A DNA stretch of 64,000 bases from Hyphomicrobiales bacterium. Its GTDB lineage: Bacteria; Pseudomonadota; Alphaproteobacteria; Rhizobiales; Rhizobiaceae. Shown one piece after another: positions 1 through 64,000 of this stretch. The DNA is taken from positions 62,001 to 126,000 of the forward strand of contig UCKM01000011.1 in assembly GCA_900473175.1 (NCBI GenBank), read 5' to 3'. The notes beneath the pieces are model-generated. The model was not told where the DNA came from and did no database searches. It saw nothing but the letters and a program-made list of their open reading frames with translations. The position numbers were made by a program, and so were the translations under genes. How positions within the stretch are numbered: the first letter of the stretch is position 1; each line of letters begins with the position of its first letter.

Positions 1-270
1 AGGCCTTTTTTAGGGCTCAGATTTTGTTGCACTGCGGACTTATGCGGGCAAAAAAAAATTATAAATTTGCGCTTGACAGTGGCTGTTGCAGGAGATTCCA
101 AGGGCCGGGGTCAAGTTATAATTACTACCTGCCGTAAGTCATTGAAAATAAACATTAAATGATGATTGACGCTTTTTGTCCTAATCGATTTGTGACTGCC
201 AGATGTCATGGTTCTGATAAGCCACGATCTTTTCCGCGGGAAACGAATTTATTCCCAGAATCAGTCGTAA
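1..270. other. Left-edge AT-rich intergenic stretch
   Basis: No open reading frame with credible coding character is visible before the rpsT terminator. The DNA is AT-rich, with a run of A at about 51-58. In many Rhizobiales dnaA lies beyond rpsT, so this may be the upstream region of a leftward dnaA, but dnaA is not in the window. I found no consensus DnaA box (TTATCCACA) and do not call an origin. Confidence 0.4.
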
Positions 271-305
271 AATAAAAAAACCCGGCTAAGTAGATGCCGG
301 GTTTT
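271..305 (-). terminator. Rho-independent terminator of rpsT
   Basis: A perfect 10-bp stem (277-286 with 296-305) with a 9-base loop is followed, on the minus strand, by a run of seven T. It sits 22 bases after the rpsT stop codon and fits an intrinsic terminator for that gene. Confidence 0.85.
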
Positions 306-327
306 CAAATATAAATATGAGGGTCTG

Positions 328-594
328 TTACGCAGACATGCCCTTCAATCGTGCCGACAGGCGCGATACTTTGCGCGAGGCAGTATTCTTGTGAAGGACG
401 CCCTTCGATGCTGCACGCATGACTTCCGGCTCGACTGCCTTGAAGGCGATGGCGGCAGCTGCCTGATCGCCGCTTGCAACTGCATCTTCGAACTTGCGAA
501 GGAAGGTGCGCACGCGGGAGCGGCGGGATTTGTTGACTTCGGTGCGGGCTTCGATCTTGCGCGCCGCTTTCTTGGCCGAAGGAGTGTTGGCCAT
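328..594 (-). CDS. rpsT: 30S ribosomal protein S20
   Basis: An 88-residue basic protein beginning [13 protein letters not shown], with the S20 pattern of lysine/arginine-rich helices and the internal segment [17 protein letters not shown]20 binds 16S rRNA in the small subunit and is usually 85-90 residues, so this is full length. The start is preceded by a GAGAGG ribosome-binding site. It has its own promoter (686-714) and terminator (271-305), so it is probably transcribed alone even though the next three genes upstream share its strand. Confidence 0.97.
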
Positions 595-685
595 GATGCC
601 TCTCTTTTCTGTCAGCTAATCGGCAGCCTGTAAGCAGCCGTCACAAAATAATAGGGTGGCCGAGGGGCCACCGAACGTTGACGGG

Positions 686-714
686 CTTATAGATGACGTT
701 TGCTTTTGCGTCAA
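686..714 (-). promoter_or_regulatory. Predicted sigma-70 promoter for rpsT
   Basis: On the minus strand TTGACG (709-714) and TATAAG (686-691) are separated by exactly 17 bases. This near-consensus pair lies about 92 bases upstream of the rpsT start, leaving a moderately long leader. Confidence 0.7.
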
Positions 715-750
715 CTTGGAATCGTCGCGACGTCGGGGGATATTTTTCCC

Positions 751-1524
751 TTAACGGTTGTTGAATTTGGGTGCACGCTTTTCGGCGAAGGCCGCCATGC
801 CCTCCTTCTGGTCGTCCAGCGCGAACATCGAGTGGAAGACCCGGCGTTCAAAGCGCAAACCTTCCGAAAGCGTCGTCTCATAGGCGCGGTTGACAGTCTC
901 TTTGGTCATCATCACAACTGGCAGGGAGAACGAGGCGATCTTGGCGGCAGCCTTCAACGCTTCTTCGATCAGTTCACCAGCAGGCACGACCCGCGATACC
1001 AGCCCGCAGCGCTCGGCTTCAGCCGCGTCCATCATTCGGCCCGTGAGACAAAGGTCCATGGCCTTCGACTTGCCGACAAAACGGGTGAGGCGCTGCGACC
1101 CACCCATGCCCGGCATGACACCGAGTGTAATCTCGGGCTGGCCGAATTTGGCTGTGTCGGCCGCTATAATGAAGTCGCACATCATGGCGAGTTCGCAACC
1201 GCCGCCGAGCGCATAGCCCGCAACGGCAGCGATCAGTGGCTTGCGCAGCCGGGTCACACGTTCCCATTCGCTGAAGTAATCACCAAGATAAGCATCGGCA
1301 AAAGCGAGCGTCTGCATTTCCTTGATGTCGGCACCCGCGGCAAATGCTTTCTCCGAACCTGTGAGAACGATTGCGCCGATCCCGTGATCCTTGTCGAACG
1401 CTTCAAGCGCCGCGGCAAGCTCCGCGAGGAGCGCAGAATTCAGCGCATTGAGCGCCTGCGGACGGTTGAGCTGGATAAACCCCACCTTTTCGCGCGTCTC
1501 GACGATGATGTTTTCGTAAGCCAT
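751..1524 (-). CDS. Enoyl-CoA hydratase (crotonase family)
   Basis: A 257-residue crotonase-fold protein. It carries both catalytic glutamates of enoyl-CoA hydratases, E111 in [11 protein letters not shown] and E131 in GQPEITLGV, spaced 20 residues apart as in rat mitochondrial hydratase. The oxyanion-hole segment is GADIKEM. The expected reaction is hydration of 2-trans-enoyl-CoA in fatty-acid beta-oxidation, in the cytoplasm. An AGGAGG site precedes the ATG. It starts 9 bases after the mutM stop and is probably cotranscribed with deoB and mutM. The exact chain-length preference cannot be read from the sequence. Confidence 0.93.
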
Positions 1525-1533
1525 GGGGTCCTC

Positions 1534-2427
1534 CTAGAGCTGGCAAACGGGACAATAGAATGTCGACCGCCCGCTTTGAACGATACGCGTCACCGTGCCA
1601 TTGCAACCGGCACGCGGGCAAGGGGTGCCTTCACGGTCGTAGACGGAAAAGGAGTGCTGGAAGTAGCCAAGTTCGCCATCGGCCTGACGGTAATCCTTGA
1701 GGCTCGACCCACCCGCCTTGATTGCGTCGGCTATGACTGAGCGGATTGCGGCGGCAAGGCGTTCTGACGCCTCCGTGGCTGCGCCGTTCTCACCTGCAAT
1801 ACTGCCGGCCGGGCGCAAGGGCGAAAGCTCGGCGCGCCACATGGCCTCACAGACGTAGATATTGCCGAGCCCTGCGATCAGCCTCTGGTCGAGTAAGGCC
1901 GACTTCAGAGGGGCCGCCTTGTTTTGAAAGAGCTTGGCGAGCAACGCACCGTCGAGGCGGTTGCCGGTAGGTTCAGTGCCAAGGCCCTTGATCAATGGAT
2001 GGGCGTTGAGCTCGCCTGGCTCAGCGAAAAGCATGAAACCAAAGCGCCGAGGGTCGTTATAAATAATTCGGCGCTTCGTCCCGTCCCTTGCGCCGAGTTG
2101 CAGCACGACATGATCATGAACGGCGCTTTTCGTTCGCTCGTGCTTGAAGTCGCCCGGCGTCTCGCTCATGTCATCCTGTTCGATCCGGTACGAGCCAGAC
2201 ATGCCGAGATGGCTGATCAGCCCAAGACCATCATCGAGGTGCAGGATAAGATACTTGGCGCGGCGCTCCACTGCCTCGATGCGCCTTCCTGTCAGCCGTT
2301 CGGCAAAGCGATCGGGAAAGGGAAAGCGCAGATCCGGTCGTCTTTGCTCGACGGCAAGAATGGTCGCACCCTCCATGAAGGGCTGCAGGCCGCGCCTGAC
2401 GGTTTCGACCTCTGGTAATTCAGGCAT
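1534..2427 (-). CDS. mutM: Formamidopyrimidine-DNA glycosylase
   Basis: A 297-residue base-excision repair glycosylase/AP lyase that removes 8-oxoguanine and Fapy lesions. The N-terminus is [14 protein letters not shown], with catalytic Pro2 and Glu3. Lys58 lies in the conserved RRAKYL segment. A C-terminal zinc finger has two CxxxxC/CxxC pairs (CPRAGC and CPVC) ending in QL. Length is somewhat above the 270-295 typical of the family. It overlaps the end of deoB by 8 bases, which suggests translational coupling. Confidence 0.96.
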
Positions 2428-3664
2428 CGGGTGTCCGGTCCCCTGTCCCCTTCAGGAAACTCTTGCCATGGGCGCCGGGCGAAATGCCGAGATGCGCCGC
2501 AACTGTCTCGCCAATGTCGGCGAAGGTCGGACGAACGCCAAGCGAGCCACGCGGCAGGTCGGGACCATAGCACAGCACAGGAACCCGCTCGCGTGTGTGG
2601 TCCGTGCCCTTGTAGGTGGGGTCGCAGCCATGGTCCGCAGTAAGGATCAGAAGATCGCCGTGACGCAGTTTCGCCAGCGCCTCGGGCAGGCGCCGGTCGA
2701 ATTCCTCGAGCGCCGCCGCGTAGCCCGGCACGTCGCGGCGGTGGCCGTAAAGCATGTCGAAATCGACGAAATTGGTGAAGACCAGATCGCCGTCCTGGGC
2801 ATCGTCCATGGCGACGAGCGTTTCATCGAACAGCGCCATATTGCCATTGGCCTTGCGCACCTGGCTCACACCCTGATGGGCATAGATATCGCCGATCTTG
2901 CCGATGGCGATGACCATGCGTCCCGCTTCCTTGAGCCGGTCGAGCAGTGTCGGCTCCGGTGGGGGCACCGAATAGTCGCGGCGGTTGCCGGTGCGGGTGA
3001 ATGTTTTCGTCGTCTCTCCAACGAAAGGCCTTGCGATCACCCGGCCAATATTGAGGGGATCCACCAGCTCACGCACGATCAGACAGAGATCGTAAAGCCG
3101 GTCGAGGCCGAAGTGCGTCTCATGCGCGGCGATCTGGATGACGGAATCCGTCGATGTATAGAATATGGGCTTTCCGGTTTGGATATGCTCTTCGCCATAT
3201 TCTTCGATCACCTCGGTCCCGGAGGCATGCTTGTTGCCTAGAATGCCCGGCAATTTTGCGCGGCGTATGGTTTCTGACACGAGGCTTGTCGGAAACGTCG
3301 GCACCGTCTGCGGGAAATAGCCCCAATCGAACGTCACGGGTACGCCGGCGATCTCCCAATGCCCAGACGGCGTATCCTTTCCCTTGGAAATCTCGTCGGC
3401 GGCGCCCCAAAGCCCGGAAGGGTCCTGCAACCCTTGCGACAGGGGAAGGCCAGAGGCGAGATTGGCGGCGTGGACCAGGCCGAGGGACGTCATATTGGGC
3501 AGACTCAAGTGGCCGGACCTAAGGCCAGCCTTGTCACCTCGTCCTGCCGCACAATGCTCGACAATGTGACCAAATGTATTTGAACCTTCATCCCCGAATG
3601 CCTTCGCATCGGACGCGCCGCCAATGCCGAAGGAATCAAGTACGAAAAGGAAAGCGCGAGACAT
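2420..3664 (-). CDS. deoB: Phosphopentomutase
   Basis: A 414-residue alkaline-phosphatase-superfamily enzyme that interconverts (deoxy)ribose-1-phosphate and -5-phosphate in nucleoside salvage. Visible features are the metal-binding Asp10 in VLDSFGIG, the phospho-acceptor Thr98 in KDTPSGHWE, and the late metal-binding ADHGCDPT and TDHTRE segments. It is the first gene of a deoB-mutM-echA run. Other deo genes are not in the window. The pilus genes begin 130 bases upstream on the same strand, and I see no terminator between them. Confidence 0.95.
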
Positions 3665-3796
3665 GCCTCACTCCGTGTCAACCAGACCTACAGATAGGTC
3701 AATCAACGCGCCATGACAAATGCATAGACCAGAATGTAGGACCCCGCTGGTTCGCAGGGAGAGCGGGCAGCGTATTTCTATTTGGGCAGAAGGGCT

Positions 3797-4417
3797 CTAT
3801 GAGCAGTTAGAACAGGTGACAGCGGCACCCTGGCGCACGCGTCCGAAAGCTGTTCTGCTCATGCCAAGCCCCACGACCGACGCCCCATTTGCCTTGTTGA
3901 CAGTGCCGGTGATCGTCCAGGCAATCAGCGGCACATAGGCAATGTCCATCTGGACACGGATCACTGATGTGCCGGGAATGATCAAATTGGGATCGAGGGT
4001 CACCGCAGAACCGGCAGAGAAAGGCGTGGTGTCTGTCCCGTTCACCCTTCGCCGCGACCACGCCACGGTTGCGACGCCCGCATTGGAGATGTTGATTGCC
4101 GTGACGGTGATCTTTGGTGTATCGCGCCTGTAAGGCAACAGGATCGCCTGCGCGATATTCATGATTTGGCCGATTTCGACCTGCGAAATAATCGACTGCT
4201 GTGTCACGAGATCGGCGACCGCACTGCTTGCACGGCTGAGGTTCTTGTTCACGTCGACGCCGCCGGTCACTTCCATGATACCAAGATAGAGCAAGATCAG
4301 AACCGGCGCGATCAAGGCGAATTCCAACCCCGCAACGCCACGTTTGTCTCTGAGGAAGCCCTTGGCGGTCCGCGCGACGTATCCAGCCATCATTCTTATT
4401 TTTTTTGGGTGTTTCAT
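3797..4417 (-). CDS. TadE/TadG-like pilus pseudopilin
   Basis: A 206-residue protein with a short basic N-terminus and then GVAGLEFALIAP leading into one hydrophobic helix (about residues 28-50). This is the TadE/TadG arrangement, with a Glu near the start of the helix. The periplasmic remainder is Thr/Val/Ile-rich without a recognised domain. TadE-like pseudopilins assist assembly or adhesion of Flp pili. The next gene upstream is a second TadE-like protein, 39 bases away. A different frame of similar length covers the same bases but has no family character. Confidence 0.85.
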   Translation of the reverse strand: MKHPKKIRMMAGYVARTAKGFLRDKRGVAGLEFALIAPVLILLYLGIMEVTGGVDVNKNLSRASSAVADLVTQQSIISQVEIGQIMNIAQAILLPYRRDTPKITVTAINISNAGVATVAWSRRRVNGTDTTPFSAGSAVTLDPNLIIPGTSVIRVQMDIAYVPLIAWTITGTVNKANGASVVGLGMSRTAFGRVRQGAAVTCSNCS

Positions 4418-4456
4418 GCGTCACACTTCCGGAGGGCAGAGCAGGTGCTTGTGTTT

Positions 4457-5065
4457 TCAGATAAACGGTTCGTTTTTCCAGGTCGTAGTCGAGAAGAGCA
4501 GCGTCCTGCCCGTGCCGTGGATACTGTCAATGCGATCCCGCATCAGATTGGTGAGGATCGGCCAACGGTAAAATACGCGCAGTTGGTTGATCGTGCCGGT
4601 ACCCCCGACACTGTTGCGGAAGCCCGTGGCATTGACGTCACCGCCTGGGGTGAGCGGAATGGTAATTGGCACGGTGGCGAAGCTTGCATAGGACTGCAGA
4701 TCCACCACCAGGTTCGGGCAGCCGGCCTCCGGCAGGAACAGTCGCGCGCAAAGGCGGTCTCTCAGCTGGTTGCCGGAGACATTCGCCGCCCTTAGCTCGC
4801 CCGTGCGCAGCTGACGGGCTATATCATCCGTGGCGTTTGCCATGACCTCTTGGGCCATGAAGCTCAACACGACTTCGATTATGGCGAAGATGAGAAGGAA
4901 GAAGGGAAGGGCGATCATGGCAAATTCAATGGCCACGGTGCCGCGCCGGTTTTCCCTGAACCGCGCGAGCAATGACGTCCGGCGCATGCTGGTTTCGGAC
5001 TGCGACGGACCGACGCCGCCGGCCCTTGTTTCCGCATTCAAATGCTTGTTGGTATCTTCGAACAT
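4457..5065 (-). CDS. TadE/TadG-like pilus pseudopilin, second copy
   Basis: About 202 residues from the chosen ATG. It contains RRGTVAIEFAMIALPFFLLI, the TadE signature with a Glu at position 5 of the hydrophobic helix, then a periplasmic domain with two cysteines around LCARLFLPEAGC that may form a disulphide. Two other starts are possible: one 21 bases upstream, and an internal ATG at 4987 which would give the compact N-terminus usual for the family. It belongs with the neighbouring TadE-like gene and the Tad machinery across the divergent promoter region. Confidence 0.85.
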   Translation of the reverse strand: MFEDTNKHLNAETRAGGVGPSQSETSMRRTSLLARFRENRRGTVAIEFAMIALPFFLLIFAIIEVVLSFMAQEVMANATDDIARQLRTGELRAANVSGNQLRDRLCARLFLPEAGCPNLVVDLQSYASFATVPITIPLTPGGDVNATGFRNSVGGTGTINQLRVFYRWPILTNLMRDRIDSIHGTGRTLLFSTTTWKNEPFI

Positions 5066-5192
5066 AGGCTGGCATCTCCGCACCATTCAGGCCGGAAAAT
5101 TCCTAGCACGCCAGAGGTTAGAATCCCGTTCGAATGCCCGTGTAAATTGCAGTAAATCGATTCACTGTTTTTCAACCGTGATCCGGCGCAGC

Positions 5193-5633
5193 CTAGTTGC
5201 CGCCGATCTGTTCATCTGAGGCCGTTTCGGCCTTGGTCTTCTGCGCGGTCTCGCAATACGGCGTGCATGAGAGCGTCTGGACAAAGGCGCGGCGATAGAC
5301 GCGCGTCGTATTGGCGACGCTACGGCTGACCATGACCTGATCATCGACGATTGCAGCGCCATCCGCATCCATAATGACGATATTGGTGATGCCAAAACCC
5401 TTGCCGGTCAGGACGATCGTCCGCGCATCCTTGACGACGGCATCGGCAATCGCCGGATCGCCAACGACAACGGTGTCGGCAGGACGCGCGAGTTTCAGGA
5501 CTCTTGCCTGGTTCATGATCACATGGATGCCCGCCTCCGCGAACGTCGCGGGAACCCATGTTAGCGTCGCAGCCAAGGCCATTGCAGCAGTCAGTGCATA
5601 TGAACGAATGAGGTGGCTGTTATTGCGAACCAT
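5193..5633 (-). CDS. Stand-alone pilus/secretin N-terminal domain protein (CpaC-N-like)
   Basis: A 146-residue exported protein with a signal peptide (about residues 1-33, ending TFAEAG). One domain follows, with the repeated pattern seen at the N-terminus of CpaC/RcpA secretins (VLKLARPADTVVVGDPAIAD and GKGFGITNIVIMD). The secretin barrel is absent. Compare the N-domain of the full CpaC at 7666. Such single-domain proteins occur in rhizobial Tad loci and may sit in the periplasm with the secretin ring. The C-terminal tail contains two cysteines (SCTPYC). It is transcribed away from the pilin. Confidence 0.8.
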   Translation of the reverse strand: MVRNNSHLIRSYALTAAMALAATLTWVPATFAEAGIHVIMNQARVLKLARPADTVVVGDPAIADAVVKDARTIVLTGKGFGITNIVIMDADGAAIVDDQVMVSRSVANTTRVYRRAFVQTLSCTPYCETAQKTKAETASDEQIGGN

Positions 5634-5936
5634 GGCAGGACCTTCGAAAAAATTGCTTCCTAAACCATGGCTTGGATTGGTGAAGGAAAGCTTAAATCCT
5701 CGAACCTTTCATTAAGTATAATTGCTCCCGCCCAATGCTGCGGGCGTGGGATAAGATTTATAGAAAATTGTAGTCACTTAATACACCGATTCTACACCTC
5801 TATTTCGGGTCTTCCAAGGTTTACTGTTCGGTAACCGTCTTTCTTAAGTTGAATGCAATTTGCCATCGATAGCCTTCAGTCAATTAGAGATATCAGGCGT
5901 TTGGAAGCTATCTGCCGGATGAGCGAGGGATTTGAC
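5634..5936. promoter_or_regulatory. Divergent pilus control region
   Basis: This 303-base AT-rich spacer separates the minus-strand pilus genes from the Flp pilin. It must hold promoters for both directions. An imperfect dyad (GGTTTAC, 5-base gap, GGTAACC at about 5818-5836) is visible. I could not assign a confident -35/-10 pair. Confidence 0.4.
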
Positions 5937-6140
5937 ATGAAACGCACCCTGAATGCGACCCTCGATATATTTGCGCATTTTCTTCAGAACAAATGCGGCG
6001 CGACGGCCATCGAATACACCCTGATCGCTTCCCTTATCAGCATCACCATCATCGTAGGGGCTGGAATGGTCGGCAGTTCAACGCAGGCATTGTTCAGTCA
6101 CGTCGCCGAAGAAGTAGCACAAGCCACGAGCAATAGATGA
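5937..6140 (+). CDS. Flp-type IVb major pilin
   Basis: A 67-residue prepilin, start chosen at the ATG preceded by GAGGG. The short leader ends at the KCG/ATAIEYTLIA junction, where CpaA/TadV peptidase would cut after Gly. The mature N-terminus carries the conserved Glu and Tyr of Flp pilins, followed by a single hydrophobic helix and a short soluble tail. It is the structural subunit of the Tad pilus and corresponds to pilA/ctpA of Agrobacterium. It starts the plus-strand run of assembly genes. Confidence 0.93.
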   Translation: MKRTLNATLDIFAHFLQNKCGATAIEYTLIASLISITIIVGAGMVGSSTQALFSHVAEEVAQATSNR

Positions 6141-6153
6141 CGGATCATCAATC

Positions 6154-6678
6154 ATGATTGAAGCGGCCATACTCATCATCTTTCCGTTTGCCATGGCTTT
6201 TGCAGGAGTCTCCGATCTCCTGTCCATGACAATACAGAACCGCGTTTCCCTCATACTGATCCTGTCTTTCGCAATTCTCGCACCGATGATCGGTATGCCC
6301 TGGGATATCTATGCGATGCATTTCGTTGCGGGCGCCAGCGTGCTTGCGGTGACATTCACGCTTTTTGCCACGGGTACGATGGGCGGCGGCGATGCGAAAC
6401 TGATGTCGGCAACGGCCGTGTGGCTCGGATGGAACTTTGGACTGGCAGAGTATCTGCTGACGATGTCCGCGCTCGGTGGCCTCCTGACACTGGCGATCCT
6501 GCGATATCGCAGTTCGCATCTCGTACTTGCATATACTGCGCGTTTCGAATTCATGAGCCGCCTTGCCCAGAAGGATCAGGGCGTACCCTATGGAATAGCG
6601 CTCGGTACTGCGGGTTTGATGACGTTCCCCGCTTCGCCAATGTGCCAGTGGGTTATAGAGCGGCTCGCCCACGTTTAA
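6154..6678 (+). CDS. cpaA: Prepilin peptidase CpaA/TadV
   Basis: A 174-residue multi-spanning membrane protein of the A24 aspartic peptidase family. The two active-site aspartates are visible as D21 in GVSDLLSM and D80 in MGGGDAKL. It lacks the N-terminal methylase domain of PilD, as is usual for the TadV type. It cleaves the Flp leader at the inner membrane and lies 13 bases downstream of the pilin gene. Confidence 0.92.
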   Translation: MIEAAILIIFPFAMAFAGVSDLLSMTIQNRVSLILILSFAILAPMIGMPWDIYAMHFVAGASVLAVTFTLFATGTMGGGDAKLMSATAVWLGWNFGLAEYLLTMSALGGLLTLAILRYRSSHLVLAYTARFEFMSRLAQKDQGVPYGIALGTAGLMTFPASPMCQWVIERLAHV

Positions 6679-6858
6679 TGCAGTTTGAGACATCGCCGGC
6701 AGCAAAGCGGTAGGGTATTCAAAAACAATAGGACTAAAGTTTCATGGTTAATCGTCGTTAATCATACTTTTAAGCAATGCGTTAACCCTAATTACACGAT
6801 TAGCAAGTCAATGTGCAACCGTGGGTAATCTTAGACGAAAGTCTAATGGGGTGCATTG
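6679..6858 (+). promoter_or_regulatory. Spacer with a TTAA-rich cluster before cpaB
   Basis: Between cpaA and cpaB there are four TTAA tetramers within 38 bases (6748, 6758, 6770, 6782), the last inside GTTAACCCTAA. CtrA of alphaproteobacteria binds TTAA half-sites spaced by about 7 bases. The spacings here are 6, 8 and 8, so this is only a candidate CtrA-type regulatory region for the assembly operon. Confidence 0.35.
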
Positions 6859-7662
6859 ATGCAAAAAGCACGACTTGTCATTTTGACCGTCGCAGTCGTT
6901 GCCGCGGGTGCTGCGGGCTATATAGCCACGCACATGAAACCTGATGCGGTTGTCGTCCCGACCGCCGCGCAACCTCAGATCAAATTGCAGGATGTCCTGG
7001 TCGCCACTGAGAACCTTGGTGTCGGCACCGAAATGCAGGGACAGATGCGCTGGCAGGCTTGGCCCGTGGATGCAATAGCAGACGGCTACATCAAGCGCTC
7101 GGATCGGCCGAAAGCGGAAGAAGAACTGAAAGGGTCGACGGTCCGCCTGCGGATATTTACGGGTGAACCTATTCGCGAAGCAAAACTCATTGGCAAGGGC
7201 CAGAGCTTCATGTCGGCACAACTGCCCGCCGGGATGCGGGCGGTGGCCACGCAGATCGCGACGGATACATCCGCCGGTGGCTTCATTCTTCCCGACGACT
7301 ATGTCGATGTCATCATGGTCCAAGAAATCGAAATTCCGCAACAACCAAAGCAATACGTAACTGAGACCGTCCTGCGCAATATACGGGTGTTGGCCATCGA
7401 CCAGACCATTCAGGAAGACGAAAACGGTGAGAAGACCAAGATTGGCTCCACTGCCACGCTGGAACTAACGCCGGAACAGGCGGAAATCATTACGGTGGCC
7501 CATCAGATGGCAGCCCGCCTGTCGCTCGCCCTGCGCTCCGTTCAGGATGCGCAAGAGCAGACCGGACCTGGCGCCGAATATCTTGTCAATTCGCCAGGCC
7601 GCAACGGTAACGTGAAGCTGATTAAGTCCGGCGCCATGGTCGAAATCATGGGGCGGAAATAA
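6859..7662 (+). CDS. cpaB: Flp pilus assembly protein CpaB/RcpC
   Basis: About 267 residues, start taken at the ATG directly after an in-frame TTG. A signal-anchor (LVILTVAVVAAGAAGYIA) is followed by a SAF-like beta-clip domain (about residues 45-110) and the RcpC-type domain. CpaB is a periplasmic component associated with the outer-membrane secretin. It is the first gene of a tightly packed operon, with only 3 bases to cpaC. The C-terminal segment GAMVEIMGRK is typical of the family. Confidence 0.92.
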   Translation: MQKARLVILTVAVVAAGAAGYIATHMKPDAVVVPTAAQPQIKLQDVLVATENLGVGTEMQGQMRWQAWPVDAIADGYIKRSDRPKAEEELKGSTVRLRIFTGEPIREAKLIGKGQSFMSAQLPAGMRAVATQIATDTSAGGFILPDDYVDVIMVQEIEIPQQPKQYVTETVLRNIRVLAIDQTIQEDENGEKTKIGSTATLELTPEQAEIITVAHQMAARLSLALRSVQDAQEQTGPGAEYLVNSPGRNGNVKLIKSGAMVEIMGRK

Positions 7663-7665
7663 GCA

Positions 7666-9273
7666 ATGGGGCACGAAACGAACATCATGCAGATCAAATG
7701 CGGATCCCCCGTATCGCGGGTGTGGAAAACGTTGACATTCGTCCTCGGGTTCAGTCTCGCCCTTCTGCCGGTGCAAAACACGGCAATTGCTGAAAGCAAC
7801 GTCGTAAGGCTGAACGAGAACCAGAGCATAGGCAAGCGCATCAATCTGGGATTGAGCAAATCGCTGGTCATTGACCTTCCGGCCGATGCTTACGACATTC
7901 TTGTTGCCAATCCGACTGTTGCAGACGCAGTTACCCGCACGGCGCGCCGCATCTACCTGTTCGGCAAGCAGGTTGGACAAACCAATGTCTTCGTTTTCGG
8001 GCCGAATGGGGAGCAGCTTGCGAGCTTCGATCTCGTGATCGAGCGCGATGTGGCGGGTCTTGAAGACAGCCTGAGGAAATACATTCCCGATTCCGATATC
8101 AAAGTCGAGCTGATGAATGACAACGTCATCCTGACCGGAACCGTGCAAACGCCTCTTGACGCAAAACGAGCCAGCGATCTTGCCAATCTGCTCGTTTCGG
8201 GCGGTGAAGCAACCACTGGTCAATATGCGCTGACAGCGTCCGGACAGGGCGGCAGCAATGGTGGCGGAGGTTCTGATGTGGCGATCAGCAATCCTGACGA
8301 AGCCCGCCAGAAGAGCAAGATCGTCAATCTGATCCAGATCGCCGGCGATGACCAGGTCACGCTGAAAGTAACGGTGGCCGAGGTGAGCCGCACCGTGATG
8401 AAGCAGCTCGGTGTCAACCTCGTTGGCAAGACCAAGTCGGACGGAATATTCTTCAGCTCCACAAACATTGCTTCGCTGGCAGGCAAGGCCTTGACCAATT
8501 CGGGCGCCTCCATACCGGTATCGATCGGCAGTGCGACGATCGATTCTTATCTCAATGCAATGGAACTTGCCGGTGTCATGAAGACACTCGCTGAACCTTC
8601 GTTGACCGCAGTTTCGGGTGAACAGGCCACATTCAAGGTTGGTGGCGAATACAATATGATCACAGGCCAGAACTCTGGCACCCAAGGCCTGCAGTATCAG
8701 CTCACCAAGGTCGAGTACGGCATTGGGCTGGAATTCGTGCCGATTGTTCTTTCCCCCGGCCGCATCAGCCTGAAGGTGCGAACATCGGTTTCGGAACCGA
8801 CACTGGAAGGTTCGGTCGCGCTCGGCGCGGGTGTCAACTCAACCTACAACGGCACGACGAACAAGAACCTGGCGCAGAATCCTGCGACAAATATCATTTC
8901 CCTGCGCAAGCGTCTGGCGGATACGACCGTGGAATTGCCCTCCGGCGGCTCGATGATGATCGCTGGCCTCATGCGTGACGATAACCGTGCGGCAATTTCC
9001 GGTCTGCCGGGAATGTCCAAGATTCCCATCCTTGGCACCCTGTTCCGCAGCCGCGAATTTATCCGCAACGAGAGTGAACTCGTCATCATCATCACGCCAT
9101 ATCTGGTTCGCCCAGTCGCGCGCACGGCACTTGCCCGGCCCGACGACAATCTCAATCCAGCCAGCGATGCCGCCGGAATCTTCCTTGGCAAGGTCAATCG
9201 TGTCTACGGCACGAAAGAAGCCAGTCTGCCGGCCGGACAATACGAAGGCACTGTCGGATACATATACAAATGA
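7666..9273 (+). CDS. cpaC: Tad secretin CpaC/RcpA
   Basis: 535 residues. A signal peptide (to about residue 42, ending NTAIAE) is followed by a pilus N-domain (LGLSKSLVIDLPADAYDILV), a BON-like stretch (DSDIKVELMNDNVILTGTV) and the secretin barrel. The signature is SKIPILGTLFRSREF in the C-terminal third. It forms the outer-membrane channel through which the Flp pilus passes. A Gly/Ser-rich linker (about residues 192-205) separates the periplasmic and barrel parts. Its last codons overlap cpaD by 4 bases. Confidence 0.95.
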   Translation: MGHETNIMQIKCGSPVSRVWKTLTFVLGFSLALLPVQNTAIAESNVVRLNENQSIGKRINLGLSKSLVIDLPADAYDILVANPTVADAVTRTARRIYLFGKQVGQTNVFVFGPNGEQLASFDLVIERDVAGLEDSLRKYIPDSDIKVELMNDNVILTGTVQTPLDAKRASDLANLLVSGGEATTGQYALTASGQGGSNGGGGSDVAISNPDEARQKSKIVNLIQIAGDDQVTLKVTVAEVSRTVMKQLGVNLVGKTKSDGIFFSSTNIASLAGKALTNSGASIPVSIGSATIDSYLNAMELAGVMKTLAEPSLTAVSGEQATFKVGGEYNMITGQNSGTQGLQYQLTKVEYGIGLEFVPIVLSPGRISLKVRTSVSEPTLEGSVALGAGVNSTYNGTTNKNLAQNPATNIISLRKRLADTTVELPSGGSMMIAGLMRDDNRAAISGLPGMSKIPILGTLFRSREFIRNESELVIIITPYLVRPVARTALARPDDNLNPASDAAGIFLGKVNRVYGTKEASLPAGQYEGTVGYIYK

Positions 9274-9974
9274 ACAGGGACGCGGTCATGTCAGACACAA
9301 CCTCCATTTTACGCATGAAGCCAGTCCTTGCCCTGTTTGCCTTATCGCTCCTCGCCGGGTGCGCGCAGCGCGACATGACAGGCAGTATTCCGGACGACTA
9401 CCGGACCAATCATCCGATCGTGATCTCCGAAAGGGAACAGGTCGCGGATATTCCAGTCGGGCATGGCGACAGCACGCTCTCGCTCACCCAGCGCAGCATT
9501 GTGGAGCATACGGTTGCAAACTATCGCGCAAACGGCTCCGGCATGATCCACATATTGCTGCCGGCCGGTTCGCCCAACGAGCGCGCGGCGGCGCGGCTGC
9601 GTGGCGACGTTGCTGCTGTCCTGCGCAAGGGCGGGGTGAAGCCGTTCAACATCTCCAGCGAACGCTATCAGGCAGGTGCGACAGAATCTGCCCCCATTCG
9701 CCTGTCCTATTCCGCGATGACGGCGTCGACCGGTCCCTGCGGTCAATGGCCGAAAGATCTGCTCGATACGGCGGACAACAGGCACTACGCCAACTTTGGC
9801 TGCGCCAACCAGAACAATCTCGCCGCGCAGATTGCCAATCCCGCCGATCTGCTCGGGCCAAGAGCATCGTCACCGATCGACGCCGAGCGGCGGAGCATCG
9901 TTATCGACGATTACAGAAACGCTGAAACGCCAAAGCCGATCACAACGCAGGAGGTCAATTATGACTTCAATTGA
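9270..9974 (+). CDS. cpaD: Pilus assembly lipoprotein CpaD
   Basis: A 234-residue lipoprotein. The signal ends in the lipobox LLAGC, so the mature protein begins with an acylated Cys. The body matches the CpaD family (RSIVEHTVANYRANGSG, and a C-terminal CGQWPKDL...NFGCANQNNLAAQI block holding two cysteines). CpaD is thought to help place or stabilise the CpaC secretin. The ATG overlaps the cpaC stop (ATGA). A second in-frame ATG seven codons later would leave a more compact signal peptide. Confidence 0.92.
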   Translation: MNRDAVMSDTTSILRMKPVLALFALSLLAGCAQRDMTGSIPDDYRTNHPIVISEREQVADIPVGHGDSTLSLTQRSIVEHTVANYRANGSGMIHILLPAGSPNERAAARLRGDVAAVLRKGGVKPFNISSERYQAGATESAPIRLSYSAMTASTGPCGQWPKDLLDTADNRHYANFGCANQNNLAAQIANPADLLGPRASSPIDAERRSIVIDDYRNAETPKPITTQEVNYDFN

Positions 9975-10007
9975 TCAGCAGTCCTCGTCAAACGGCGGAG
10001 GGCTAAA

Positions 10008-11282
10008 ATGAGTCTGGCTTTCGACACTGAAAATCAATCGGTCGATGGCACTGAGCGATCCATGGGATTGAACGCCTTTCGCCCGGTTCCCCGGATATCG
10101 ATCCAGGCGTTTTGCGAGACGGACGCTGTTGCAAGGCAGATCAGCCGTGCCTGTGAAGACCGCCGCATGGCCAAGACCCATGCGCAGCTTCACATGGGCG
10201 GTCTCGAGCGCGCCGTCGAACTGTTTCAGACTGTGCCGACGCCCAACCTCATTCTGCTCGAAACATCGGCCGCGCCACGCGATACGTTGCAAAGCCTGTC
10301 GGCTCTGTCCGAAGTCTGCGATCCGAGCACGAAGGTTGTCGTCATCGGCCATTTCAACGACGTGTGGCTTTATAGGGAACTGATCCGCAACGGCATATCC
10401 GAGTACATGGTCGCACCGATCGATCTGTCTGACATTATCGGGGTGATTGGCAGCCTGTTCGTGGATCCCGAAGCAAAGCCACTTGGAAGTTCCATTGCGT
10501 TCATCGGCGCCAAGGGCGGTGTCGGTGCCTCGACTGTTGCCCATAACATAGCCTGGGCAATCTCCTCGCTCTTCAAAGCCGAGGTGGTCATCGCCGATAT
10601 GGATCTGCCTTACGGCACTGCCAACATCAATTTCGATCAGGATCCGGCGCAAGGCATAGCGGAAGCGGTTTTCTCGCCGGAGCGCATCGACGACGTCTAT
10701 CTCGACCGGCTATTGGCGCAATGCGCCGAAAACCTTTCACTGCTTGCAGCCCCGTCGACGCTTGATCGCGTCTTCGACTTCCGCGACGATTCCTTTGCAC
10801 ACTTGATCGATGTTGCGCAAAGGTCGGTCCCCCATGTCGTTCTTGACGTGCCGCACTCTTGGAACGGCTGGACTCGAACGACATTGTCGCGGGCAGACGA
10901 GGTTGTGATCGTGGCATCGCCAGAGCTGGCGAACCTTCGCAACACCAAGAATCTGCTGGACACGCTGAAGCAGCTTCGTCCGAACGACGCGCCGCCGCGG
11001 CTCATACTCAACCAGGTTGGCGTTCCAAAACGTCCGGAGATTGCTCCGCTCGATTTCTGCAGTCCGCTTGGGATTCTGCCGATGGCCACCATCCCGTTCG
11101 AACCGGCGCTGTTTGGCAGCGCTGCAAATAACGGGCGAATGCTGGCAGAGACGGATGCCGCCAATCCGATCGTCCAGATGATCAACGAGATGGCGCACAT
11201 CCTGACTGGCCGCATAACGCTCAAGCCCAAGAAGAAACCGGGGCTTTCCGCTGTTTTCTCCAAACTGAAGCGCAAGAAGTAA
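10008..11282 (+). CDS. cpaE: Pilus localisation ATPase CpaE/TadZ
   Basis: 424 residues. The N-terminal third is receiver-like (about 30-150). A ParA/MinD-type ATPase follows, with the deviant Walker motif GAKGGVGAST. The leading signature Lys is kept but the second Lys of the usual GKT/S is Ala, as in other TadZ/CpaE proteins. Later motifs include VIADMDLPYGTAN and the switch VVLDVPHSW. CpaE positions the Tad machine at the pole in Caulobacter. A GGAGG-type site precedes the ATG, and the next gene follows after 19 bases. Confidence 0.93.
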   Translation: MSLAFDTENQSVDGTERSMGLNAFRPVPRISIQAFCETDAVARQISRACEDRRMAKTHAQLHMGGLERAVELFQTVPTPNLILLETSAAPRDTLQSLSALSEVCDPSTKVVVIGHFNDVWLYRELIRNGISEYMVAPIDLSDIIGVIGSLFVDPEAKPLGSSIAFIGAKGGVGASTVAHNIAWAISSLFKAEVVIADMDLPYGTANINFDQDPAQGIAEAVFSPERIDDVYLDRLLAQCAENLSLLAAPSTLDRVFDFRDDSFAHLIDVAQRSVPHVVLDVPHSWNGWTRTTLSRADEVVIVASPELANLRNTKNLLDTLKQLRPNDAPPRLILNQVGVPKRPEIAPLDFCSPLGILPMATIPFEPALFGSAANNGRMLAETDAANPIVQMINEMAHILTGRITLKPKKKPGLSAVFSKLKRKK

Positions 11283-11301
11283 GTGAGATCGAAGAGGCAT
11301 C

Positions 11302-12774
11302 ATGTTTGGTAAACGCGGCAACGCCGGTGGAAATCAGCAGGTTCAGGAATTTCGGGCGATGGCGCTCGAAACCGCCGCGCCGGCTCTCGGAGCATCAGCG
11401 GCCGAACCTTCCCGCTTGCCGCGGGACATTCTGGAGCCAAAGCGTTCACCCGTCGAAACGCCGAAGCCAGCTGCGCCGGTGCGCGAAAAGAACGAGGCCT
11501 ATTACGACACCAAATCCCAGGTTTTCGCGGCGCTGATTGATACCATCGATCTGGCGCAACTGTCGAAACTCGATCCAGACGTCGCGCGCGAGGAAATCCG
11601 CGATATTGTCAACGACATCATCGCGATCAAGAATTTCGCCATGTCGATTTCAGAGCAGGAAGAGCTGCTCGATGATATCTGCAACGATGTGCTTGGTTAT
11701 GGTCCGCTCGAGCCACTGCTGGCCCGCGACGACATCGCCGATATCATGGTCAATGGTGCGCGCAAGACCTATATCGAAGTGCAGGGCAAGGTTCAGGAGT
11801 CAGGTGTCCGTTTCCGCGACAACCAGCAGCTTCTGAACATCTGTCAGCGCATCGTCAGCCAGGTCGGCCGCCGCGTCGATGAATCAAGCCCGATCTGCGA
11901 CGCGCGTTTGCCCGACGGCTCGCGCGTCAACGTCATCGCGCCGCCGCTGGCGATCGATGGGCCGGTCCTTACAATCCGCAAATTCAAGAAGGACAAGCTG
12001 ACGCTCGACCAGCTTGTGCGGTTCGGCGCGATTTCCCCTGCCGGTGCAGAACTGTTGCAGATCATTGGCCGCGTTCGTTGCAATATCGTCATCTCAGGGG
12101 GCACGGGTTCGGGCAAGACGACGCTCTTGAACTGTCTGACCAATTACATCGACAAGGACGAACGCGTAATCACCTGCGAAGACTCAGCCGAACTTCAACT
12201 GCAGCAGCCGCATGTGGTGCGCCTTGAAACACGGCCTGCAAACCTAGAAGGCGAGGGCGAGATCACGATGCGCGATCTCGTCAAGAACTGCCTGCGCATG
12301 CGACCCGAACGCATCATCGTCGGCGAAGTGCGCGGACCGGAAGTCTTCGATCTGCTGTCGGCGATGAATACCGGTCACGACGGCTCGATGGGAACGATCC
12401 ACTCCAACAGCCCGAGGGAATGCCTGAGCCGTATCGAATCCATGATTGCCATGGGCGGCTTCTCGCTGCCGCAGAAAACGGTGCGCGAAATCATCGTCGG
12501 TTCGGTCGATATCATCATTCAGGCTGCGCGCCTGCGTGATGGCTCGCGCCGGATCACTCATGTCACCGAGGTCATAGGCATGGAAGGTGAGGTAATCATC
12601 ACCCAGGATCTCGTCGTCTACCAGATCACAGGCGAGGACGCGAACGGCCGGCTCATTGGCAAGCATGTCTCTACCGGCATCAGCCGTCCTCACTTTTGGG
12701 AACGGGCCCGCTACTTCAATGAAGATCGGCGTCTGGCCAATGCGCTGGATTCCATGGAAATCGCGCAAGGGTAA
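11302..12774 (+). CDS. cpaF: Tad secretion ATPase CpaF/TadA
   Basis: 490 residues, a type II/IV secretion hexameric ATPase. It shows Walker [13 protein letters not shown] (about residues 265-276), the Asp-box [11 protein letters not shown], Walker [12 protein letters not shown] and the His-box MGTIHSNSP. The first 90 residues are Pro/Ala-rich and probably disordered. It powers extension, and possibly retraction, of the Flp pilus. The operon continues into tadB after 27 bases. Confidence 0.96.
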
Positions 12775-12801
12775 TGATGGCTGCGACAGGAGAAGCAAGC
12801 G

Positions 12802-13815
12802 ATGTTCGGGCTTAGTCTGCCGCAGATTCTGTTTGTCTGCCTTGTGGCTTTGGCAGTGGCGGCGCTCGCCTATGTCTTCTTCTTCGAATCGATCGCCACG
12901 CAGAAAAAGACCGACGAGCGGCTGAAAACGGTGCAGCTCGCCGCGACAGACAGTCTGGGCAAATTTGCGGTTCGGGATAAACAGGCCGAGGCGGCCAAGC
13001 GTCGCAGGTCTGTTCAGGACACGCTGAAAGATATCGAGCAGCGCCAGAAACTGCGCGACAAGAACATCAAATCACCGCCTCTGAAGATGCTGCTGGTGCA
13101 AGCCGGGATGAAGGTGACGGTCCAGCGGTTCTACATATACTCAATTGTCACCGGCATCCTTGTCACGCTGTTGGGTCTGTTCCTGGGCTCGCCGCTCTAT
13201 CTCGCACCGGGACTGTTTCTGGCCGGCGTATTCGGCCTACCGCGCTGGTTCGTTTATTTCCGCCGCGGCCGCCGCATCAAAGCCTTTCTCCGGGAGTTTC
13301 CCAATTCCATTGACGTGATCGTGCGTGCGCTCCGGTCCGGCCTTCCTCTTAACGATGGCATCAGGCTTATTGCCGTGGAAGCTCAAGAGCCGGTCCGCGG
13401 TGAGTTTCGCCGGATGGTCGATGGGCAACAGGTCGGCATAAGCATTCCTGAATCGTCGATGCGTATGTCGGAATACATGCCGTGCCCCGAAGCAAGCTTC
13501 TTCGGCATCGTCATTCAGATCCAGTCGCAGGCGGGCGGTAACCTTTCCGAAGCGCTTGGCAATCTCTCTCGCGTCCTGCGCGACCGCAAAAAGATGGCCG
13601 CCAAGGTCCAGGCACTCTCCATGGAAGCCAAGGCGTCAGCATATATCATCGGCGCCTTGCCGTTCATCGTTGCCGTGCTCGTCTATTTGTCGAGCCCTGA
13701 CTACATCCTGGTCCTGTTCAGGACAGATACAGGCCACGTCATCATGGGCTGTGCTGGCGTCTGGATGTCGATCGGCATCCTTGTCATGAAGAAAATGATC
13801 AATTTCAAATTCTGA
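12802..13815 (+). CDS. tadB: Tad inner-membrane platform protein TadB
   Basis: 337 residues with an N-terminal membrane segment (about 5-25), a central pair of helices (about 108-150), a T2SSF domain containing the GNLSEALGNLSRVLRDR motif, and two C-terminal helices. It forms the membrane platform engaged by CpaF, together with TadC. Confidence 0.93.
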   Translation: MFGLSLPQILFVCLVALAVAALAYVFFFESIATQKKTDERLKTVQLAATDSLGKFAVRDKQAEAAKRRRSVQDTLKDIEQRQKLRDKNIKSPPLKMLLVQAGMKVTVQRFYIYSIVTGILVTLLGLFLGSPLYLAPGLFLAGVFGLPRWFVYFRRGRRIKAFLREFPNSIDVIVRALRSGLPLNDGIRLIAVEAQEPVRGEFRRMVDGQQVGISIPESSMRMSEYMPCPEASFFGIVIQIQSQAGGNLSEALGNLSRVLRDRKKMAAKVQALSMEAKASAYIIGALPFIVAVLVYLSSPDYILVLFRTDTGHVIMGCAGVWMSIGILVMKKMINFKF

Positions 13816-13836
13816 TCCGGAAGGTCAAGACCCTCA

Positions 13837-14862
13837 ATGATCGCCACCATCGCCAAAGCCATGCATGACCCGGCCGTTATTTTTGCAGCCCTCGTCGGTG
13901 TCTCGGTCTTCGCAACCCTCGTGACCTTCCTGATGCCAATGCTTTCAGGTTCCAGCCTGAAGACGCGAATGAAGTCGGTGGCGCTGGAACGGGACCAGAT
14001 CAGGTCGCGCGAGCGGGCGCGCATGGCGAGTGAGAGTGAAACCCGGCGCAAAAATGCCAGCGGTTCGCTGCGCATGACCGAGCGCCAGGGCATCAGGCAG
14101 TTCGTCGAACGGCTCGACCTGCAACGGGCCCTCGCCGACGAGAAGACGATGGCGGCGCTGCGCATGGCCGGATTTCGTGGCCAGAACGCGCTCAATATCT
14201 TCCTGACGGCGCGTTTCGGCCTGCCTTTCGTGACACTTGGTCTGACCGTGTTCTGGATTTTCGGCATGGGTGGCCTTGCCGAAAAAGCGACGATGATCCG
14301 CGTGACTGCATGTCTCGCCGGCGCCTATGTGGGCTTCTATCTGCCCAATCTTTACGTGAAGAATTGCGGCTCGAAGCGCCAGCAATCGATCAAGCTCGCC
14401 TGGCCTGACGCACTGGACCTGATGCTCATCTGCGTCGAATCCGGCATGTCGATCGAAGCAGCCTTCAAGAAGGTCTCTGAAGAAATTGGCGCCCAGTCTG
14501 CCGAACTGGCAGAGGAGTTGATCCTCACCAATGCAGAATTGTCCTTCCTGCCGGAACGGCGACAGGCCTATGAAAATCTCGCCATTCGCACCGGCCTCGA
14601 GACCGTCAAGTCGGTGGTGCAGGCGCTGACCCAGTCGGAGCGCTACGGAACATCCATCGGCAGTGCCCTGCGCGTCCTTTCCGACGAAAGCCGCGAGGCG
14701 CGTTTGATGGAGGCGGAAAAGAAAGCCGCAGCGCTGCCCCCGAAGCTGACAGTGCCGATGATCGTGTTCCTGTTGCCTGTATTGTTTGCCGTTATTCTTG
14801 GCCCAGCATTCATCCAGATATCGGCCCAGGGTGGCATATTCGGCCACGCGACGCCCAAATAA
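13837..14862 (+). CDS. tadC: Tad inner-membrane platform protein TadC
   Basis: 341 residues, the second T2SSF-domain platform protein. Motifs include WPDALDLMLICVESGMSIE and ALTQSERYGTSIGSALRVL, followed by the usual EKKAAALPPKLTVPMI turn into the last membrane helix. It is the last plus-strand gene of the pilus operon and ends before a hairpin at 14888-14915. Confidence 0.93.
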   Translation: MIATIAKAMHDPAVIFAALVGVSVFATLVTFLMPMLSGSSLKTRMKSVALERDQIRSRERARMASESETRRKNASGSLRMTERQGIRQFVERLDLQRALADEKTMAALRMAGFRGQNALNIFLTARFGLPFVTLGLTVFWIFGMGGLAEKATMIRVTACLAGAYVGFYLPNLYVKNCGSKRQQSIKLAWPDALDLMLICVESGMSIEAAFKKVSEEIGAQSAELAEELILTNAELSFLPERRQAYENLAIRTGLETVKSVVQALTQSERYGTSIGSALRVLSDESREARLMEAEKKAAALPPKLTVPMIVFLLPVLFAVILGPAFIQISAQGGIFGHATPK

Positions 14863-14887
14863 GGCTTGGCGCTTCTCACTGACCGAT

Positions 14888-14915
14888 AAAAAAGCCGCCC
14901 CGAATGGAGCGGCTT
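14888..14915 (-). terminator. Intrinsic terminator between tadC and tadD
   Basis: A 7-bp stem (14892-14898 with 14909-14915) with a 10-base loop is followed on the minus strand by six T. It fits termination of the minus-strand tadD gene and may also slow plus-strand transcription from tadC. Confidence 0.75.
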
Positions 14916-14937
14916 CTCTCGATGTTCCAAATGAAGA

Positions 14938-15768
14938 TCAGCTTTTTGGCTTCTTGTCCTTGAGCATGGTCCATGAATTCTGCTGGGCCAGCATGGACCG
15001 CAGGTACTGCACGTTCGCCTGTGCCTGTTGCGGCGAAAGTTCCTGCTTTGCGATCGTCTCCGCTTCGTCAAACCGGCCCTGGAGCCCGACGACCAGGGCA
15101 AGGTTCTGACGGACCCGGCTGTCTGAACCCGGCGCGCTGGCGGCCTTGCGCATATAGCTTTCGGCGGTGTTGAGCTCGCCAGACAGCACGTAAGACATGC
15201 CCAGATTGGAGAGGATAGAGGCCTCGTTCGGATTGATCTGCAGGGCCTGGCGGTAGAGGTCGCGCGCCTCGCTGGTCTTGCCCAATTGATCAAGAATGGC
15301 GCCCTGCGCCGAAAGCAGTTTCCAGTCCGGATATTCCGGAGTCTGGGCGCGGCGCAATGCATCCAGTGCCGCTTCGAACTCGCCGGTGCTGGCAAGCGCC
15401 TTGCCATAGGCGGCGAGGACCTCGCGGTCTTGCGGATAGGCGATTGCCAGGCTGCGCATCACCGCGAGAGCCTGATCGCTACGGTTGGTCATGCGCAGGA
15501 CAGTGGCAAATTTCATTGCCGTTGCCTTGTCTTTTGGATTGGCCTGATAGCGCGAACCGAGGCTCGTCGATGCCTGCATCAACTGCTGCTCGTTCATCTG
15601 GTCGAAATCGCCAGCATCAGGCATCGCCATTGAACTGACGGCCGGTGTAATCGAACCCGTCGTGGTCTTGTCGGTGGTCGTGCAGCCGGATATGCCTGCT
15701 GCCAGTGCAACCACCGCGACAGAAAAAATCAGGCGGCGATTACGTTGAATAATGCCTGCGCTTCCCAT
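14938..15768 (-). CDS. tadD: TPR lipoprotein TadD
   Basis: About 276 residues from the chosen ATG (a GTG seven codons upstream is possible). The signal ends in ISGC, a lipobox. Tetratricopeptide helices follow, for example ALAVMRSLAIAYPQDREVLAAYGKAL and YRQALQINPNEASILSNLGM. TadD-type lipoproteins act with the secretin and CpaD at the outer membrane. It is transcribed towards the main pilus operon. Its upstream region holds the same GTTAACCCTAA element seen before cpaB. Confidence 0.87.
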   Translation of the reverse strand: MGSAGIIQRNRRLIFSVAVVALAAGISGCTTTDKTTTGSITPAVSSMAMPDAGDFDQMNEQQLMQASTSLGSRYQANPKDKATAMKFATVLRMTNRSDQALAVMRSLAIAYPQDREVLAAYGKALASTGEFEAALDALRRAQTPEYPDWKLLSAQGAILDQLGKTSEARDLYRQALQINPNEASILSNLGMSYVLSGELNTAESYMRKAASAPGSDSRVRQNLALVVGLQGRFDEAETIAKQELSPQQAQANVQYLRSMLAQQNSWTMLKDKKPKS

Positions 15769-15834
15769 AGTTTGCCCCATCCGCAGCACAATTTACATGT
15801 GCATTATGCCCAATCCCACACTTAGAAATATTCT

Positions 15835-15857
15835 GTTAACCCTAACGGACCGTTAAC
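15835..15857. promoter_or_regulatory. Paired GTTAAC elements between tadD and pepA
   Basis: Two GTTAAC hexamers (15835-15840 and 15852-15857) lie in the divergent tadD/pepA spacer. The first continues as GTTAACCCTAA, identical over 11 bases to 6781-6791 in front of cpaB. This may be a shared regulator site, possibly CtrA-like. It is an inference only. Confidence 0.35.
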
Positions 15858-15904
15858 AACGTGATGCCGATACAGAAGAAGCAAGACCGAAGGAGAAAGC
15901 TGTC

Positions 15905-17275
15905 ATGGCGATTGAAATCAAAGGGAAAAAGTCAGCCGACAGCAAGCCAGTCTGGATGGTCAAAAGTGGCGAATCAGAAAGCGCCGGGCTGGACGCCGCG
16001 GCGCTCGCCTGGGCCAAGGCCAACGGCTTTGATGGACAGTCCGGGCGGGTGCTTGTTATTCCGGGCGAGAAGGGTGAAATTGCCGGTGCTCTGCTTGGTA
16101 TCGGCAAGGACAATTCACCGTTCATCGCGGGAAAACTCGCGACCGGACTGCCGAAAGGGGCCTGGCATATGGCCGGCCCTGTCAGCGAACCTGATCTGGC
16201 GGCTTTAGGCTTTCTCCTCGGCGGCTACAAATTCGCTCGGTACAGCAAGAAAGACGACCTCGATGTCACGCTGACATTACCCGAGGCCGCGAATAAGGCT
16301 GATGTAAAACGCATCGCAAGTGCTGTGACGCTGGCGCGCGATTTGATCAACACGCCGACCAATGACATGGGACCGGAAGCGCTTGAGCAGGCGGTGCGCC
16401 AAGTCGGCGATGAATACAAGGCTTCTGTCAGTGTCATCAAGGGCGATGCTCTACTCAAGAAGAACTTCCCGATGATCCATGCGGTTGGCCGGGCAGGCAG
16501 CGAACAGCCGCGACTGATCGACCTCGAGTGGGGCAAGGAGGGAGCGCCGCGGGTTACGCTGGTGGGCAAAGGTGTCTGTTTTGACACTGGCGGTCTCGAT
16601 ATCAAGCCGGCGAGCAGTATGTTGCTGATGAAGAAGGACATGGGCGGTGCCGCCAATGTACTGGCACTCGCGCAGCTCATCATGGATGCCAACCTCCCGG
16701 TGCGTCTGCGGGTTCTCATTCCTGCGGTTGAGAATTCCATCTCCGCCAATGCATTCCGTCCGAGCGATGTCTTGACCAGCCGCAAAGGCCTGACGGTGGA
16801 GATCGGCAACACCGATGCAGAAGGCCGTCTTGTCCTGGCTGACGCGCTGGCGCTGGCCGACGAGGAGGAACCGGAAATCCTTATCGACATGGCGACACTG
16901 ACCGGCGCGGCGCGCGTGGCGCTGGGGCCCGACCTGCCGCCATTTTATACCAATGACCATACCTTCGCGGCAGACGTGGCCACCGCCGCAGAATCCGTTG
17001 CCGATCCTGTCTGGCGCATGCCTTTGTGGCAGCCGTATGAGAGCAAGCTTTCCTCGCGCATCGCCGACACCAACAATGTGACGACGGACGGGTTTGCCGG
17101 GTCGATTACAGCTGCACTTTTCCTGCAGAAATTCGTCGGCAAGGCGAAGATCTGGGCGCATTTCGATATTTTCGGTTGGAACCCCGTTGAGAAGCCGCAA
17201 GCACCGATCGGTGGTGAGGCGCAAGCGATACGCGCGCTTTACCAAATTCTGAAGCAGCGTTATCCAGCCAAATGA
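15905..17275 (+). CDS. Leucyl aminopeptidase (M17 family)
   Basis: 456 residues. The catalytic C-terminal domain carries the M17 signature NTDAEGRLVLADAL (about residue 300) and the metal/substrate residues in VGKGVCFDTGGLDIKP and MKKDMGGAA. It is a cytosolic di-zinc exopeptidase releasing N-terminal residues from peptides. It is slightly shorter than PepA of E. coli (503), with a reduced N-terminal domain. An AAGGAG site precedes the ATG. Confidence 0.93.
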   Translation: MAIEIKGKKSADSKPVWMVKSGESESAGLDAAALAWAKANGFDGQSGRVLVIPGEKGEIAGALLGIGKDNSPFIAGKLATGLPKGAWHMAGPVSEPDLAALGFLLGGYKFARYSKKDDLDVTLTLPEAANKADVKRIASAVTLARDLINTPTNDMGPEALEQAVRQVGDEYKASVSVIKGDALLKKNFPMIHAVGRAGSEQPRLIDLEWGKEGAPRVTLVGKGVCFDTGGLDIKPASSMLLMKKDMGGAANVLALAQLIMDANLPVRLRVLIPAVENSISANAFRPSDVLTSRKGLTVEIGNTDAEGRLVLADALALADEEEPEILIDMATLTGAARVALGPDLPPFYTNDHTFAADVATAAESVADPVWRMPLWQPYESKLSSRIADTNNVTTDGFAGSITAALFLQKFVGKAKIWAHFDIFGWNPVEKPQAPIGGEAQAIRALYQILKQRYPAK

Positions 17276-17332
17276 GTTGCTTGCACGCAGTTGCGCAAGG
17301 TTTAGAATGGAACGGAGCCGAAATGATCGCGG

Positions 17333-17692
17333 ATGCCGTTAATGCTGATCGAATTGAAGCCGATGCAGGCGCTGACACTGTGGAAGGAAATCGCGATCTC
17401 CGAGGTGCGCGATGATGCGCACGATCTCACCATGCGGCAACTGGCCGTGCTGTTGACGGTATACCTGGAGCCGCCACCGCATACGATACGCGGCATGGCT
17501 GCAAAGCTTGGCGTAACCAAGCCCGTCATCACACGTGCTCTTGACACAATGGGCGGCTATGGCCTGGTCGATCGCCATCGCGATGACAAGGACAAGCGCA
17601 ACGTGCTCGTCAAGAGAACGGTAAAGGGTGCGCTTTATGTTGAAAAGCTTGGCGACCTCGTCATCGCCAAAGCAAGAGGATTGCCACTTTGA
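17333..17692 (+). CDS. MarR-type winged-helix regulator
   Basis: A 119-residue DNA-binding protein. The winged-helix core is TMRQLAVLLTVYL, then the recognition helix GMAAKLGVTKPVITRALDTM and the wing RHRDDKDKRNVLVKRT, the charged turn of MarR proteins. Its stop codon overlaps the TTG start of the next gene, so the two are coupled. Target and ligand are unknown. Regulation of the adjacent NlpC/P60 gene is an inference from position. Confidence 0.8.
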   Translation: MPLMLIELKPMQALTLWKEIAISEVRDDAHDLTMRQLAVLLTVYLEPPPHTIRGMAAKLGVTKPVITRALDTMGGYGLVDRHRDDKDKRNVLVKRTVKGALYVEKLGDLVIAKARGLPL

Positions 17693-18561
17693 AAGCTGAG
17701 AACATCTCGTTGGACAAGCGACTGAATGCCTATCGTCCCGACCTCGCCGACCAGGCCCTGCGCGGCATGGTCAAAGCGGAGCGCTTTGTTGCCGGCGCGC
17801 CCATGCGCATTGCCGATCCGGTCGTCGATGTGCGTTCCGAACCGCGGGGCGATGCCGGCATCACGACACAATTCCTTTATGGCGATGATGTGCTGGTGTT
17901 CGAGGACGACAATGGCTGGTGCTGGGTTCAGAACGAGCGTGACGGCTATGTCGGTTATGTGGTGGATACGACGCTAGAACGCCGCGCAGCCGACCCGACC
18001 CATATCGTCATCGCGCCGCGAACCTTCATCTACCCGGGGTCAGACCTGAAATATCCGCGCACGAAAGCCCTATCTATGGGCTCGCTCGTCAGCATCACGG
18101 GTGGCGAGGAGCGGCGCGGCACACTCTATGCAATGCTGCCGAGCGGCGAGGCGATGATCGCCAAGCATCTCGTGCCCATCGATGAAGTGGCTGACGATCA
18201 CGTGGCGGTCGCGGAAACACTGATGCACACGCCCTATCTGTGGGGCGGCGTATCCGGCTTCGGCATCGACTGCTCGGGCCTTGTTCAACTTGCATTGCTG
18301 ATGACCGGACAGGGCGTCCTGCGCGATTCCGACATGCAGGCGTCCTCCATCGGCGAACCGATCGAACCGGATAGGGACTATCACAATCTCCAGCGTGGCG
18401 ACTTCGTTTTCTGGAAGGGGCACGCTGCAATGATGGCAAGCCATTCGATGCTTCTGCACGCAAGCGGGCATACGATGAGCGTAACGCTTGAGCCGCTGCG
18501 TGACGCAATTGAACGCACCGCCTATCTCTATGGCAAGCCAACCGCTGTAAGGCGGCTGTGA
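17689..18561 (+). CDS. NlpC/P60 cell-wall peptidase with SH3-like domains
   Basis: 290 residues. Two bacterial SH3-like regions occupy about residues 35-165, and a C-terminal NlpC/P60 domain holds the catalytic Cys195 (GIDCSGLV) and His candidates at 245 and 257 (KGHAAMM, LLHASG). It resembles dipeptidyl-peptidase VI-type gamma-D-glutamyl-diamino acid hydrolases acting on murein peptides. No signal peptide is visible, so it probably recycles muropeptides in the cytoplasm. The start is TTG with AGAGG upstream, overlapping the stop of the MarR gene. Confidence 0.88.
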   Translation: MKAENISLDKRLNAYRPDLADQALRGMVKAERFVAGAPMRIADPVVDVRSEPRGDAGITTQFLYGDDVLVFEDDNGWCWVQNERDGYVGYVVDTTLERRAADPTHIVIAPRTFIYPGSDLKYPRTKALSMGSLVSITGGEERRGTLYAMLPSGEAMIAKHLVPIDEVADDHVAVAETLMHTPYLWGGVSGFGIDCSGLVQLALLMTGQGVLRDSDMQASSIGEPIEPDRDYHNLQRGDFVFWKGHAAMMASHSMLLHASGHTMSVTLEPLRDAIERTAYLYGKPTAVRRL

Positions 18562-18571
18562 ATGGAACAAC

Positions 18572-18603
18572 AACCGACCTGATTTTTTACAAACAGGTTG
18601 GTT
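18572..18603. terminator. Hairpin between convergent genes
   Basis: Arms 18572-18581 and 18594-18603 pair over 10 bp with one G-T pair around a T-rich loop. It lies between the convergent NlpC/P60 and ghrA-like genes. No clear T-run follows on either strand, so termination is tentative. Confidence 0.45.
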
Positions 18604-18606
18604 CGT

Positions 18607-19563
18607 TTAGTACTGGGCGGCCCGATCGACGATGTTCTTCAAGGGCTCGCCGCGCTCGTAGGATTCGATCTGTGCCACGATCTCGGGAACGAGCGCCTGC
18701 GGGCTGGAACTCGCCGCCGCGTGCGGTGTGATCGTTACCTGCGGGTGCGTCCAGAGCGGGCTGTCCTTCGGTAAGGGTTCCCGGTTGAACACGTCGAGCG
18801 TCACCGCCGACAGCATGCCACGGTCGAGTGCCGCCAGAATGTCCGGCTCGTTCTGCAGTCCGCCGCGACCCGCATTGATCAGCGTCGGGGCACCGAGCGG
18901 GCCATGTGGCTTCATCTGCGCGAACATGGTCATGGAGAGGATGCCCTTGGTGTCCGGCGTCAGCGGCAAAAGGCAGACGACGATATCAGCATCCTTCAGG
19001 AAGTCCTTGAGCCCGTCCTTGCCATAATGGCTGGTGACACCTTCTATGGTTTGCAGGCGGCGGCTCCAGCCGCTGACGCGGAAGCCGAGCATGCGCAGTT
19101 TCTGCGCAGCGTCACGGCCGAGAACGCCGAGGCCGAGGATACCGACCGTCACCTCATGCGCTGCAGGCTGGCGACGATCCTCATGCCAGATACGCTGGCC
19201 CTGCTGCTGGCGATAACGCAATCCGAGCCGATGATGGTCGAGCACCTGCCAGACGACATATTCGCTCATGCGCATGGTCAGGTCTGGCGAAACGATGCGG
19301 ACGATGGGCACATCGGGGATCTGCTGGTCGTGAAACACGTGGTCGACGCCGGCGCCCAGCGAGAAGATGACCTCAAGATTAGGCAGACCGGCAAGCGATC
19401 CCTGGCGCTGCTTCCATACCAGTGCGTAGCGGATCTTTTCCTTGTCCGTCGTCGTGTCGGTCACGAGCTTGCGCTTTGGCGCGGCCTTGGCAAATTCAGA
19501 CAGCCAGACGTGCGGATCCCATCCGGTCACAGCCAGCAGGATTGTATCTCCATTCCCAGTCAT
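18607..19563 (-). CDS. ghrA: D-2-hydroxyacid dehydrogenase, glyoxylate/hydroxypyruvate reductase A-like
   Basis: 318 residues. The Rossmann segment is VGILGLGVLGRDAAQKL. The catalytic region has INAGRGGLQNEPD (Arg), DVFNREPLP (Glu) and ITPHAAA (His). This matches the GhrA branch, which reduces glyoxylate and hydroxypyruvate with NADPH. It overlaps the end of yejF by 4 bases and is the last gene of the peptide-transport operon. The link to peptide uptake is unexplained. Confidence 0.88.
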   Translation of the reverse strand: MTGNGDTILLAVTGWDPHVWLSEFAKAAPKRKLVTDTTTDKEKIRYALVWKQRQGSLAGLPNLEVIFSLGAGVDHVFHDQQIPDVPIVRIVSPDLTMRMSEYVVWQVLDHHRLGLRYRQQQGQRIWHEDRRQPAAHEVTVGILGLGVLGRDAAQKLRMLGFRVSGWSRRLQTIEGVTSHYGKDGLKDFLKDADIVVCLLPLTPDTKGILSMTMFAQMKPHGPLGAPTLINAGRGGLQNEPDILAALDRGMLSAVTLDVFNREPLPKDSPLWTHPQVTITPHAAASSSPQALVPEIVAQIESYERGEPLKNIVDRAAQY

Positions 19564-21191
19564 TCACTAACCGCTCCCTGTTCGGCAGTTTCTATCCTGA
19601 AGGCCGCCGCCATCAGTGCCTTCGTATAATCGGTCTTGGGCCGTGCAAAAATCTCCTCCGACGGTCCATATTCGACTGCCTTGCCATTGCGCATCACCAG
19701 CACGTCATTGGCAAGCGCCTTGACCACTTTCAGGTCGTGGCTGATGAAAAGATAGGCCAGATTGTGCTTCTGCTGCAATGAACGGAGCAGATCCACAACC
19801 TGTGCCTGCACGCTCATGTCCAGCGCCGACGTCGGTTCGTCCAGCATGACGAAGCGCGGATTGAGTACCATGGCGCGGGCAATCGCAATGCGCTGGCGCT
19901 GGCCGCCGGAAAACTCATGCGGATAGCGGAAGCGGTTTTCAGGATCGAGGTTCACTTCCTTCAGCGCCGCAACGACCCGTGCATCGCGCTGGTCTGCCGA
20001 CAATTTGGGTTCGTGGACCTGCAGCCCTTCCGCGATGATATCGGAAATCGACATGCGCGGCGAAAGCGAACCGTAGGGGTCCTGGAACACGATCTGCAAC
20101 GCGCGGCGCAGCGGCCGCATTTCTCGGAACGAGTATTTGTTGATGTCGGTCTCACCGAAACGAATAATGCCTTGCGACGAAATCATGCGCGACAAGGCAA
20201 GGCCGAGCGTTGTCTTGCCGGAACCGGATTCGCCAACGACGCCGAGCGTTTGCCCAGCGCGGATCGTGACGTCGATGCCATCGACCGCCTTCACATGATC
20301 GATCGTCCGGCGCAAAAAGCCCTGCTTGATCGGAAACCAGACTTTTATCTGTTCACCGCGCATGACGGGCGCGGCTGCCGTATTTGCGGATGGCGGGTTG
20401 CCTTTGGGCTCTGCGGCAAGCAGATGGCGCGTATAGGGATGCTGCGGGTTTTCGAAGATCTGACGTGTCGGACCGGTCTCGACGATTTTGCCGCCCGTCA
20501 TGACGCAGACGCGATCGGCGATCTTGCGGACGATGCCGAGGTCATGCGTGATGAACAGCATAGACATGCCCTGCGCTGTCTTGAGGTCAGCGAGCAGTTT
20601 GAGGATCTGCGCCTGCACGGTCACGTCGAGGGCGGTTGTCGGCTCATCGGCGATCAGGAGCTTCGGCTTGTTGGCGAGCGCCATGGCAATCATGACGCGC
20701 TGGCGCTGGCCGCCGGAGAGCTGGTGCGGATAGGCGTTCAGGCGCTTTTCCGGATCGCGAATACCGACCTCCTCGAGCAGCGCCAAGGTGCGCTGGCGGG
20801 CCGCCTTGTCGCCCATACCTTGATGCAGCTTCAGAATTTCGCTGATCTGGTCCTCGATCGTGTGGAGCGGATTGAGCGATGTCATCGGCTCCTGGAAAAT
20901 CATGGTGATGTCGTTGCCGCGCACACGGCGTAACTCATTCTCGTTGCTCTTCAATAGATCCTTGCCGTCGAACAGGATCTGGCCCGACGGGTGCGAGGCA
21001 GGCGGATAGGGCAGCAGCTTCAGGATGGACAGGGCAGAAACCGATTTGCCCGACCCGGATTCGCCGACAAGCGCCACCGTCTCGCCCTCACCGATATCGA
21101 AGGAGATATGGTCGACCGCGACCGAGTCGCGGCCTCCTTGCGTGAATGCGACGGAGAGATCACGGACCGAGAGAAGCGGTGGCATACTCAT
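19560..21191 (-). CDS. yejF: Peptide ABC transporter, duplicated ATPase YejF
   Basis: 543 residues with two full ABC ATPase domains. Walker A motifs are GESGSGKS (first half) and GESGSGKT (second half). Signature motifs are LSGGQRQR and FSGGQRQR, with Walker B LLIADEPT and FVMLDEPT. It energises the YejBE permease for oligopeptides. In enterobacteria YejABEF imports microcin C, and in Brucella and Salmonella it affects resistance to antimicrobial peptides. It overlaps yejE by 4 bases. Confidence 0.95.
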   Translation of the reverse strand: MSMPPLLSVRDLSVAFTQGGRDSVAVDHISFDIGEGETVALVGESGSGKSVSALSILKLLPYPPASHPSGQILFDGKDLLKSNENELRRVRGNDITMIFQEPMTSLNPLHTIEDQISEILKLHQGMGDKAARQRTLALLEEVGIRDPEKRLNAYPHQLSGGQRQRVMIAMALANKPKLLIADEPTTALDVTVQAQILKLLADLKTAQGMSMLFITHDLGIVRKIADRVCVMTGGKIVETGPTRQIFENPQHPYTRHLLAAEPKGNPPSANTAAAPVMRGEQIKVWFPIKQGFLRRTIDHVKAVDGIDVTIRAGQTLGVVGESGSGKTTLGLALSRMISSQGIIRFGETDINKYSFREMRPLRRALQIVFQDPYGSLSPRMSISDIIAEGLQVHEPKLSADQRDARVVAALKEVNLDPENRFRYPHEFSGGQRQRIAIARAMVLNPRFVMLDEPTSALDMSVQAQVVDLLRSLQQKHNLAYLFISHDLKVVKALANDVLVMRNGKAVEYGPSEEIFARPKTDYTKALMAAAFRIETAEQGAVSE

Positions 21192-22324
21192 TTGAAGGCC
21201 TTGCGCGGATCGAAGGCATCACGCGTCGCCTCACCGACGAAAATCAGCAGCGACAGCATCAGCGAGATGACGATGAAGCCCGTCAAGCCGAGCCAAGGCG
21301 CCTGCAGATTGTTCTTGCCCTGCGCCAGCAATTCCCCGAGCGATGGGGAACCGGGCGGCAGGCCGAAGCCAAGGAAGTCGAGCGATGTCAGCGTGGTGAT
21401 CGATCCATTGAGAATGAAGGGCAAGAAGGTGAGCGTTGTGACCATGGCGTTGGGCAGGAGATGCCGGAACATGATGGTCCGATTGCGCACGCCGAGGGCC
21501 CGTGCGGCGTTGACATATTCGAAATTGCGGGCCCGCAGAAACTCCGCACGCACGATGCCGACGAAGCTGACCCACGAAAACAACAGCATTATGCACAAAA
21601 GGATCCAGAAGCCGGGCGGCAGGATCGAAGCCATGATCAGTAGAAGGTAGAGTGTCGGTACGGATGACCAGATTTCGATGAAGCGCTGAGCCATGAGATC
21701 AAGCCAGCCGCCGAAATAGCCCTGCAGGGCCCCGGCGGTGACGCCGATCACGGCCGACGCTGCCGTAAGAATCAGCCCGAAAAGCACCGAGATGCGGAAG
21801 CCGTAAAGCGCGCGGGCGAAGACATCGCGCGCCTGATCATCAGTGCCAAGAATGTTCATGTTGCCGAATGTGCAGTTCGGGTCGTTGATGCCCTGCGGAT
21901 AGCGGGAACAGCGCTCCTCGGGCGTATAGAGCCAGAATGGCTTGGAGGGCGCTGTGTCGGGCAACTCGTTGTTGACCGTGCGGTAGGAATAGCGGACGGG
22001 CGGCCAGATCGCCCAGCCATGGGCGTTGATCTCGTCCTGGATCACCGGGTCGCGGTAGTCGGTGATCGCGTAGAAGCCGCCAAACTTTTCCTCCGGATAG
22101 TCGACGAGGACGGGGAAGAGGATTTCACCCTTGTAAGAGACGAGGATTGGCCTGTCGTTGGCAATAAACTCGGCGAAGAGCGAGCCGACGAAAAGGAACA
22201 GGAATATCCACAGCGCCCACCAGCCGCGCCGGTTGGCCTTGAAGTTCTGCCAGCGCCGGGCATTGAGCGGCGACAGGCGCGGGCGGCGGGCGGGCAGGCT
22301 GGGCGCGCCGATAATATCGGTCAT
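21188..22324 (-). CDS. yejE: Peptide ABC transporter permease YejE
   Basis: 378 residues. A cytoplasmic N-terminal tail (RPRLSPLNARRWQNFKANRR) precedes one membrane helix, a periplasmic insert (about residues 60-160) and the BPD_transp_1 domain. The EAA-type loop reads NAARALGVRNRTIMFRHLLPNAM. It pairs with YejB. The start overlaps the yejB stop by 1 base. Confidence 0.95.
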   Translation of the reverse strand: MTDIIGAPSLPARRPRLSPLNARRWQNFKANRRGWWALWIFLFLFVGSLFAEFIANDRPILVSYKGEILFPVLVDYPEEKFGGFYAITDYRDPVIQDEINAHGWAIWPPVRYSYRTVNNELPDTAPSKPFWLYTPEERCSRYPQGINDPNCTFGNMNILGTDDQARDVFARALYGFRISVLFGLILTAASAVIGVTAGALQGYFGGWLDLMAQRFIEIWSSVPTLYLLLIMASILPPGFWILLCIMLLFSWVSFVGIVRAEFLRARNFEYVNAARALGVRNRTIMFRHLLPNAMVTTLTFLPFILNGSITTLTSLDFLGFGLPPGSPSLGELLAQGKNNLQAPWLGLTGFIVISLMLSLLIFVGEATRDAFDPRKAFK

Positions 22325-23427
22325 CAGACGTCCCTCCGCTCGAAATCGATGCGTGGGTCAATCCATGTGTACATGAGGTCGGACAAGAGGCTGACCACGA
22401 CGCCGACGAGCGCAAAGATATAGACCGTGGCGATCACGACCGGGTAGTCGCGGTTGATGATGGATTCATAGCCGAGAAGGCCGAGACCATCGAGCGAGAA
22501 GATCGCCTCGATGAGCAACTGCCCTGTGAAAAAGATCGAAATGAACGCGCTCGGAAATCCGGAAATGACGATGAGCATCGCATTTCGGAAGACATGGCCG
22601 TAGAGGATCTTGCGCTCGCTGAGCCCCTTGGCGCGCGCTGTCGTCACATATTGCTTGCGGATCTCATCGAGGAACGAGTTCTTGGTGAGGAGTGTCGTCG
22701 TCGCAAAAGCAGAGAGCAGCATTGCGGTTAGCGGCAAGACCAGATGCCAGGCGTAATCGACAACCTTGCCGCCGAACGATAGCTGCGAGAAATTATTCGA
22801 TGTCAGACCGCGCAGCGGAAACCAGTCGAAGAACGAGCCGCCCGCAAAGAACACGATCAGCATGATGCCGAACAGGAATCCTGGTATGGCATAGCCGACG
22901 ATGATCACGCCGCTGGTCCAGATATCGAAGGTCGATCCGTCCCTGATCGCCTTGCGGATGCCGAGCGGGATGGAGATCATGTACGACAGGAGCGTCATCC
23001 ACAGGCCGAGCGATATCGATACAGGCAGCTTTTCCTTGATGAGATCGACGACGCTGATATCGCGGAAGTAGCTTTTGCCGAAGTCGAAGCGCACGTAGTT
23101 CCAAACAAGCAGGCCAAAGCGCTCGAGTGGCGGCTTGTCGAGACCAAACTGCTTCTCAAGGCTGGCGATAAAGGCAGGGTCGAGCCCCTGCGCGCCGCGG
23201 TATTTGGAATTGCCCTCGCCAAGGCCGAGCTGATCTTGCGCCTGACCAAAATCACCCCCACCGCCTCCGATGCGGTCCATGGCATTGCCACCCTGACCGG
23301 TAAGCTGGCCGATAATGCGCTGCACCGGGCCGCCGGGCACGAATTGCACAATCACGAAACAGACAAGCAAGACCCCAAACAGGGTCGGCACCATCAAAAC
23401 GAGGCGGCGGAGGATATAGGCTCCCAT
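22324..23427 (-). CDS. yejB: Peptide ABC transporter permease YejB
   Basis: 367 residues. It starts with the ILRRLVLMVPTLFGV helix typical of DppB/YejB permeases and carries the EAA-type loop TTARAKGLSERKILYGHVFRNAM. A Gly-rich periplasmic insert (about residues 45-75, with RIGGGGGDFGQ) is longer than in dipeptide permeases, as usual for YejB. Confidence 0.95.
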   Translation of the reverse strand: MGAYILRRLVLMVPTLFGVLLVCFVIVQFVPGGPVQRIIGQLTGQGGNAMDRIGGGGGDFGQAQDQLGLGEGNSKYRGAQGLDPAFIASLEKQFGLDKPPLERFGLLVWNYVRFDFGKSYFRDISVVDLIKEKLPVSISLGLWMTLLSYMISIPLGIRKAIRDGSTFDIWTSGVIIVGYAIPGFLFGIMLIVFFAGGSFFDWFPLRGLTSNNFSQLSFGGKVVDYAWHLVLPLTAMLLSAFATTTLLTKNSFLDEIRKQYVTTARAKGLSERKILYGHVFRNAMLIVISGFPSAFISIFFTGQLLIEAIFSLDGLGLLGYESIINRDYPVVIATVYIFALVGVVVSLLSDLMYTWIDPRIDFERRDV

Positions 23428-23457
23428 CAGGAGTTGCCTCGCACTGCCTTTGTCATA

Positions 23458-25329
23458 TCAAATCTTGCCAATGGCCTTTGCCTTTGCTTCGTCGAACCAC
23501 CACAGCGTCTCTACCGGAAAGCCATAATCGGGCTTGGGCTCCTTGAAGCCGAACATGTCCCAAAAGGCGACGAGGTGATTCGCTGAGTACCAATTTGGAA
23601 TCCAGTCGCGTCTTATACGCAAGAGTCGATCAAGAACACGTATGATCGCAATCAATTGCGTGCGGGAGTGTGCCTCGCTCACTTTTTCGATGAGGGCATC
23701 GATGACGGGATCCGCGATGCCAGGAAAATTGGTCGATCCAGGCAGGGTGGCCGCGCGGGAGCTGAACATCGATTGCAGCGACTCCTTGGTCGGTGTTGCG
23801 TTGAGGGAAAAGGCAATCCCGATCATATCGAAATCGAAATCCTGCAAACGCAGCTGATATTGTGCTGGATCAACCAAACGGAGCGAAGCATTGATACCGA
23901 TCGCTTGCAGATTGTTGACGAAGGGTGAGTAGACCCGTGTAAACACTTCGGCCTGAATTAGAATCTCGAGATCCAGCGATTTGCCGCCGGTGTCTAGAAA
24001 CCGGTTGCCATCGCGCTTGAAGCCGGCTTCGGTCAAAAGCTCTACGGCACGGCGCAGATTCTTACGGTCACGCCCGGAACCGTCGGAGGTTGCCTGAACA
24101 ACGGCCTCGCCGAAAATGCTCTCGGGCAAAAGATCGCGGATCGGCTCCATGAGCGCGAGTTCCTCAGGTGATGGCTTGCCGGTAGCGCGGAAATCGGATT
24201 CTTCGAACAATGATTGGGACTGCTCGTACATGCCGTAGAACAGGTTCTTCTGGGTCCATTGGAAGTCGAAGCAAAGCGCGATCGCTTCCCGCACGCGTGG
24301 ATCGCGGAAATGCTCGCGCCGCTGGTTGACGGCCCAAGCCTGCAGTTGCGGGCGCTTCTCGTCGGGGAATTCCCGTTTGATCACACGCTTCTGCTCGATC
24401 GCAGGAAAGTTGTATTCGGTGACCCAGGTCTTGGCTGTAGCCTCCATGCGCAAGAATATATCGCCCTTCTTGAACGCTTCGAATTCCGGCTGCCGGTCGC
24501 GAAAAAACTCGATCTTGATGCGGTCGAAGTGGTTCAAACCGCGCTGAACCGGCAGGTCCTTGGCCCAGTAGTCCTCAACGCGCTCAAACTCGATACTTTG
24601 GCCCGGCGCCATCTTGCCAACACGGTAGGCACCCGAGCCAAGCGGTGCTTCGAGTGTCGATGCGTCGAAATCGCGAGTGGCATACCACGCCTTTGAAAAG
24701 ATCGGGATCGATCCGGCAACGTCCAGGATGGCGCGGTCGGAATGCTTGCCGGTGAAGGTAATGCGCAGACTATGCTCGTCCTCGGCGACGATCTCCTTCA
24801 TTTCGGTCAGCAGGAGCAAAAGCTCGGGATTTCCTTTGTCCTTGATCGTCTGGTAGCTGAAGACAACGTCATGGGCGGTCAGCGGTGAGCCGTCATGGAA
24901 CCGGGCTTCCGGCCGCAGCTTGAAGACGAAGGAGTTGCGGTCAGCCGAAACGGTGACGGTCTCGGCGACGAGGCCATAGATGGAATCCGGTTCGTCGAGT
25001 GCTCCGGTCATCAGGGTGCTGAAGCACAATTCCATTCGGGGTGGCGCATCACCTTTTGCCGAAAACGTGTTGAGTGTGTTGAACGTCTGCGGCGACTGGT
25101 TGAAAAGCCAGGTCGGCGGCGAAAAAGCAAAGGTGCCGCCCTTTGGAGCATCGGGGCTCGCATAGTCGAAATTCTTGAAATCTTTCGGATATTTGAGTTC
25201 GCCAAAGGCCGAAAGACCATGCAGCGGCACTTCCGTCGCGACCTCCGCCAGGGCGAGGCGTGGCGCCATGGCCGTCAGGACTGTCGCGCTCGAAATCTTC
25301 AGAAGATCGCGGCGGTTGAGACGCGTCAT
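23458..25329 (-). CDS. Peptide-binding protein YejA, Tat-type signal
   Basis: About 623 residues of the SBP_bac_5 family. The start is set at the ATG that overlaps the preceding stop (ATGA). The N-terminus then has a twin-arginine-like signal (NRRDLLKIS then ALAEV). The family pattern is YASPDAPKGGTFAFSP near the N-terminus and a large C-terminal lobe. It delivers peptides in the periplasm to YejBEF. It is the second of two adjacent paralogues. Confidence 0.92.
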   Translation of the reverse strand: MTRLNRRDLLKISSATVLTAMAPRLALAEVATEVPLHGLSAFGELKYPKDFKNFDYASPDAPKGGTFAFSPPTWLFNQSPQTFNTLNTFSAKGDAPPRMELCFSTLMTGALDEPDSIYGLVAETVTVSADRNSFVFKLRPEARFHDGSPLTAHDVVFSYQTIKDKGNPELLLLLTEMKEIVAEDEHSLRITFTGKHSDRAILDVAGSIPIFSKAWYATRDFDASTLEAPLGSGAYRVGKMAPGQSIEFERVEDYWAKDLPVQRGLNHFDRIKIEFFRDRQPEFEAFKKGDIFLRMEATAKTWVTEYNFPAIEQKRVIKREFPDEKRPQLQAWAVNQRREHFRDPRVREAIALCFDFQWTQKNLFYGMYEQSQSLFEESDFRATGKPSPEELALMEPIRDLLPESIFGEAVVQATSDGSGRDRKNLRRAVELLTEAGFKRDGNRFLDTGGKSLDLEILIQAEVFTRVYSPFVNNLQAIGINASLRLVDPAQYQLRLQDFDFDMIGIAFSLNATPTKESLQSMFSSRAATLPGSTNFPGIADPVIDALIEKVSEAHSRTQLIAIIRVLDRLLRIRRDWIPNWYSANHLVAFWDMFGFKEPKPDYGFPVETLWWFDEAKAKAIGKI

Positions 25330-27209
25330 TCGGCGCGCGCTTTCAACGCCTGCTCCTTGGCGGTGTCTATCCACCAGGAGAACGGATCAATCCCCACATA
25401 GGCAGGCTGCTTGGCGGGCATGCCGAACTTGTTCCAGTAGGCGATCTTGATGCGATCGTCGTACCATTGCGGCACTGCATAATAGTTCCACAAGAGAACA
25501 CGGTCGAGTGCATGGGTTGCTGCGACCAGTTCCTCACGATCCTTGGCGAAGATCACGCGGTCGATCAACGTGTCGATGGCAGGGTTCTTGATGCCCATGT
25601 AGTTGCGGCTCCCGGGTGTGTCGGCCGCCGCAGAACCCCAGAAGTCGCGCTGTTCGTTGCCGGGCGACAGGCTCTGAGCCAGAACAACATTGGGTGTAGT
25701 AACGTCGAAATCGAAGTCGCTCAATCTCGCCGTGTACTGAGCGCTGTCGACAACGCGTATCTGTGCATCGATACCGAGTTTGCGCAGGTTGGCCATGAAT
25801 GGGCCAATGAATTTTTCATCGTTGGTGTCGTCCGCCAGAAATTCGATGCTGAATGGTTCACCCGTTTTCACGTTGACGAGTTTTCCGTCCTTTTGCTCGT
25901 ATCCCGCATCACGCAACAACATCAGCGCGTGGCGCAGATTTTCCCGCTGGGCCTGTGGCGTGTCGTAGACGGGCAGCTTGTATTCCTTGGTAAAGACATC
26001 CTCGGGCACTTTGCCCTTAACCGTCTCAAGGATTTCGAGCTCCTTGCCTGTCGGTAGCCCGCTCGACGCCAGTTCGGATCCCGCAAAGTAGCTGTTGATG
26101 CGCTTGTATTGGCCGTAAAACAGATTCTTGCTCATGCTCTCGAAGTCATAAGCCCAGTTCAGTGCCTCACGGACCTTGGGATCCTTGAACTTGTCGCGCC
26201 GCGTGTTCATCAGAAAACCTTGCATGCGCCCGGACGAACGCAACGGAAACACCGCCTTGATGACGTCGCCCTTCTGGAAGGCAGGGAAATCATAGCCGCG
26301 CATCCATTTTCCAATGCTTGGTTCGCTGCGATAGTCCTCAAAGCCACCCTTCTTGAAGGCTTCCCACTCGGCATTCTGGTCGCGAAAATACTCGTAACGG
26401 ATGCGATCGAAATTGTTGCGGCCGACATTCACGGGCAGGTCCTTGCCCCAGTAATCGGCGACACGGCTCCAGACGATCGTCTTGCCCAGTGCGACGCTTT
26501 CGATCTTATAGGCAGACGAGCCGAGCGGAATTTCCGTGGTGGGCTTGCTGATGTCGCGCTTTTTGCCGCTCGGGTCGGTGCCCTCCCACCAATGTTTCGG
26601 CAGAACCGGGAAATCGCCCATGATGCTCGGCAGTTCCCGGTTGCCGCCACCGGTGAAGGTGAAAGTCACCTCGCGCTCACCGGTTTTCTCGGCCTTGGTC
26701 ACATCGTGGTAATATTTGTTATAGAGAGGCGTCTGGGCCTTGAGGGTATCGAAAGACCAGATCACGTCGTCGACAGTGATCGGCTCACCATCATGCCACT
26801 TGGCGGCTGGGTTCAGGCGGAATTTCACCCAGGAGAAATCATCCGGATAGGCCACCGCTTCAGCGATCAAGCCGTAATTCGTGGCGGGCTGATCGATCGA
26901 CTGGCTGAGGAGCGTGTCATAGAGCAGCCCACCGCCAACAGTACCTGGCAGCCCCGCTGCCGGCGTTCCCTGAACGACAAAGGGGTTGAGGCTGTCGAAC
27001 GATCCGTAACTCGTCTGGTTAAGCGTCCCACCCTTGGGCGCGTCCGGATTGACATAATCGTAGTGCTTGAAGTCTTCACCGTATTTCGGCTCCCCAAGTA
27101 CGCTTGCCGCGTTTCGCCATTCCGGTTCCGCCCCGTATGCATTCTGGTAGGTGAATGCGCTGGCTGCGGCGAGGAAGGCGAGGCTGGCAACGAAGGGGCG
27201 AAATCGCAA
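25326..27209 (-). CDS. Peptide-binding protein YejA paralogue
   Basis: 627 residues, TTG start with a GGAG site 8 bases upstream. A Sec-type signal peptide ends near AYGAEPEW. The SBP_bac_5 body has YVNPDAPKGGTLNQTSYG, close in pattern to the neighbouring YejA copy. It is the first gene of the operon and overlaps the second binding protein by 4 bases. Two binding proteins feeding one permease suggest a broadened peptide range. Confidence 0.92.
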   Translation of the reverse strand: MRFRPFVASLAFLAAASAFTYQNAYGAEPEWRNAASVLGEPKYGEDFKHYDYVNPDAPKGGTLNQTSYGSFDSLNPFVVQGTPAAGLPGTVGGGLLYDTLLSQSIDQPATNYGLIAEAVAYPDDFSWVKFRLNPAAKWHDGEPITVDDVIWSFDTLKAQTPLYNKYYHDVTKAEKTGEREVTFTFTGGGNRELPSIMGDFPVLPKHWWEGTDPSGKKRDISKPTTEIPLGSSAYKIESVALGKTIVWSRVADYWGKDLPVNVGRNNFDRIRYEYFRDQNAEWEAFKKGGFEDYRSEPSIGKWMRGYDFPAFQKGDVIKAVFPLRSSGRMQGFLMNTRRDKFKDPKVREALNWAYDFESMSKNLFYGQYKRINSYFAGSELASSGLPTGKELEILETVKGKVPEDVFTKEYKLPVYDTPQAQRENLRHALMLLRDAGYEQKDGKLVNVKTGEPFSIEFLADDTNDEKFIGPFMANLRKLGIDAQIRVVDSAQYTARLSDFDFDVTTPNVVLAQSLSPGNEQRDFWGSAAADTPGSRNYMGIKNPAIDTLIDRVIFAKDREELVAATHALDRVLLWNYYAVPQWYDDRIKIAYWNKFGMPAKQPAYVGIDPFSWWIDTAKEQALKARAE

Positions 27210-27300
27210 AATCGGGTCTCCACGGTTCTCAATATTGCGCAGTCTATGAGAAATTGCGGCAGAGAACAGGCCTTCACCGAAAAAACACGCGGTGTTGATA

Positions 27301-27329
27301 CAAAAAAGCCGGGCACAAGGCCCGGCTTT
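27301..27329 (-). terminator. Intrinsic terminator of the cytochrome c gene
   Basis: A perfect 10-bp stem (27305-27314 with 27320-27329), a 5-base loop and six T on the minus strand lie 18 bases after the cytochrome c stop. It isolates that gene from the downstream yej operon. Confidence 0.88.
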
Positions 27330-27347
27330 GGAGACTATGGGATACTA

Positions 27348-28004
27348 TCAGTTATTGGTAGCAGGGGCGGCGGGCGCTGCGCCCTCGGCTGGCTTGGCGG
27401 CCCCTTCTGCAGGTTTGGCGGCGTCGCCAGCCGGCGCCGCAGCGTCGGCGGCGGGGAGCGGCTGCGGATTGTCAGACAGCGTGCGCAGATAGGCGATCAG
27501 GTCGGCGCGCTCATTGTCCTTCTTGTCACCGGCAAAGCCCATGGCAGTGCCCTTGATGTAGCCCTTCGGCGACGTCAGGAAGTGATTGAGATGATCGTAG
27601 GTCCACTTTTCAGTACCACCCTTGGAGAAATCCTTGATGGCGCCGGAATAGCTGAAGCCTTCATGCGTCGCGATCGGGCGATCGACGATGTTCCACAGAT
27701 TGGGGCCCACCTTGTTCGGTCCGCCCTTTTCGCCCGTATGGCAGGCGCCGCAGCGCTTGAAAACAGCCTCGCCGCGGGTGGCGTCGGCGGAAGCCAGAAG
27801 CGTGGCGATCGGCACGGCCGATGCAGCAGGCGCGGCGGCCCCAGCTTCGCCTTCTCCACCGGCTTCGGCTGCCTGGATGATGAAGCCCGGCTTCTCGGGT
27901 GCGTGGGAGTCAAATATATAATCAGACAGGATACCTGCCGTCATGACAACGAAAACGGTTGCCAGGAACGCCATGGCATATTTGTTGAATGGGGTCGAAT
28001 CCAT
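27348..28004 (-). CDS. Membrane-anchored class I cytochrome c (CycM-like)
   Basis: 218 residues. An uncleaved N-terminal membrane anchor (about 9-31) leads to a linker and one haem-binding CGACH motif (about residues 85-89), with [10 protein letters not shown] and GTAMGFAG further on; the Met in the latter is a likely axial ligand. The pattern matches CycM/c552 proteins, which carry electrons from bc1 to a terminal oxidase. The C-terminal 35 residues are Ala/Pro-rich, with AAKPAEG twice in tandem, making it longer than CycM of Bradyrhizobium. Confidence 0.9.
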
Positions 28005-28263
28005 CGTCGATCATTGCTCCACTTGTGTCCTGTTCAAGTACACTGAATACGAAGCCCATCTTGCACTTGCCAAGGCAATTGCAGGGACTTGGTGTTCAGC
28101 ACACTTGCGGAGGTTCTCAATATCTGGTCAATGCAGTGCGCTGCATTCTTGACAAGAGTCCCCTCGTGATCGCGCGGAAACTAGGTCTTTTGCTCAGGAC
28201 TTGCAACACATATAAGGGCGGTTCTGCCTGAGACTTTTTGACACCGTAGGCGCCTGTGCAACG

Positions 28264-29007
28264 ATGAAAATATTGACCCTTATTCCGGCCCGAATGGCCT
28301 CCACCCGGCTCCCCAACAAGCCATTGGCCGATATTGCAGGCAAGCCGATGATCGTGCACGTCGCAGAGCGTGCTTTGGCCGCCGGCCTTGGCCGCACGGT
28401 CGTTGCGACAGATAGTCTCGACGTCAAGGCTGCGGTGGAAGCGCATGGGCTTGATGCCGTCATGACGCGGGACGATCACGAATCGGGTTCGGACCGCATC
28501 TATGAAGCCCTTCTCGCCCTCGACCCTGACGCAAGCGTAGATGCGGTCGTCAATGTGCAGGGCGACCTACCGACTATCGACGCCGCGATAATAAAGCGTT
28601 CCCTGCTCCCCTTGCAGAATGGGCCTGCCGAGATCGGCACGCTCGGCGTTGAAATCCTCCGCGAGGATGAAAGAACCAATCCGAACGTGGTGAAAATAGT
28701 GGGTTCACCTTATGGCAAAGACCAGATGCGCGCACTCTATTTCACCCGCGCAACCGCCCCTTGGGGTGACGGCCCGCTCTATCACCACATTGGCCTTTAC
28801 GCTTATCGCCGTTCCGCACTTGAGCGTTTCGTCGGGCTGGGTCCGTCGCCGCTCGAACGCCGCGAAAGGCTCGAACAGTTGCGAGCATTGGAGGCGGGTA
28901 TGCGCATCGACGTGGAGATCGTCGATTCCGTACCGCTCGGCGTCGATACGCCCGAAGATCTCGAACGGGCACGAGACATTCTTACTTCCATAAAAGGCAA
29001 TCAATGA
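28264..29007 (+). CDS. kdsB: 3-deoxy-manno-octulosonate cytidylyltransferase
   Basis: 247 residues. The nucleotidyltransferase motif is [14 protein letters not shown], then [13 protein letters not shown] and [12 protein letters not shown]. It makes CMP-Kdo for lipopolysaccharide core synthesis in the cytoplasm. It overlaps the following pheA by 4 bases. A TATAAG hexamer at 28211-28216 could be a -10 element, but its -35 partner is weak. Confidence 0.95.
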
Positions 29008-29870
29008 TGGCAAAGACCAACCGCATCTCCTTCCAGGGGGAGCCCGGCGCGAATTCCGATACGGCCTGCCGCAACATGTTTCCCGATATGGAGCCGATGC
29101 CTTGCCCGACCTTTGAGGATGCCTTCAATGCCGTCGAGAGCGGCGCGGCCGATCTCGCCATGATCCCGATCGAGAACACCATTGCCGGGCGTGTGGCTGA
29201 TATCCATCACCTCCTGCCGGAATCGCGGCTGCATATCGTTGGGGAGTATTTCCTGCCGATCCATTTCCAGCTGATGGTGCTGCCGGGCGCCAAGCGCAGC
29301 GACATCACCTCGGTCCATAGCCATATCCATGCGCTCGGCCAGTGCCGCAAATATATCCGCAAGAATGGCTGGAAACCGGTGATTGCCGGCGACACCGCGG
29401 GCGCGGCACGGCTCGTTGCCGATGTCAAGGACAAGTCGATGGCGGCGCTCGCTCCGCGCCTGGCCTCAAAACTCTATGGTCTCGATATCCTGGAGGAGGA
29501 TGTCGAGGACACGGCGAACAATGTCACACGGTTCGTCGTGCTCAACAAAACCAAGAAATGGGCGCCGCGCACGTCCGACGAATTGATGATCACCACCTTT
29601 GTTTTCCGGGTTCGGAACGTTCCGGCCGCGCTTTACAAAGCCATGGGCGGTTTCGCCACCAATGGCGTCAACATGACCAAGCTGGAGAGCTACCAGATCG
29701 ATGGCAAGTTTACGGCCACCCAGTTCTACGCGGACATAGAAGGTCATCCCGACGACAGGAATGTCGCCCACGCGCTCGATGAGCTGGAGTTCTTCTCCAA
29801 GGAAGTGCGGGTTTTGGGCGTCTATTCGGCTGATACGACGTTCCGCAGTTCGCAAGCGGACGAGGAATAG
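29004..29870 (+). CDS. pheA: Prephenate dehydratase
   Basis: 288 residues. The PDT domain (about 1-185) begins [13 protein letters not shown] and ends with the catalytic NVTRFVVL motif. A C-terminal ACT domain (about 200-275, with LESYQIDG) is the expected phenylalanine-sensing module. It converts prephenate to phenylpyruvate and has no chorismate mutase domain. The start overlaps kdsB, and a second ATG one codon later is equally possible. Confidence 0.95.
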
Positions 29871-29873
29871 TGG

Positions 29874-30815
29874 TCAGACGCCGCTCGCCACCCAGCTGCG
29901 GATGAGATGGGCGGCGATGGCCCCTGGCGGCGGCGTCATGAGGCCATCTGGATGGGTGCGGTCCAGCATCGTCACAACTTCCTCGCGTGAAAACCAACGG
30001 CCGTCTTCGAGCTCGGCCTTGTCGAGCGTAAAATCGCCGGAGAGCGCCTCGGCATGGCAGCCGATCATGAGCGAATAGGGAAACGGCCAGGGCTGACTGG
30101 CGTGATAGAGCACGCGCCCAACCTTGAGGTTCGTCTCTTCGAAAGTTTCGCGACGGACTGCGTTTTCGATGGTCTCTCCCGGTTCGATGAAGCCAGCAAG
30201 GCAGGAATACATGCCCGGGCCGAAATGCGGCCCGCGTGCCAAAAGGCATTTGTCCCCATGCACCACCATCATGATTGCCACCGGATCGGTGCGGGGGAAA
30301 TGCTGCGCCTCGCAGTTGGGGCAGGTGCGACGGTAGCCACCATCGCGCATCAGCGTCTCCGTGCCGCAACGCCCGCAGAACTTGTGATTCTCGTGCCAGG
30401 TCAAAAGTGAGACCGCCTGCGCCATGGCGCCAAGCTGGTCTGGAGGGATCAGGCCCTGCACATAGACGGAGCGATAGTCGATGGCCTTGATCGGTTCAGG
30501 AAGGTCCGCCAAGTCGAGACCGCTTGGCGAAGCTAGCACTGGCACGTCGTCCTGCAAGCCGAGATAAATGGTCTTGTTTGGCAAAGGCTGAAACTTCGCA
30601 GCCTCGTCCAGGCTGAAAAATGCATTGCCGGTGCCGCTCTGCGCGACCAGCACCTGCCCCTGCCCGATGAGCAGCATGCGCGCGCTGGCGTTTGCAAGCG
30701 CGACAGGCACCACGTCGTCGCTGCGCTTTTCCGAATGCCGGTTGATCCGGTTGCCGGCAAAGCCGACAAAATGGCTTGCTTCCGTTTCGGGGACATCGAA
30801 AAGTCGAAACGACAT
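29874..30815 (-). CDS. nudC: NADH pyrophosphatase / NAD-cap hydrolase NudC
   Basis: 313 residues. A zinc ribbon (CGRCG then CPNCE) is followed by the Nudix box GFIEPGETIENAVRRETFEE (about residues 197-216) and the NudC-specific motif SQPWPFPYS. It hydrolyses NAD(H) and can remove NAD caps from RNA. It is convergent with pheA, with 3 bases between them. Confidence 0.94.
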   Translation of the reverse strand: MSFRLFDVPETEASHFVGFAGNRINRHSEKRSDDVVPVALANASARMLLIGQGQVLVAQSGTGNAFFSLDEAAKFQPLPNKTIYLGLQDDVPVLASPSGLDLADLPEPIKAIDYRSVYVQGLIPPDQLGAMAQAVSLLTWHENHKFCGRCGTETLMRDGGYRRTCPNCEAQHFPRTDPVAIMMVVHGDKCLLARGPHFGPGMYSCLAGFIEPGETIENAVRRETFEETNLKVGRVLYHASQPWPFPYSLMIGCHAEALSGDFTLDKAELEDGRWFSREEVVTMLDRTHPDGLMTPPPGAIAAHLIRSWVASGV

Positions 30816-30868
30816 GCGTGAAACTCCAGAAAAACACGTCCGGATGCGGACTGCGCAAATTATGTTGA

Positions 30869-31270
30869 TTAGATAGCCTTGAGAATGGCGTTGGCAAAGG
30901 CTCGCGCGTCTTTTTCGCCGTACGGCTCGCGCGTGCCATGGCCCCAGACGGGTCCGGGCCAGGCTGGGTCGCCACTGTTGCGGGCGATGACGTGGAGATG
31001 CAGTTGACGAACGATATTGCCGAGCGCGCCTGTGTTGATTTTCTCACAATTGACGACTGCTTTGAGTGCTTGGGCGGCTATTCCAGATTCGAAAGTTAGC
31101 ATCGTCTGATCGAGCGGTGTCAGTTCATGGATCTCGCAAATACCCGCGCGTTGCGGCACCAGGATGAGCCAGGGCCAGCGCCGGTCATTCATGAGGCGCA
31201 GATCGCAGAGGCCCAGCCTTGCAATGGAAAATGTGTCTGCTGCAAGTTTGCTATCAAGTATGAATGTCAT
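30869..31270 (-). CDS. HIT-family protein
   Basis: 133 residues. The start is set at the ATG with AGGA 6 bases upstream; longer forms would run into the SRP RNA gene. The active-site segment reads QLHLHVIAR, with Gln where the first His of a classical HIT triad stands. As I recall, this QxHxH form is shared by a proteobacterial subfamily. It probably hydrolyses a nucleotide-phosphoryl substrate, identity unknown. It is divergent from ffs. Confidence 0.85.
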   Translation of the reverse strand: MTFILDSKLAADTFSIARLGLCDLRLMNDRRWPWLILVPQRAGICEIHELTPLDQTMLTFESGIAAQALKAVVNCEKINTGALGNIVRQLHLHVIARNSGDPAWPGPVWGHGTREPYGEKDARAFANAILKAI

Positions 31271-31305
31271 GATTGTCCTAAATAACAGTTTTTTCGTCCT
31301 TCCGC

Positions 31306-31334
31306 TTGCTTTTTGCGCGCGAATTGACGATATG
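31306..31334 (+). promoter_or_regulatory. Predicted promoter of the SRP RNA gene
   Basis: TTGCTT (31306-31311) and GATATG (31329-31334) are 17 bases apart. Transcription would begin about 7 bases later, exactly at the predicted 5' end of ffs. The -10 is imperfect. Confidence 0.5.
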
Positions 31335-31340
31335 AGCCTC

Positions 31341-31436
31341 GGGAGGTTGGTGGTGGACGAGCCACTCGCCAACCGGGTCAGGTCCGGAAGGAAGCAGCCC
31401 CAACGAGCCAGGCACGGGTCGCCGTGCCAGCCTCCC
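31341..31436 (+). ncRNA. ffs: Signal recognition particle RNA (4.5S type)
   Basis: About 96 bases. The ends pair (GGGAGG with CCTCCC), and the conserved domain IV reads GGTCAGGTCCGGAAGGAAGC followed by AGCC, the Ffh-binding hairpin with the GGAA tetraloop. The adjoining CACGGGTCGCCGTG arm is also visible. It lies directly upstream of dnaX, a common proteobacterial arrangement. The T-rich stretch after 31440 may end transcription. Confidence 0.93.
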
Positions 31437-31546
31437 ACCTTCTTCTTTGTCACTTGCCTGTGTCAAAGCCGCCCGGCGGCATTGACGCTGCGGCACATGC
31501 CGCTAAACTTCAGGCCATAGCAATGCAGGAGCGCAAATAGGACGCG

Positions 31547-33355
31547 ATGGATACCAGAACGCCAGACAGCGCCTATCGCGTGCTCGCCCGCAAATATCGC
31601 CCGCAGAATTTCAACGATCTGATCGGCCAGGAGCCGATGGTCCGCACACTGACAAATGCGTTCGAGACGGGCCGTATCGCCCAGGCCTGGATGTTGACCG
31701 GCGTGCGTGGTGTCGGCAAGACCACCACGGCCCGCATTCTGGCGCGCGCACTCAATTACAAGACCGCCGAGATTGACAAGGCGACGATCGATCTGTCGGT
31801 GGCGGGCGAGCATTGCCAGGCGATCATGGAAGGCCGCCATGTCGACGTGATCGAGATGGACGCCGCCTCCCACACGGGCATTGACGATATTCGCGAGATC
31901 ATCGAACAGGTGCGCTATCGCCCGGTCTCGGCGCGCTACAAGGTCTATATTATCGACGAGGTGCACATGCTCTCCAACCAGGCCTTCAACGGCCTGTTGA
32001 AGACGCTTGAAGAGCCGCCGCCGCACGTGAAGTTCATCTTTGCCACTACGGAAATCCGCAAGGTTCCGATCACTGTCCTTTCGAGATGCCAGCGCTTCGA
32101 TCTGCGCCGTATCGATACGAGTGTCCTGATCCGGCATTTGCACAAGATCGCCGAGCTCGAAGTCATTGCTGTCGATGATACTTCGCTCAGCATGATCGCG
32201 CGCGCCGGCGAGGGTTCGGTCCGCGATTCGCTGTCGATCTTCGACCAGGCCATTGCTCACGGCGCAGGCCGCGTCGAGGCCGAAGCCGTTCGCTCAATGC
32301 TCGGTCTTGCCGATCGCGCCCGCATCATTGACCTGTTCGAGATGCTGATGCGCGGCGATGTCGCATCGGCGCTACGCGAGTTTCGCGCCCAATATGATGT
32401 CGGTGCAGATCCGAGCGTGGTTCTGACCGACCTTGCCGATTTCAACCATCTTGTAACACGTATCCGCTTCACGCCCGATGTGGCTGACGACATATCTTTG
32501 TCGGAAGACGAGCGGACCCGAGGCAGGGACTTTGCCGAGAAGCTCTCGATCCGGGTCCTCTCGCGGACGTGGCAAATGCTGCTGAAGGGCATTGCCGAAG
32601 TCGACAGCTCCAGCCGTCCCGTTCAGGCCGCTGAGATGCTGATGATTCGCCTGGCACATGCTGCCGATCTGCCGACGCTCGACGAGGCGCTCAAAGCGCT
32701 GGAGGAGGGTGGATCACTCGCGTCCCAATCGCCGCGAAGTGACGGGCCGCGGCCCGGCAATGGCGGCCCGCCCATGACGCATGGCAGCGCAGCGGCCAGC
32801 GCCATTGGGGCGCCGCGGGGGTCAATCGGTTCGAATGGAGGCGCTACCATGCGCCTTGTCGAACAAGCGCCAAGGCCGGAGCCTGTTGCGCCGCCTCACC
32901 CGGTGGCCGAAGAAGCCGTTCCCGCTGTACCGGTGAATAGCATCCAGGATATCATTGCGCTGGCCGAAAAGCAGCGGGATATGCAGTTCAAAATCCTGGT
33001 CAAGAATTGCGTGCGACTCGTCAGTTTGAAACCCGGACGACTTGAAATAAACCTCACCGAAACCGCCCCCAAGACGCTCCTGACCGACTTGTCGCAAAAA
33101 CTGAGCGACTGGACCGGAATGCGATGGATGATATCGTTGTCGCGTGAAGCAGGTGCGGCCACGATCCACGAAACGGAAACCGCGAAACGCGATTCGATGT
33201 TGAGCGACGCTCGCGCCGATCCGGATGTTGCGGCGATCCTGGCAAAATTTCCGGGTGCCAAGATCATCAACGTGCGGATGGCAGCACCGCCGGAACAGGC
33301 AGACATTGCAACGGGCGGTGATGATACGCTGGCACCCGTTGAAGAAGACGATTGA
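31547..33355 (+). CDS. dnaX: DNA polymerase III subunit gamma/tau
   Basis: 602 residues. The AAA+ clamp-loader module has Walker A GVRGVGKTTTAR (about residue 51) and the Walker B region IIDEVHMLSNQAFNGLLKTLEE. Of the four zinc-binding cysteines known in E. coli DnaX only one is evident (GEHCQAI), as is usual in Rhizobiales. A Pro/Gly-rich linker (about 385-460) joins the C-terminal tau region, so a full-length tau is predicted. ybaB follows after 18 bases. Confidence 0.95.
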   Translation: MDTRTPDSAYRVLARKYRPQNFNDLIGQEPMVRTLTNAFETGRIAQAWMLTGVRGVGKTTTARILARALNYKTAEIDKATIDLSVAGEHCQAIMEGRHVDVIEMDAASHTGIDDIREIIEQVRYRPVSARYKVYIIDEVHMLSNQAFNGLLKTLEEPPPHVKFIFATTEIRKVPITVLSRCQRFDLRRIDTSVLIRHLHKIAELEVIAVDDTSLSMIARAGEGSVRDSLSIFDQAIAHGAGRVEAEAVRSMLGLADRARIIDLFEMLMRGDVASALREFRAQYDVGADPSVVLTDLADFNHLVTRIRFTPDVADDISLSEDERTRGRDFAEKLSIRVLSRTWQMLLKGIAEVDSSSRPVQAAEMLMIRLAHAADLPTLDEALKALEEGGSLASQSPRSDGPRPGNGGPPMTHGSAAASAIGAPRGSIGSNGGATMRLVEQAPRPEPVAPPHPVAEEAVPAVPVNSIQDIIALAEKQRDMQFKILVKNCVRLVSLKPGRLEINLTETAPKTLLTDLSQKLSDWTGMRWMISLSREAGAATIHETETAKRDSMLSDARADPDVAAILAKFPGAKIINVRMAAPPEQADIATGGDDTLAPVEEDD

Positions 33356-33373
33356 CGAACAGGAGTTCTTCCC

Positions 33374-33697
33374 ATGCGTGACATTATGGGCATGATGAAA
33401 CAGGCCAAGGAAATGCAGGCCAAGATGGCCGCTATGCAGGAAGAGATTGCAGCGCTTGAAGCTGAAGGGCAGGCGGGTGGGGGTCTTGTCACTGTCAAGC
33501 TTTCCGGAAAGGGTGCACTGACCGGCCTTACCATCGATCCCTCGCTGTTCAAGGAAGACGATATCGAGGTTATCGAGGATCTGATTATCGCCGCCCATAA
33601 TGAGGCAAAGGCGAAGGTCGAGGCCATCATGGCGGAGAAGACACAGGCCCTGACTGCTGGCCTGCCGATACCACCCGGTTTCAAGCTTCCGTTCTGA
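33374..33697 (+). CDS. YbaB/EbfC nucleoid-associated protein
   Basis: 107 residues. The first half is a coiled-coil-forming helix rich in Met/Gln/Glu ([18 protein letters not shown]), then the short sheet with [16 protein letters not shown], then a C-terminal helix and [10 protein letters not shown]. It is a DNA-binding dimer, commonly encoded between dnaX and recR as here. AGGAG lies upstream of the ATG. Confidence 0.93.
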
Positions 33698-33720
33698 TCG
33701 GTTGCGCAACCAGAAGTTTC

Positions 33721-33749
33721 TTGGAAACGACGTGCCAATTGTCTATATT
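33721..33749 (+). promoter_or_regulatory. Predicted sigma-70 promoter of an sRNA candidate
   Basis: TTGGAA (33721-33726) and TATATT (33744-33749) are exactly 17 bases apart. It lies after the ybaB stop but 358 bases before recR, with two hairpins and a terminator directly downstream, so its transcript would be short and non-coding. Confidence 0.5.
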
Positions 33750-33755
33750 GATTTT

Positions 33756-33843
33756 GGAGTAGGGAACGAGCTTTCGCCCGTTCCCCTTTTCCTTATCGGA
33801 ATTGAACCCGGACGGTCCATGACCAGCTCGTCCGGGTTTTCTT
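33756..33843 (+). ncRNA. Candidate small RNA between ybaB and recR
   Basis: A promoter-like pair (33721-33749) predicts a start near 33756. Hairpin one (33762-33768 with 33779-33785) follows, then a short pyrimidine-rich stretch, then a perfect 10-bp terminator stem (33805-33814 with 33829-33838) and a T-rich end. The product would be about 88 nucleotides with no open reading frame. I do not recognise the family. The alternative is that both hairpins merely terminate the dnaX-ybaB transcript. Confidence 0.45.
33805..33843 (+). terminator. Intrinsic terminator after ybaB / sRNA candidate
   Basis: A perfect 10-bp stem (33805-33814 with 33829-33838), a 14-base loop and TTTTCTT. It would end transcripts from dnaX-ybaB or from the local promoter, separating them from recR. 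Confidence 0.8.
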
Positions 33844-34106
33844 CACAATAAGGCTGATACTAAACGGAAACCTCCGCATAGTTTCACTCCAAGTTCGAAG
33901 GCAAGGCTGTTGCCGCAGTCGGGTAGCCCATTCTCCCGATGCACCGGCTGGCGCGATGCCACTGCTTCTGCTTCGAACCAGGGCATGATTGCGTGCGAAG
34001 ATACTGGCCGCAACAAATGCGGGGTTGCGCTCTGGTCAAGCTCGTTTCGCTGGGGTTGTGATGCCCGGCAATTCCAAAACGGTGCAAATTGCTCTAAACC
34101 GGCGCT
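33844..34106. other. Unassigned spacer before recR
   Basis: 263 bases without a convincing gene. A minus-strand frame runs through it (33843-34208) and into recR, but it lacks a ribosome-binding site and its N-terminal third is simply antisense recR. The non-recR part could be a remnant or a dispersed intergenic repeat. One copy cannot decide. Confidence 0.35.
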
Positions 34107-34712
34107 ATGTCGAAGCGAATCGCTGGTCCTGAAATCGAACGCCTCATCCAACTCCTCGCCAAGGTGCCGGGTCTTGGGCCGCGTTCCGCCCGGCGCGCAG
34201 CGCTCCACCTTATCAAGAAGAAAGAGGCCCTGCTGATCCCGCTTGGCTCAGCCATGCAAGACGCTGCCGACAAGGTGCGCATCTGCTCGACCTGTGGCAA
34301 TGTCGATACGGCCGATCCCTGCATGATCTGTACCGATCCGCGCCGCGAACGCTCGACCCTGATCGTCGTCGAAGACGTTTCAGATCTTTGGGCGCTTGAA
34401 CGCGCCGGGTCGATGAATGTGCGTTATCACGTGCTTGGCGGGCGTTTGTCACCGCTCGACGGCATAGGTCCGGACGATCTCAACATTACCACGCTGGTGG
34501 GACGCGTAGCGGAAGGCGAAATCAAGGAGGTTATCCTTGCTGTCAATGCCACGGTCGAGGGTCAGACAACGGCGCATTACATTACCGATCAGCTTTCGGG
34601 CTTCGATGTGCGCATCACGCGGCTTGCACATGGCGTGCCGGTCGGCGGCGAACTTGACTATCTCGACGAAGGTACGTTGACGGCGGCGCTCCGCGCCCGA
34701 ACATCGCTATAG
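34107..34712 (+). CDS. recR: Recombination protein RecR
   Basis: 201 residues. It has an N-terminal helix-hairpin-helix region ([19 protein letters not shown]), a four-cysteine zinc finger (CSTCGN and CMIC, about residues 57-72) and a Toprim domain ([17 protein letters not shown]). It acts with RecO/RecF in loading RecA at gaps. Full length for the family. Confidence 0.96.
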
Positions 34713-34722
34713 GGAGATTGCT

Positions 34723-35982
34723 TTGATTCTGCGCCCATTGAGTTTTGCCCTCAGGGCGGTGATCGGTGTTTTTCTGGCGCTTGGTTCGACGAACGTGTGG
34801 GCCGCCGCTTCAAAGCCCGAAGTCGAGGCGCAGTTCCAGCAATGGCTCGCCAATGATCTGTGGCCGGAAGCGAAGGCGAAGGGTGTATCCAAGGCTGCCT
34901 TTGACCAGGCCTTCAGCGGCGTCACGCTGAATTTCGACCTGCCCGACCTCGTCATACCCGGCGAAAAGGCGCAGACGCCGCAAAAGCAGGTCCAGACCGA
35001 GTTCGGCTCGCCCGGAAAATACTTCAGCGAAAAAACGGTCAACAACGTCACCTCGGGCGGCACCGTGCGTGCCGGCCAATATGCGCGCATCCTGAAAGCG
35101 GTGGAGGCAAAATACGGAGTATCGGGCGAGATCGTGCTGGCCATTTGGGGCCGCGAGAGTGGATATCGCAGCGTCAAGATTCCCTACAATGCCTTTGCGG
35201 TCCTTGGCACCAAGGCTTTCATGGCGACGCGCAAGGACATGTTCCGGGAAGAGCTCGTTGCGGCGCTCGAAATCGTGCAGAACGGTTATATTAGCGCGGG
35301 GAGCATGAAGAGCTCGTGGGCAGGCGCGCTTGGTCAGCCGCAATTCATGCCGACATCCTATCTGGAACATGCCGTCGATTTTGACGGCGACGGCAAGCGT
35401 GACATCTGGAACTCCGTTCCGGATACGCTGGGCTCGATTGCGCACTACCTTGCGCAATATGGCTGGCAGCGCGGCCGCGACTGGGGGTATGAGGTTAACG
35501 TGCCGCAAAGCGTCAGCTGTTCGCTTGAGGGTCCGGATCAGGGCAAGAGCTTTGCAGCGTGGCAGAAACTGGGGATCGCCCGTGTTAACGGCCAGCCGTT
35601 TCCATCAAGTGAAACCAAGCAGGAAGGGTTCTTGCTGATGCCTGCGGGACGGCATGGTCCTGCTTTCATCGTCACCAAGAATTTTTACGTGCTCAAAGAG
35701 TACAATATGAGCGACCTTTACGCCCTGTTCATCGGCCATGTCAGCGATCGCATTGCCCACGGCGCTACGGGCTTTACTGCCGGTTGGGGCGATGTCGGCG
35801 GACTTAACCGCTCCGATATCGCGAGCCTCCAGCGCGCGCTTGAGAAGAAGGGTTATGACTCGGGCGGTGCGGATGGATTCCCGGGGTTCAAGACCCGCCG
35901 CTCCATTGGCGATTGGCAAGCCAAACAAGGCAAGGCGCCGACGTGTTTTCCTGACAAGGATATCGTGACGGCGATCCGCTGA
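34723..35982 (+). CDS. Lytic murein transglycosylase (MltB family) with peptidoglycan-binding domain
   Basis: 419 residues, TTG start 10 bases after the recR stop with AGGGAG upstream. A signal peptide (to about residue 27) precedes the SLT_2 domain, with the catalytic Glu in WGRESGYRS (about residue 144) and the motif GALGQPQFMPTSY. A C-terminal PG_binding_1 domain covers the last 60 residues (SLQRALEKKGYDSGGADG). It cleaves murein glycan strands with formation of 1,6-anhydro ends in the periplasm. Confidence 0.92.
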   Translation: MILRPLSFALRAVIGVFLALGSTNVWAAASKPEVEAQFQQWLANDLWPEAKAKGVSKAAFDQAFSGVTLNFDLPDLVIPGEKAQTPQKQVQTEFGSPGKYFSEKTVNNVTSGGTVRAGQYARILKAVEAKYGVSGEIVLAIWGRESGYRSVKIPYNAFAVLGTKAFMATRKDMFREELVAALEIVQNGYISAGSMKSSWAGALGQPQFMPTSYLEHAVDFDGDGKRDIWNSVPDTLGSIAHYLAQYGWQRGRDWGYEVNVPQSVSCSLEGPDQGKSFAAWQKLGIARVNGQPFPSSETKQEGFLLMPAGRHGPAFIVTKNFYVLKEYNMSDLYALFIGHVSDRIAHGATGFTAGWGDVGGLNRSDIASLQRALEKKGYDSGGADGFPGFKTRRSIGDWQAKQGKAPTCFPDKDIVTAIR

Positions 35983-36003
35983 GCATGGGATGCCATCGCG
36001 CGT

Positions 36004-36032
36004 TTGACAGGCAAGCGCAAGCGGCGTCAAAT
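36004..36032 (+). promoter_or_regulatory. Predicted sigma-70 promoter of ilvD
   Basis: A perfect TTGACA (36004-36009) lies 17 bases before TCAAAT (36027-36032), giving a start about 20 bases ahead of the ATG. The ribosome-binding site GAGGAGG is at about 36044-36050. No attenuator or leader peptide fits in the short leader. Confidence 0.6.
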
Positions 36033-36057
36033 TGCGGGCCAATGAGGAGGTACCGCC

Positions 36058-37731
36058 ATGCCGTCCAACGAGCGATCAAAACACATCACCGAGGGCGTCG
36101 CGCGATCCCCCAATCGCGCCATGTATTATGCGCTTGGTTATGAGAAGGCGGACTTCAGCAAGCCAATGATCGGCATTGCCAATGGGCATTCTACGATCAC
36201 GCCCTGCAATGCCGGCCTGCAGCCGCTGGCCGACGCGGCAGTGGCTGCGGTGAAGGCAGCGGGCGGCAATCCCCAGATCTTCGGCACCCCCACCATTTCC
36301 GACGGTATGGCAATGGGAACGGAGGGCATGAAATACTCGCTGATCTCGCGCGAGGTCATCGCCGATTGCATCGAGACCTGCGTGAACGGCCAATGGATGG
36401 ACGGGGTTCTGGTTATCGGTGGGTGCGACAAGAACATGCCGGGCGGAATGATCGCCATGGCTCGCACCAATGTTCCTTCCATCTACGTTTACGGCGGAAC
36501 GATCAAGCCGGGCAACTGGAAGGGCAAGGATCTCTCGATTGTCTCGGCCTTCGAAGCGGTGGGCTCGTTCATGGCCGGCAAGATGAGCGAGGAAGACTTC
36601 GAAGGCATCGAGCGTCACGCCTGTCCATCTACGGGCTCCTGCGGCGGCATGTATACCGCAAATACGATGAGCTCCGCCTTCGAGGCGCTCGGCATGTCGC
36701 TGATGTCCTCGTCCACCATGGCGAATCCCGACGCTGAGAAGATCGACAGCACTGCGGAATCGGCCCGCGTTCTCGTCGAAGCAGTCAAGAAAAACCTGAG
36801 GCCGCGTGATATCATCACGCGCAGCTCGATCGAAAATGCCGTGGCGCTCATCATGGCGACGGGCGGCTCGACCAATGGCGTGCTGCATTTTCTTGCCATC
36901 GCCCATGCGGCGGAGGTCGAATGGACCCTGGACGATTTCGAGCGGGTGCGCCGCAAGGTGCCGGTGATCTGCAATCTGCGCCCGTCGGGCCAATACATGG
37001 CCGTGGATCTGCACAGGGTCGGTGGTATCCCGCAGGTGCTGAAAATACTGCTCAATGCCGGTCTTCTTCACGGCGACTGCCTCACCATAACCGGGCGAAC
37101 GCTCGCTGAAGAGCTGGCGCAGGTTCCTGATAATCCGCCCGCCGACCAGAACATCATCCGCCCCATCGACAAAGCGCTTTACAAGGAGGGGCATCTCGCC
37201 ATTCTCAAGGGCAATCTTGCGACGGGCGGGGCTGTTGCCAAAATAACCGGTCTGAAAAACCCGGTCATACAGGGTCCCGCGCGTGTCTTCGACGATGAGC
37301 AATCTGCGATGGATGCAATCCTCTCCGACAAGATCAGGCCGGGCGATGTGCTTGTGCTGCGCTATCTTGGCCCCAAGGGCGGTCCCGGCATGCCGGAAAT
37401 GCTAGCTCCAACATCCGCCATCATCGGACGGGGTCTGGGCGAAAGCGTCGGCTTCATTACCGACGGGCGGTTTTCAGGCGGTACATGGGGCATGGTCGTC
37501 GGCCACGTCACCCCGGAAGCCTTCGAGGGCGGCGCCATTGCGCTGGTCCAGGAGGGCGACACGATAACGATCGACGCGCACAAGCAGCTCCTGCAACTTG
37601 AGGTGGGCGAAGAGGAACTTGAAATTCGGCGGACAAACTGGAAGCAGCCTCCGCCACGCTATACCCGCGGCGTTCTGGCGAAGTTCGCGCAATTGGCCAA
37701 ATCGGCGAGCGAAGGGGCGGTCACGGGTTAG
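36058..37731 (+). CDS. ilvD: Dihydroxy-acid dehydratase
   Basis: 557 residues of the IlvD/Edd family. Cluster-binding cysteines are visible in [16 protein letters not shown] and [14 protein letters not shown], and the C-terminal signature [13 protein letters not shown] is present. It dehydrates dihydroxy acids to 2-keto acids in valine/isoleucine synthesis and carries a [2Fe-2S] or [4Fe-4S] cluster. It is shorter than the 612-residue E. coli enzyme, as in the short branch of the family. A sugar-acid dehydratase role cannot be fully excluded, since rhizobia often have several paralogues. Confidence 0.88.
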
Positions 37732-37837
37732 GCACACTGTCTTGCGCGCACATACAGTCTGTCAAAGCTTCTTCATTAGAAAATGACGCCGCTTAATGCG
37801 ATCCTGACGCGTGAAAAGAACATCAGGATGTAATGAG

Positions 37838-38842
37838 ATGCCGGCATTGGTGAACGGAGAATGGATCAAGGGCGACGTCGCCGCCAGCGAGATGAAGGAC
37901 GGTGCGTTTCATCGCGAGCAGACGCATTTCCACAACTGGATCACGCCGGATGGCAATCAAGGTCCGGACGGCCAACCGGCCTTTCCGGCCGAGCCAGACC
38001 GCTATCAGCTCTTCGTCTCCTACCTCTGCCCATGGGCATCGCGAACCCTGATCTTCCGCAATCTGAAGGGGCTCCGCGATATCATCCGTATCTCGGTCGC
38101 CGAGCCAGCGATCGGTGAAAACGGCTGGACCTTTGCCAATGAGCAGGACGCCGGTGCGAAGGCGCCGCCCATCCGCTATCTGCACCAGCTCTATACGGCA
38201 AGCGAACCGCGATACACTGGCAAGGTTTCGGTGCCGGTCCTTTGGGACCGTAAGGAAGGCCGCATCGTCAATAATGAATCTGCCGACATCATTCGCATCC
38301 TCAACAGCGCATTTGACGCCATGACAGGAGATGACCAGGATTTCTATCCGGAGGAGTCGCGCCCTCAAATCGATGCGTGGAATAGACTCATCTACGACAA
38401 TATCAATAACGGCGTCTATCGCGCCGGCTTCGCCAAGTCACAGCAGACCTATGAGGAAGCGGCGAGCGATGTCTTTAAAGTGTTGGACAAGCTTGAGGCG
38501 CATCTTGCCGACCACCGCTACATCGCGGGCCAACATCTGACCGAGGCGGATTGGAGGCTGTTCGTGACCCTGGCGCGTTTTGATGCCGCCTACCACGGCG
38601 TGTTCAAATGCAATATTCGCCGGCTCTGCGATTATCACAATCTTTCCAACTATTTGCGCGAGCTCTATCAGTGGCAGGACGTGCGCGAAACGGTCAGGAT
38701 TGATCATATCAAGAGGGGCTACTATTCGATTGCCCATCTTAATCCGACCAGGATCGTGCCGCTTGGTCCTCTCCATAATTTTGATGCGCCGCACGACCGC
38801 GAGCGATTGCTCGGCAAGGGGATCGTGCGGCGTGCAAAATGA
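37838..38842 (+). CDS. Glutathionyl-hydroquinone reductase-like GST (YqjG/Xi class)
   Basis: About 334 residues from the chosen ATG (an upstream in-frame GTG at 37811 is possible). The thioredoxin-like N-domain carries Cys64 in SYLCPWASRT, the CPW motif of Xi-class enzymes. The all-helical C-domain follows with the expected YHGVFKCNIRRL segment. These reductases use glutathione to reduce glutathionyl-hydroquinones. It is a single gene with unknown natural substrate. Confidence 0.9.
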   Translation: MPALVNGEWIKGDVAASEMKDGAFHREQTHFHNWITPDGNQGPDGQPAFPAEPDRYQLFVSYLCPWASRTLIFRNLKGLRDIIRISVAEPAIGENGWTFANEQDAGAKAPPIRYLHQLYTASEPRYTGKVSVPVLWDRKEGRIVNNESADIIRILNSAFDAMTGDDQDFYPEESRPQIDAWNRLIYDNINNGVYRAGFAKSQQTYEEAASDVFKVLDKLEAHLADHRYIAGQHLTEADWRLFVTLARFDAAYHGVFKCNIRRLCDYHNLSNYLRELYQWQDVRETVRIDHIKRGYYSIAHLNPTRIVPLGPLHNFDAPHDRERLLGKGIVRRAK

Positions 38843-38873
38843 CGACGCAAAACGCTTGCCATATATACCCATA

Positions 38874-38892
38874 TGTGAAAATATTATTCACA
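38874..38892 (+). promoter_or_regulatory. Palindromic operator candidate upstream of the MaoC/CoA-transferase operon
   Basis: TGTGAA and TTCACA form a perfect dyad around a 7-base AT spacer. A possible -35 (TTGCCA, 38856-38861) lies just upstream, so a protein bound here would overlap the -10 region. The ATG of the first gene is at 38960. Confidence 0.5.
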
Positions 38893-38959
38893 AGAGAAGA
38901 TATGGGAGGCGGCATATGCGAATTCACTATTATGGCCGGGTTGGCCGAGGTGCAAAACA

Positions 38960-39514
38960 ATGACGGGTTTTGTGCCCACCATTGGAGTATCCTCCACCCG
39001 TCCAAAAAACATGCCCGAGGATCACGCAGCCTTACCCGTCTGGAATGCCGAGAACTGGTTTTATGAAGATTGGCCGGTCGGCCAGAAAATCCGCTCGCTG
39101 CGGCGGACAATTTCGGAAAGCGACAGCCATCTCTTCAATCTGCTGGTCACTGACATTCACCCCTATGTTCAGGATCAGATGTTCGCGGAGAGCGAAGGCA
39201 TGTTCGGCAGACGGCTCGTCGCTGGCGCCTTCGTGTTTTCTGCCGGGCTTGGCCTCGTCGCCACCAATTGCGTCAACGCCTTCTCCTATGGCTACGACAA
39301 GCTGCGGTTCATCAAGCCCGTCTTCCTGAACGACACCATCTATACGATCCGCACAAACCTCGACAAGCGTCCACGCTACAGGGAGCTGGGCCTCATCCGC
39401 GCCAGCTATGAAGTGTTCAAGAATGAGGGCGAACTTGTACTCTATTGCGAACATCTTCAGACGGTGAAGTACCAGAATCCCGCCGATTTCATTGGAAAGA
39501 CCGAGAAAGAATGA
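38960..39514 (+). CDS. MaoC-like hot-dog dehydratase
   Basis: 184 residues. After a short N-terminal tail it has [19 protein letters not shown], the MaoC opening, a possible catalytic Asp/His pair in [10 protein letters not shown], and [16 protein letters not shown], then [12 protein letters not shown]. It is probably an (R)-specific enoyl-CoA hydratase or mesaconyl-CoA-type hydratase. The chosen ATG has GAGGTG upstream. It overlaps the CoA-transferase by 4 bases (ATGA), so the two act in one pathway. Confidence 0.85.
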
Positions 39515-40668
39515 CTGCGAATGAACTACCCCTGACGGGCTTGCTCGTCGTCGACATGAGCCAGTTCCTTTCGGGGCCCTATGCATCGCTGCGCCTGATG
39601 GATCTTGGTGCGCGGGTCATAAAGATCGAACGGCCGGACGGCGGCGATCTATCGCGCCGCCTCTATCTCAGCGATACGGAAATCGGCGGGGATTCAACGA
39701 TTTTCCATGCAATCAACCGCGCCAAGGAAAGTCTGGCGATTGATCTGAAGAACCAGGCCGATGTCGAGGCGCTGAAAGCGCTGCTCGCCAAGGCCGACGT
39801 GCTGATCCAGAATTTCAGGCCCGGTGTGATCAAACGGCTTGGGCTCGACTATGAGGCCGTCAAGGCGATCAATCCGCGCCTCGTCTATGCAGGCATCAGT
39901 GGCTATGGCGAACAAGGTCCCTGGGTTGCGCGCCCCGGCCAGGATTTGCTGGCGCAGTCACGATCCGGGTTGATGTGGCTCAACGGCGATGAGAGTCAGG
40001 GGCCCGTGCCCTTCGGTCTTGCGGTGGGCGATATGCTGGCAGGCGCGGCGACCGTTCAGGGTATTCTTGCCGCGCTGGTGCGGCGCGGTATCAGCGGCGA
40101 GGGCGCGCATATCGAGACAAGTCTGATGGAATCGCTCATCGATTTTCAGTTCGAGGTGCTGACCACGCATTTGAATGACGGTCGCCGCCTGCCGAAGCGC
40201 TCGGACTTTCGCAGCGCCCACGCCTATCTCTCGGCGCCCTATGGCGTTTATCAGACAAGTGACAGCTATCTCGCGCTCGCCATGACACCGCTGCCGAAAC
40301 TGGCCGATCTGCTCCACCTGGATGGGCTAGGACCATATCGCGATGATCCGGCCACGTGGTTCACGTCCCGCGACGAAATCAAGCGCGTCATCGCCGCAAA
40401 GCTTTCGACGCAAACCACTGAGCACTGGCTTTCCATCCTCGAGCCCGCCGATATCTGGTGCGCGAAAGTGTTGAACTGGGAGGAATTACTGCAAAGCGAA
40501 GGCTTCAAGGTGCTCGACATGCTGCAAACGGTCGAGCGTGAAGACAATGTCTCGATCCTGACCACGCGCTCACCTATCCGCGTCAATGGCAAGCGGGCCA
40601 AGTTCGATCGGGCTGCGCCGCGCATCGGCGAGCATAGCGAAGCCATCCGCAAGGAGTTCGGATTGTGA
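39511..40668 (+). CDS. CoA-transferase family III (CaiB/BaiF)
   Basis: 385 residues with the class III fold: [21 protein letters not shown] at the start, [14 protein letters not shown], and the catalytic Asp in [11 protein letters not shown] (about residue 172). It moves CoA between acyl groups through an aspartyl-anhydride. The substrate is unknown. Coupling to a MaoC dehydratase suggests activation of a dicarboxylic or hydroxy acid, followed by hydration or dehydration of its CoA ester. Confidence 0.92.
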
Positions 40669-41804
40669 CGGCAGTCACGCTGAAAGGCATGACCTGGAGT
40701 CATCCGCGCGGATACGATCCAATGGTTGCGTGTTCGGCGCTTTGGCATGGCAGGACCGGCATCAGCATCGAATGGGAAAAGCGCTCGCTACAGGATTTCG
40801 AATCCTTCCCCGTCGATGAGCTGGCCCGGAAATACGACCTGATCGTTATCGATCACCCGCATGTCGGCCAGATAACGGCTGGAAACTGCCTTGCCCCGCT
40901 TGATATCGCCGGGCGCGAATCCGAGCGCGATGCGCTCCTGCGGGGCAGCGTTGGACAATCCTACCCAAGCTATCGCTGGCAGGGCCGGCAATGGGCGTTT
41001 CCGATCGATACCGCAAGCCAGGTGGCAGCTTGGCGCCCTGACCTCATCGACAAGCCGCTCGGCGCCTGGAGCGAGGTTCTGGCACTTGCATCGCAGGGTA
41101 GGGTGCTGCTGCCGCTGCGCCCACCCCACACGCTGATGACGTTCTATACGCTAAGCGCGAATATGGGATGGCCCTGTGCGACATCCCCCCTGGGCGATCT
41201 CATTGAGCCGGAGCGCGGGGCCACGATATTCAAAATGATGCGCGAAATATCAGAGCTGATCGACCGGTCCTGTTTCGAGATGGATCCGATCGGCGTTCTG
41301 GAAAAAATGGCAGAGGCAAACTCCGCCATTGCCTATTCGCCTTTGATCTATGGCTACGTCAGTTATGCGATGCGCGGCTTCAGGCCCAATCTGGTTGCGT
41401 TCGCCGATATCCCGGCGGCGGGGCAAAATGGTCCTGTTGGGTCGGCGCTTGGCGGTACTGGCATTGCCGTTTCCGCCTTCTCGTCACATCGCGATAAGGC
41501 AATCGATTTCGCCTATTGGGTTGCCGGTGGTGATGTGCAGCGCGGACCCTACGCCGAGGCTGGCGGCCAGCCCGGCCACGCACTGGCCTGGGATGATGAA
41601 CTCGTCAATGCGGCGACGACAAATTTCTATTTGGCGACCCGCAAGACGCTCGAGAATTGCTGGGTGCGCCCGCGTCATAACGGTTACATGGCCTTCCAGC
41701 AGGTGGCTTCCGACCGGCTCAATGCGGGGCTATTGGGCCAGCACGAGGCGCGAAGGGTCATCGATGATCTGAATCGGCTCTTTCGGGAGAGTTTTGCGGG
41801 CTAG
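40665..41804 (+). CDS. Solute-binding-protein homologue without a signal peptide
   Basis: 379 residues, GTG start overlapping the CoA-transferase stop (GTGA). The body resembles family 1 ABC substrate-binding proteins: GGTGIAVSAFSSHRDKAIDF and GGQPGHALAWDDE near the C-terminus. The N-terminus [16 protein letters not shown] has no hydrophobic signal and no lipobox, so the protein is predicted cytoplasmic. No permease or ATPase gene is nearby. It may sense or sequester a ligand of the linked CoA-ester genes, or be an enzyme on the binding-protein fold. Function unknown. Confidence 0.82.
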   Translation: MTAVTLKGMTWSHPRGYDPMVACSALWHGRTGISIEWEKRSLQDFESFPVDELARKYDLIVIDHPHVGQITAGNCLAPLDIAGRESERDALLRGSVGQSYPSYRWQGRQWAFPIDTASQVAAWRPDLIDKPLGAWSEVLALASQGRVLLPLRPPHTLMTFYTLSANMGWPCATSPLGDLIEPERGATIFKMMREISELIDRSCFEMDPIGVLEKMAEANSAIAYSPLIYGYVSYAMRGFRPNLVAFADIPAAGQNGPVGSALGGTGIAVSAFSSHRDKAIDFAYWVAGGDVQRGPYAEAGGQPGHALAWDDELVNAATTNFYLATRKTLENCWVRPRHNGYMAFQQVASDRLNAGLLGQHEARRVIDDLNRLFRESFAG

Positions 41805-41989
41805 GAGTCGCGCCGCATCTGTCCAGCTCGACCGTAGCGCCCGGGGCAGATGCCCACGCCGCGCTGGCAGTCGACCGGACTAGACTGGGACTCCTCCGGC
41901 GGCGGGGGCGACCAGGAAGCGTATGACCCACTACCGCAAGCGCTCAAGGCCAGACTGCTCAACAGTGTCACGATGGTAATAAACTTCAT
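41801..41989 (-). CDS. Small predicted lipoprotein
   Basis: 62 residues: KFITIVTLLSSLALSAC is a short signal with lipobox, then a Pro-rich stretch (SPPPPEES) and a segment with two cysteines. Its stop overlaps the end of the convergent binding-protein gene by 4 bases. Family not recognised. Confidence 0.55.
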   Translation of the reverse strand: MKFITIVTLLSSLALSACGSGSYASWSPPPPEESQSSPVDCQRGVGICPGRYGRAGQMRRDS

Positions 41990-42098
41990 GCTCTCGAACC
42001 TCGGCTGCCGTGATCATTGCAGCCTGATTGCAAGAAACGCAACTGAAAGTCAAAGTTGTAAATTGCAGATCCTGGTTGTCACGTCGAGAACGGCAATA

Positions 42099-42365
42099 CT
42101 AAGCGTAGCGCTTTTCCTGCCTGACCTCGCTCGGGCTCACGGCAGGATGCGAATTGACGGCGATGATTACAGCAAGCGCAGCAAGCGAGTTTACATCCTT
42201 GTTGCCGCGTTTGAAGGCGGTCATCACCGTTTCGGCAATGATCCGGGCCTCTTCGTCTGAGCTTGATTTCACCACGAGTGTTGCCGCCGCCTTGTCGTAA
42301 GCGGCTTGCATGATGTCCCAATCAGCCTGCGAGTACATCGGATTTGGAGGATTATCGAAAGGCAT
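42099..42365 (-). CDS. Small hypothetical protein
   Basis: 88 residues from the ATG with AAAGGAA upstream. An N-terminal YSQADWDIMQAAYDKA helix and an EEARIIAETVMTAFKRG helix suggest a soluble all-helical protein. The C-terminal part (AALAVIIAVNSHP) is mildly hydrophobic. Codon use looks normal. Family not recognised. Confidence 0.6.
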   Translation of the reverse strand: MPFDNPPNPMYSQADWDIMQAAYDKAAATLVVKSSSDEEARIIAETVMTAFKRGNKDVNSLAALAVIIAVNSHPAVSPSEVRQEKRYA

Positions 42366-42571
42366 GGAAATATTCCTTTCTCTTTTATTGTTGAACCCCA
42401 GCGACGAAAAAAGGTTAGCGACTGGATTGTGGCATGGCAAATCGAAACGGATTTCCGGTATTTTAAAAAGGCTTACCGCAGCGCAGCAGCCGAAAAGAAC
42501 CGTGCAAATGAGGCAGACTTAAACAGGCAATTGCTCAGACCGGCGGCACTTGGCGCCAGCCGGTTCGGCGC

Positions 42572-43504
42572 CTAAAGGGTTGATTCGGTCTTGGCCCTGT
42601 CGCGGATATGGCGGGACAGGCGCGACCATCGCGGGCTGAACCAGGGCGTGACCAGGGATATTTTCTCGAAGCGCTGGTTGGCAAAAGAAGGATCGTGTTC
42701 CTCAAACGTCCACACCTTGAAATTGGTTAGATCGTGCGGCCCGAACGTATGGATCAACGGTATGTCAGCGGCATCGCGGCCCCGCGCTACAATGATCCGG
42801 CCAATACGGCGCTGATTGTGCCGCGCGTCGAATGTGTGCCACCTGTCACCGAGAAACACCTCGAACCAGGCGTTGAAATCCATCGGAGCGGGATCGGCAG
42901 GGACACCAATATCGCCCAAATAGCCGTTCACATAACGGGCGGGGATATTCATGCAGCGGCAGAAGGCGACAGCCAGGTGCGTGAAATCCCGGCAGACCCC
43001 GACACGTTCTTCATGCGCTTGCGCGGCGGTGCGCGTTGCCCGGGCAAACCCATAACTGAAGGTCAGGCGCTGGTTCACATAATCGCAGATGGTCTGCACG
43101 CGGGTCCAGCCGGGTCTGACGTGGCCGAAGAGGCTCCAGGCCAGGTTGCTCAACTCGTCGGTCTCGCAGTAGCGGCTTGCGGTGAGGTAGCTCAGGCATT
43201 CGGTTGGAAGTTTGTCGACGCCGACTTCATCAACACCCTCGTCGATAGGATCTGGCAGACCATCATCCTTGACGACGGCATCATATTTCAACGTCAGATT
43301 CCCCTCGGGCGCCAGCAGCCGCAGGCAATTGTTGCCGAAAAGGTCACGGAAGCTTTCGAGGCGCACATTGGGCGTTGCCACCGGCCCGCGCTCGCACTGG
43401 ACATCGGCCAGCCGCGCCGATTCGAGATTGAGGTAGGTGGTCATGGGGGTGGGCTGGTTGCACCTGGTTGCAATCTCGTAACCGACGCGTATCAACATGG
43501 GCAT
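42572..43504 (-). CDS. Transglutaminase-like protein with altered catalytic triad
   Basis: 310 residues from the ATG preceded by AAAGGAT. An N-terminal beta domain is followed by a transglutaminase-like core: Cys171 in GVCRDFTHLA, then MDFNAWFEVFL and HTFDARHN. In the canonical triad Cys-His-Asp, the His sits at the residue before AW. Here it is Asn211, while Cys171 and Asp226 are kept. It may be a variant protease or a non-enzymatic fold. Cytoplasmic, no signal seen. Confidence 0.82.
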   Translation of the reverse strand: MPMLIRVGYEIATRCNQPTPMTTYLNLESARLADVQCERGPVATPNVRLESFRDLFGNNCLRLLAPEGNLTLKYDAVVKDDGLPDPIDEGVDEVGVDKLPTECLSYLTASRYCETDELSNLAWSLFGHVRPGWTRVQTICDYVNQRLTFSYGFARATRTAAQAHEERVGVCRDFTHLAVAFCRCMNIPARYVNGYLGDIGVPADPAPMDFNAWFEVFLGDRWHTFDARHNQRRIGRIIVARGRDAADIPLIHTFGPHDLTNFKVWTFEEHDPSFANQRFEKISLVTPWFSPRWSRLSRHIRDRAKTESTL

Positions 43505-43761
43505 ATCCTTTGAGGTTTCGAGGACAACGCCGCGTATCCGGCTAGGGTTCCGCCCTTGAACCTTAAAATTGAACAGCGCTGCTGATGCGCAAATGCGGTT
43601 CAGTCGCCGGTCGGGTCGGTAATCTTCAGTATTTATTGACCATAATCCCATAGAATTGGAAACAAAAGCTCTTCGAACACTTTGTTGTGCCATACGGTGC
43701 GAGAACAAGTGGATCGCAGGTGAGAGTCCTGGCCCCTGCTATAAAGGCGATTGGAAATGCC

Positions 43762-43953
43762 ATGGCTGCAAAACGCGTGGTTTCAAGTCGGCCAACGGCG
43801 CGCGTCGTTCGCGACCAGCTCATGCGACCTGAATTCCATGAGGCGATCAGGACCACGAGCATTGCCAAGGTCGATCAGAAAATTCCCAAGCAGTTTCTCG
43901 ATTTGCTGGAAAGACTGGACGCCGCCGAGGCGCGCAAGAAGAAGTCAGGTTGA
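43762..43953 (+). CDS. Small protein resembling NepR anti-sigma factors
   Basis: 63 residues. The C-terminal part KIPKQFLDLLERLDAAE resembles the C-terminal helix of NepR (pattern VPxxFLxLLxxLD), which binds EcfG sigma factors in the alphaproteobacterial general stress response. The N-terminal part is basic. No phyR or ecfG gene lies nearby, so it would be an unlinked paralogue. GGAA is 9 bases upstream. The family call is inferred from one motif. Confidence 0.4.
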   Translation: MAAKRVVSSRPTARVVRDQLMRPEFHEAIRTTSIAKVDQKIPKQFLDLLERLDAAEARKKKSG

Positions 43954-43971
43954 GCGTCCTGACCCTTGTAT

Positions 43972-44112
43972 TCAGTTTTGGTGATACAGCAGATTGCCCT
44001 TGAAGTCGGGGTGGACAAGACGTCCAGATCGTGAGTGATTGACGATGCTGCCAAACGCCAGAGCAAAGGCGAGAAAAATGGCAAATACAATACCAAGGCG
44101 CTGGACGAGCAT
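43972..44112 (-). CDS. Possible 46-residue membrane protein
   Basis: The frame starts MLVQRLGIVFAIFLAF and has one predicted membrane helix (about residues 6-24), then a basic tail (NHSRSGRLVHPDFKGN) ending YHQN. It is convergent with the NepR-like gene, 18 bases apart. Small single-span proteins of this kind are common but this one is not recognised. Confidence 0.4.
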   Translation of the reverse strand: MLVQRLGIVFAIFLAFALAFGSIVNHSRSGRLVHPDFKGNLLYHQN

Positions 44113-44302
44113 GGCGGATACCCCAGTGAACTATCGCAAAGCTAGTCCCAGTTGTCTGAACGCAGCCTGAACCCGACATTCATCCCACATATCAATCCAT
44201 TGCCGGTTTCCTACTCCGATCGTGACGCCGTGCCGCCACTGATCTATGCTGCACATCCTCGTTGAAGAAGTTCGGCTCCGGTGCAAGCAGGGAGATTCCC
44301 GT

Positions 44303-45685
44303 ATGAGCAAGCCTTTCGACGCAATCATCATCGGAGCCGGGCAGGCGGGTCCATCGCTCGCGGGCCGTTTGACTTCGGCCGGCATGAGGGTGCTCGTGGT
44401 CGAGCGCAAGCTCTTTGGCGGCACGTGCGTGAATACTGGTTGCATGCCGACCAAGACACTGGTCGCCAGTGCCTATGCAGCACATCTTGCCCGACGCGGC
44501 GCTGACTATGGTGTCGTGATCGACCAGCCGGTCTCCATGGATATGAAGCGTGCCAAGGAGCGGGCGGACACGGTGTCCCGCAATGCACGCACGGGCCTCG
44601 AACGATGGTTGGACGGCCTCGATGGATGCACCGTCGTCCGGGGGCACGCGCGTTTTACCGGCCCGCGGGAGATCGAAGTCGACGGTGAGGCGTTCACGGC
44701 GCCGCGCATCTTCATCAATGCTGGGGGCCGCGCGAATATTCCGGACATGCCGGGCATTGGTGAGGTCGATTACATGACAAACACCTCAATCCTGGCGCTC
44801 GACGCCGTTCCAAAACATCTGGTGGTCATCGGAGGGAGTTATATCGGCCTCGAATTCGCACAGATGTATCGCCGGTTCGGTGCGCAAGTGACGGTTGTCG
44901 AAAAAGGGCCGCGATTGATCGCGCGCGAAGACGAAGACGTCTCCGAGGCGGTAAAGGATATCCTCGAAGGCGAAGGCATCTCCTGCCGGCTCAACGCGGA
45001 ATGCATTTCATTCAGGGCGCATGCTGAAGGCGCCGAGGTTGGCCTAGAGTGCCGTGCCGGGGCACCCCGCGTTGTCGGATCGCATGTGCTGCTGGCAATT
45101 GGCAGGCGGCCCAATACCGACGATCTCGGGCTCGACAAGACCGGTATCGAGGTGGATGAGCGCGGTTATATCAAGGTCGATGACGGGCTTTCGACGAATG
45201 TCGAGGGTGTCTGGGCGCTCGGCGACTGCAACGGGCGCGGCGCATTCACACATACAGCCTACAATGATTTCGAGATCGTCGCCGCCAATTTGCTCGACGG
45301 CGAAAAGCGCAAGGTCAGCGACCGTATCCTGGGATACGCACTTTACATCGATCCGCCGCTTGGAAGGGCAGGGATGAGCGAGGCGCAGGCCCGAATGACG
45401 GGGAGGCCGTTGCTGGTCTCCAAAAGGCCGATGACCCTTGTGGGGCGTGCGGTGGAAAAGGATGAAACACAGGGTTTCATGAAGGTTGTCGTGGATGCTG
45501 AAACGCAGAGGATTTTGGGCGCTGCTATTTTGGGCACCGGCGGCGACGAGGCGATCCATGGCGTTCTCGACATCATGAACGCGGATGTCGGCTATCCAAC
45601 CTTGAAATGGGCCGTGCCTATCCACCCGACAGTGTCAGAACTCATTCCGACACTTCTGGGTGGTTTGAAGCCCGCACTGAGCTGA
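44303..45685 (+). CDS. Mercuric reductase-like FAD/NAD disulphide oxidoreductase
   Basis: 460 residues, start at the ATG with GGGAGA upstream. FAD-binding GAGQAGPSLAG, redox pair GGTCVNTGCMP (CxxxxC), NAD-binding IGGSYIGLEFAQ, and the C-terminal HPTVSELIP with the catalytic His. It lacks the N-terminal metal-binding domain and C-terminal vicinal cysteines of true MerA. So mercury reduction is unlikely and a different disulphide or quinone substrate is expected. Confidence 0.88.
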   Translation: MSKPFDAIIIGAGQAGPSLAGRLTSAGMRVLVVERKLFGGTCVNTGCMPTKTLVASAYAAHLARRGADYGVVIDQPVSMDMKRAKERADTVSRNARTGLERWLDGLDGCTVVRGHARFTGPREIEVDGEAFTAPRIFINAGGRANIPDMPGIGEVDYMTNTSILALDAVPKHLVVIGGSYIGLEFAQMYRRFGAQVTVVEKGPRLIAREDEDVSEAVKDILEGEGISCRLNAECISFRAHAEGAEVGLECRAGAPRVVGSHVLLAIGRRPNTDDLGLDKTGIEVDERGYIKVDDGLSTNVEGVWALGDCNGRGAFTHTAYNDFEIVAANLLDGEKRKVSDRILGYALYIDPPLGRAGMSEAQARMTGRPLLVSKRPMTLVGRAVEKDETQGFMKVVVDAETQRILGAAILGTGGDEAIHGVLDIMNADVGYPTLKWAVPIHPTVSELIPTLLGGLKPALS

Positions 45686-45721
45686 GCGGCTGGCAGGTCA
45701 GTCAGCCCATGCTGCCGGTGG

Positions 45722-47275
45722 CTACTCCATCACAGCGCTATGATCGGCAGGCGCGGCGTTCGAACGTGGCTTGCGTAAGAGCATCACCAGCGGAATCGAG
45801 ATGATCGACATGACCATCAAAAGCTTGAAGTCGTCCATATAGGCGATGATCATCGCCTCCCTGGTGATCATGCCGTCGAGCGCCGCCCGTCCTGCCGCCT
45901 TGAGCGGGTCGAGATGCTGCATCACCGCCGGGGCATCGAAAGCATGGTTGAACGGCGTCACATAAGCGGCGATCGACGCATGGTTGATTTGCACATTTTC
46001 CGTCAGAAGGGCGCTTACGACGGCGATGCCAACGCTCGAGCCGATATTGCGCGACAGGTTGTAAAGACCAGTACCTTCACCGCGCATATGGGCGGGAAGG
46101 GTTGCAAAGGCAATCGTCGTCAGCGGCACGAACAGGAAGCCGAGGCCGGCGCCTTGGACGAAGCCGACCGAGATAATGGTCGATTGCGAGACATCCGGTG
46201 TCCAACCGGTCATGTCATACATGGCCCAGGCCGTCAGGCTAAAGCCGAAAATGAGCAAAGCGCGCGTATCCACCTTGCCGATCAGCCGGCCGACGATAAA
46301 CATTGAGATCATGGTGCCGATGCCGCGCGGACCCATGACGATGCCCGCGGTAATGACGGGGTAATCCATCAACGTTTGAAGGTAGGGCGTCATCAAGGCC
46401 AAAGATGCAAGGTAGGTGACACCGATCACAAAGATGAAGAACATGCTGACGGAGAAGTTCCGGTCGAGGAACAATCGCGGATTGACGAAGGACTTCTTCG
46501 CCGTGAACGTGTGCACAAGGAACAGGTAGAAAGCTGCAGCGCAGATCAGCGCCTCGACCTGGATTTCACCCGACGAGAACCAGTTGAGCTGTTCGCCGCG
46601 GTCAAGAAACAGCTGCAGGGTCGCGATCGCAAGGCTGAGCATGCCGAAGCCGAACCAGTCGAGCTTGGCGCTGGCCTCACGCTTCGTTTCCGAAACGAAG
46701 GCGACGATGCCAAAGAAGGCCAGCATGCCGATCGGGACATTGATATAGAATACCCAGCGCCAGCTGATATTGGCCGTAAGCCAGCCGCCAATGACGGGCC
46801 CAAGAACCGGCCCGACCATGACTGAAACGCCAAAGAGCGCCATGGCCTTGCCGCGCTCATGCACCTCGTAGATGTCAAGCAGTATACCCTGCGATAGCGG
46901 CACGAGCGAAGCGCCGAACAGACCCTGTAAAAGGCGAAATACCACGATCTGGGGAAGTGACTGCGCGAGGCCGCACAGGACTGAAGCAATGACGAAGCCG
47001 ACGATCGCGGTCAAAAGCACGTTCTTGCGACCGAAGCGTGCTGCAAGAAAGCCCGACGGCGGCGTCATGATCGCAGCCGCGACGATATAGGAGGTGAGGA
47101 CCCAATTGATCTGGTCGGCGCTCGCCGAGACGCTTCCCTGGATGTAGGGCAGCGCCACATTGGCGATCGTCGTGTCCAGCGCCTGCATGATCACGGCAAG
47201 GATGACACAGGCCGTGATTGCGCCGCGATTTGCAATCACTGGCGCTGCACCTGAAAGAGTGGCCGTGTCAGACAT
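45722..47275 (-). CDS. EmrB-type multidrug efflux permease (DHA2, MFS)
   Basis: About 517 residues from the ATG that overlaps the emrA-like gene by 8 bases. The 14-helix DHA2 pattern shows ILAVIMQALDTTIANVALP in helix 1, SGFLAARFGRKN and the motif C-like GPVLGPVIGGWL. It exports lipophilic compounds by proton antiport through the adaptor encoded upstream. Confidence 0.92.
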   Translation of the reverse strand: MSDTATLSGAAPVIANRGAITACVILAVIMQALDTTIANVALPYIQGSVSASADQINWVLTSYIVAAAIMTPPSGFLAARFGRKNVLLTAIVGFVIASVLCGLAQSLPQIVVFRLLQGLFGASLVPLSQGILLDIYEVHERGKAMALFGVSVMVGPVLGPVIGGWLTANISWRWVFYINVPIGMLAFFGIVAFVSETKREASAKLDWFGFGMLSLAIATLQLFLDRGEQLNWFSSGEIQVEALICAAAFYLFLVHTFTAKKSFVNPRLFLDRNFSVSMFFIFVIGVTYLASLALMTPYLQTLMDYPVITAGIVMGPRGIGTMISMFIVGRLIGKVDTRALLIFGFSLTAWAMYDMTGWTPDVSQSTIISVGFVQGAGLGFLFVPLTTIAFATLPAHMRGEGTGLYNLSRNIGSSVGIAVVSALLTENVQINHASIAAYVTPFNHAFDAPAVMQHLDPLKAAGRAALDGMITREAMIIAYMDDFKLLMVMSIISIPLVMLLRKPRSNAAPADHSAVME

Positions 47276-48476
47276 GACCCTTGCTACCGAAGCCGCCGAA
47301 AAGATCGCCGATGAACTTCGGCAGACCGCGCGCATGACCCGTGTCGACGTCGACGGTGACGCTCATGCCAACGCGCAACGGCGGCTTGCCGGCAGTATCG
47401 TCAATGCTGACCAGCATGGGAATGCGCTGGACCACCTTGACCCAGTTGCCCGTCGTGTTCTGCGCCGGCAGCAGCGAAAAGCTGGAGCCCGAGGCGGGGC
47501 TGATACTGGCGACCTTGCCCGTCCACTGAACGCCGGGATAGGTATCGACGCTGATGGCGACCGGCTGGCCTTCCCGCACATAAGTAAGTTCGGTTTCCTT
47601 CGGGCTTGCGGCAACCCATAAATGCGTACCCGATACCAGACTGAATCCTGCCTGCGACGCTTGCAAATAGGCGCCAACCTGCAACGAACTCACATTAGTG
47701 ACGACACCGTCGAAAGGCGCGCGTACGATGGTGCGGTCGAGATTGCGCTGGGCGTTGTCAACGGCTGACTGCGCCTGCAGATATGAAGGGTTCTGTTCAA
47801 CTGGCTGGTTCGGATCGTTGCCCAATTGGGCCAGCGTCGCGGCAGCCTCAGCCCTGGCGACATCGACTTTCTGCTGTGCTGCATCGAGATCGTGCTTGGC
47901 CTGGTCGTAGGTAGCCTTGGAGGCGGCCGCGCTGGCTGTCAGGTCCTGCTGACGCTGCAACGTCTTCTGGAAGAAGGGAATATCCGCCTCAGCCTGGGTG
48001 ATCTCGGCAAGCGATTGCTTGTAACTCGCTTCGAGGTTGAGGATCTGGTTGCGGACGACGCCGAGTTGGGCCTTGGCGCCAGCCAAGGCGATGTCATAGG
48101 CGCTCGGGTCGAGGCGGAAGAGCACCTGGCCCTGCTTCACCTGCTCGTTGTCATGCACCTCGATCGACTTGACCATGCCGGATACGTCCGTCGAAACGCC
48201 AACGACGTCCGCCTGCACATAGGCGTTGTCGGTGGACATGACTTGACCGCCGGTGGCGTACATATATCCGCCGACAATCAGCACGGCCGGCAGCAGGGCA
48301 AAGAGCAGCGGGCGCTTGAGGCTGCGGCGCGGACGTGCAGCCAACGGCGGCGGGGCCGTCTCGGCAGGTGCTGACACCGGAGGCGTTGCCTCCATCGTTG
48401 TGGCGCGCCTCTCCATTATGGGCTCGGCCGTGTCAGAGTTGGCAGGTATGCGTATGGAAGGTGAACCGTCAGCCAT
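47268..48476 (-). CDS. EmrA-type periplasmic adaptor (HlyD family)
   Basis: About 402 residues. The start is chosen at the ATG with AGAGAGAAG upstream. A basic N-terminal tail and one membrane helix (FALLPAVLIVGGYMYATGG) precede the lipoyl halves (GMVKSIEVHDNEQVKQGQVLF and IVRAPFDGVVTNVSSLQVG) flanking a helical hairpin (about residues 130-220). It links the EmrB pump to an outer-membrane channel. It overlaps both neighbours. Confidence 0.92.
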   Translation of the reverse strand: MADGSPSIRIPANSDTAEPIMERRATTMEATPPVSAPAETAPPPLAARPRRSLKRPLLFALLPAVLIVGGYMYATGGQVMSTDNAYVQADVVGVSTDVSGMVKSIEVHDNEQVKQGQVLFRLDPSAYDIALAGAKAQLGVVRNQILNLEASYKQSLAEITQAEADIPFFQKTLQRQQDLTASAAASKATYDQAKHDLDAAQQKVDVARAEAAATLAQLGNDPNQPVEQNPSYLQAQSAVDNAQRNLDRTIVRAPFDGVVTNVSSLQVGAYLQASQAGFSLVSGTHLWVAASPKETELTYVREGQPVAISVDTYPGVQWTGKVASISPASGSSFSLLPAQNTTGNWVKVVQRIPMLVSIDDTAGKPPLRVGMSVTVDVDTGHARGLPKFIGDLFGGFGSKGHV

Positions 48477-48933
48477 GATTCTTCTCTCTGTCATCCACCG
48501 GCGCCTGGCACGCGTCGATCAAATTCGTCTTCATAAGGGTCAATGTTCGAATGAGATGCTCCCGATCTTCTACCGGGATGCCTGCAAGAGCCTCCCCGCG
48601 GGTGGCTTCTCCGATCACGCGTATATCGGCCAGCAACGGCCGCGTTTCCTCGCGCAGGTACAATAGCCAGATACGACGGTCGGTGGGATGCTGCCGGCGT
48701 TCGATCAGGCCCCGTTCCTCGAGCTTGTCCAGGATACGAACCAGTGTGATTGGTTCGATTTCCAGGATTTCGGCCAGTCCGGCTTGATGGATACCCTCAT
48801 TGTTGGCGAGGTAGGCCAAAGTCTGCCACTGCGACCGCGTCAGGCCCAAACCTTTCGCGCGCTGCTCGAATCGTTTGCGCAATAACCGAGCGACGTCGTG
48901 CAGCAAGAAGCCTAGTGTGGGCGTGTTGTTCAT
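48469..48933 (-). CDS. MarR-family regulator of the efflux operon
   Basis: About 154 residues. The winged helix reads TRSQWQTLAYLANNEG, then LAEILEIEPITLVRILDKLEERG and the wing ERRQHPTDRRIWLL. As first gene of marR-emrA-emrB it is probably an autorepressor released by pump substrates. A palindrome at 49012-49029 lies about 80 bases upstream. The start is not strongly supported by a ribosome-binding site. Confidence 0.88.
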   Translation of the reverse strand: MNNTPTLGFLLHDVARLLRKRFEQRAKGLGLTRSQWQTLAYLANNEGIHQAGLAEILEIEPITLVRILDKLEERGLIERRQHPTDRRIWLLYLREETRPLLADIRVIGEATRGEALAGIPVEDREHLIRTLTLMKTNLIDACQAPVDDREKNHG

Positions 48934-49011
48934 GGTGAAGCGACGATACTCGTAAGGATGCTTATGACAATGATGCATATAACAATCGTGCTGCCTAATA
49001 AAAGGGGGCAG

Positions 49012-49029
49012 TTTGTCTCAGCTGACAAA
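49012..49029 (-). promoter_or_regulatory. Candidate MarR operator upstream of the efflux operon
   Basis: TTTGTCTCAGCTGACAAA has 6-bp perfect arms (TTTGTC / GACAAA). Its half-site resembles that of the palindrome at 50060-50076 before the MarR-GNAT gene. Confidence 0.45.
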
Positions 49030-49122
49030 ATGGTGGAAGCAGGCAACATCAACTTGTCGTGAAGCTAATGGCCGACGTGCGCGATCACTAACAGCGGGCA
49101 CGCCGTTTGGACCGCTTGGCGC

Positions 49123-50046
49123 TTACTCGGTGTGCAGATCAAGGACCCAAATCTGCCCGACCAGGTCGTGTCCGAAGGAATGGTGCTTCTCCTCCGCGAC
49201 AAGGCGGAAGCCTGCGGCCTGGTAGATACGCCGCGCGGCGATCAGGACATCATTGGTCCACAGCTTGAGTTGGCGATAACCAAGCTTTCTTGCGCGCTCG
49301 ATGCATCGGGCCACGAGTTCCCGCCCGATCCCGAGCCCTCGTGCACTCGGCTCCACATAGAGGAGCCGGAGTTTGGCGATCGCAGGTTCCTCGCTCTGAA
49401 CCAGGAAAACCGAACCGAGAATGGATCCGCCCCGCTCTGCGACCCAGGCAGCTTCGCGCTCGGCATCAAAATTTGCCACGAACTTGCCGAAGATATCGCA
49501 AGCGAGACCCTCATAGGTCCAATCCCATCCATATTCCTCGTGGTAGAGCACCGCTTGCCGATGAATGATCCAACCGATATCGCCCGGTCGCAGGGTTCGA
49601 TAGACGAAGTCGCTGGCTTGCTGATTGTCGCCGTTGAGGAGTGCCTGGATATGGCGCATCGATGCAATCAACTGCGCACGCGCATCTGCACCGAGCGGCG
49701 CAAGCAGTGTCCTTATCTGCGATTGCGAGCCCTGATCGAGGGCAGCAAATGCCGTATGGCCCGTGGGCGTCAGCGAAATCAGCCGGTGCTTGCCATGCTC
49801 CGGACTGACGCGGCCAATGACGAGATTGCGCTTGGTAAAGCGCGCCAAAATCCGGCTGAGATGGGCTTTGTCCATGTTGAGACTGCGGCCGATTTCGGCG
49901 GATGTCTGCTCGCCATTCTTTGCGAGCTCGTAAAGGACACGCGCCTCGGCCAGCGTGTAATCGCTGGCGAGAAGGTGCCTGTCGAGCAACCCGACTTCCT
50001 TGGTGAAAAAACGATTGAACTGACGAAACTCTTCAACGGCGCTCAT
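49123..50046 (-). CDS. MarR-GNAT fusion: regulator with acetyltransferase domain
   Basis: 307 residues. Residues about 1-145 are a MarR winged helix (RSLNMDKAHLSRILARFTKRNL and the wing RVSPEHGKHRLISL). Residues about 150-307 are a GNAT acetyltransferase (LRLLYVEPSARGLGIGRELVARCI, the acetyl-CoA loop). Such fusions are common in alphaproteobacteria. The acceptor is unknown. A palindrome overlaps its promoter, suggesting autoregulation. Confidence 0.9.
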   Translation of the reverse strand: MSAVEEFRQFNRFFTKEVGLLDRHLLASDYTLAEARVLYELAKNGEQTSAEIGRSLNMDKAHLSRILARFTKRNLVIGRVSPEHGKHRLISLTPTGHTAFAALDQGSQSQIRTLLAPLGADARAQLIASMRHIQALLNGDNQQASDFVYRTLRPGDIGWIIHRQAVLYHEEYGWDWTYEGLACDIFGKFVANFDAEREAAWVAERGGSILGSVFLVQSEEPAIAKLRLLYVEPSARGLGIGRELVARCIERARKLGYRQLKLWTNDVLIAARRIYQAAGFRLVAEEKHHSFGHDLVGQIWVLDLHTE

Positions 50047-50059
50047 GATCGGACCTCTG

Positions 50060-50102
50060 TGTTGTCACTGACAACATACAATGGATAGGTGCACGTCGGC
50101 AA
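50060..50102 (-). promoter_or_regulatory. Promoter and operator of the MarR-GNAT gene
   Basis: On the minus strand TTGCCG (50097-50102) and TATGTT (50073-50078) are 18 bases apart. The perfect 17-base palindrome TGTTGTCACTGACAACA (50060-50076) overlaps the -10 element, 13 bases before the ATG. The layout is that of an autorepressor site. Confidence 0.6.
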
Positions 50103-50203
50103 GTGTGCTGCACGCTTCAATCGAAATCGTGCAACCAGGAGTAGCCAGCGTTGCGATTGCTTGAGTGATATGCTTTCTATTGGAGTAAATTGGGGATCAA
50201 AAA

Positions 50204-51796
50204 ATGACATTGGTGAACGGGAAGGCCGGGAAATCTGCTGGCGTGAACGACGCTTGCCCGGCTGCGCCCGTTGAAATCGAACTTAAGCTGCTGGTTTCCC
50301 CCGGAATGCTCAGCGTCATCCGCGACCATGCTGTCCTTCGGCTCCCGGTTCGCAACAAGGGCACCGTCCGCCGCCTGGAAGCCACCTACTTCGATACCGC
50401 AGACTACAGCTTGTTCAGTGCAGGTTTGTCGCTACGCGTCAGGCGAAGCGGGCGGCACTTCACGCAGACAGTGAAGCGGATATCGACCAAGGACGCGCTC
50501 TCGCGTCAGGAATGGGAGACCCCGGTTGTAGCGATGAGCCCTGATCTTGGTGCATTGCCCATTGCGGAAATCGGTACGCCCTTTGAAACGATCGCTCCCG
50601 AAGCGCTTTTGCCGGTCTTTACCACAAATGTGCGCCGTCATGCTTTCATGGTCGACCTTGCGGACGCGCAGGTCGAAGTGGCCTTCGACGAAGGAACCGT
50701 TGTGGCGGGGGCCGAGCAGGAGCCGATATCGGAGATCGAGCTTGAACTGAAACGCGGCCGGCCTGCTACGCTTTACGAGCTTGGTCTCAGTCTCATGGAA
50801 GCCGGCCCCCTGCGTCTCGGCACTCAGAGTAAATCCACGCGCGGATATATGCTTGCCTCGCTCGAAGCGCCCAAAGCCGTGAAGGCCGGATCATCGAAGC
50901 TTGAGCGGGAAGATATCGTCGATGACGCCATTGCCAGATTTATGGCGGACTGCCAGCAGCAGATATTGGCAAATCTTGTTCCGGCGGAGTCTGGCGAAGA
51001 CCCGGAGGGAATCCATCAATTGCGCGTGGCTTTGCGGCGTCTGCGCACGCTGCTGTGGCTGTTGCGCCGCGAGATCGCAGCGCCGTCGCTCGAGGCACTT
51101 GAGGCAGACGCCAAGCATCTGGCGCAAAGCGTCGGACCGGCACGCAACTGGGATGTGTTCATCGGCTCGACGCTTTCAGGCATCGAAGATGCCGGCCTGC
51201 ATGACGTCGAATTTTCGGGGCTGCGGAGCGCATGCGTGCCCTTCAGGGACAATAGCTACGCGGTGGTGCGGAAAATGATTGCCGATCCGCAAATCAACCG
51301 TTTCCTGTTGGCACTTGGCCTCGCCATCGAACAGCGAAGCTGGCGAAACGATATCGGAAGCGCGACCTTGGCGGTCCTTGCCGAACCGGTCAACAAGTTC
51401 AGCGTTCGTGCCCTTGCCCGTGTTGAACGCAGGGCTATCAAGCTTGGACGGAACTTTGACGAATTGCAGCCCGACGAGCGTCACAAGCTCCGCCTGACGC
51501 TCAAGAAGCTTCGTTATGCGCTGGAGTTTTTCCTGCCGCTCTATGCAGAGCGTACGGCAACGACAAAATTTCTCAAGCGCCTGTCGCATCTTCAGGATGT
51601 TCTGGGAATGGACAATGATATTGCTACGTCGCACGGTATCCTACACGAACTCAAAGAGACGACAGTTGATCCTGATCTGCACCGGGCAATGGGCGCGGTG
51701 ATTGGCTGGCAACGCAGCCACCAGATTGCGCAAGCGGATCGATTACATGAGAAATGGGAACAGTTTACGCATTCGCCACTTTTCTGGAATCGCTGA
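50204..51796 (+). CDS. CYTH-CHAD domain protein (inorganic triphosphatase-like)
   Basis: 530 residues. The N-terminal CYTH domain (about 20-220) opens with the ExExK motif in VEIELKLLV and contains basic residues of a triphosphate tunnel. The C-terminal CHAD domain (about 245-525) is all-helical with conserved His (GIHQLRVALRRLRTLLWLLRR and HKLRLTLKKLRYALEFF). CYTH proteins hydrolyse tripolyphosphate, and CHAD domains bind polyphosphate. It is divergent from the MarR-GNAT gene. Confidence 0.92.
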   Translation: MTLVNGKAGKSAGVNDACPAAPVEIELKLLVSPGMLSVIRDHAVLRLPVRNKGTVRRLEATYFDTADYSLFSAGLSLRVRRSGRHFTQTVKRISTKDALSRQEWETPVVAMSPDLGALPIAEIGTPFETIAPEALLPVFTTNVRRHAFMVDLADAQVEVAFDEGTVVAGAEQEPISEIELELKRGRPATLYELGLSLMEAGPLRLGTQSKSTRGYMLASLEAPKAVKAGSSKLEREDIVDDAIARFMADCQQQILANLVPAESGEDPEGIHQLRVALRRLRTLLWLLRREIAAPSLEALEADAKHLAQSVGPARNWDVFIGSTLSGIEDAGLHDVEFSGLRSACVPFRDNSYAVVRKMIADPQINRFLLALGLAIEQRSWRNDIGSATLAVLAEPVNKFSVRALARVERRAIKLGRNFDELQPDERHKLRLTLKKLRYALEFFLPLYAERTATTKFLKRLSHLQDVLGMDNDIATSHGILHELKETTVDPDLHRAMGAVIGWQRSHQIAQADRLHEKWEQFTHSPLFWNR

Positions 51797-51815
51797 GGAC
51801 GAGAGCCTTTGGGTA

Positions 51816-54305
51816 TCATGGCCCAACGATTTCGTTCGATGGACCGGCATTGCCGGAAGCAAACCCTGTCCAAGTCGAGTCGATATTCGCCCAAGTGTTT
51901 TTGGGTTGCAGCGTTTTGAAACCGATGCTTCCTGACAGGGATGCGGATTCGCGATTGAATACGTTCTTGTAGAGGACCGTGTTGTACTTGCGTGAGCTGC
52001 GTGGCGGCGGCCCTTTGAAGCGTGCATCGTAGGTCCACATCAATTGGTAGGCATCGATAAAGCCGTACGGAACGCCGCTTAGGTGGTTTCCTTCAAAGAC
52101 TGTGCCGTTGTAGTCGCCGCCATCATAATTCCAGGTGTCATATTCAACGCCGATATGCGCCAGATCGTTGAATGTGTTCTTGCGGTAGATGTTGCCAAGG
52201 CCACCCCACACCCCGGCGGTGCCAGAGCCGGTAAATGTCGTTCCGACATAGAGACCGCTATTGCTGTCAGTGACGGTGTTGTTCGAATATTGCAGGAAGT
52301 ACGGGCTCAACCCGCGTGTCGATGCGAGCGCGACGGTCATCATTCCGTGGCGCATCTGGGAAATCCGGTTGTGGTCCACGACGGCGTCATAGACATTTCC
52401 GTAAAGGAGAACAGCAGTGGAATCCGAGTCGTGCTGGCGGTAGCTCGATCGCCCTTGGAAAGTATTGTCGTAGATCGCGATTTGCGATGCTGTTGCCGCC
52501 AATGCGAACCGGCTCGATTTATCCGGAATGACATCCCAAACGCGATCCAAAGTCGCAGTATTCTGCTCCACCGCTACGATGTGGCGGCGTTGACCCGCTC
52601 CGCGACCACCCACGACAACCAGGTCTGCGCCTCCCGCATTTGAGGAATCTGCCAATGCCTTGAAGGAAACCGTCGTTGCGGTGGCTTTCACGAATCCAAT
52701 TTGAAGTTCGCTGCCGACCATCTCGAAGCAGATTTGTTCGCCCTTGTTGCAGTCAACTTTCGAACAATCGTGCGGAGCGGCATCGTGCGATGTATTGCTG
52801 CCCCAATACATGTTCTTCATGCTGCCGAAATGACCTTGCGCCACGAAGTACCGGCCAATGCCGTGTCCGTCGTCGCGGCTCTCATCGGCATTGGCAAGAT
52901 CGTTGCCCACCATTGAAAAATCGCGTCCGCCCCACAGCGACACCACGGATTCCCCGTAACCGGTCATTCGAAAGCGGTTATTGGTCATCAAAATCTGCCG
53001 GCTACTGCCGTAAAAGGACCCGTTTTCGATGAACTCGGACGAATCGAAATAAAGCCCGGAGGAGTCGTGCGATTCCAGGGCCGCCGTGCCCCATGCATCG
53101 AGCCGCACGGATTGCAGGCGCAGGTTAGCGACCGAATTGATCGACAAAAGCGGTTGCGAACCGGTCTTGCCGTTGGCGTTGAGCGCAAGCTTTTCGAACT
53201 GCGCATTAAGCTTGGCGCCCGTTATCATGCTTTTACCAAGAATTGCGCTCAACCTGATCTCGGTAGACCCCATGCCATCGCCAAGCCAGCGCACATTGTT
53301 CGGGGCTTCGAGCGCTGCCGATATGGAATAGATTCCAGCGGGAAAGTTTAGCGTTGCTGGCGCAGCGCGACTGGCGGCGGTCAACGCTTTTGCAATCGCG
53401 GCGGTGTCATCGGCGGAGCCGTTGCCCACGGCACCAAAATCCTTGACGTTAACGATCTGCCGCTCCTGACCGGCCCAGGGCTGTTCGGCGAGAACGCGCA
53501 GGGTCAAAGGACCGCTCCAGCCGAAGCGACCCCCGTGACCATTATGAACCCAGACCTCGTACGACCCGGCTTTGACGTCAGGAATCTTGAAATCGACCTT
53601 GAAAGGATTGACGGAAACGGGCGTCACATATTGCCCGTCTCCGCCTTCGGGCTTGATGTAAATGAACGACGTGGATGTGAGGTTGGATCTGGCAAGATTG
53701 CGGCCGTAGAGGGAAACCGTCGCTCCTGGCGCGGCGTTGTCGGGCCCAAGCCACCATCCTTCGGTCCGATTAATGGCGAAGGCCTTGCCACGCTTGCCAG
53801 CGCGCTCCGGCCAGACCAGATACATCGACCATTGTGGCAGGGAGGCAGGCAGGAGGATCGTTGCTGCGGTATCGTCGGCGCGCAATGCGTCCACCGAAGC
53901 AACGGTTCCCTCCAGCATGGTCGTGGCTTGAGCAAACACATCGAAGCCGGACACGGTGTCGAGCCCTACTCCTGTCATTGAAATGATTTCGTCAGGACCG
54001 GCTGTTCGCGAAATTTCGGCTATTGCGGGACCGGAGGGGTCCATCGCATAGCCTGGCGGATCAAAGGCGTCGACGCTCGAAGGCAAGACAGGCTCGGGGT
54101 TTGGAACCGAAAAGCCGAAGTCGGATGGCACCGCTTTTGCCTCGACGATGGGCGTGACGAGACTTTTCTTCGCTGAGTTGAAGGGGATAGGGCCCCTTTG
54201 GTCAGAGGGCGGTGAAATGGGAGTCGCGTTGGCGGGATCGGTAAGCGCCGCCAAAATCAGCGCGCCTGCCACCAAACACCAACGAAACCGTCTGAATCGG
54301 CGCAT
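51816..54305 (-). CDS. Large exported beta-helix protein (pectate lyase superfamily)
   Basis: 829 residues. A signal peptide (about 1-28) is followed by a low-complexity linker, an IPT/TIG-like beta domain (about 185-275, APGATVSLYGRNLARS). A right-handed beta-helix of the Pectate_lyase_3 type opens with VNVKDFGAVGNGSADDTAAI. It is probably a secreted or surface polysaccharide-active or binding protein. No catalytic residues can be named with confidence. It is convergent with the CYTH-CHAD gene. Confidence 0.82.
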   Translation of the reverse strand: MRRFRRFRWCLVAGALILAALTDPANATPISPPSDQRGPIPFNSAKKSLVTPIVEAKAVPSDFGFSVPNPEPVLPSSVDAFDPPGYAMDPSGPAIAEISRTAGPDEIISMTGVGLDTVSGFDVFAQATTMLEGTVASVDALRADDTAATILLPASLPQWSMYLVWPERAGKRGKAFAINRTEGWWLGPDNAAPGATVSLYGRNLARSNLTSTSFIYIKPEGGDGQYVTPVSVNPFKVDFKIPDVKAGSYEVWVHNGHGGRFGWSGPLTLRVLAEQPWAGQERQIVNVKDFGAVGNGSADDTAAIAKALTAASRAAPATLNFPAGIYSISAALEAPNNVRWLGDGMGSTEIRLSAILGKSMITGAKLNAQFEKLALNANGKTGSQPLLSINSVANLRLQSVRLDAWGTAALESHDSSGLYFDSSEFIENGSFYGSSRQILMTNNRFRMTGYGESVVSLWGGRDFSMVGNDLANADESRDDGHGIGRYFVAQGHFGSMKNMYWGSNTSHDAAPHDCSKVDCNKGEQICFEMVGSELQIGFVKATATTVSFKALADSSNAGGADLVVVGGRGAGQRRHIVAVEQNTATLDRVWDVIPDKSSRFALAATASQIAIYDNTFQGRSSYRQHDSDSTAVLLYGNVYDAVVDHNRISQMRHGMMTVALASTRGLSPYFLQYSNNTVTDSNSGLYVGTTFTGSGTAGVWGGLGNIYRKNTFNDLAHIGVEYDTWNYDGGDYNGTVFEGNHLSGVPYGFIDAYQLMWTYDARFKGPPPRSSRKYNTVLYKNVFNRESASLSGSIGFKTLQPKNTWANIDSTWTGFASGNAGPSNEIVGP

Positions 54306-54449
54306 CCCGATGACTAGCCCCTGAGCTGCGCCCTCATGAAACCAGAGTCCGGCACCTTTTAACAGGCAAGCTCGATAAATAGAACGTGATCGCAGCGCTC
54401 ACGTACTTGACACGACATCGCGTCGAGCCCGCGATCGCAGACTGAGCGC

Positions 54450-54845
54450 TTAATGGTTCCGGATAACGTTCAAGAAGATTGTCGCGATACTTGCCAGGTG
54501 GCTGTCGCCACCCTCCCGGTATGCCTGACGACCCGCAGCCGCTATCGCCTCGAACAACCGATTTTCTTCCTGAGCGGTCTTGGCGATTTCATCGACGAGT
54601 TGTTCGGCATTTTCGCTCTGGGGGTACTTCTTGTTCAAGTAGGTCACGAGCAGTCGTTTACGGCGCTCGATGTCATCGATCATCGCGCTGTAAAAGCCCC
54701 AAACAAACCAAGTCTCTCCGATTTGCAGGTCGACGTTGCTGATTTGATTGCGCTGCCATTCTGGAAGCCTTGCTCGCTGGGCATCAGCGGTCCTGCTTGC
54801 CAACTCATAAGCATCGCTGTCCGTCTTGATGGTTCCGGATGTCAT
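54450..54845 (-). CDS. Hypothetical helical protein
   Basis: 131 residues from the ATG with GGGAGA upstream. Largely alpha-helical and charged (LPEWQRNQISNVDLQIGETW, AQEENRLFEAIAAAGRQAY), no membrane segment. Not recognised. It lies between the beta-helix protein and a glycine-zipper lipoprotein on the same strand. Confidence 0.6.
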   Translation of the reverse strand: MTSGTIKTDSDAYELASRTADAQRARLPEWQRNQISNVDLQIGETWFVWGFYSAMIDDIERRKRLLVTYLNKKYPQSENAEQLVDEIAKTAQEENRLFEAIAAAGRQAYREGGDSHLASIATIFLNVIRNH

Positions 54846-55018
54846 GGCGATCTCCCATATGCCGCTCAACGCGTCCAACTGCATCATAAGGGCAGGGAGC
54901 TGCCGGCGACAACCTTGCAGGTTGCAAGCCATTTCCGGTCATGCGTGATGACGGGTGCAAGCCCAGCGACGGCAAGTCGCGCCCATGTGCCGCTGAGCTT
55001 GCTCCTTTCGTCACGCGT

Positions 55019-55309
55019 TTACCGGCAACGCGCCGTGTAGATTTTGCCATGCCGGTCTCTGTATTGGCAGTACCCGTTTCGGAGGTTGCGGACCAGCAGA
55101 CCGCCAAGCGCACCAGCTCCTGCGCCAATCAAAGCACCTTTGCCGCCGTCTGCAATACCGCCGATTATGGCGCCGGCTGCGGCGCCTACTCCGACGTCCC
55201 TTTCGGTTGTTGTACAACCGGTCAGGGCCGCGACGAGGGTTACCGTCATCATTAGATTTCGCACTAGATATGGGTATTGCGGAATGCGATTGTTCGGGAC
55301 CGGATGCAT
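55019..55309 (-). CDS. Glycine-zipper lipoprotein
   Basis: 96 residues from the ATG with GAAAGG upstream. A lipobox ALTGC follows a hydrophobic stretch. Then GVGAAAGAIIGGIADGGKGALIGAGAGALGG is a glycine-zipper repeat as in SlyB/OsmB-like outer-membrane lipoproteins, and the tail ends with cysteines in the YCQYRDRHGKIYTARCR segment. It is probably an envelope stress or stability protein. Confidence 0.78.
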   Translation of the reverse strand: MHPVPNNRIPQYPYLVRNLMMTVTLVAALTGCTTTERDVGVGAAAGAIIGGIADGGKGALIGAGAGALGGLLVRNLRNGYCQYRDRHGKIYTARCR

Positions 55310-55460
55310 GGCTAACCTTTCTAATTTGAATGGGTACATAACACTGTCTCACCCGATGGCGCGTACTCTGCCATCCGACCCAATATTGGCACGCAGCGAC
55401 GCAATGTCACGCAATTTTAGCTGCGCGGGTTCATGCGGCGGGCGGGGATCCCGGTTGCAG

Positions 55461-56390
55461 TCATTCTTCAACGGCCTCCCAGGTCTTGTCGGGATTGAAG
55501 GAATTGATCTGCTTCACCAGTTTCGCAGTTTCGGGCCCAAGATCCTTTTCGTAGACCGTGCCGTGATGACTGACGACGAACGTCATAACGCCAGTCTCGC
55601 CATATATTGCCGGCCAGGCGATCAGGGCGTGTCCGGCAATCATGTTACCGTTGATGACATAGTCGTATTTGCCACCGGCGATGTTGCTGCCTTGCGATTT
55701 TAGGATACGATAGCGATAGCCGAAATATCCATGGTCCGATTTTGAAGCCCCTTCGACCTTGGCCGGATCGGCAAAGCTTCCCGCCGGACTCTCTTCGCCG
55801 CCTTCAGATTTCCAATAGAGCCCGTCCTGTTTACCTGGCTCGCTGATGAGCTTCTGCGCGAACTCCAGAACGCCGTCACCATCGTGGTCTTCCTTAGCAT
55901 AGGCGGTCTGGGCGAGCACTTCATCGCGGGAGGTCTGGATCGCCTGTAGCTCGTTCTCGCCTATGCGTCTCGCGAGGATTTCCTCTAGACCTGCAACAGT
56001 GTCGAACTGCCATCCGTCATTATGTTTGACGAGTGGAAACGGGAATGGCCAGACCCGGCTTCCCAGTATTACTTCCTTCGAGCCGTCATCGCGGTCCTTG
56101 AGCTCCGTGCGTTCCTTGGATGCCTCCTGCAGCTCCGAGAGGCGGTCGTCGAGGTCTTCAGACTTCTTAGCCTGTTCGGCTTTCAGTCCGAGCAATTTCG
56201 CCAGAGCATCGACGTCCTTGGTCTCCAGCCCTTTCTTCAGCGCGTCCACCGCCTCGCCGGGCTCCTTGAACGTTTGAGGATCGGAACCAACAAACCGTTG
56301 AAGCGACGGTTCCGCAGCGAATGATGCCGTCACTGGCAGAATTGCAAGGACAGCAGCGATCCCGATCATTTTCAGAATTGTGCGATACAT
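55461..56390 (-). CDS. DUF2950 family exported protein
   Basis: 309 residues, start at the ATG with AAGGGG upstream. A signal peptide ends near VTASFAAEP. The rest matches the DUF2950 pattern (FPLVKHNDGWQFDTVAGLEEI, GYFGYRYRILKSQGSNIAGG, AWPAIYGETGVMTFVVSHHG). Function unknown. It lies directly downstream of a DUF3300 gene, a pairing commonly seen, so the two may work together in the envelope. Confidence 0.85.
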   Translation of the reverse strand: MYRTILKMIGIAAVLAILPVTASFAAEPSLQRFVGSDPQTFKEPGEAVDALKKGLETKDVDALAKLLGLKAEQAKKSEDLDDRLSELQEASKERTELKDRDDGSKEVILGSRVWPFPFPLVKHNDGWQFDTVAGLEEILARRIGENELQAIQTSRDEVLAQTAYAKEDHDGDGVLEFAQKLISEPGKQDGLYWKSEGGEESPAGSFADPAKVEGASKSDHGYFGYRYRILKSQGSNIAGGKYDYVINGNMIAGHALIAWPAIYGETGVMTFVVSHHGTVYEKDLGPETAKLVKQINSFNPDKTWEAVEE

Positions 56391-56434
56391 TTTGAAATCC
56401 CCTTCAAAACGAAAGTCTATTGCCCTTGTCCAAA

Positions 56435-57862
56435 TCAACGGCGGCCGCCGCCTCTGCCACCACCTCGGCCACCACCGCCGCCCTGCCGCCTTCCTCCGCC
56501 ACCGTGCGAGATGCGCGGGCCGCCGCCACCGTGTGAGATCCGCGGACCGCCCCCACCACCGTGCCCGACCCTTGCACCGCCGCCAGCGTTGCGGCTGAAG
56601 TTGCCGCGCTGGGATGCGATGCGCGTGTCGCGGCCAGGGCCGTAATTGCCAAGTGCGCTCGGTTGCCTCGGACGGTTGTCAATGCGTCCTGCGGCCTTCC
56701 TGCTGGGGCGATCAATGTTCTTCAGCTGGCCACCTGCCTTGCCCGGGCGGTTGAGGTTGGCGATCTGCCCCTTGTCAATGTTCGGACGGTTGGCTGCTGC
56801 TTTCTGTCCAATATTGCGGTTTGCCAGTTGCCCCTGCGCTTTGCTGGCAATCTTGCCCCCAGCTTTCTGCTTGAGGCCCTGCTGCACGTCGCGCCGGATA
56901 TCGCTGCTCTGGATTTTGGATCCAGCGCCTGCCAGCCCGCCCGACAACCTGCCAGACTGCAGATTGTTCTTCAGATCGAGGCGGTTTGCGCTGTTCTGGC
57001 GAAGGTTGTTGGCGATGGATTCGCGATCGAACTTGAACTTGTCCCTGTCGAAGTTGAGGTTCTTGAGGTTGTTCCGATCAAAATGGAAGTCGCCGCGGTT
57101 GATGTTGTCGATGTCTATGTCGATGTCGTCCCCGCCCCAGGAATGCCAGTTATCCCAGTCCACCGCTGCGCCCCAAACTGCTCCGGTCACGAAACCGGTC
57201 CAATAGGGTGCATATGGGTAGTAATAGGAAGGATATGGATCGCCGTAGATAATCGGCTCGGTCGCGACGTAAGTCGGGCTGATCAAGATCGCCGGATCAT
57301 AAGTCGGAACATACGTCACTTCCTTTTGCGCAGGCCGGATAATGACATTGTCGTTCTTCGTTTCCACGATCACCTTGCTGTCCGACTTGATCGTTCCGTC
57401 TGCCACGGCCTTGTCACGCAACTGCTGAATCGCGACAAGAACGTCCTTCTGCTGGTCGACAACCGCCCCACCAAGCTGTTGCGTCCATTCGAGATCGTCA
57501 TTCATCATCGTGAGCACAGTCGGATAATTGAGCAGTGAAATAATACTGCCGTCCCAGGCGGGGTCGGGCTTCAAATCCGGTTTGTTTTTGGCTTGATCCA
57601 TGAACCGAGCAGCCTGCACGATCTGCAACGGGTTGACTGCCGCCGACAGCACCAGCGCGACCAGGTCGTCCGGGTAAAGGGCGATGCGCGCGACAAGCGT
57701 TTCCATCTCGTCCGCGGTCAGCAAGGTTGGCGCTTCAGTTGCGGTGGTCGCAGTTGCCGGTGCGGGCTGGGTTTGCGCCAAGGCGCTATGCAGCCACGGC
57801 CCCGAAAGCAGCATCAATGCTGCCGATGTCATGAGAGCGATCATATTCCTGTGAAACGACAT
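56435..57862 (-). CDS. DUF3300 family exported protein with Gly/Arg-rich tail
   Basis: About 475 residues. A signal peptide (to about residue 30) precedes the DUF3300 domain (LVARIALYPDDLVALVLSAA and VTYVPTYDPAIL). A basic Asn/Lys/Arg-rich middle follows, then a C-terminal tail of Gly, His and Arg with the unit GPRISHGGG repeated twice. GAGGAG lies upstream of the start. Function unknown. It is coupled to the DUF2950 gene (44 bases apart). Confidence 0.85.
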   Translation of the reverse strand: MSFHRNMIALMTSAALMLLSGPWLHSALAQTQPAPATATTATEAPTLLTADEMETLVARIALYPDDLVALVLSAAVNPLQIVQAARFMDQAKNKPDLKPDPAWDGSIISLLNYPTVLTMMNDDLEWTQQLGGAVVDQQKDVLVAIQQLRDKAVADGTIKSDSKVIVETKNDNVIIRPAQKEVTYVPTYDPAILISPTYVATEPIIYGDPYPSYYYPYAPYWTGFVTGAVWGAAVDWDNWHSWGGDDIDIDIDNINRGDFHFDRNNLKNLNFDRDKFKFDRESIANNLRQNSANRLDLKNNLQSGRLSGGLAGAGSKIQSSDIRRDVQQGLKQKAGGKIASKAQGQLANRNIGQKAAANRPNIDKGQIANLNRPGKAGGQLKNIDRPSRKAAGRIDNRPRQPSALGNYGPGRDTRIASQRGNFSRNAGGGARVGHGGGGGPRISHGGGGPRISHGGGGRRQGGGGGRGGGRGGGRR

Positions 57863-57958
57863 CACGGTTCTCCTCAGTATATCTCCCGCGCGTGTTTCGA
57901 TTTGGGTTCGTGCCTCTTGCGCGTGCCCCCATTATCGAAATGACGAATAGCGACTGGG

Positions 57959-59650
57959 TTAGGTCAACAGCATGACAAGCACCATTCCCCAGATCGTCAG
58001 CAACGTGTTCCCCACCGCATAGGTTACCGTATAGCCAAGTCCGGGGATTGGGCTCTTGGCCCGGTCGTTGATCATGCCGAGCGCAGCGGTCGTCGTACGC
58101 GCGCCCGAGCAGCATCCGAAGAGAATAGCGGGATGAAAGCGGAACACATATTTCCCGATATACATTGCCAGGATCAGGGGAATGGTTGTCACGACGATGC
58201 CCCAGAGGAACAGGCTGAAACCAAGCTGCTTGAGGCCCGCGACAAAGCCAGGTCCGGACGAAATTCCGACGACGGCAATGAATATGTTAAGGCCAACCGA
58301 GTTCATGAACCAAACGGTGGAGGATGGTATCCGCCCGAACGTCGGGTGCACCGACCGGAGCCAGCCAAAGAAGAGTCCCGATATCAACGCGCCGCCTGAT
58401 GTCGATAGGGTAAGCGGAACGCTACCGATCTTGAAGACGAAGGCGCCGACGAGCGCGCCGATCGCAATGGCCGCGCCAATGAATGCTACGTCCGCGATAT
58501 CCGTCTGCCGGTCGGGAACACCGAGCGCTTTGGTCGCGGCGGTCGTGTCTTGGGTTCGGCCGACGATCGTAAGGATATCTCCACGATTGATCCGGGTGTT
58601 CGGCAGAATCGGGATAGAGGTCGCTGTGACGCCGCGCGCGATCTTTCGCAGGAATACCCCGCGTGCAGACGGCATCTTTGCCAATTCGGCCAATGTCTTG
58701 CCGTCGGCATCCTTGCTCGTCACGTAGACATCGACGCCTTCGGCCGGAACTGCAAGTAGTTCGCGGTCATCGACCTCCTCGGCGGCCGGGCCAATTACGT
58801 TGACAAGAATTTCCCGGCGACCCGCTACTGCCACAACGTCACCCGCCTGGATGGCCGTATCAGCCGTCGCATCGAGTAGTTTTCCGCCACGGCGAATGCG
58901 CTCGATAAACACACGCTGTTCTGGCAGAAGCGCCTCCGCAGCGTGCGCGGTCTTGCCAACGATGCGACCGTCTTCACGAATGCGGTAGGCGCGCAGCTCG
59001 TAGTGATGCCAGGCCGTCCCGGCTCCACCGACCTCCTTATCGCCGCCATGCTCCTGCTCGTAACGCTTGCACTCTGCCTCGAGATCGATACCGAGCAAAG
59101 CCGGGCCTACAAGGGCGAGGACAATGGCGGAGCCGACGGTGCCGAATATGTAAGTCACGGCATAGGCAACGGGCATTGCGTCCAGCAACGTCTTGGTTTG
59201 ATCCGGCGGCAGGCCAAGTCGGTTGATCGCGTCGGTTGCCAGACCCATCGAAGCCGAGATGGTTTGTGAGCCCGCATAGAGCCCGACGGCGGATCCAACA
59301 TCATAACCGGCAAGAACCGCGCCGAGATAGGCGGCCAGAAGGCAAATCACGCAAACAATTGCGGCAAAAAGGGCTTGCGGCACGCCGTCTTTGGCTATGC
59401 CTCGGACGAATTGCGGCCCGACGCCATAACCAATTGCAAACAGGAACATCAGAAAGAAGGTTGCCTTGAGAGGAGGCGAGATGGTGATGCCCAGCTGTCC
59501 GATGATGACCGCAGAAATGAGCGTTGCCGTAACTGCGCCGAGACCGAGCCCCTTATACGTAAAGGAGCCGAAGTAATACCCAAGGGCAAGGGAAAGAAAA
59601 ATGGCGATTTCAGGATAAGCGCGCAGGGTATTCACGAACCAGTCGAACAT
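57959..59650 (-). CDS. aspT: AspT-like aspartate:alanine exchanger
   Basis: 563 residues, start at the ATG before [13 protein letters not shown]. Two sets of membrane helices flank a cytoplasmic pair of TrkA-C/RCK-C domains (about residues 205-375). The motifs [15 protein letters not shown] and [15 protein letters not shown] are those of the AspT/YidE family. Its divergent neighbour is aspartate 4-decarboxylase, which supports exchange of aspartate in for alanine out. Length compares with 543 in Tetragenococcus AspT. Confidence 0.85.
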
Positions 59651-60112
59651 GGTGCCCCCCATTGTCGGAACGGCATGCAGCTCTTGGCAATCTACGAGCA
59701 GCTCTGTCGGTCTCGTCCTCACCAATTATTATTGACAAGAGTACACGTATGGGGGCAAGTTTCAAGAATAGAATAGTATCTGAATATATTTGTATACCAG
59801 AAGACAGTTAGATACTCGAAGGTAGACTTGTCTTCGAGCAGTAAGGATTTGACACGGCGTTGCTGGTGACGCTCATACTTTTCATTAGAGACGTTTGGCC
59901 GGGGAGTGGGGAAGGGATGAAATTACCATCATCTTTTATCGGGGCTAAACCGGTTGTCGCACGCAAGCAGCGCGTCGAGACGACATATGTCGAGCCGAAA
60001 GCCCTGACCTGGTATGGCACTACTTTCACAAGAACTTTGCCGATCCGATTAGGATAGTCGGCACCGTCTAGCTATCGATCTTATCGTTGCTCGTTATTCT
60101 GGGAGGGATCTC
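59651..60112. promoter_or_regulatory. Divergent aspT-asdA control region
   Basis: 462 bases without a certain gene. Part is markedly AT-rich (about 59725-59820), and both divergent promoters should lie here. TTGACA at about 59852 has only a poor -10 partner. A 46-residue frame starting at 59917 (MKLPSSFIGAKPVV) has its ribosome-binding site too close and no recognisable family, so I do not list it as a gene. Confidence 0.4.
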
Positions 60113-61723
60113 ATGTCTACGATAGACTACCGCGAATATGAGAAAATGAGTCCGTTCGAGATCAAGGACGGGCTCCTCAAGTTGGCCAAGCGCAGTGCTC
60201 AAAAATCCACACAGGCACTCCTCAACGCGGGACGCGGCAATCCTAATTGGATAGCAACTGCGCCACGCGAGGGCTTCTTCCTGTTCGGGCAGTTCGCCTT
60301 GTCCGAGTGTCGCCGCACGATGGACAATCCGAAAGCTGGCGTCGCCGGGATGCCGCAACAGAAAGACATCGCCGAACGGTTAAAGGCCTGGTTGGTTAAG
60401 CACGCAGAAATGCCGGGCGCAGATTTTCTGTCGAGGATGATCGAACACGGCGTCAAGGCTTTCGGTTTTGACGCAGACGCCTTCGTATTCGAGTTAACCG
60501 ATTCCATCATCGGCGACAACTATCCGGTTCCTGATCGCATGTTGGTCCATGCGGAACAGCTCGCGCACCGGTATCTGATGTGGGCCATGTGCGGCGACAA
60601 GGTTCCTCCCGGAAAATTCGATCTCTATGCAGTCGAAGGCGGCACCGCCGCAATGTGCTATATTTTCAAATCGTTGATCGCCAATCGCATCCTGAAGAAG
60701 GGCGACACGATCGCCATCGGCACGCCCATATTCACCCCCTATATCGAGATCGCTGAGCTTGAAGATTATGCCTTCAAGGCAGTGCATATCAAGGCTCAGC
60801 AGGAGCATCGCTTCCAATACTCCGACGAGGAGATCAAGAAGCTCGAAGACCCGAAGATCAAAGCCTTCTTCGTCGTCAATCCCGGCAATCCCACCTCCAT
60901 GGCGATCGATGCGCCGACGATAAAGAAGTTCGTGGATCTCGTGAAGAAGAAGCGCCCGGACCTCTTGCTCCTTACCGATGACGTCTACGGCACCTTCGTG
61001 CCGGGATTCCGCTCGCTTATGGCGGAACTGCCGGAAAACACGATCGGCGTCTACTCGTTTTCGAAATATTTTGGCTGCACCGGTTGGCGGCTTGGCCTTA
61101 TCGCTATCCATGAGAAGAACATCCTTGACGAGATGACTCAGAAGCTCCCGGCAAAGGAATTGGAGGCCGTCGACAAGCGTTACATCTCCATCACGCTTGA
61201 ACCGCGCAAACTGAAAATGATCGACCGGATCGTGGCCGACAGCCGCGACGTCGCCCTCAATCACACTGCGGGCCTGTCCCTGCCGCAACAGGTGATGATG
61301 ACCATGTTCTCGATGAGCGAATTGATGGACACCGACAAGCTGTATCAAAAAGCCTGCATGGAAATTTGCCACAGCCGCACTGATAGCCTGCTTGAAGGGC
61401 TCCCGCTCGACGTTCAGCCGAACCCGAATTTTGCTCACTATTACGGGACGATCGATTTCGAGTTCTGGCTGCGCAGATATGTCGGCGACGACATGGTCGC
61501 ATGGCTCAAGAAGAATGTTCATCCTCTTGACCTCGTCTATCGGCTTGCGGAGGATCATTCGATTGTGCTCCTCAATGGCGGCGGCTTCCATGCACCGAAT
61601 TGGAGCGTCCGGGTATCGTTCGCGAACCTGACGGATGATGTCTATGACGATATCGGAAGGGCGGTCCGTGCTGTTGGCCGCAGCTACGTCGATGCTTTCA
61701 ACGCCTCAAAGAAAGGAAAGTAG
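60113..61723 (+). CDS. asdA: Aspartate 4-decarboxylase
   Basis: 536 residues of the aminotransferase-I fold with the PLP-binding Lys in YSFSKYFGCTGWRLG. Other family segments are ALLNAGRGNPNW at the N-terminus, VVNPGNPTSMA and LLTDDVYGTFVP. It converts L-aspartate to L-alanine and CO2 and consumes a proton. GGGAGGG precedes the ATG. With the AspT-like exchanger it can form a proton-motive decarboxylation cycle. Length matches the family (about 530-545). Confidence 0.93.
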   Translation: MSTIDYREYEKMSPFEIKDGLLKLAKRSAQKSTQALLNAGRGNPNWIATAPREGFFLFGQFALSECRRTMDNPKAGVAGMPQQKDIAERLKAWLVKHAEMPGADFLSRMIEHGVKAFGFDADAFVFELTDSIIGDNYPVPDRMLVHAEQLAHRYLMWAMCGDKVPPGKFDLYAVEGGTAAMCYIFKSLIANRILKKGDTIAIGTPIFTPYIEIAELEDYAFKAVHIKAQQEHRFQYSDEEIKKLEDPKIKAFFVVNPGNPTSMAIDAPTIKKFVDLVKKKRPDLLLLTDDVYGTFVPGFRSLMAELPENTIGVYSFSKYFGCTGWRLGLIAIHEKNILDEMTQKLPAKELEAVDKRYISITLEPRKLKMIDRIVADSRDVALNHTAGLSLPQQVMMTMFSMSELMDTDKLYQKACMEICHSRTDSLLEGLPLDVQPNPNFAHYYGTIDFEFWLRRYVGDDMVAWLKKNVHPLDLVYRLAEDHSIVLLNGGGFHAPNWSVRVSFANLTDDVYDDIGRAVRAVGRSYVDAFNASKKGK

Positions 61724-61744
61724 ACGGCTGCTGGGCAAGCAAAA

Positions 61745-62866
61745 CTATTGTGGGGGCGGCAAGGAGGGCTCGTTTTGCCGTTCCCCCTCCGTCATCCAGG
61801 CATCGAGCAGCGTATAGGCGACTGCGAGCAAGGTCGGGCCCACGAATATGCCCAGGATTCCGAACGAGATCAGGCCGCCGATGACACCGGCAAAGATGAG
61901 CAACAATGGCAGGTCTGCGCCCTTGCGGATCAGGAACGGACGCAGGAACCCGTCCATCGTGCCGGCGATGATTGTAAACAGCAGGAGAACGGTCGCCCAT
62001 AGGGTATCGCCGCTGTAATACATCCAGAAAACCGCAGGTATCAGAACAAGGCCGGGCCCGATCTGCATCAGGCAAAGCACGAAGATCAGCGCCGTCAGCA
62101 CGCCTGCAAATGGAATGCCGACTATCAGGAGGCCGATGGCGCTTACTGCGGTCTGTGCCACAGCGGTGACGACAACGCCGAGCGCAACGCCGCGGATGGC
62201 CTGGCCGACGAGCCGTACCGCCATTTCGCCACGATCTCCCGCGAGCCGGCGACCAAAACGTATGGCGGTGGTCGCTCCTTTTTCTCCCTTCGCGTACATG
62301 ATGGCGGCTATCGCGGTCGTCAGAAGGAATTCGAGGAACACGCTGCCAAGGCTACCGGCCGCGGTTGCGAACCATTGTGCGAAGGAACCGGCATAGGGTC
62401 GCAATCTTGGTGCAAGTTCATTCACGCCGAGCGTGGCGAGTCTTTCCCAACTATCGCTCAGGCGTTGACCGACCAGCGGTACATCGCTCAACCATGTCGG
62501 AGGCTGCGGCAGCTTGAGCGTAAGGCCGATGCGAATGTAATCGGTAATCCGGTCCATATTGTCCATGATCAGACTGATCGCCAGCGCGAACGGAACGATA
62601 AGAACAAGCAGAAGTATAATTGTCATGATGAAAACGGCGATGCTGCGGCGGTTGCCGGTGTGATGCTGCACCCAGAGCATGAGTGGCCATGTCGCAATGA
62701 CCAATGTCAGCGCCCAGATGATCGCGGCAAGAAATGGCAGCAGGATCCAGATCGAACTGACGAGAAGGCCGCCGATGAACAAGACGGCGAGCGTCACTCG
62801 GGTAATGTCCTGGCGCGGCGGAAGCATGTAGGCCCTCAGGGATGCCGGAATCTGAATTGGGATCAA
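61745..62866 (-). CDS. AI-2E family permease
   Basis: 373 residues with about eight membrane helices. The late family segment is LVLIPAVFWMYYSGDTLWATVLL, then GFLRPFLIRKGADLPLLLIFAGVIGG, typical of AI-2E (TqsA/YdiK/PerM) transporters. Substrate is not defined by sequence. It is convergent with asdA. Confidence 0.88.
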   Translation of the reverse strand: MIPIQIPASLRAYMLPPRQDITRVTLAVLFIGGLLVSSIWILLPFLAAIIWALTLVIATWPLMLWVQHHTGNRRSIAVFIMTIILLLVLIVPFALAISLIMDNMDRITDYIRIGLTLKLPQPPTWLSDVPLVGQRLSDSWERLATLGVNELAPRLRPYAGSFAQWFATAAGSLGSVFLEFLLTTAIAAIMYAKGEKGATTAIRFGRRLAGDRGEMAVRLVGQAIRGVALGVVVTAVAQTAVSAIGLLIVGIPFAGVLTALIFVLCLMQIGPGLVLIPAVFWMYYSGDTLWATVLLLFTIIAGTMDGFLRPFLIRKGADLPLLLIFAGVIGGLISFGILGIFVGPTLLAVAYTLLDAWMTEGERQNEPSLPPPQ

Positions 62867-62964
62867 CGTGAAGTTGCCGCTGATTGATGATACTTTGCGT
62901 CAATACTGCCGGCGTTACTAGCCTTCATGAGTGCAAAACTCACTAATCCATTTCGGAGGAAGAC

Positions 62965-63375
62965 ATGGACAAGATTCGAGGCGCAGTTTTAACAGTGTTT
63001 TTAATTTCACTTGCAACGGGCGGTGCACAAGCGGCCACGATAAGGGAGCTGCAGGGTGCCTGGGCGATGAAAGGCAGCAAATGCGAAGAGATTTTCAGGA
63101 AGGTTGGCAAGAAGGTTGAGTTCAAGGACCGGATCGCTTCGACTTCAACCGGACTGCTGTTCACGGGCAACAAGGTCGCCGGACCGATGGCGGTCTGCAC
63201 TGTCACGCAGGTCCGCAAGAAATCGTCACATCTTTCGGCGCAGTTATCATGCGAGACGTCGATGATTATCGAAGAACTTTCCGTGGGCTTTGATCTTCCC
63301 AGTCCGTCGGAACTCAAGCGCTTCGATCCCTTCGGCGATAACACGTATGTTACTTACCAAAAGTGCAATTTGTAG
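62965..63375 (+). CDS. Small exported hypothetical protein
   Basis: 136 residues with a signal peptide cut after GGAQA. The mature part has four cysteines (about at 38, 72, 95 and 134) and starts with ELQGAWAMKGSKCEEIF, reminiscent of small periplasmic lipocalin-like proteins. GGAGG is upstream of the ATG. Family not recognised. Confidence 0.65.
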   Translation: MDKIRGAVLTVFLISLATGGAQAATIRELQGAWAMKGSKCEEIFRKVGKKVEFKDRIASTSTGLLFTGNKVAGPMAVCTVTQVRKKSSHLSAQLSCETSMIIEELSVGFDLPSPSELKRFDPFGDNTYVTYQKCNL

Positions 63376-63549
63376 TTGCCGAGTGACTTCCGTTAAATGC
63401 CGAATGGGTGTGGCGGCAGGGCGACAGTATCGACTCCCCAATGGTGGTATAGCTTATTTGATGTAGTTGGGGTGGCGCACCATCCACGGGAGTTGCAGTA
63501 TTCCCGAGTTCGAATGCTGCCGAATGCATCTGTTGGATAGGGGGATCGC

Positions 63550-64000
63550 ATGGGTATTCGAACGTTTCTTCTCATCTCGGCCGGGGTAATTTATGCGTCC
63601 TCGGCGGCGCGTGCCGCCGATGCCGTGGTTGTCGCCGAGCCGGAGCCGGTCGAGTATGTCCGGGTCTGCGATGCCTATGGTGCCGGGTTCTTTTATATTC
63701 CAGGCACCGAGACCTGCTTCAAGTTCAACGGGTACCTGCGCTTCGAGGTTTCCGGCGGGGATAATGTGTTTACGGGCGGCCCCGTCGGCGCTGGTGGAAA
63801 TGATACCTGGCGTGTGCGGACTCGCGCCGAAGTCCGTTTTGACGCGCGTTCCGAAACAGAACTTGGGACGCTGCGGTCGTTCATTGACACCCGTTTTCAG
63901 AACACCAACAGCGACGATGCCGGAGGCACGCTGCATCAGGCGTTTATCGAACTTGGCGGGTTCCAGATCGGCGTCAACGACGTCCTCTTCGGCTCCTGGC
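63550..64000 (+). CDS. Porin (RopA/Omp2 type), 5' part
   Basis: The first 150 residues are seen, and the gene continues past the window. A signal peptide ends in SSAARAAD. Then YVRVCDAYGAGFFYIPGTETC, with two cysteines, and GYLRFEVSGGD open the rhizobial Porin_2 barrel, followed by strands WRVRTRAEVRFDARSETELG and VLFGSW at the edge. It is an outer-membrane diffusion channel. GGGG precedes the ATG. Confidence 0.92.
   Translation, partial: MGIRTFLLISAGVIYASSAARAADAVVVAEPEPVEYVRVCDAYGAGFFYIPGTETCFKFNGYLRFEVSGGDNVFTGGPVGAGGNDTWRVRTRAEVRFDARSETELGTLRSFIDTRFQNTNSDDAGGTLHQAFIELGGFQIGVNDVLFGSW

Follow-up and report, generated by a model that had tools for sequence, protein, structure and literature searches.

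What does a solute-binding protein without an export signal do beside genes of acyl-CoA chemistry? The question is raised by three genes in the window, a 64,000-nucleotide stretch of a Hyphomicrobiales genome. They encode a MaoC-type protein, a class III CoA-transferase (CoAT) and a homologue of solute-binding proteins (SBPs) that we call cSBP. The original prediction placed these genes on the plus strand with 4-base overlaps, and Pfam and the sequence agree with it on families, coordinates and overlaps (Table 1). The parts belong to known families. What is new is their combination and the predicted cellular location of the third product.

Table 1. Features of the trio and of its upstream region (positions in the window)
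Feature	Position	Strand	Remarks	Pfam match
Conserved palindrome TGTGAAAATATTATTCACA	38874..38892	.	Upstream of the trio; perfect 6-bp arms	
MaoC-type hot-dog protein	38960..39514	+	184 aa	PF01575, 2.6e-12
Class III (CaiB/BaiF) CoA-transferase (CoAT)	39511..40668	+	385 aa	PF02515, 4.5e-98
Signal-less solute-binding protein (cSBP)	40665..41804	+	379 aa, GTG start, MalE/LpqY (CUT1-type) fold	PF13416, 7.3e-8
Family signature GMTW[SDN]HPRGY	40686..40715	+	Just past the cSBP start; 46-sequence alignment A2	

Layout of the trio

The MaoC and CoAT genes overlap by ATGA and the CoAT and cSBP genes by GTGA, and a ribosome-binding-like AAGGAG precedes the GTG start of cSBP. The nearest PDB matches of the MaoC protein are 4ffu and 1q6w. 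The CoAT matches formyl-CoA transferase and YfdE in the PDB. It falls in class III by its full-length PF02515 match and its retained CoA-binding segments. In the window, ilvD and a homologue of glutathionyl-hydroquinone reductase, both named from sequence, precede the trio, which otherwise stands alone. These two neighbors recur in 8 and 9, respectively, of the 80 close loci, by which we mean the best 80 of 317 cSBP relatives. The window's genome has a single cSBP copy at E 0.001. The absence of a permease or ATPase beside the trio, as originally claimed, holds within the window; among relatives, a sugar ABC SBP lies no more than 10 kb away in 59 of the 80 close loci.

cSBP is a relative of sugar-binding proteins with a distinct cleft

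The best solved sequence relatives of cSBP are LpqY (phmmer, 3.3e-9) and TMBP. We built an AlphaFold2 model (pLDDT 75.8, pTM 0.72; weak in C-terminal stretches), and its best Foldseek match was the LpqY structure 7ape (E 7.5e-16), with MalE structures also among the best matches. The model superposes poorly on the LpqY and MalE structures, with a TM of about 0.5. An hhalign comparison with MalE spanned 330 columns at E 4e-7. In both fold and sequence, cSBP is thus like the CUT1-type sugar SBPs, such as MalE, LpqY, TMBP and SmoF (PF13416/PF01547). It differs from them in having no signal in the relatives scored, in standing outside an ABC operon, and in its cleft motif (WxHPRGY, DHPH).

The 46 sequences of alignment A2, with identities to the window protein down to 28%, share 15 invariant residues, including W11, R15, D58, D63, P65, D115, G263-264, G301-Q302, W309 and R335; H64 is at least 90% conserved. 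W11 and R15 belong to the family signature, which begins 7 residues after the start of the window protein. By hhalign, the signature aligns with the MalE loop of residues 12 to 17, and some of the invariant residues align with MalE 12 to 17 and 62 to 68, with R15 and D63-H64 falling in these loops. Both MalE loops contact maltose. Therefore, the cleft of cSBP seems, from this alignment, to be kept but re-specified. Pfam detected no extra domain in the 46 members, apart from one weak, chance-like match.

cSBP lacks an export signal

The original prediction held that cSBP has a GTG start and no export signal, and it asked whether this was always so. Only nine codons separate the start of the window cSBP from the previous in-frame stop. 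Therefore, no upstream start can restore a signal, and a missed start is ruled out for this protein. For the relatives we used a crude 10-residue hydrophobicity score, which is not SignalP, over the first 45 residues, with a threshold of 1.9 and an equal stretch in both sets. None of 135 cSBP relatives (80 of them close relatives) exceeded the threshold, whereas the ordinary SBPs of these loci did so in 75 of 77 cases; 74 of the 77 controls are sugar ABC SBPs of a single kind. The score was applied to each possible start codon within 60 residues. A fragment without the motif (L163) was excluded. All 135 relatives with a recognizable motif have an in-frame start codon 1 to 15 residues ahead of it, and where the upstream frame is open for longer, no start within 60 residues yields a hydrophobic stretch.

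Homologues with clear signal peptides, which would have spoken against the prediction, did not appear among these 135, although many of their loci have a sugar ABC SBP nearby. By the hydrophobicity score and the short upstream frame in the window, no Sec, Tat or lipobox signal was seen on cSBP. No cognate permease or ATPase stands beside the trio in the window, and the neighboring ABC operons of annotated relatives have their own SBP. On a haloarchaeal plasmid, a divergent, second-type cSBP starts without a signal, and the ABC SBP encoded a few genes along carries a Tat lipobox. From these N termini, cSBP is predicted to be cytoplasmic. Annotated records name cSBPs "extracellular" or "ABC transporter" SBPs, so the transporter annotation appears misdirected.

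These data bear on the possibility that cSBP is exported by a route without an N-terminal signal and serves the neighboring sugar ABC transporter. That reading has the frequent nearby sugar ABC SBP in its favor, but we consider it extremely improbable, since the neighboring ABC has its own SBP, nearly always with a hydrophobic N terminus, the archaeal cSBP lacks the lipobox of the ABC SBP near it, and the gene tables of two Bacteroidota loci, which are incomplete, contain RhaT (and SusCD in one of them) but no ABC permease.

cSBP is a near-obligate partner of the CoA-transferase

The CoAT was present in all 80 close loci and the MaoC gene in 73, so the association of the trio is not due to chance. 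Two of the seven close loci without MaoC (L016 and L044) run up to the edge of a contig. As originally proposed, we searched for the trio across Hyphomicrobiales. At E 0.001 the cSBP search gave matches in 93 of 297 genomes, many of them weak matches to ordinary SBPs. Fifty-four cSBP places fell below 1e-20, and wide regions were fetched for 40 of them, after the ten closest and another four had been set aside. In this order sample, the CoAT lay within the fetched region of 32 of 40 further loci. In four of the eight misses (L114, L117, L127 and L135), a CoAT relative lies about 12 kb away or less on that contig, and another miss (L130) sits on a 6.8-kb contig; no CoAT was found for L118, L146 and L147. 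In a phylum sample, 22 places matched, and all 12 cSBP regions that were fetched contained the CoAT. The module is uncommon, occurring in 18 of 398 phylum-sample genomes at E 1e-20.

Across the 297 Hyphomicrobiales genomes, 25 of the 26 with cSBP also had its CoAT type, and 25 of the 26 with this CoAT type also had cSBP (phi 0.96). The Gfo/Idh dehydrogenase also tracked cSBP (22/26 and 22/24, phi 0.87), an enolase-family enzyme less so (17/26 and 17/36, phi 0.51), and L-fuconate dehydratase weakly (11/26 and 11/40, phi 0.26). The cutoffs were at least 325 bits for cSBP, 450 for CoAT and 448 for MR/MLE, chosen after the score gaps were seen, with E 1e-60 for Gfo/Idh and E 1e-120 for L-fuconate dehydratase. 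The searches scored the best 4 to 6 candidates per genome, so presences of large families may be undercounted. One genome scored as cSBP-negative (G230) has a cSBP of 243 bits next to its CoAT. A few genomes, namely G259 and the ones carrying L146 and L147, have a cSBP with no CoAT detected.

The pairing is not confined to Hyphomicrobiales, and cSBP keeps CoAT company in several phyla. We saw the gene orders mao-cat-sbp, mao-sbp-cat, sbp-cat and sbp1-cat1-cat2-sbp2, the two cSBPs being accompanied by two CoATs in Bacteroidota. Sinorhizobium meliloti 1021 has a cSBP orthologue on pSymB, at NC_003078.1:732459-733580. Plasmid records added pairs in Azospirillum, roseobacters, Streptomyces (with the CoAT 3 to 4 kb away) and two Bacteroidota genera. 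A second cSBP type was found in Croceibacterium and Halostagnicola larsenii, with the CoAT inside the cluster and not adjacent. The haloarchaeal pair is of a divergent type, whereas alphaproteobacteria, Streptomyces and Bacteroidota have related pairs. The identity matrices of cSBP and CoAT correlated with a Mantel r of 0.78 (best of 2000 permutations, 0.24), a value to which shared ancestry contributes, the species phylogeny being uncontrolled. This test used 44 loci, made up of 5 chosen close loci and the far loci with both genes, after L151 and L163 were dropped. The 53 far, or wider, loci include 10 annotated label-reference loci and two S. meliloti records of one locus.

The same data weigh on the idea of cSBP as an ABC transporter relic that was captured next to unrelated acyl-CoA genes and is under weak selection. 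It does resemble the LpqY and MalE SBPs, and no transporter stands beside it in the window. However, the 15 invariant residues, the tight co-occurrence with CoAT, and its retention across phyla in rearranged order largely refute a relic, which we consider very unlikely.

The trio is associated with sugar clusters

Within 10 kb of the trio, an IclR regulator was found in 65 and a lactonase-type amidohydrolase in 64 of the close loci (best 80 of 317), besides the sugar ABC SBP; IclR also occurred in 31 of the 53 wider loci. Farther out, often past the stretch available, the same best 80 of 317 gave a Gfo/Idh dehydrogenase and an L-rhamnose-mutarotase homologue in 35 loci each, an enolase-family enzyme in 34, a small MaoC in 33 and an SDR in 26. 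Many trios are thus near L-fucose-type oxidative clusters, with Gfo/Idh, a second MaoC, a lactonase-type amidohydrolase, a mutarotase, IclR and a sugar ABC transporter. This makes a sugar or sugar acid a more likely ligand of cSBP than a generic acyl-CoA or organic acid. The original prediction had tied a signal-less binding-protein fold to acyl-CoA genes. The fold, the missing signal and the CoAT company stood, but the sugar-cluster context had been missed.

In the window's genome, the sugar cluster is on a separate contig (C39). It encodes an L-fuconate dehydratase homologue that scores 565 bits to 2hne and 737 bits to 4ip4, an enolase-family protein without a named function. It also encodes relatives of L-fucono-1,5-lactonase and of 2,4-didehydro-3-deoxy-L-rhamnonate hydrolase, both below the NCBIfam cutoff. 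The clusters of Croceibacterium and the haloarchaeon Halostagnicola both include annotated alpha-L-fucosidase genes. The cSBP-CoAT pair is accompanied by either the hot-dog MaoC or an unrelated crotonase, enzymes whose usual substrates are acyl-CoAs. The archaeal cluster also holds an AMP-binding protein, an acyl-CoA ligase by family name.

Upstream elements

A palindrome of the TATGTGAA-N-TTCAC type was found in 72 of 74 trio upstream regions and is possibly an operator or promoter element. Another element, AAATTTCGCC, precedes the trio in 39 of 73 loci and the fucose-type ABC operon in 13 of 53, with 15 occurrences elsewhere in 1.57 Mb; this promoter link comes from Mesorhizobium-type loci, which are mutually related. 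AAATTTCGCC is not in the upstream region of the window's own trio, which counts against the module proposed below. We compared the window trio with the fucose-type cluster of its own genome for a common operator and found no palindrome in common. The two do have the 10-mer ATACCCATAT in common, which was spotted by eye and is not counted as evidence.

Active sites of the CoAT and MaoC proteins

The window CoAT has Glu207 at the position of the catalytic Asp, which we take to be Asp169 in Frc numbering. Of 117 other CoATs of these loci, 98 have Glu at this position, 5 have Asp, 6 have Ser and 8 have Ala. The solved protein 10uh, which bears the name formyl-CoA transferase, has Glu there too. 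The CoA-binding segments NRxK and NFR are largely retained in all four groups. The sister CoATs with Ala or Ser cannot use the classical mechanism alone.

(R)-specific enoyl-CoA hydratases (hydratase 2) have a hot-dog fold with an Asp/His dyad. In the trio MaoC of the window, Asp65 is kept and the His is replaced by Val70, so the dyad is incomplete. Of the 80 trio MaoCs aligned, 79 have Val instead of this His, and the remaining row looks misaligned. The small, second MaoC of the sugar cluster has an intact dyad in 44 of 44 cases. Judged by these residues, the trio MaoC is possibly a non-catalytic or altered hydratase subunit. HadA/HadB is a heteromer of a catalytic and a non-catalytic subunit, and by analogy the small MaoC and the trio MaoC could form such a heteromer.

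A possible thioester-assisted dehydration module

We tentatively propose that cSBP is the cytoplasmic partner of the class III CoAT, at the core of an L-fucose-type sugar breakdown module that uses thioester-assisted dehydration; we regard this as a serious possibility, short of a probable one. From the gene set we infer a cSBP-CoAT complex, its ligand, the formation of a thioester and the order of steps. A sugar would be imported by an ABC transporter or RhaT and converted to a sugar acid by the Gfo/Idh/MocA dehydrogenase, with a lactonase where one is present. The cSBP cleft would then clamp the acid and present it to the CoAT, which would transfer CoA to it, with the product thioester as the probable donor. 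The MaoC-type hydratase, or the crotonase in sister clusters, would dehydrate the thioester, and CoA would be handed on to the next acid, analogous to CaiB and CaiD in carnitine metabolism. This is the simplest reading because cSBP, CoAT and a hydratase of two unrelated folds recur as a set in a sugar cluster. CaiB lets CoA cycle between product and substrate (PMC2131755). Price et al. mention glyceryl-CoA in deoxyribonate oxidation (PMC9007349), which gives sugar-acid thioesters a precedent.

Several observations count against the thioester reading. They are the Ala and Ser CoATs, the MaoC without the dyad His, the few cSBPs without a detected CoAT and the rarity of the module. The 11 trio genomes with a classical L-fuconate dehydratase would, in addition, need no second dehydration route.

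One alternative is that cSBP is a cytosolic sensor. Its binding of the free sugar or acid would then turn the CoAT or IclR on or off, with no delivery of substrate. An SBP fold with a strongly conserved cleft would suit this role, as would the frequent IclR and the presence of cSBP where the CoAT has no catalytic carboxylate. However, pairing that persists even when both genes are duplicated fits a subunit better, and the A2 members have no further domain beyond the chance-like match. We therefore judge a sensor unlikely. Another alternative gives cSBP an enzymatic role of its own, in which R15, D63, H64 and D115 would act on the sugar acid or on its CoA ester. Cyclohexadienyl dehydratase and MqnA are enzymes with an SBP fold. 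The conservation of these four residues and the alignment of R15 and D63-H64 with MalE loops point this way, and the altered catalytic residues of several CoAT and MaoC partners suggest that some chemistry may have moved elsewhere. But D63 and R15 could equally bind a ligand, and we know of no CUT1/MalE-type SBP that is an enzyme, so this role is also improbable.

Relation to known systems

A close parallel to the partnership of cSBP and CoAT, which we propose from gene linkage, is the CoA-cycling dehydration of carnitine by CaiB and CaiD, where a class III CoAT likewise adjoins a CoA-ester hydratase type (crotonase in the sister clusters, MaoC here). Unlike CaiB/CaiD, the cSBP module stands in a sugar-cluster context, has a third component with an SBP fold, and has Glu (or Ala or Ser) for Asp in most CoATs. 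The oxidative L-fucose pathway (fucose dehydrogenase, fuconolactonase, L-fuconate dehydratase, SDR and diketo hydrolase) has clusters, and probably early intermediates, in common with the trio. However, its L-fuconate dehydratase tracks the trio poorly, and although the window's genome has a homologue, fewer than half of the trio genomes do. This weakens the trio as a simple part of the classical pathway, which to our knowledge has no CoA step. SgrR, MqnA and Thi5-like proteins are SBP-fold proteins that work in the cytosol as a regulator or enzyme; as far as we know, they belong to other SBP clusters and have no CoA-transferase partner.

The original prediction knew of no described system of this form. 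Consistent with it, the open-access literature covered gave no description of an SBP that lacks a signal and is paired with a CoA-transferase, subscription journals being mostly outside this coverage. Within that coverage, a search by presumed locus tags for the S. meliloti pSymB orthologue returned nothing relevant, and the portion of PMC11378808 available to us held no mention of the trio.

A signal-less SBP that is almost never apart from its CoAT points to an unrecorded use of the SBP fold. It is conceivable, if doubtful in its full extent, that this fold was recruited to the cytosol as the sugar-acid subunit of a CoAT and that, with MaoC or crotonase, it makes up an unrecognized CoA-thioester route for 6-deoxy and other sugars in Alphaproteobacteria, Actinomycetota and Bacteroidota, with a divergent form in Haloarchaea. 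If the thioester reading is true, the module would represent a new chemical logic, in which a sugar acid is activated with CoA ahead of its dehydration.

Related loci in the same genome and in other genomes

The MaoC, CoA-transferase and signal-less solute-binding protein (SBP) trio is not linked to the L-fucose-type oxidative cluster of its own genome (L180, on contig C39). That cluster encodes two enzymes of the enolase family: a match to L-fuconate dehydratase, and a protein whose nearest PDB entry is 3,6-anhydro-L-galactonate cycloisomerase.

In sister clusters (L132-L134, L137-L139, L141-L145, L149, L150 and L162), the catalytic position of the CoA-transferase is Ala or Ser, and the CoA-binding segments are largely kept. 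No MaoC gene was found upstream of the CoA-transferase-SBP pair on Sinorhizobium meliloti pSymB; in strain ml21, an IS21 element comes after the pair. The signal-less SBP of Rhizobium sp. RCAM05350 is unannotated and split between two reading frames, so that either the gene is broken or the sequence contains an error. The haloarchaeal plasmid locus encodes a divergent signal-less SBP, a CoA transferase, an AMP-binding protein, MaoC, Gfo/Idh and an alpha-L-fucosidase, and is a sugar cluster in which an acyl-CoA ligase is likely present.

Positions of the loci within the fetched sequences
Feature	Locus	Positions	Source
L-fucose-type oxidative cluster	L180	6882-19043	Own genome, C39:203500-223400
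Signal-less SBP, split	L163	7998-9130	Rhizobium sp. RCAM05350
CoA-transferase-SBP pair	L151/L152	10841-13128	S. meliloti pSymB
Sugar cluster with a likely acyl-CoA ligase	L217	3921-14170	Haloarchaeal plasmid
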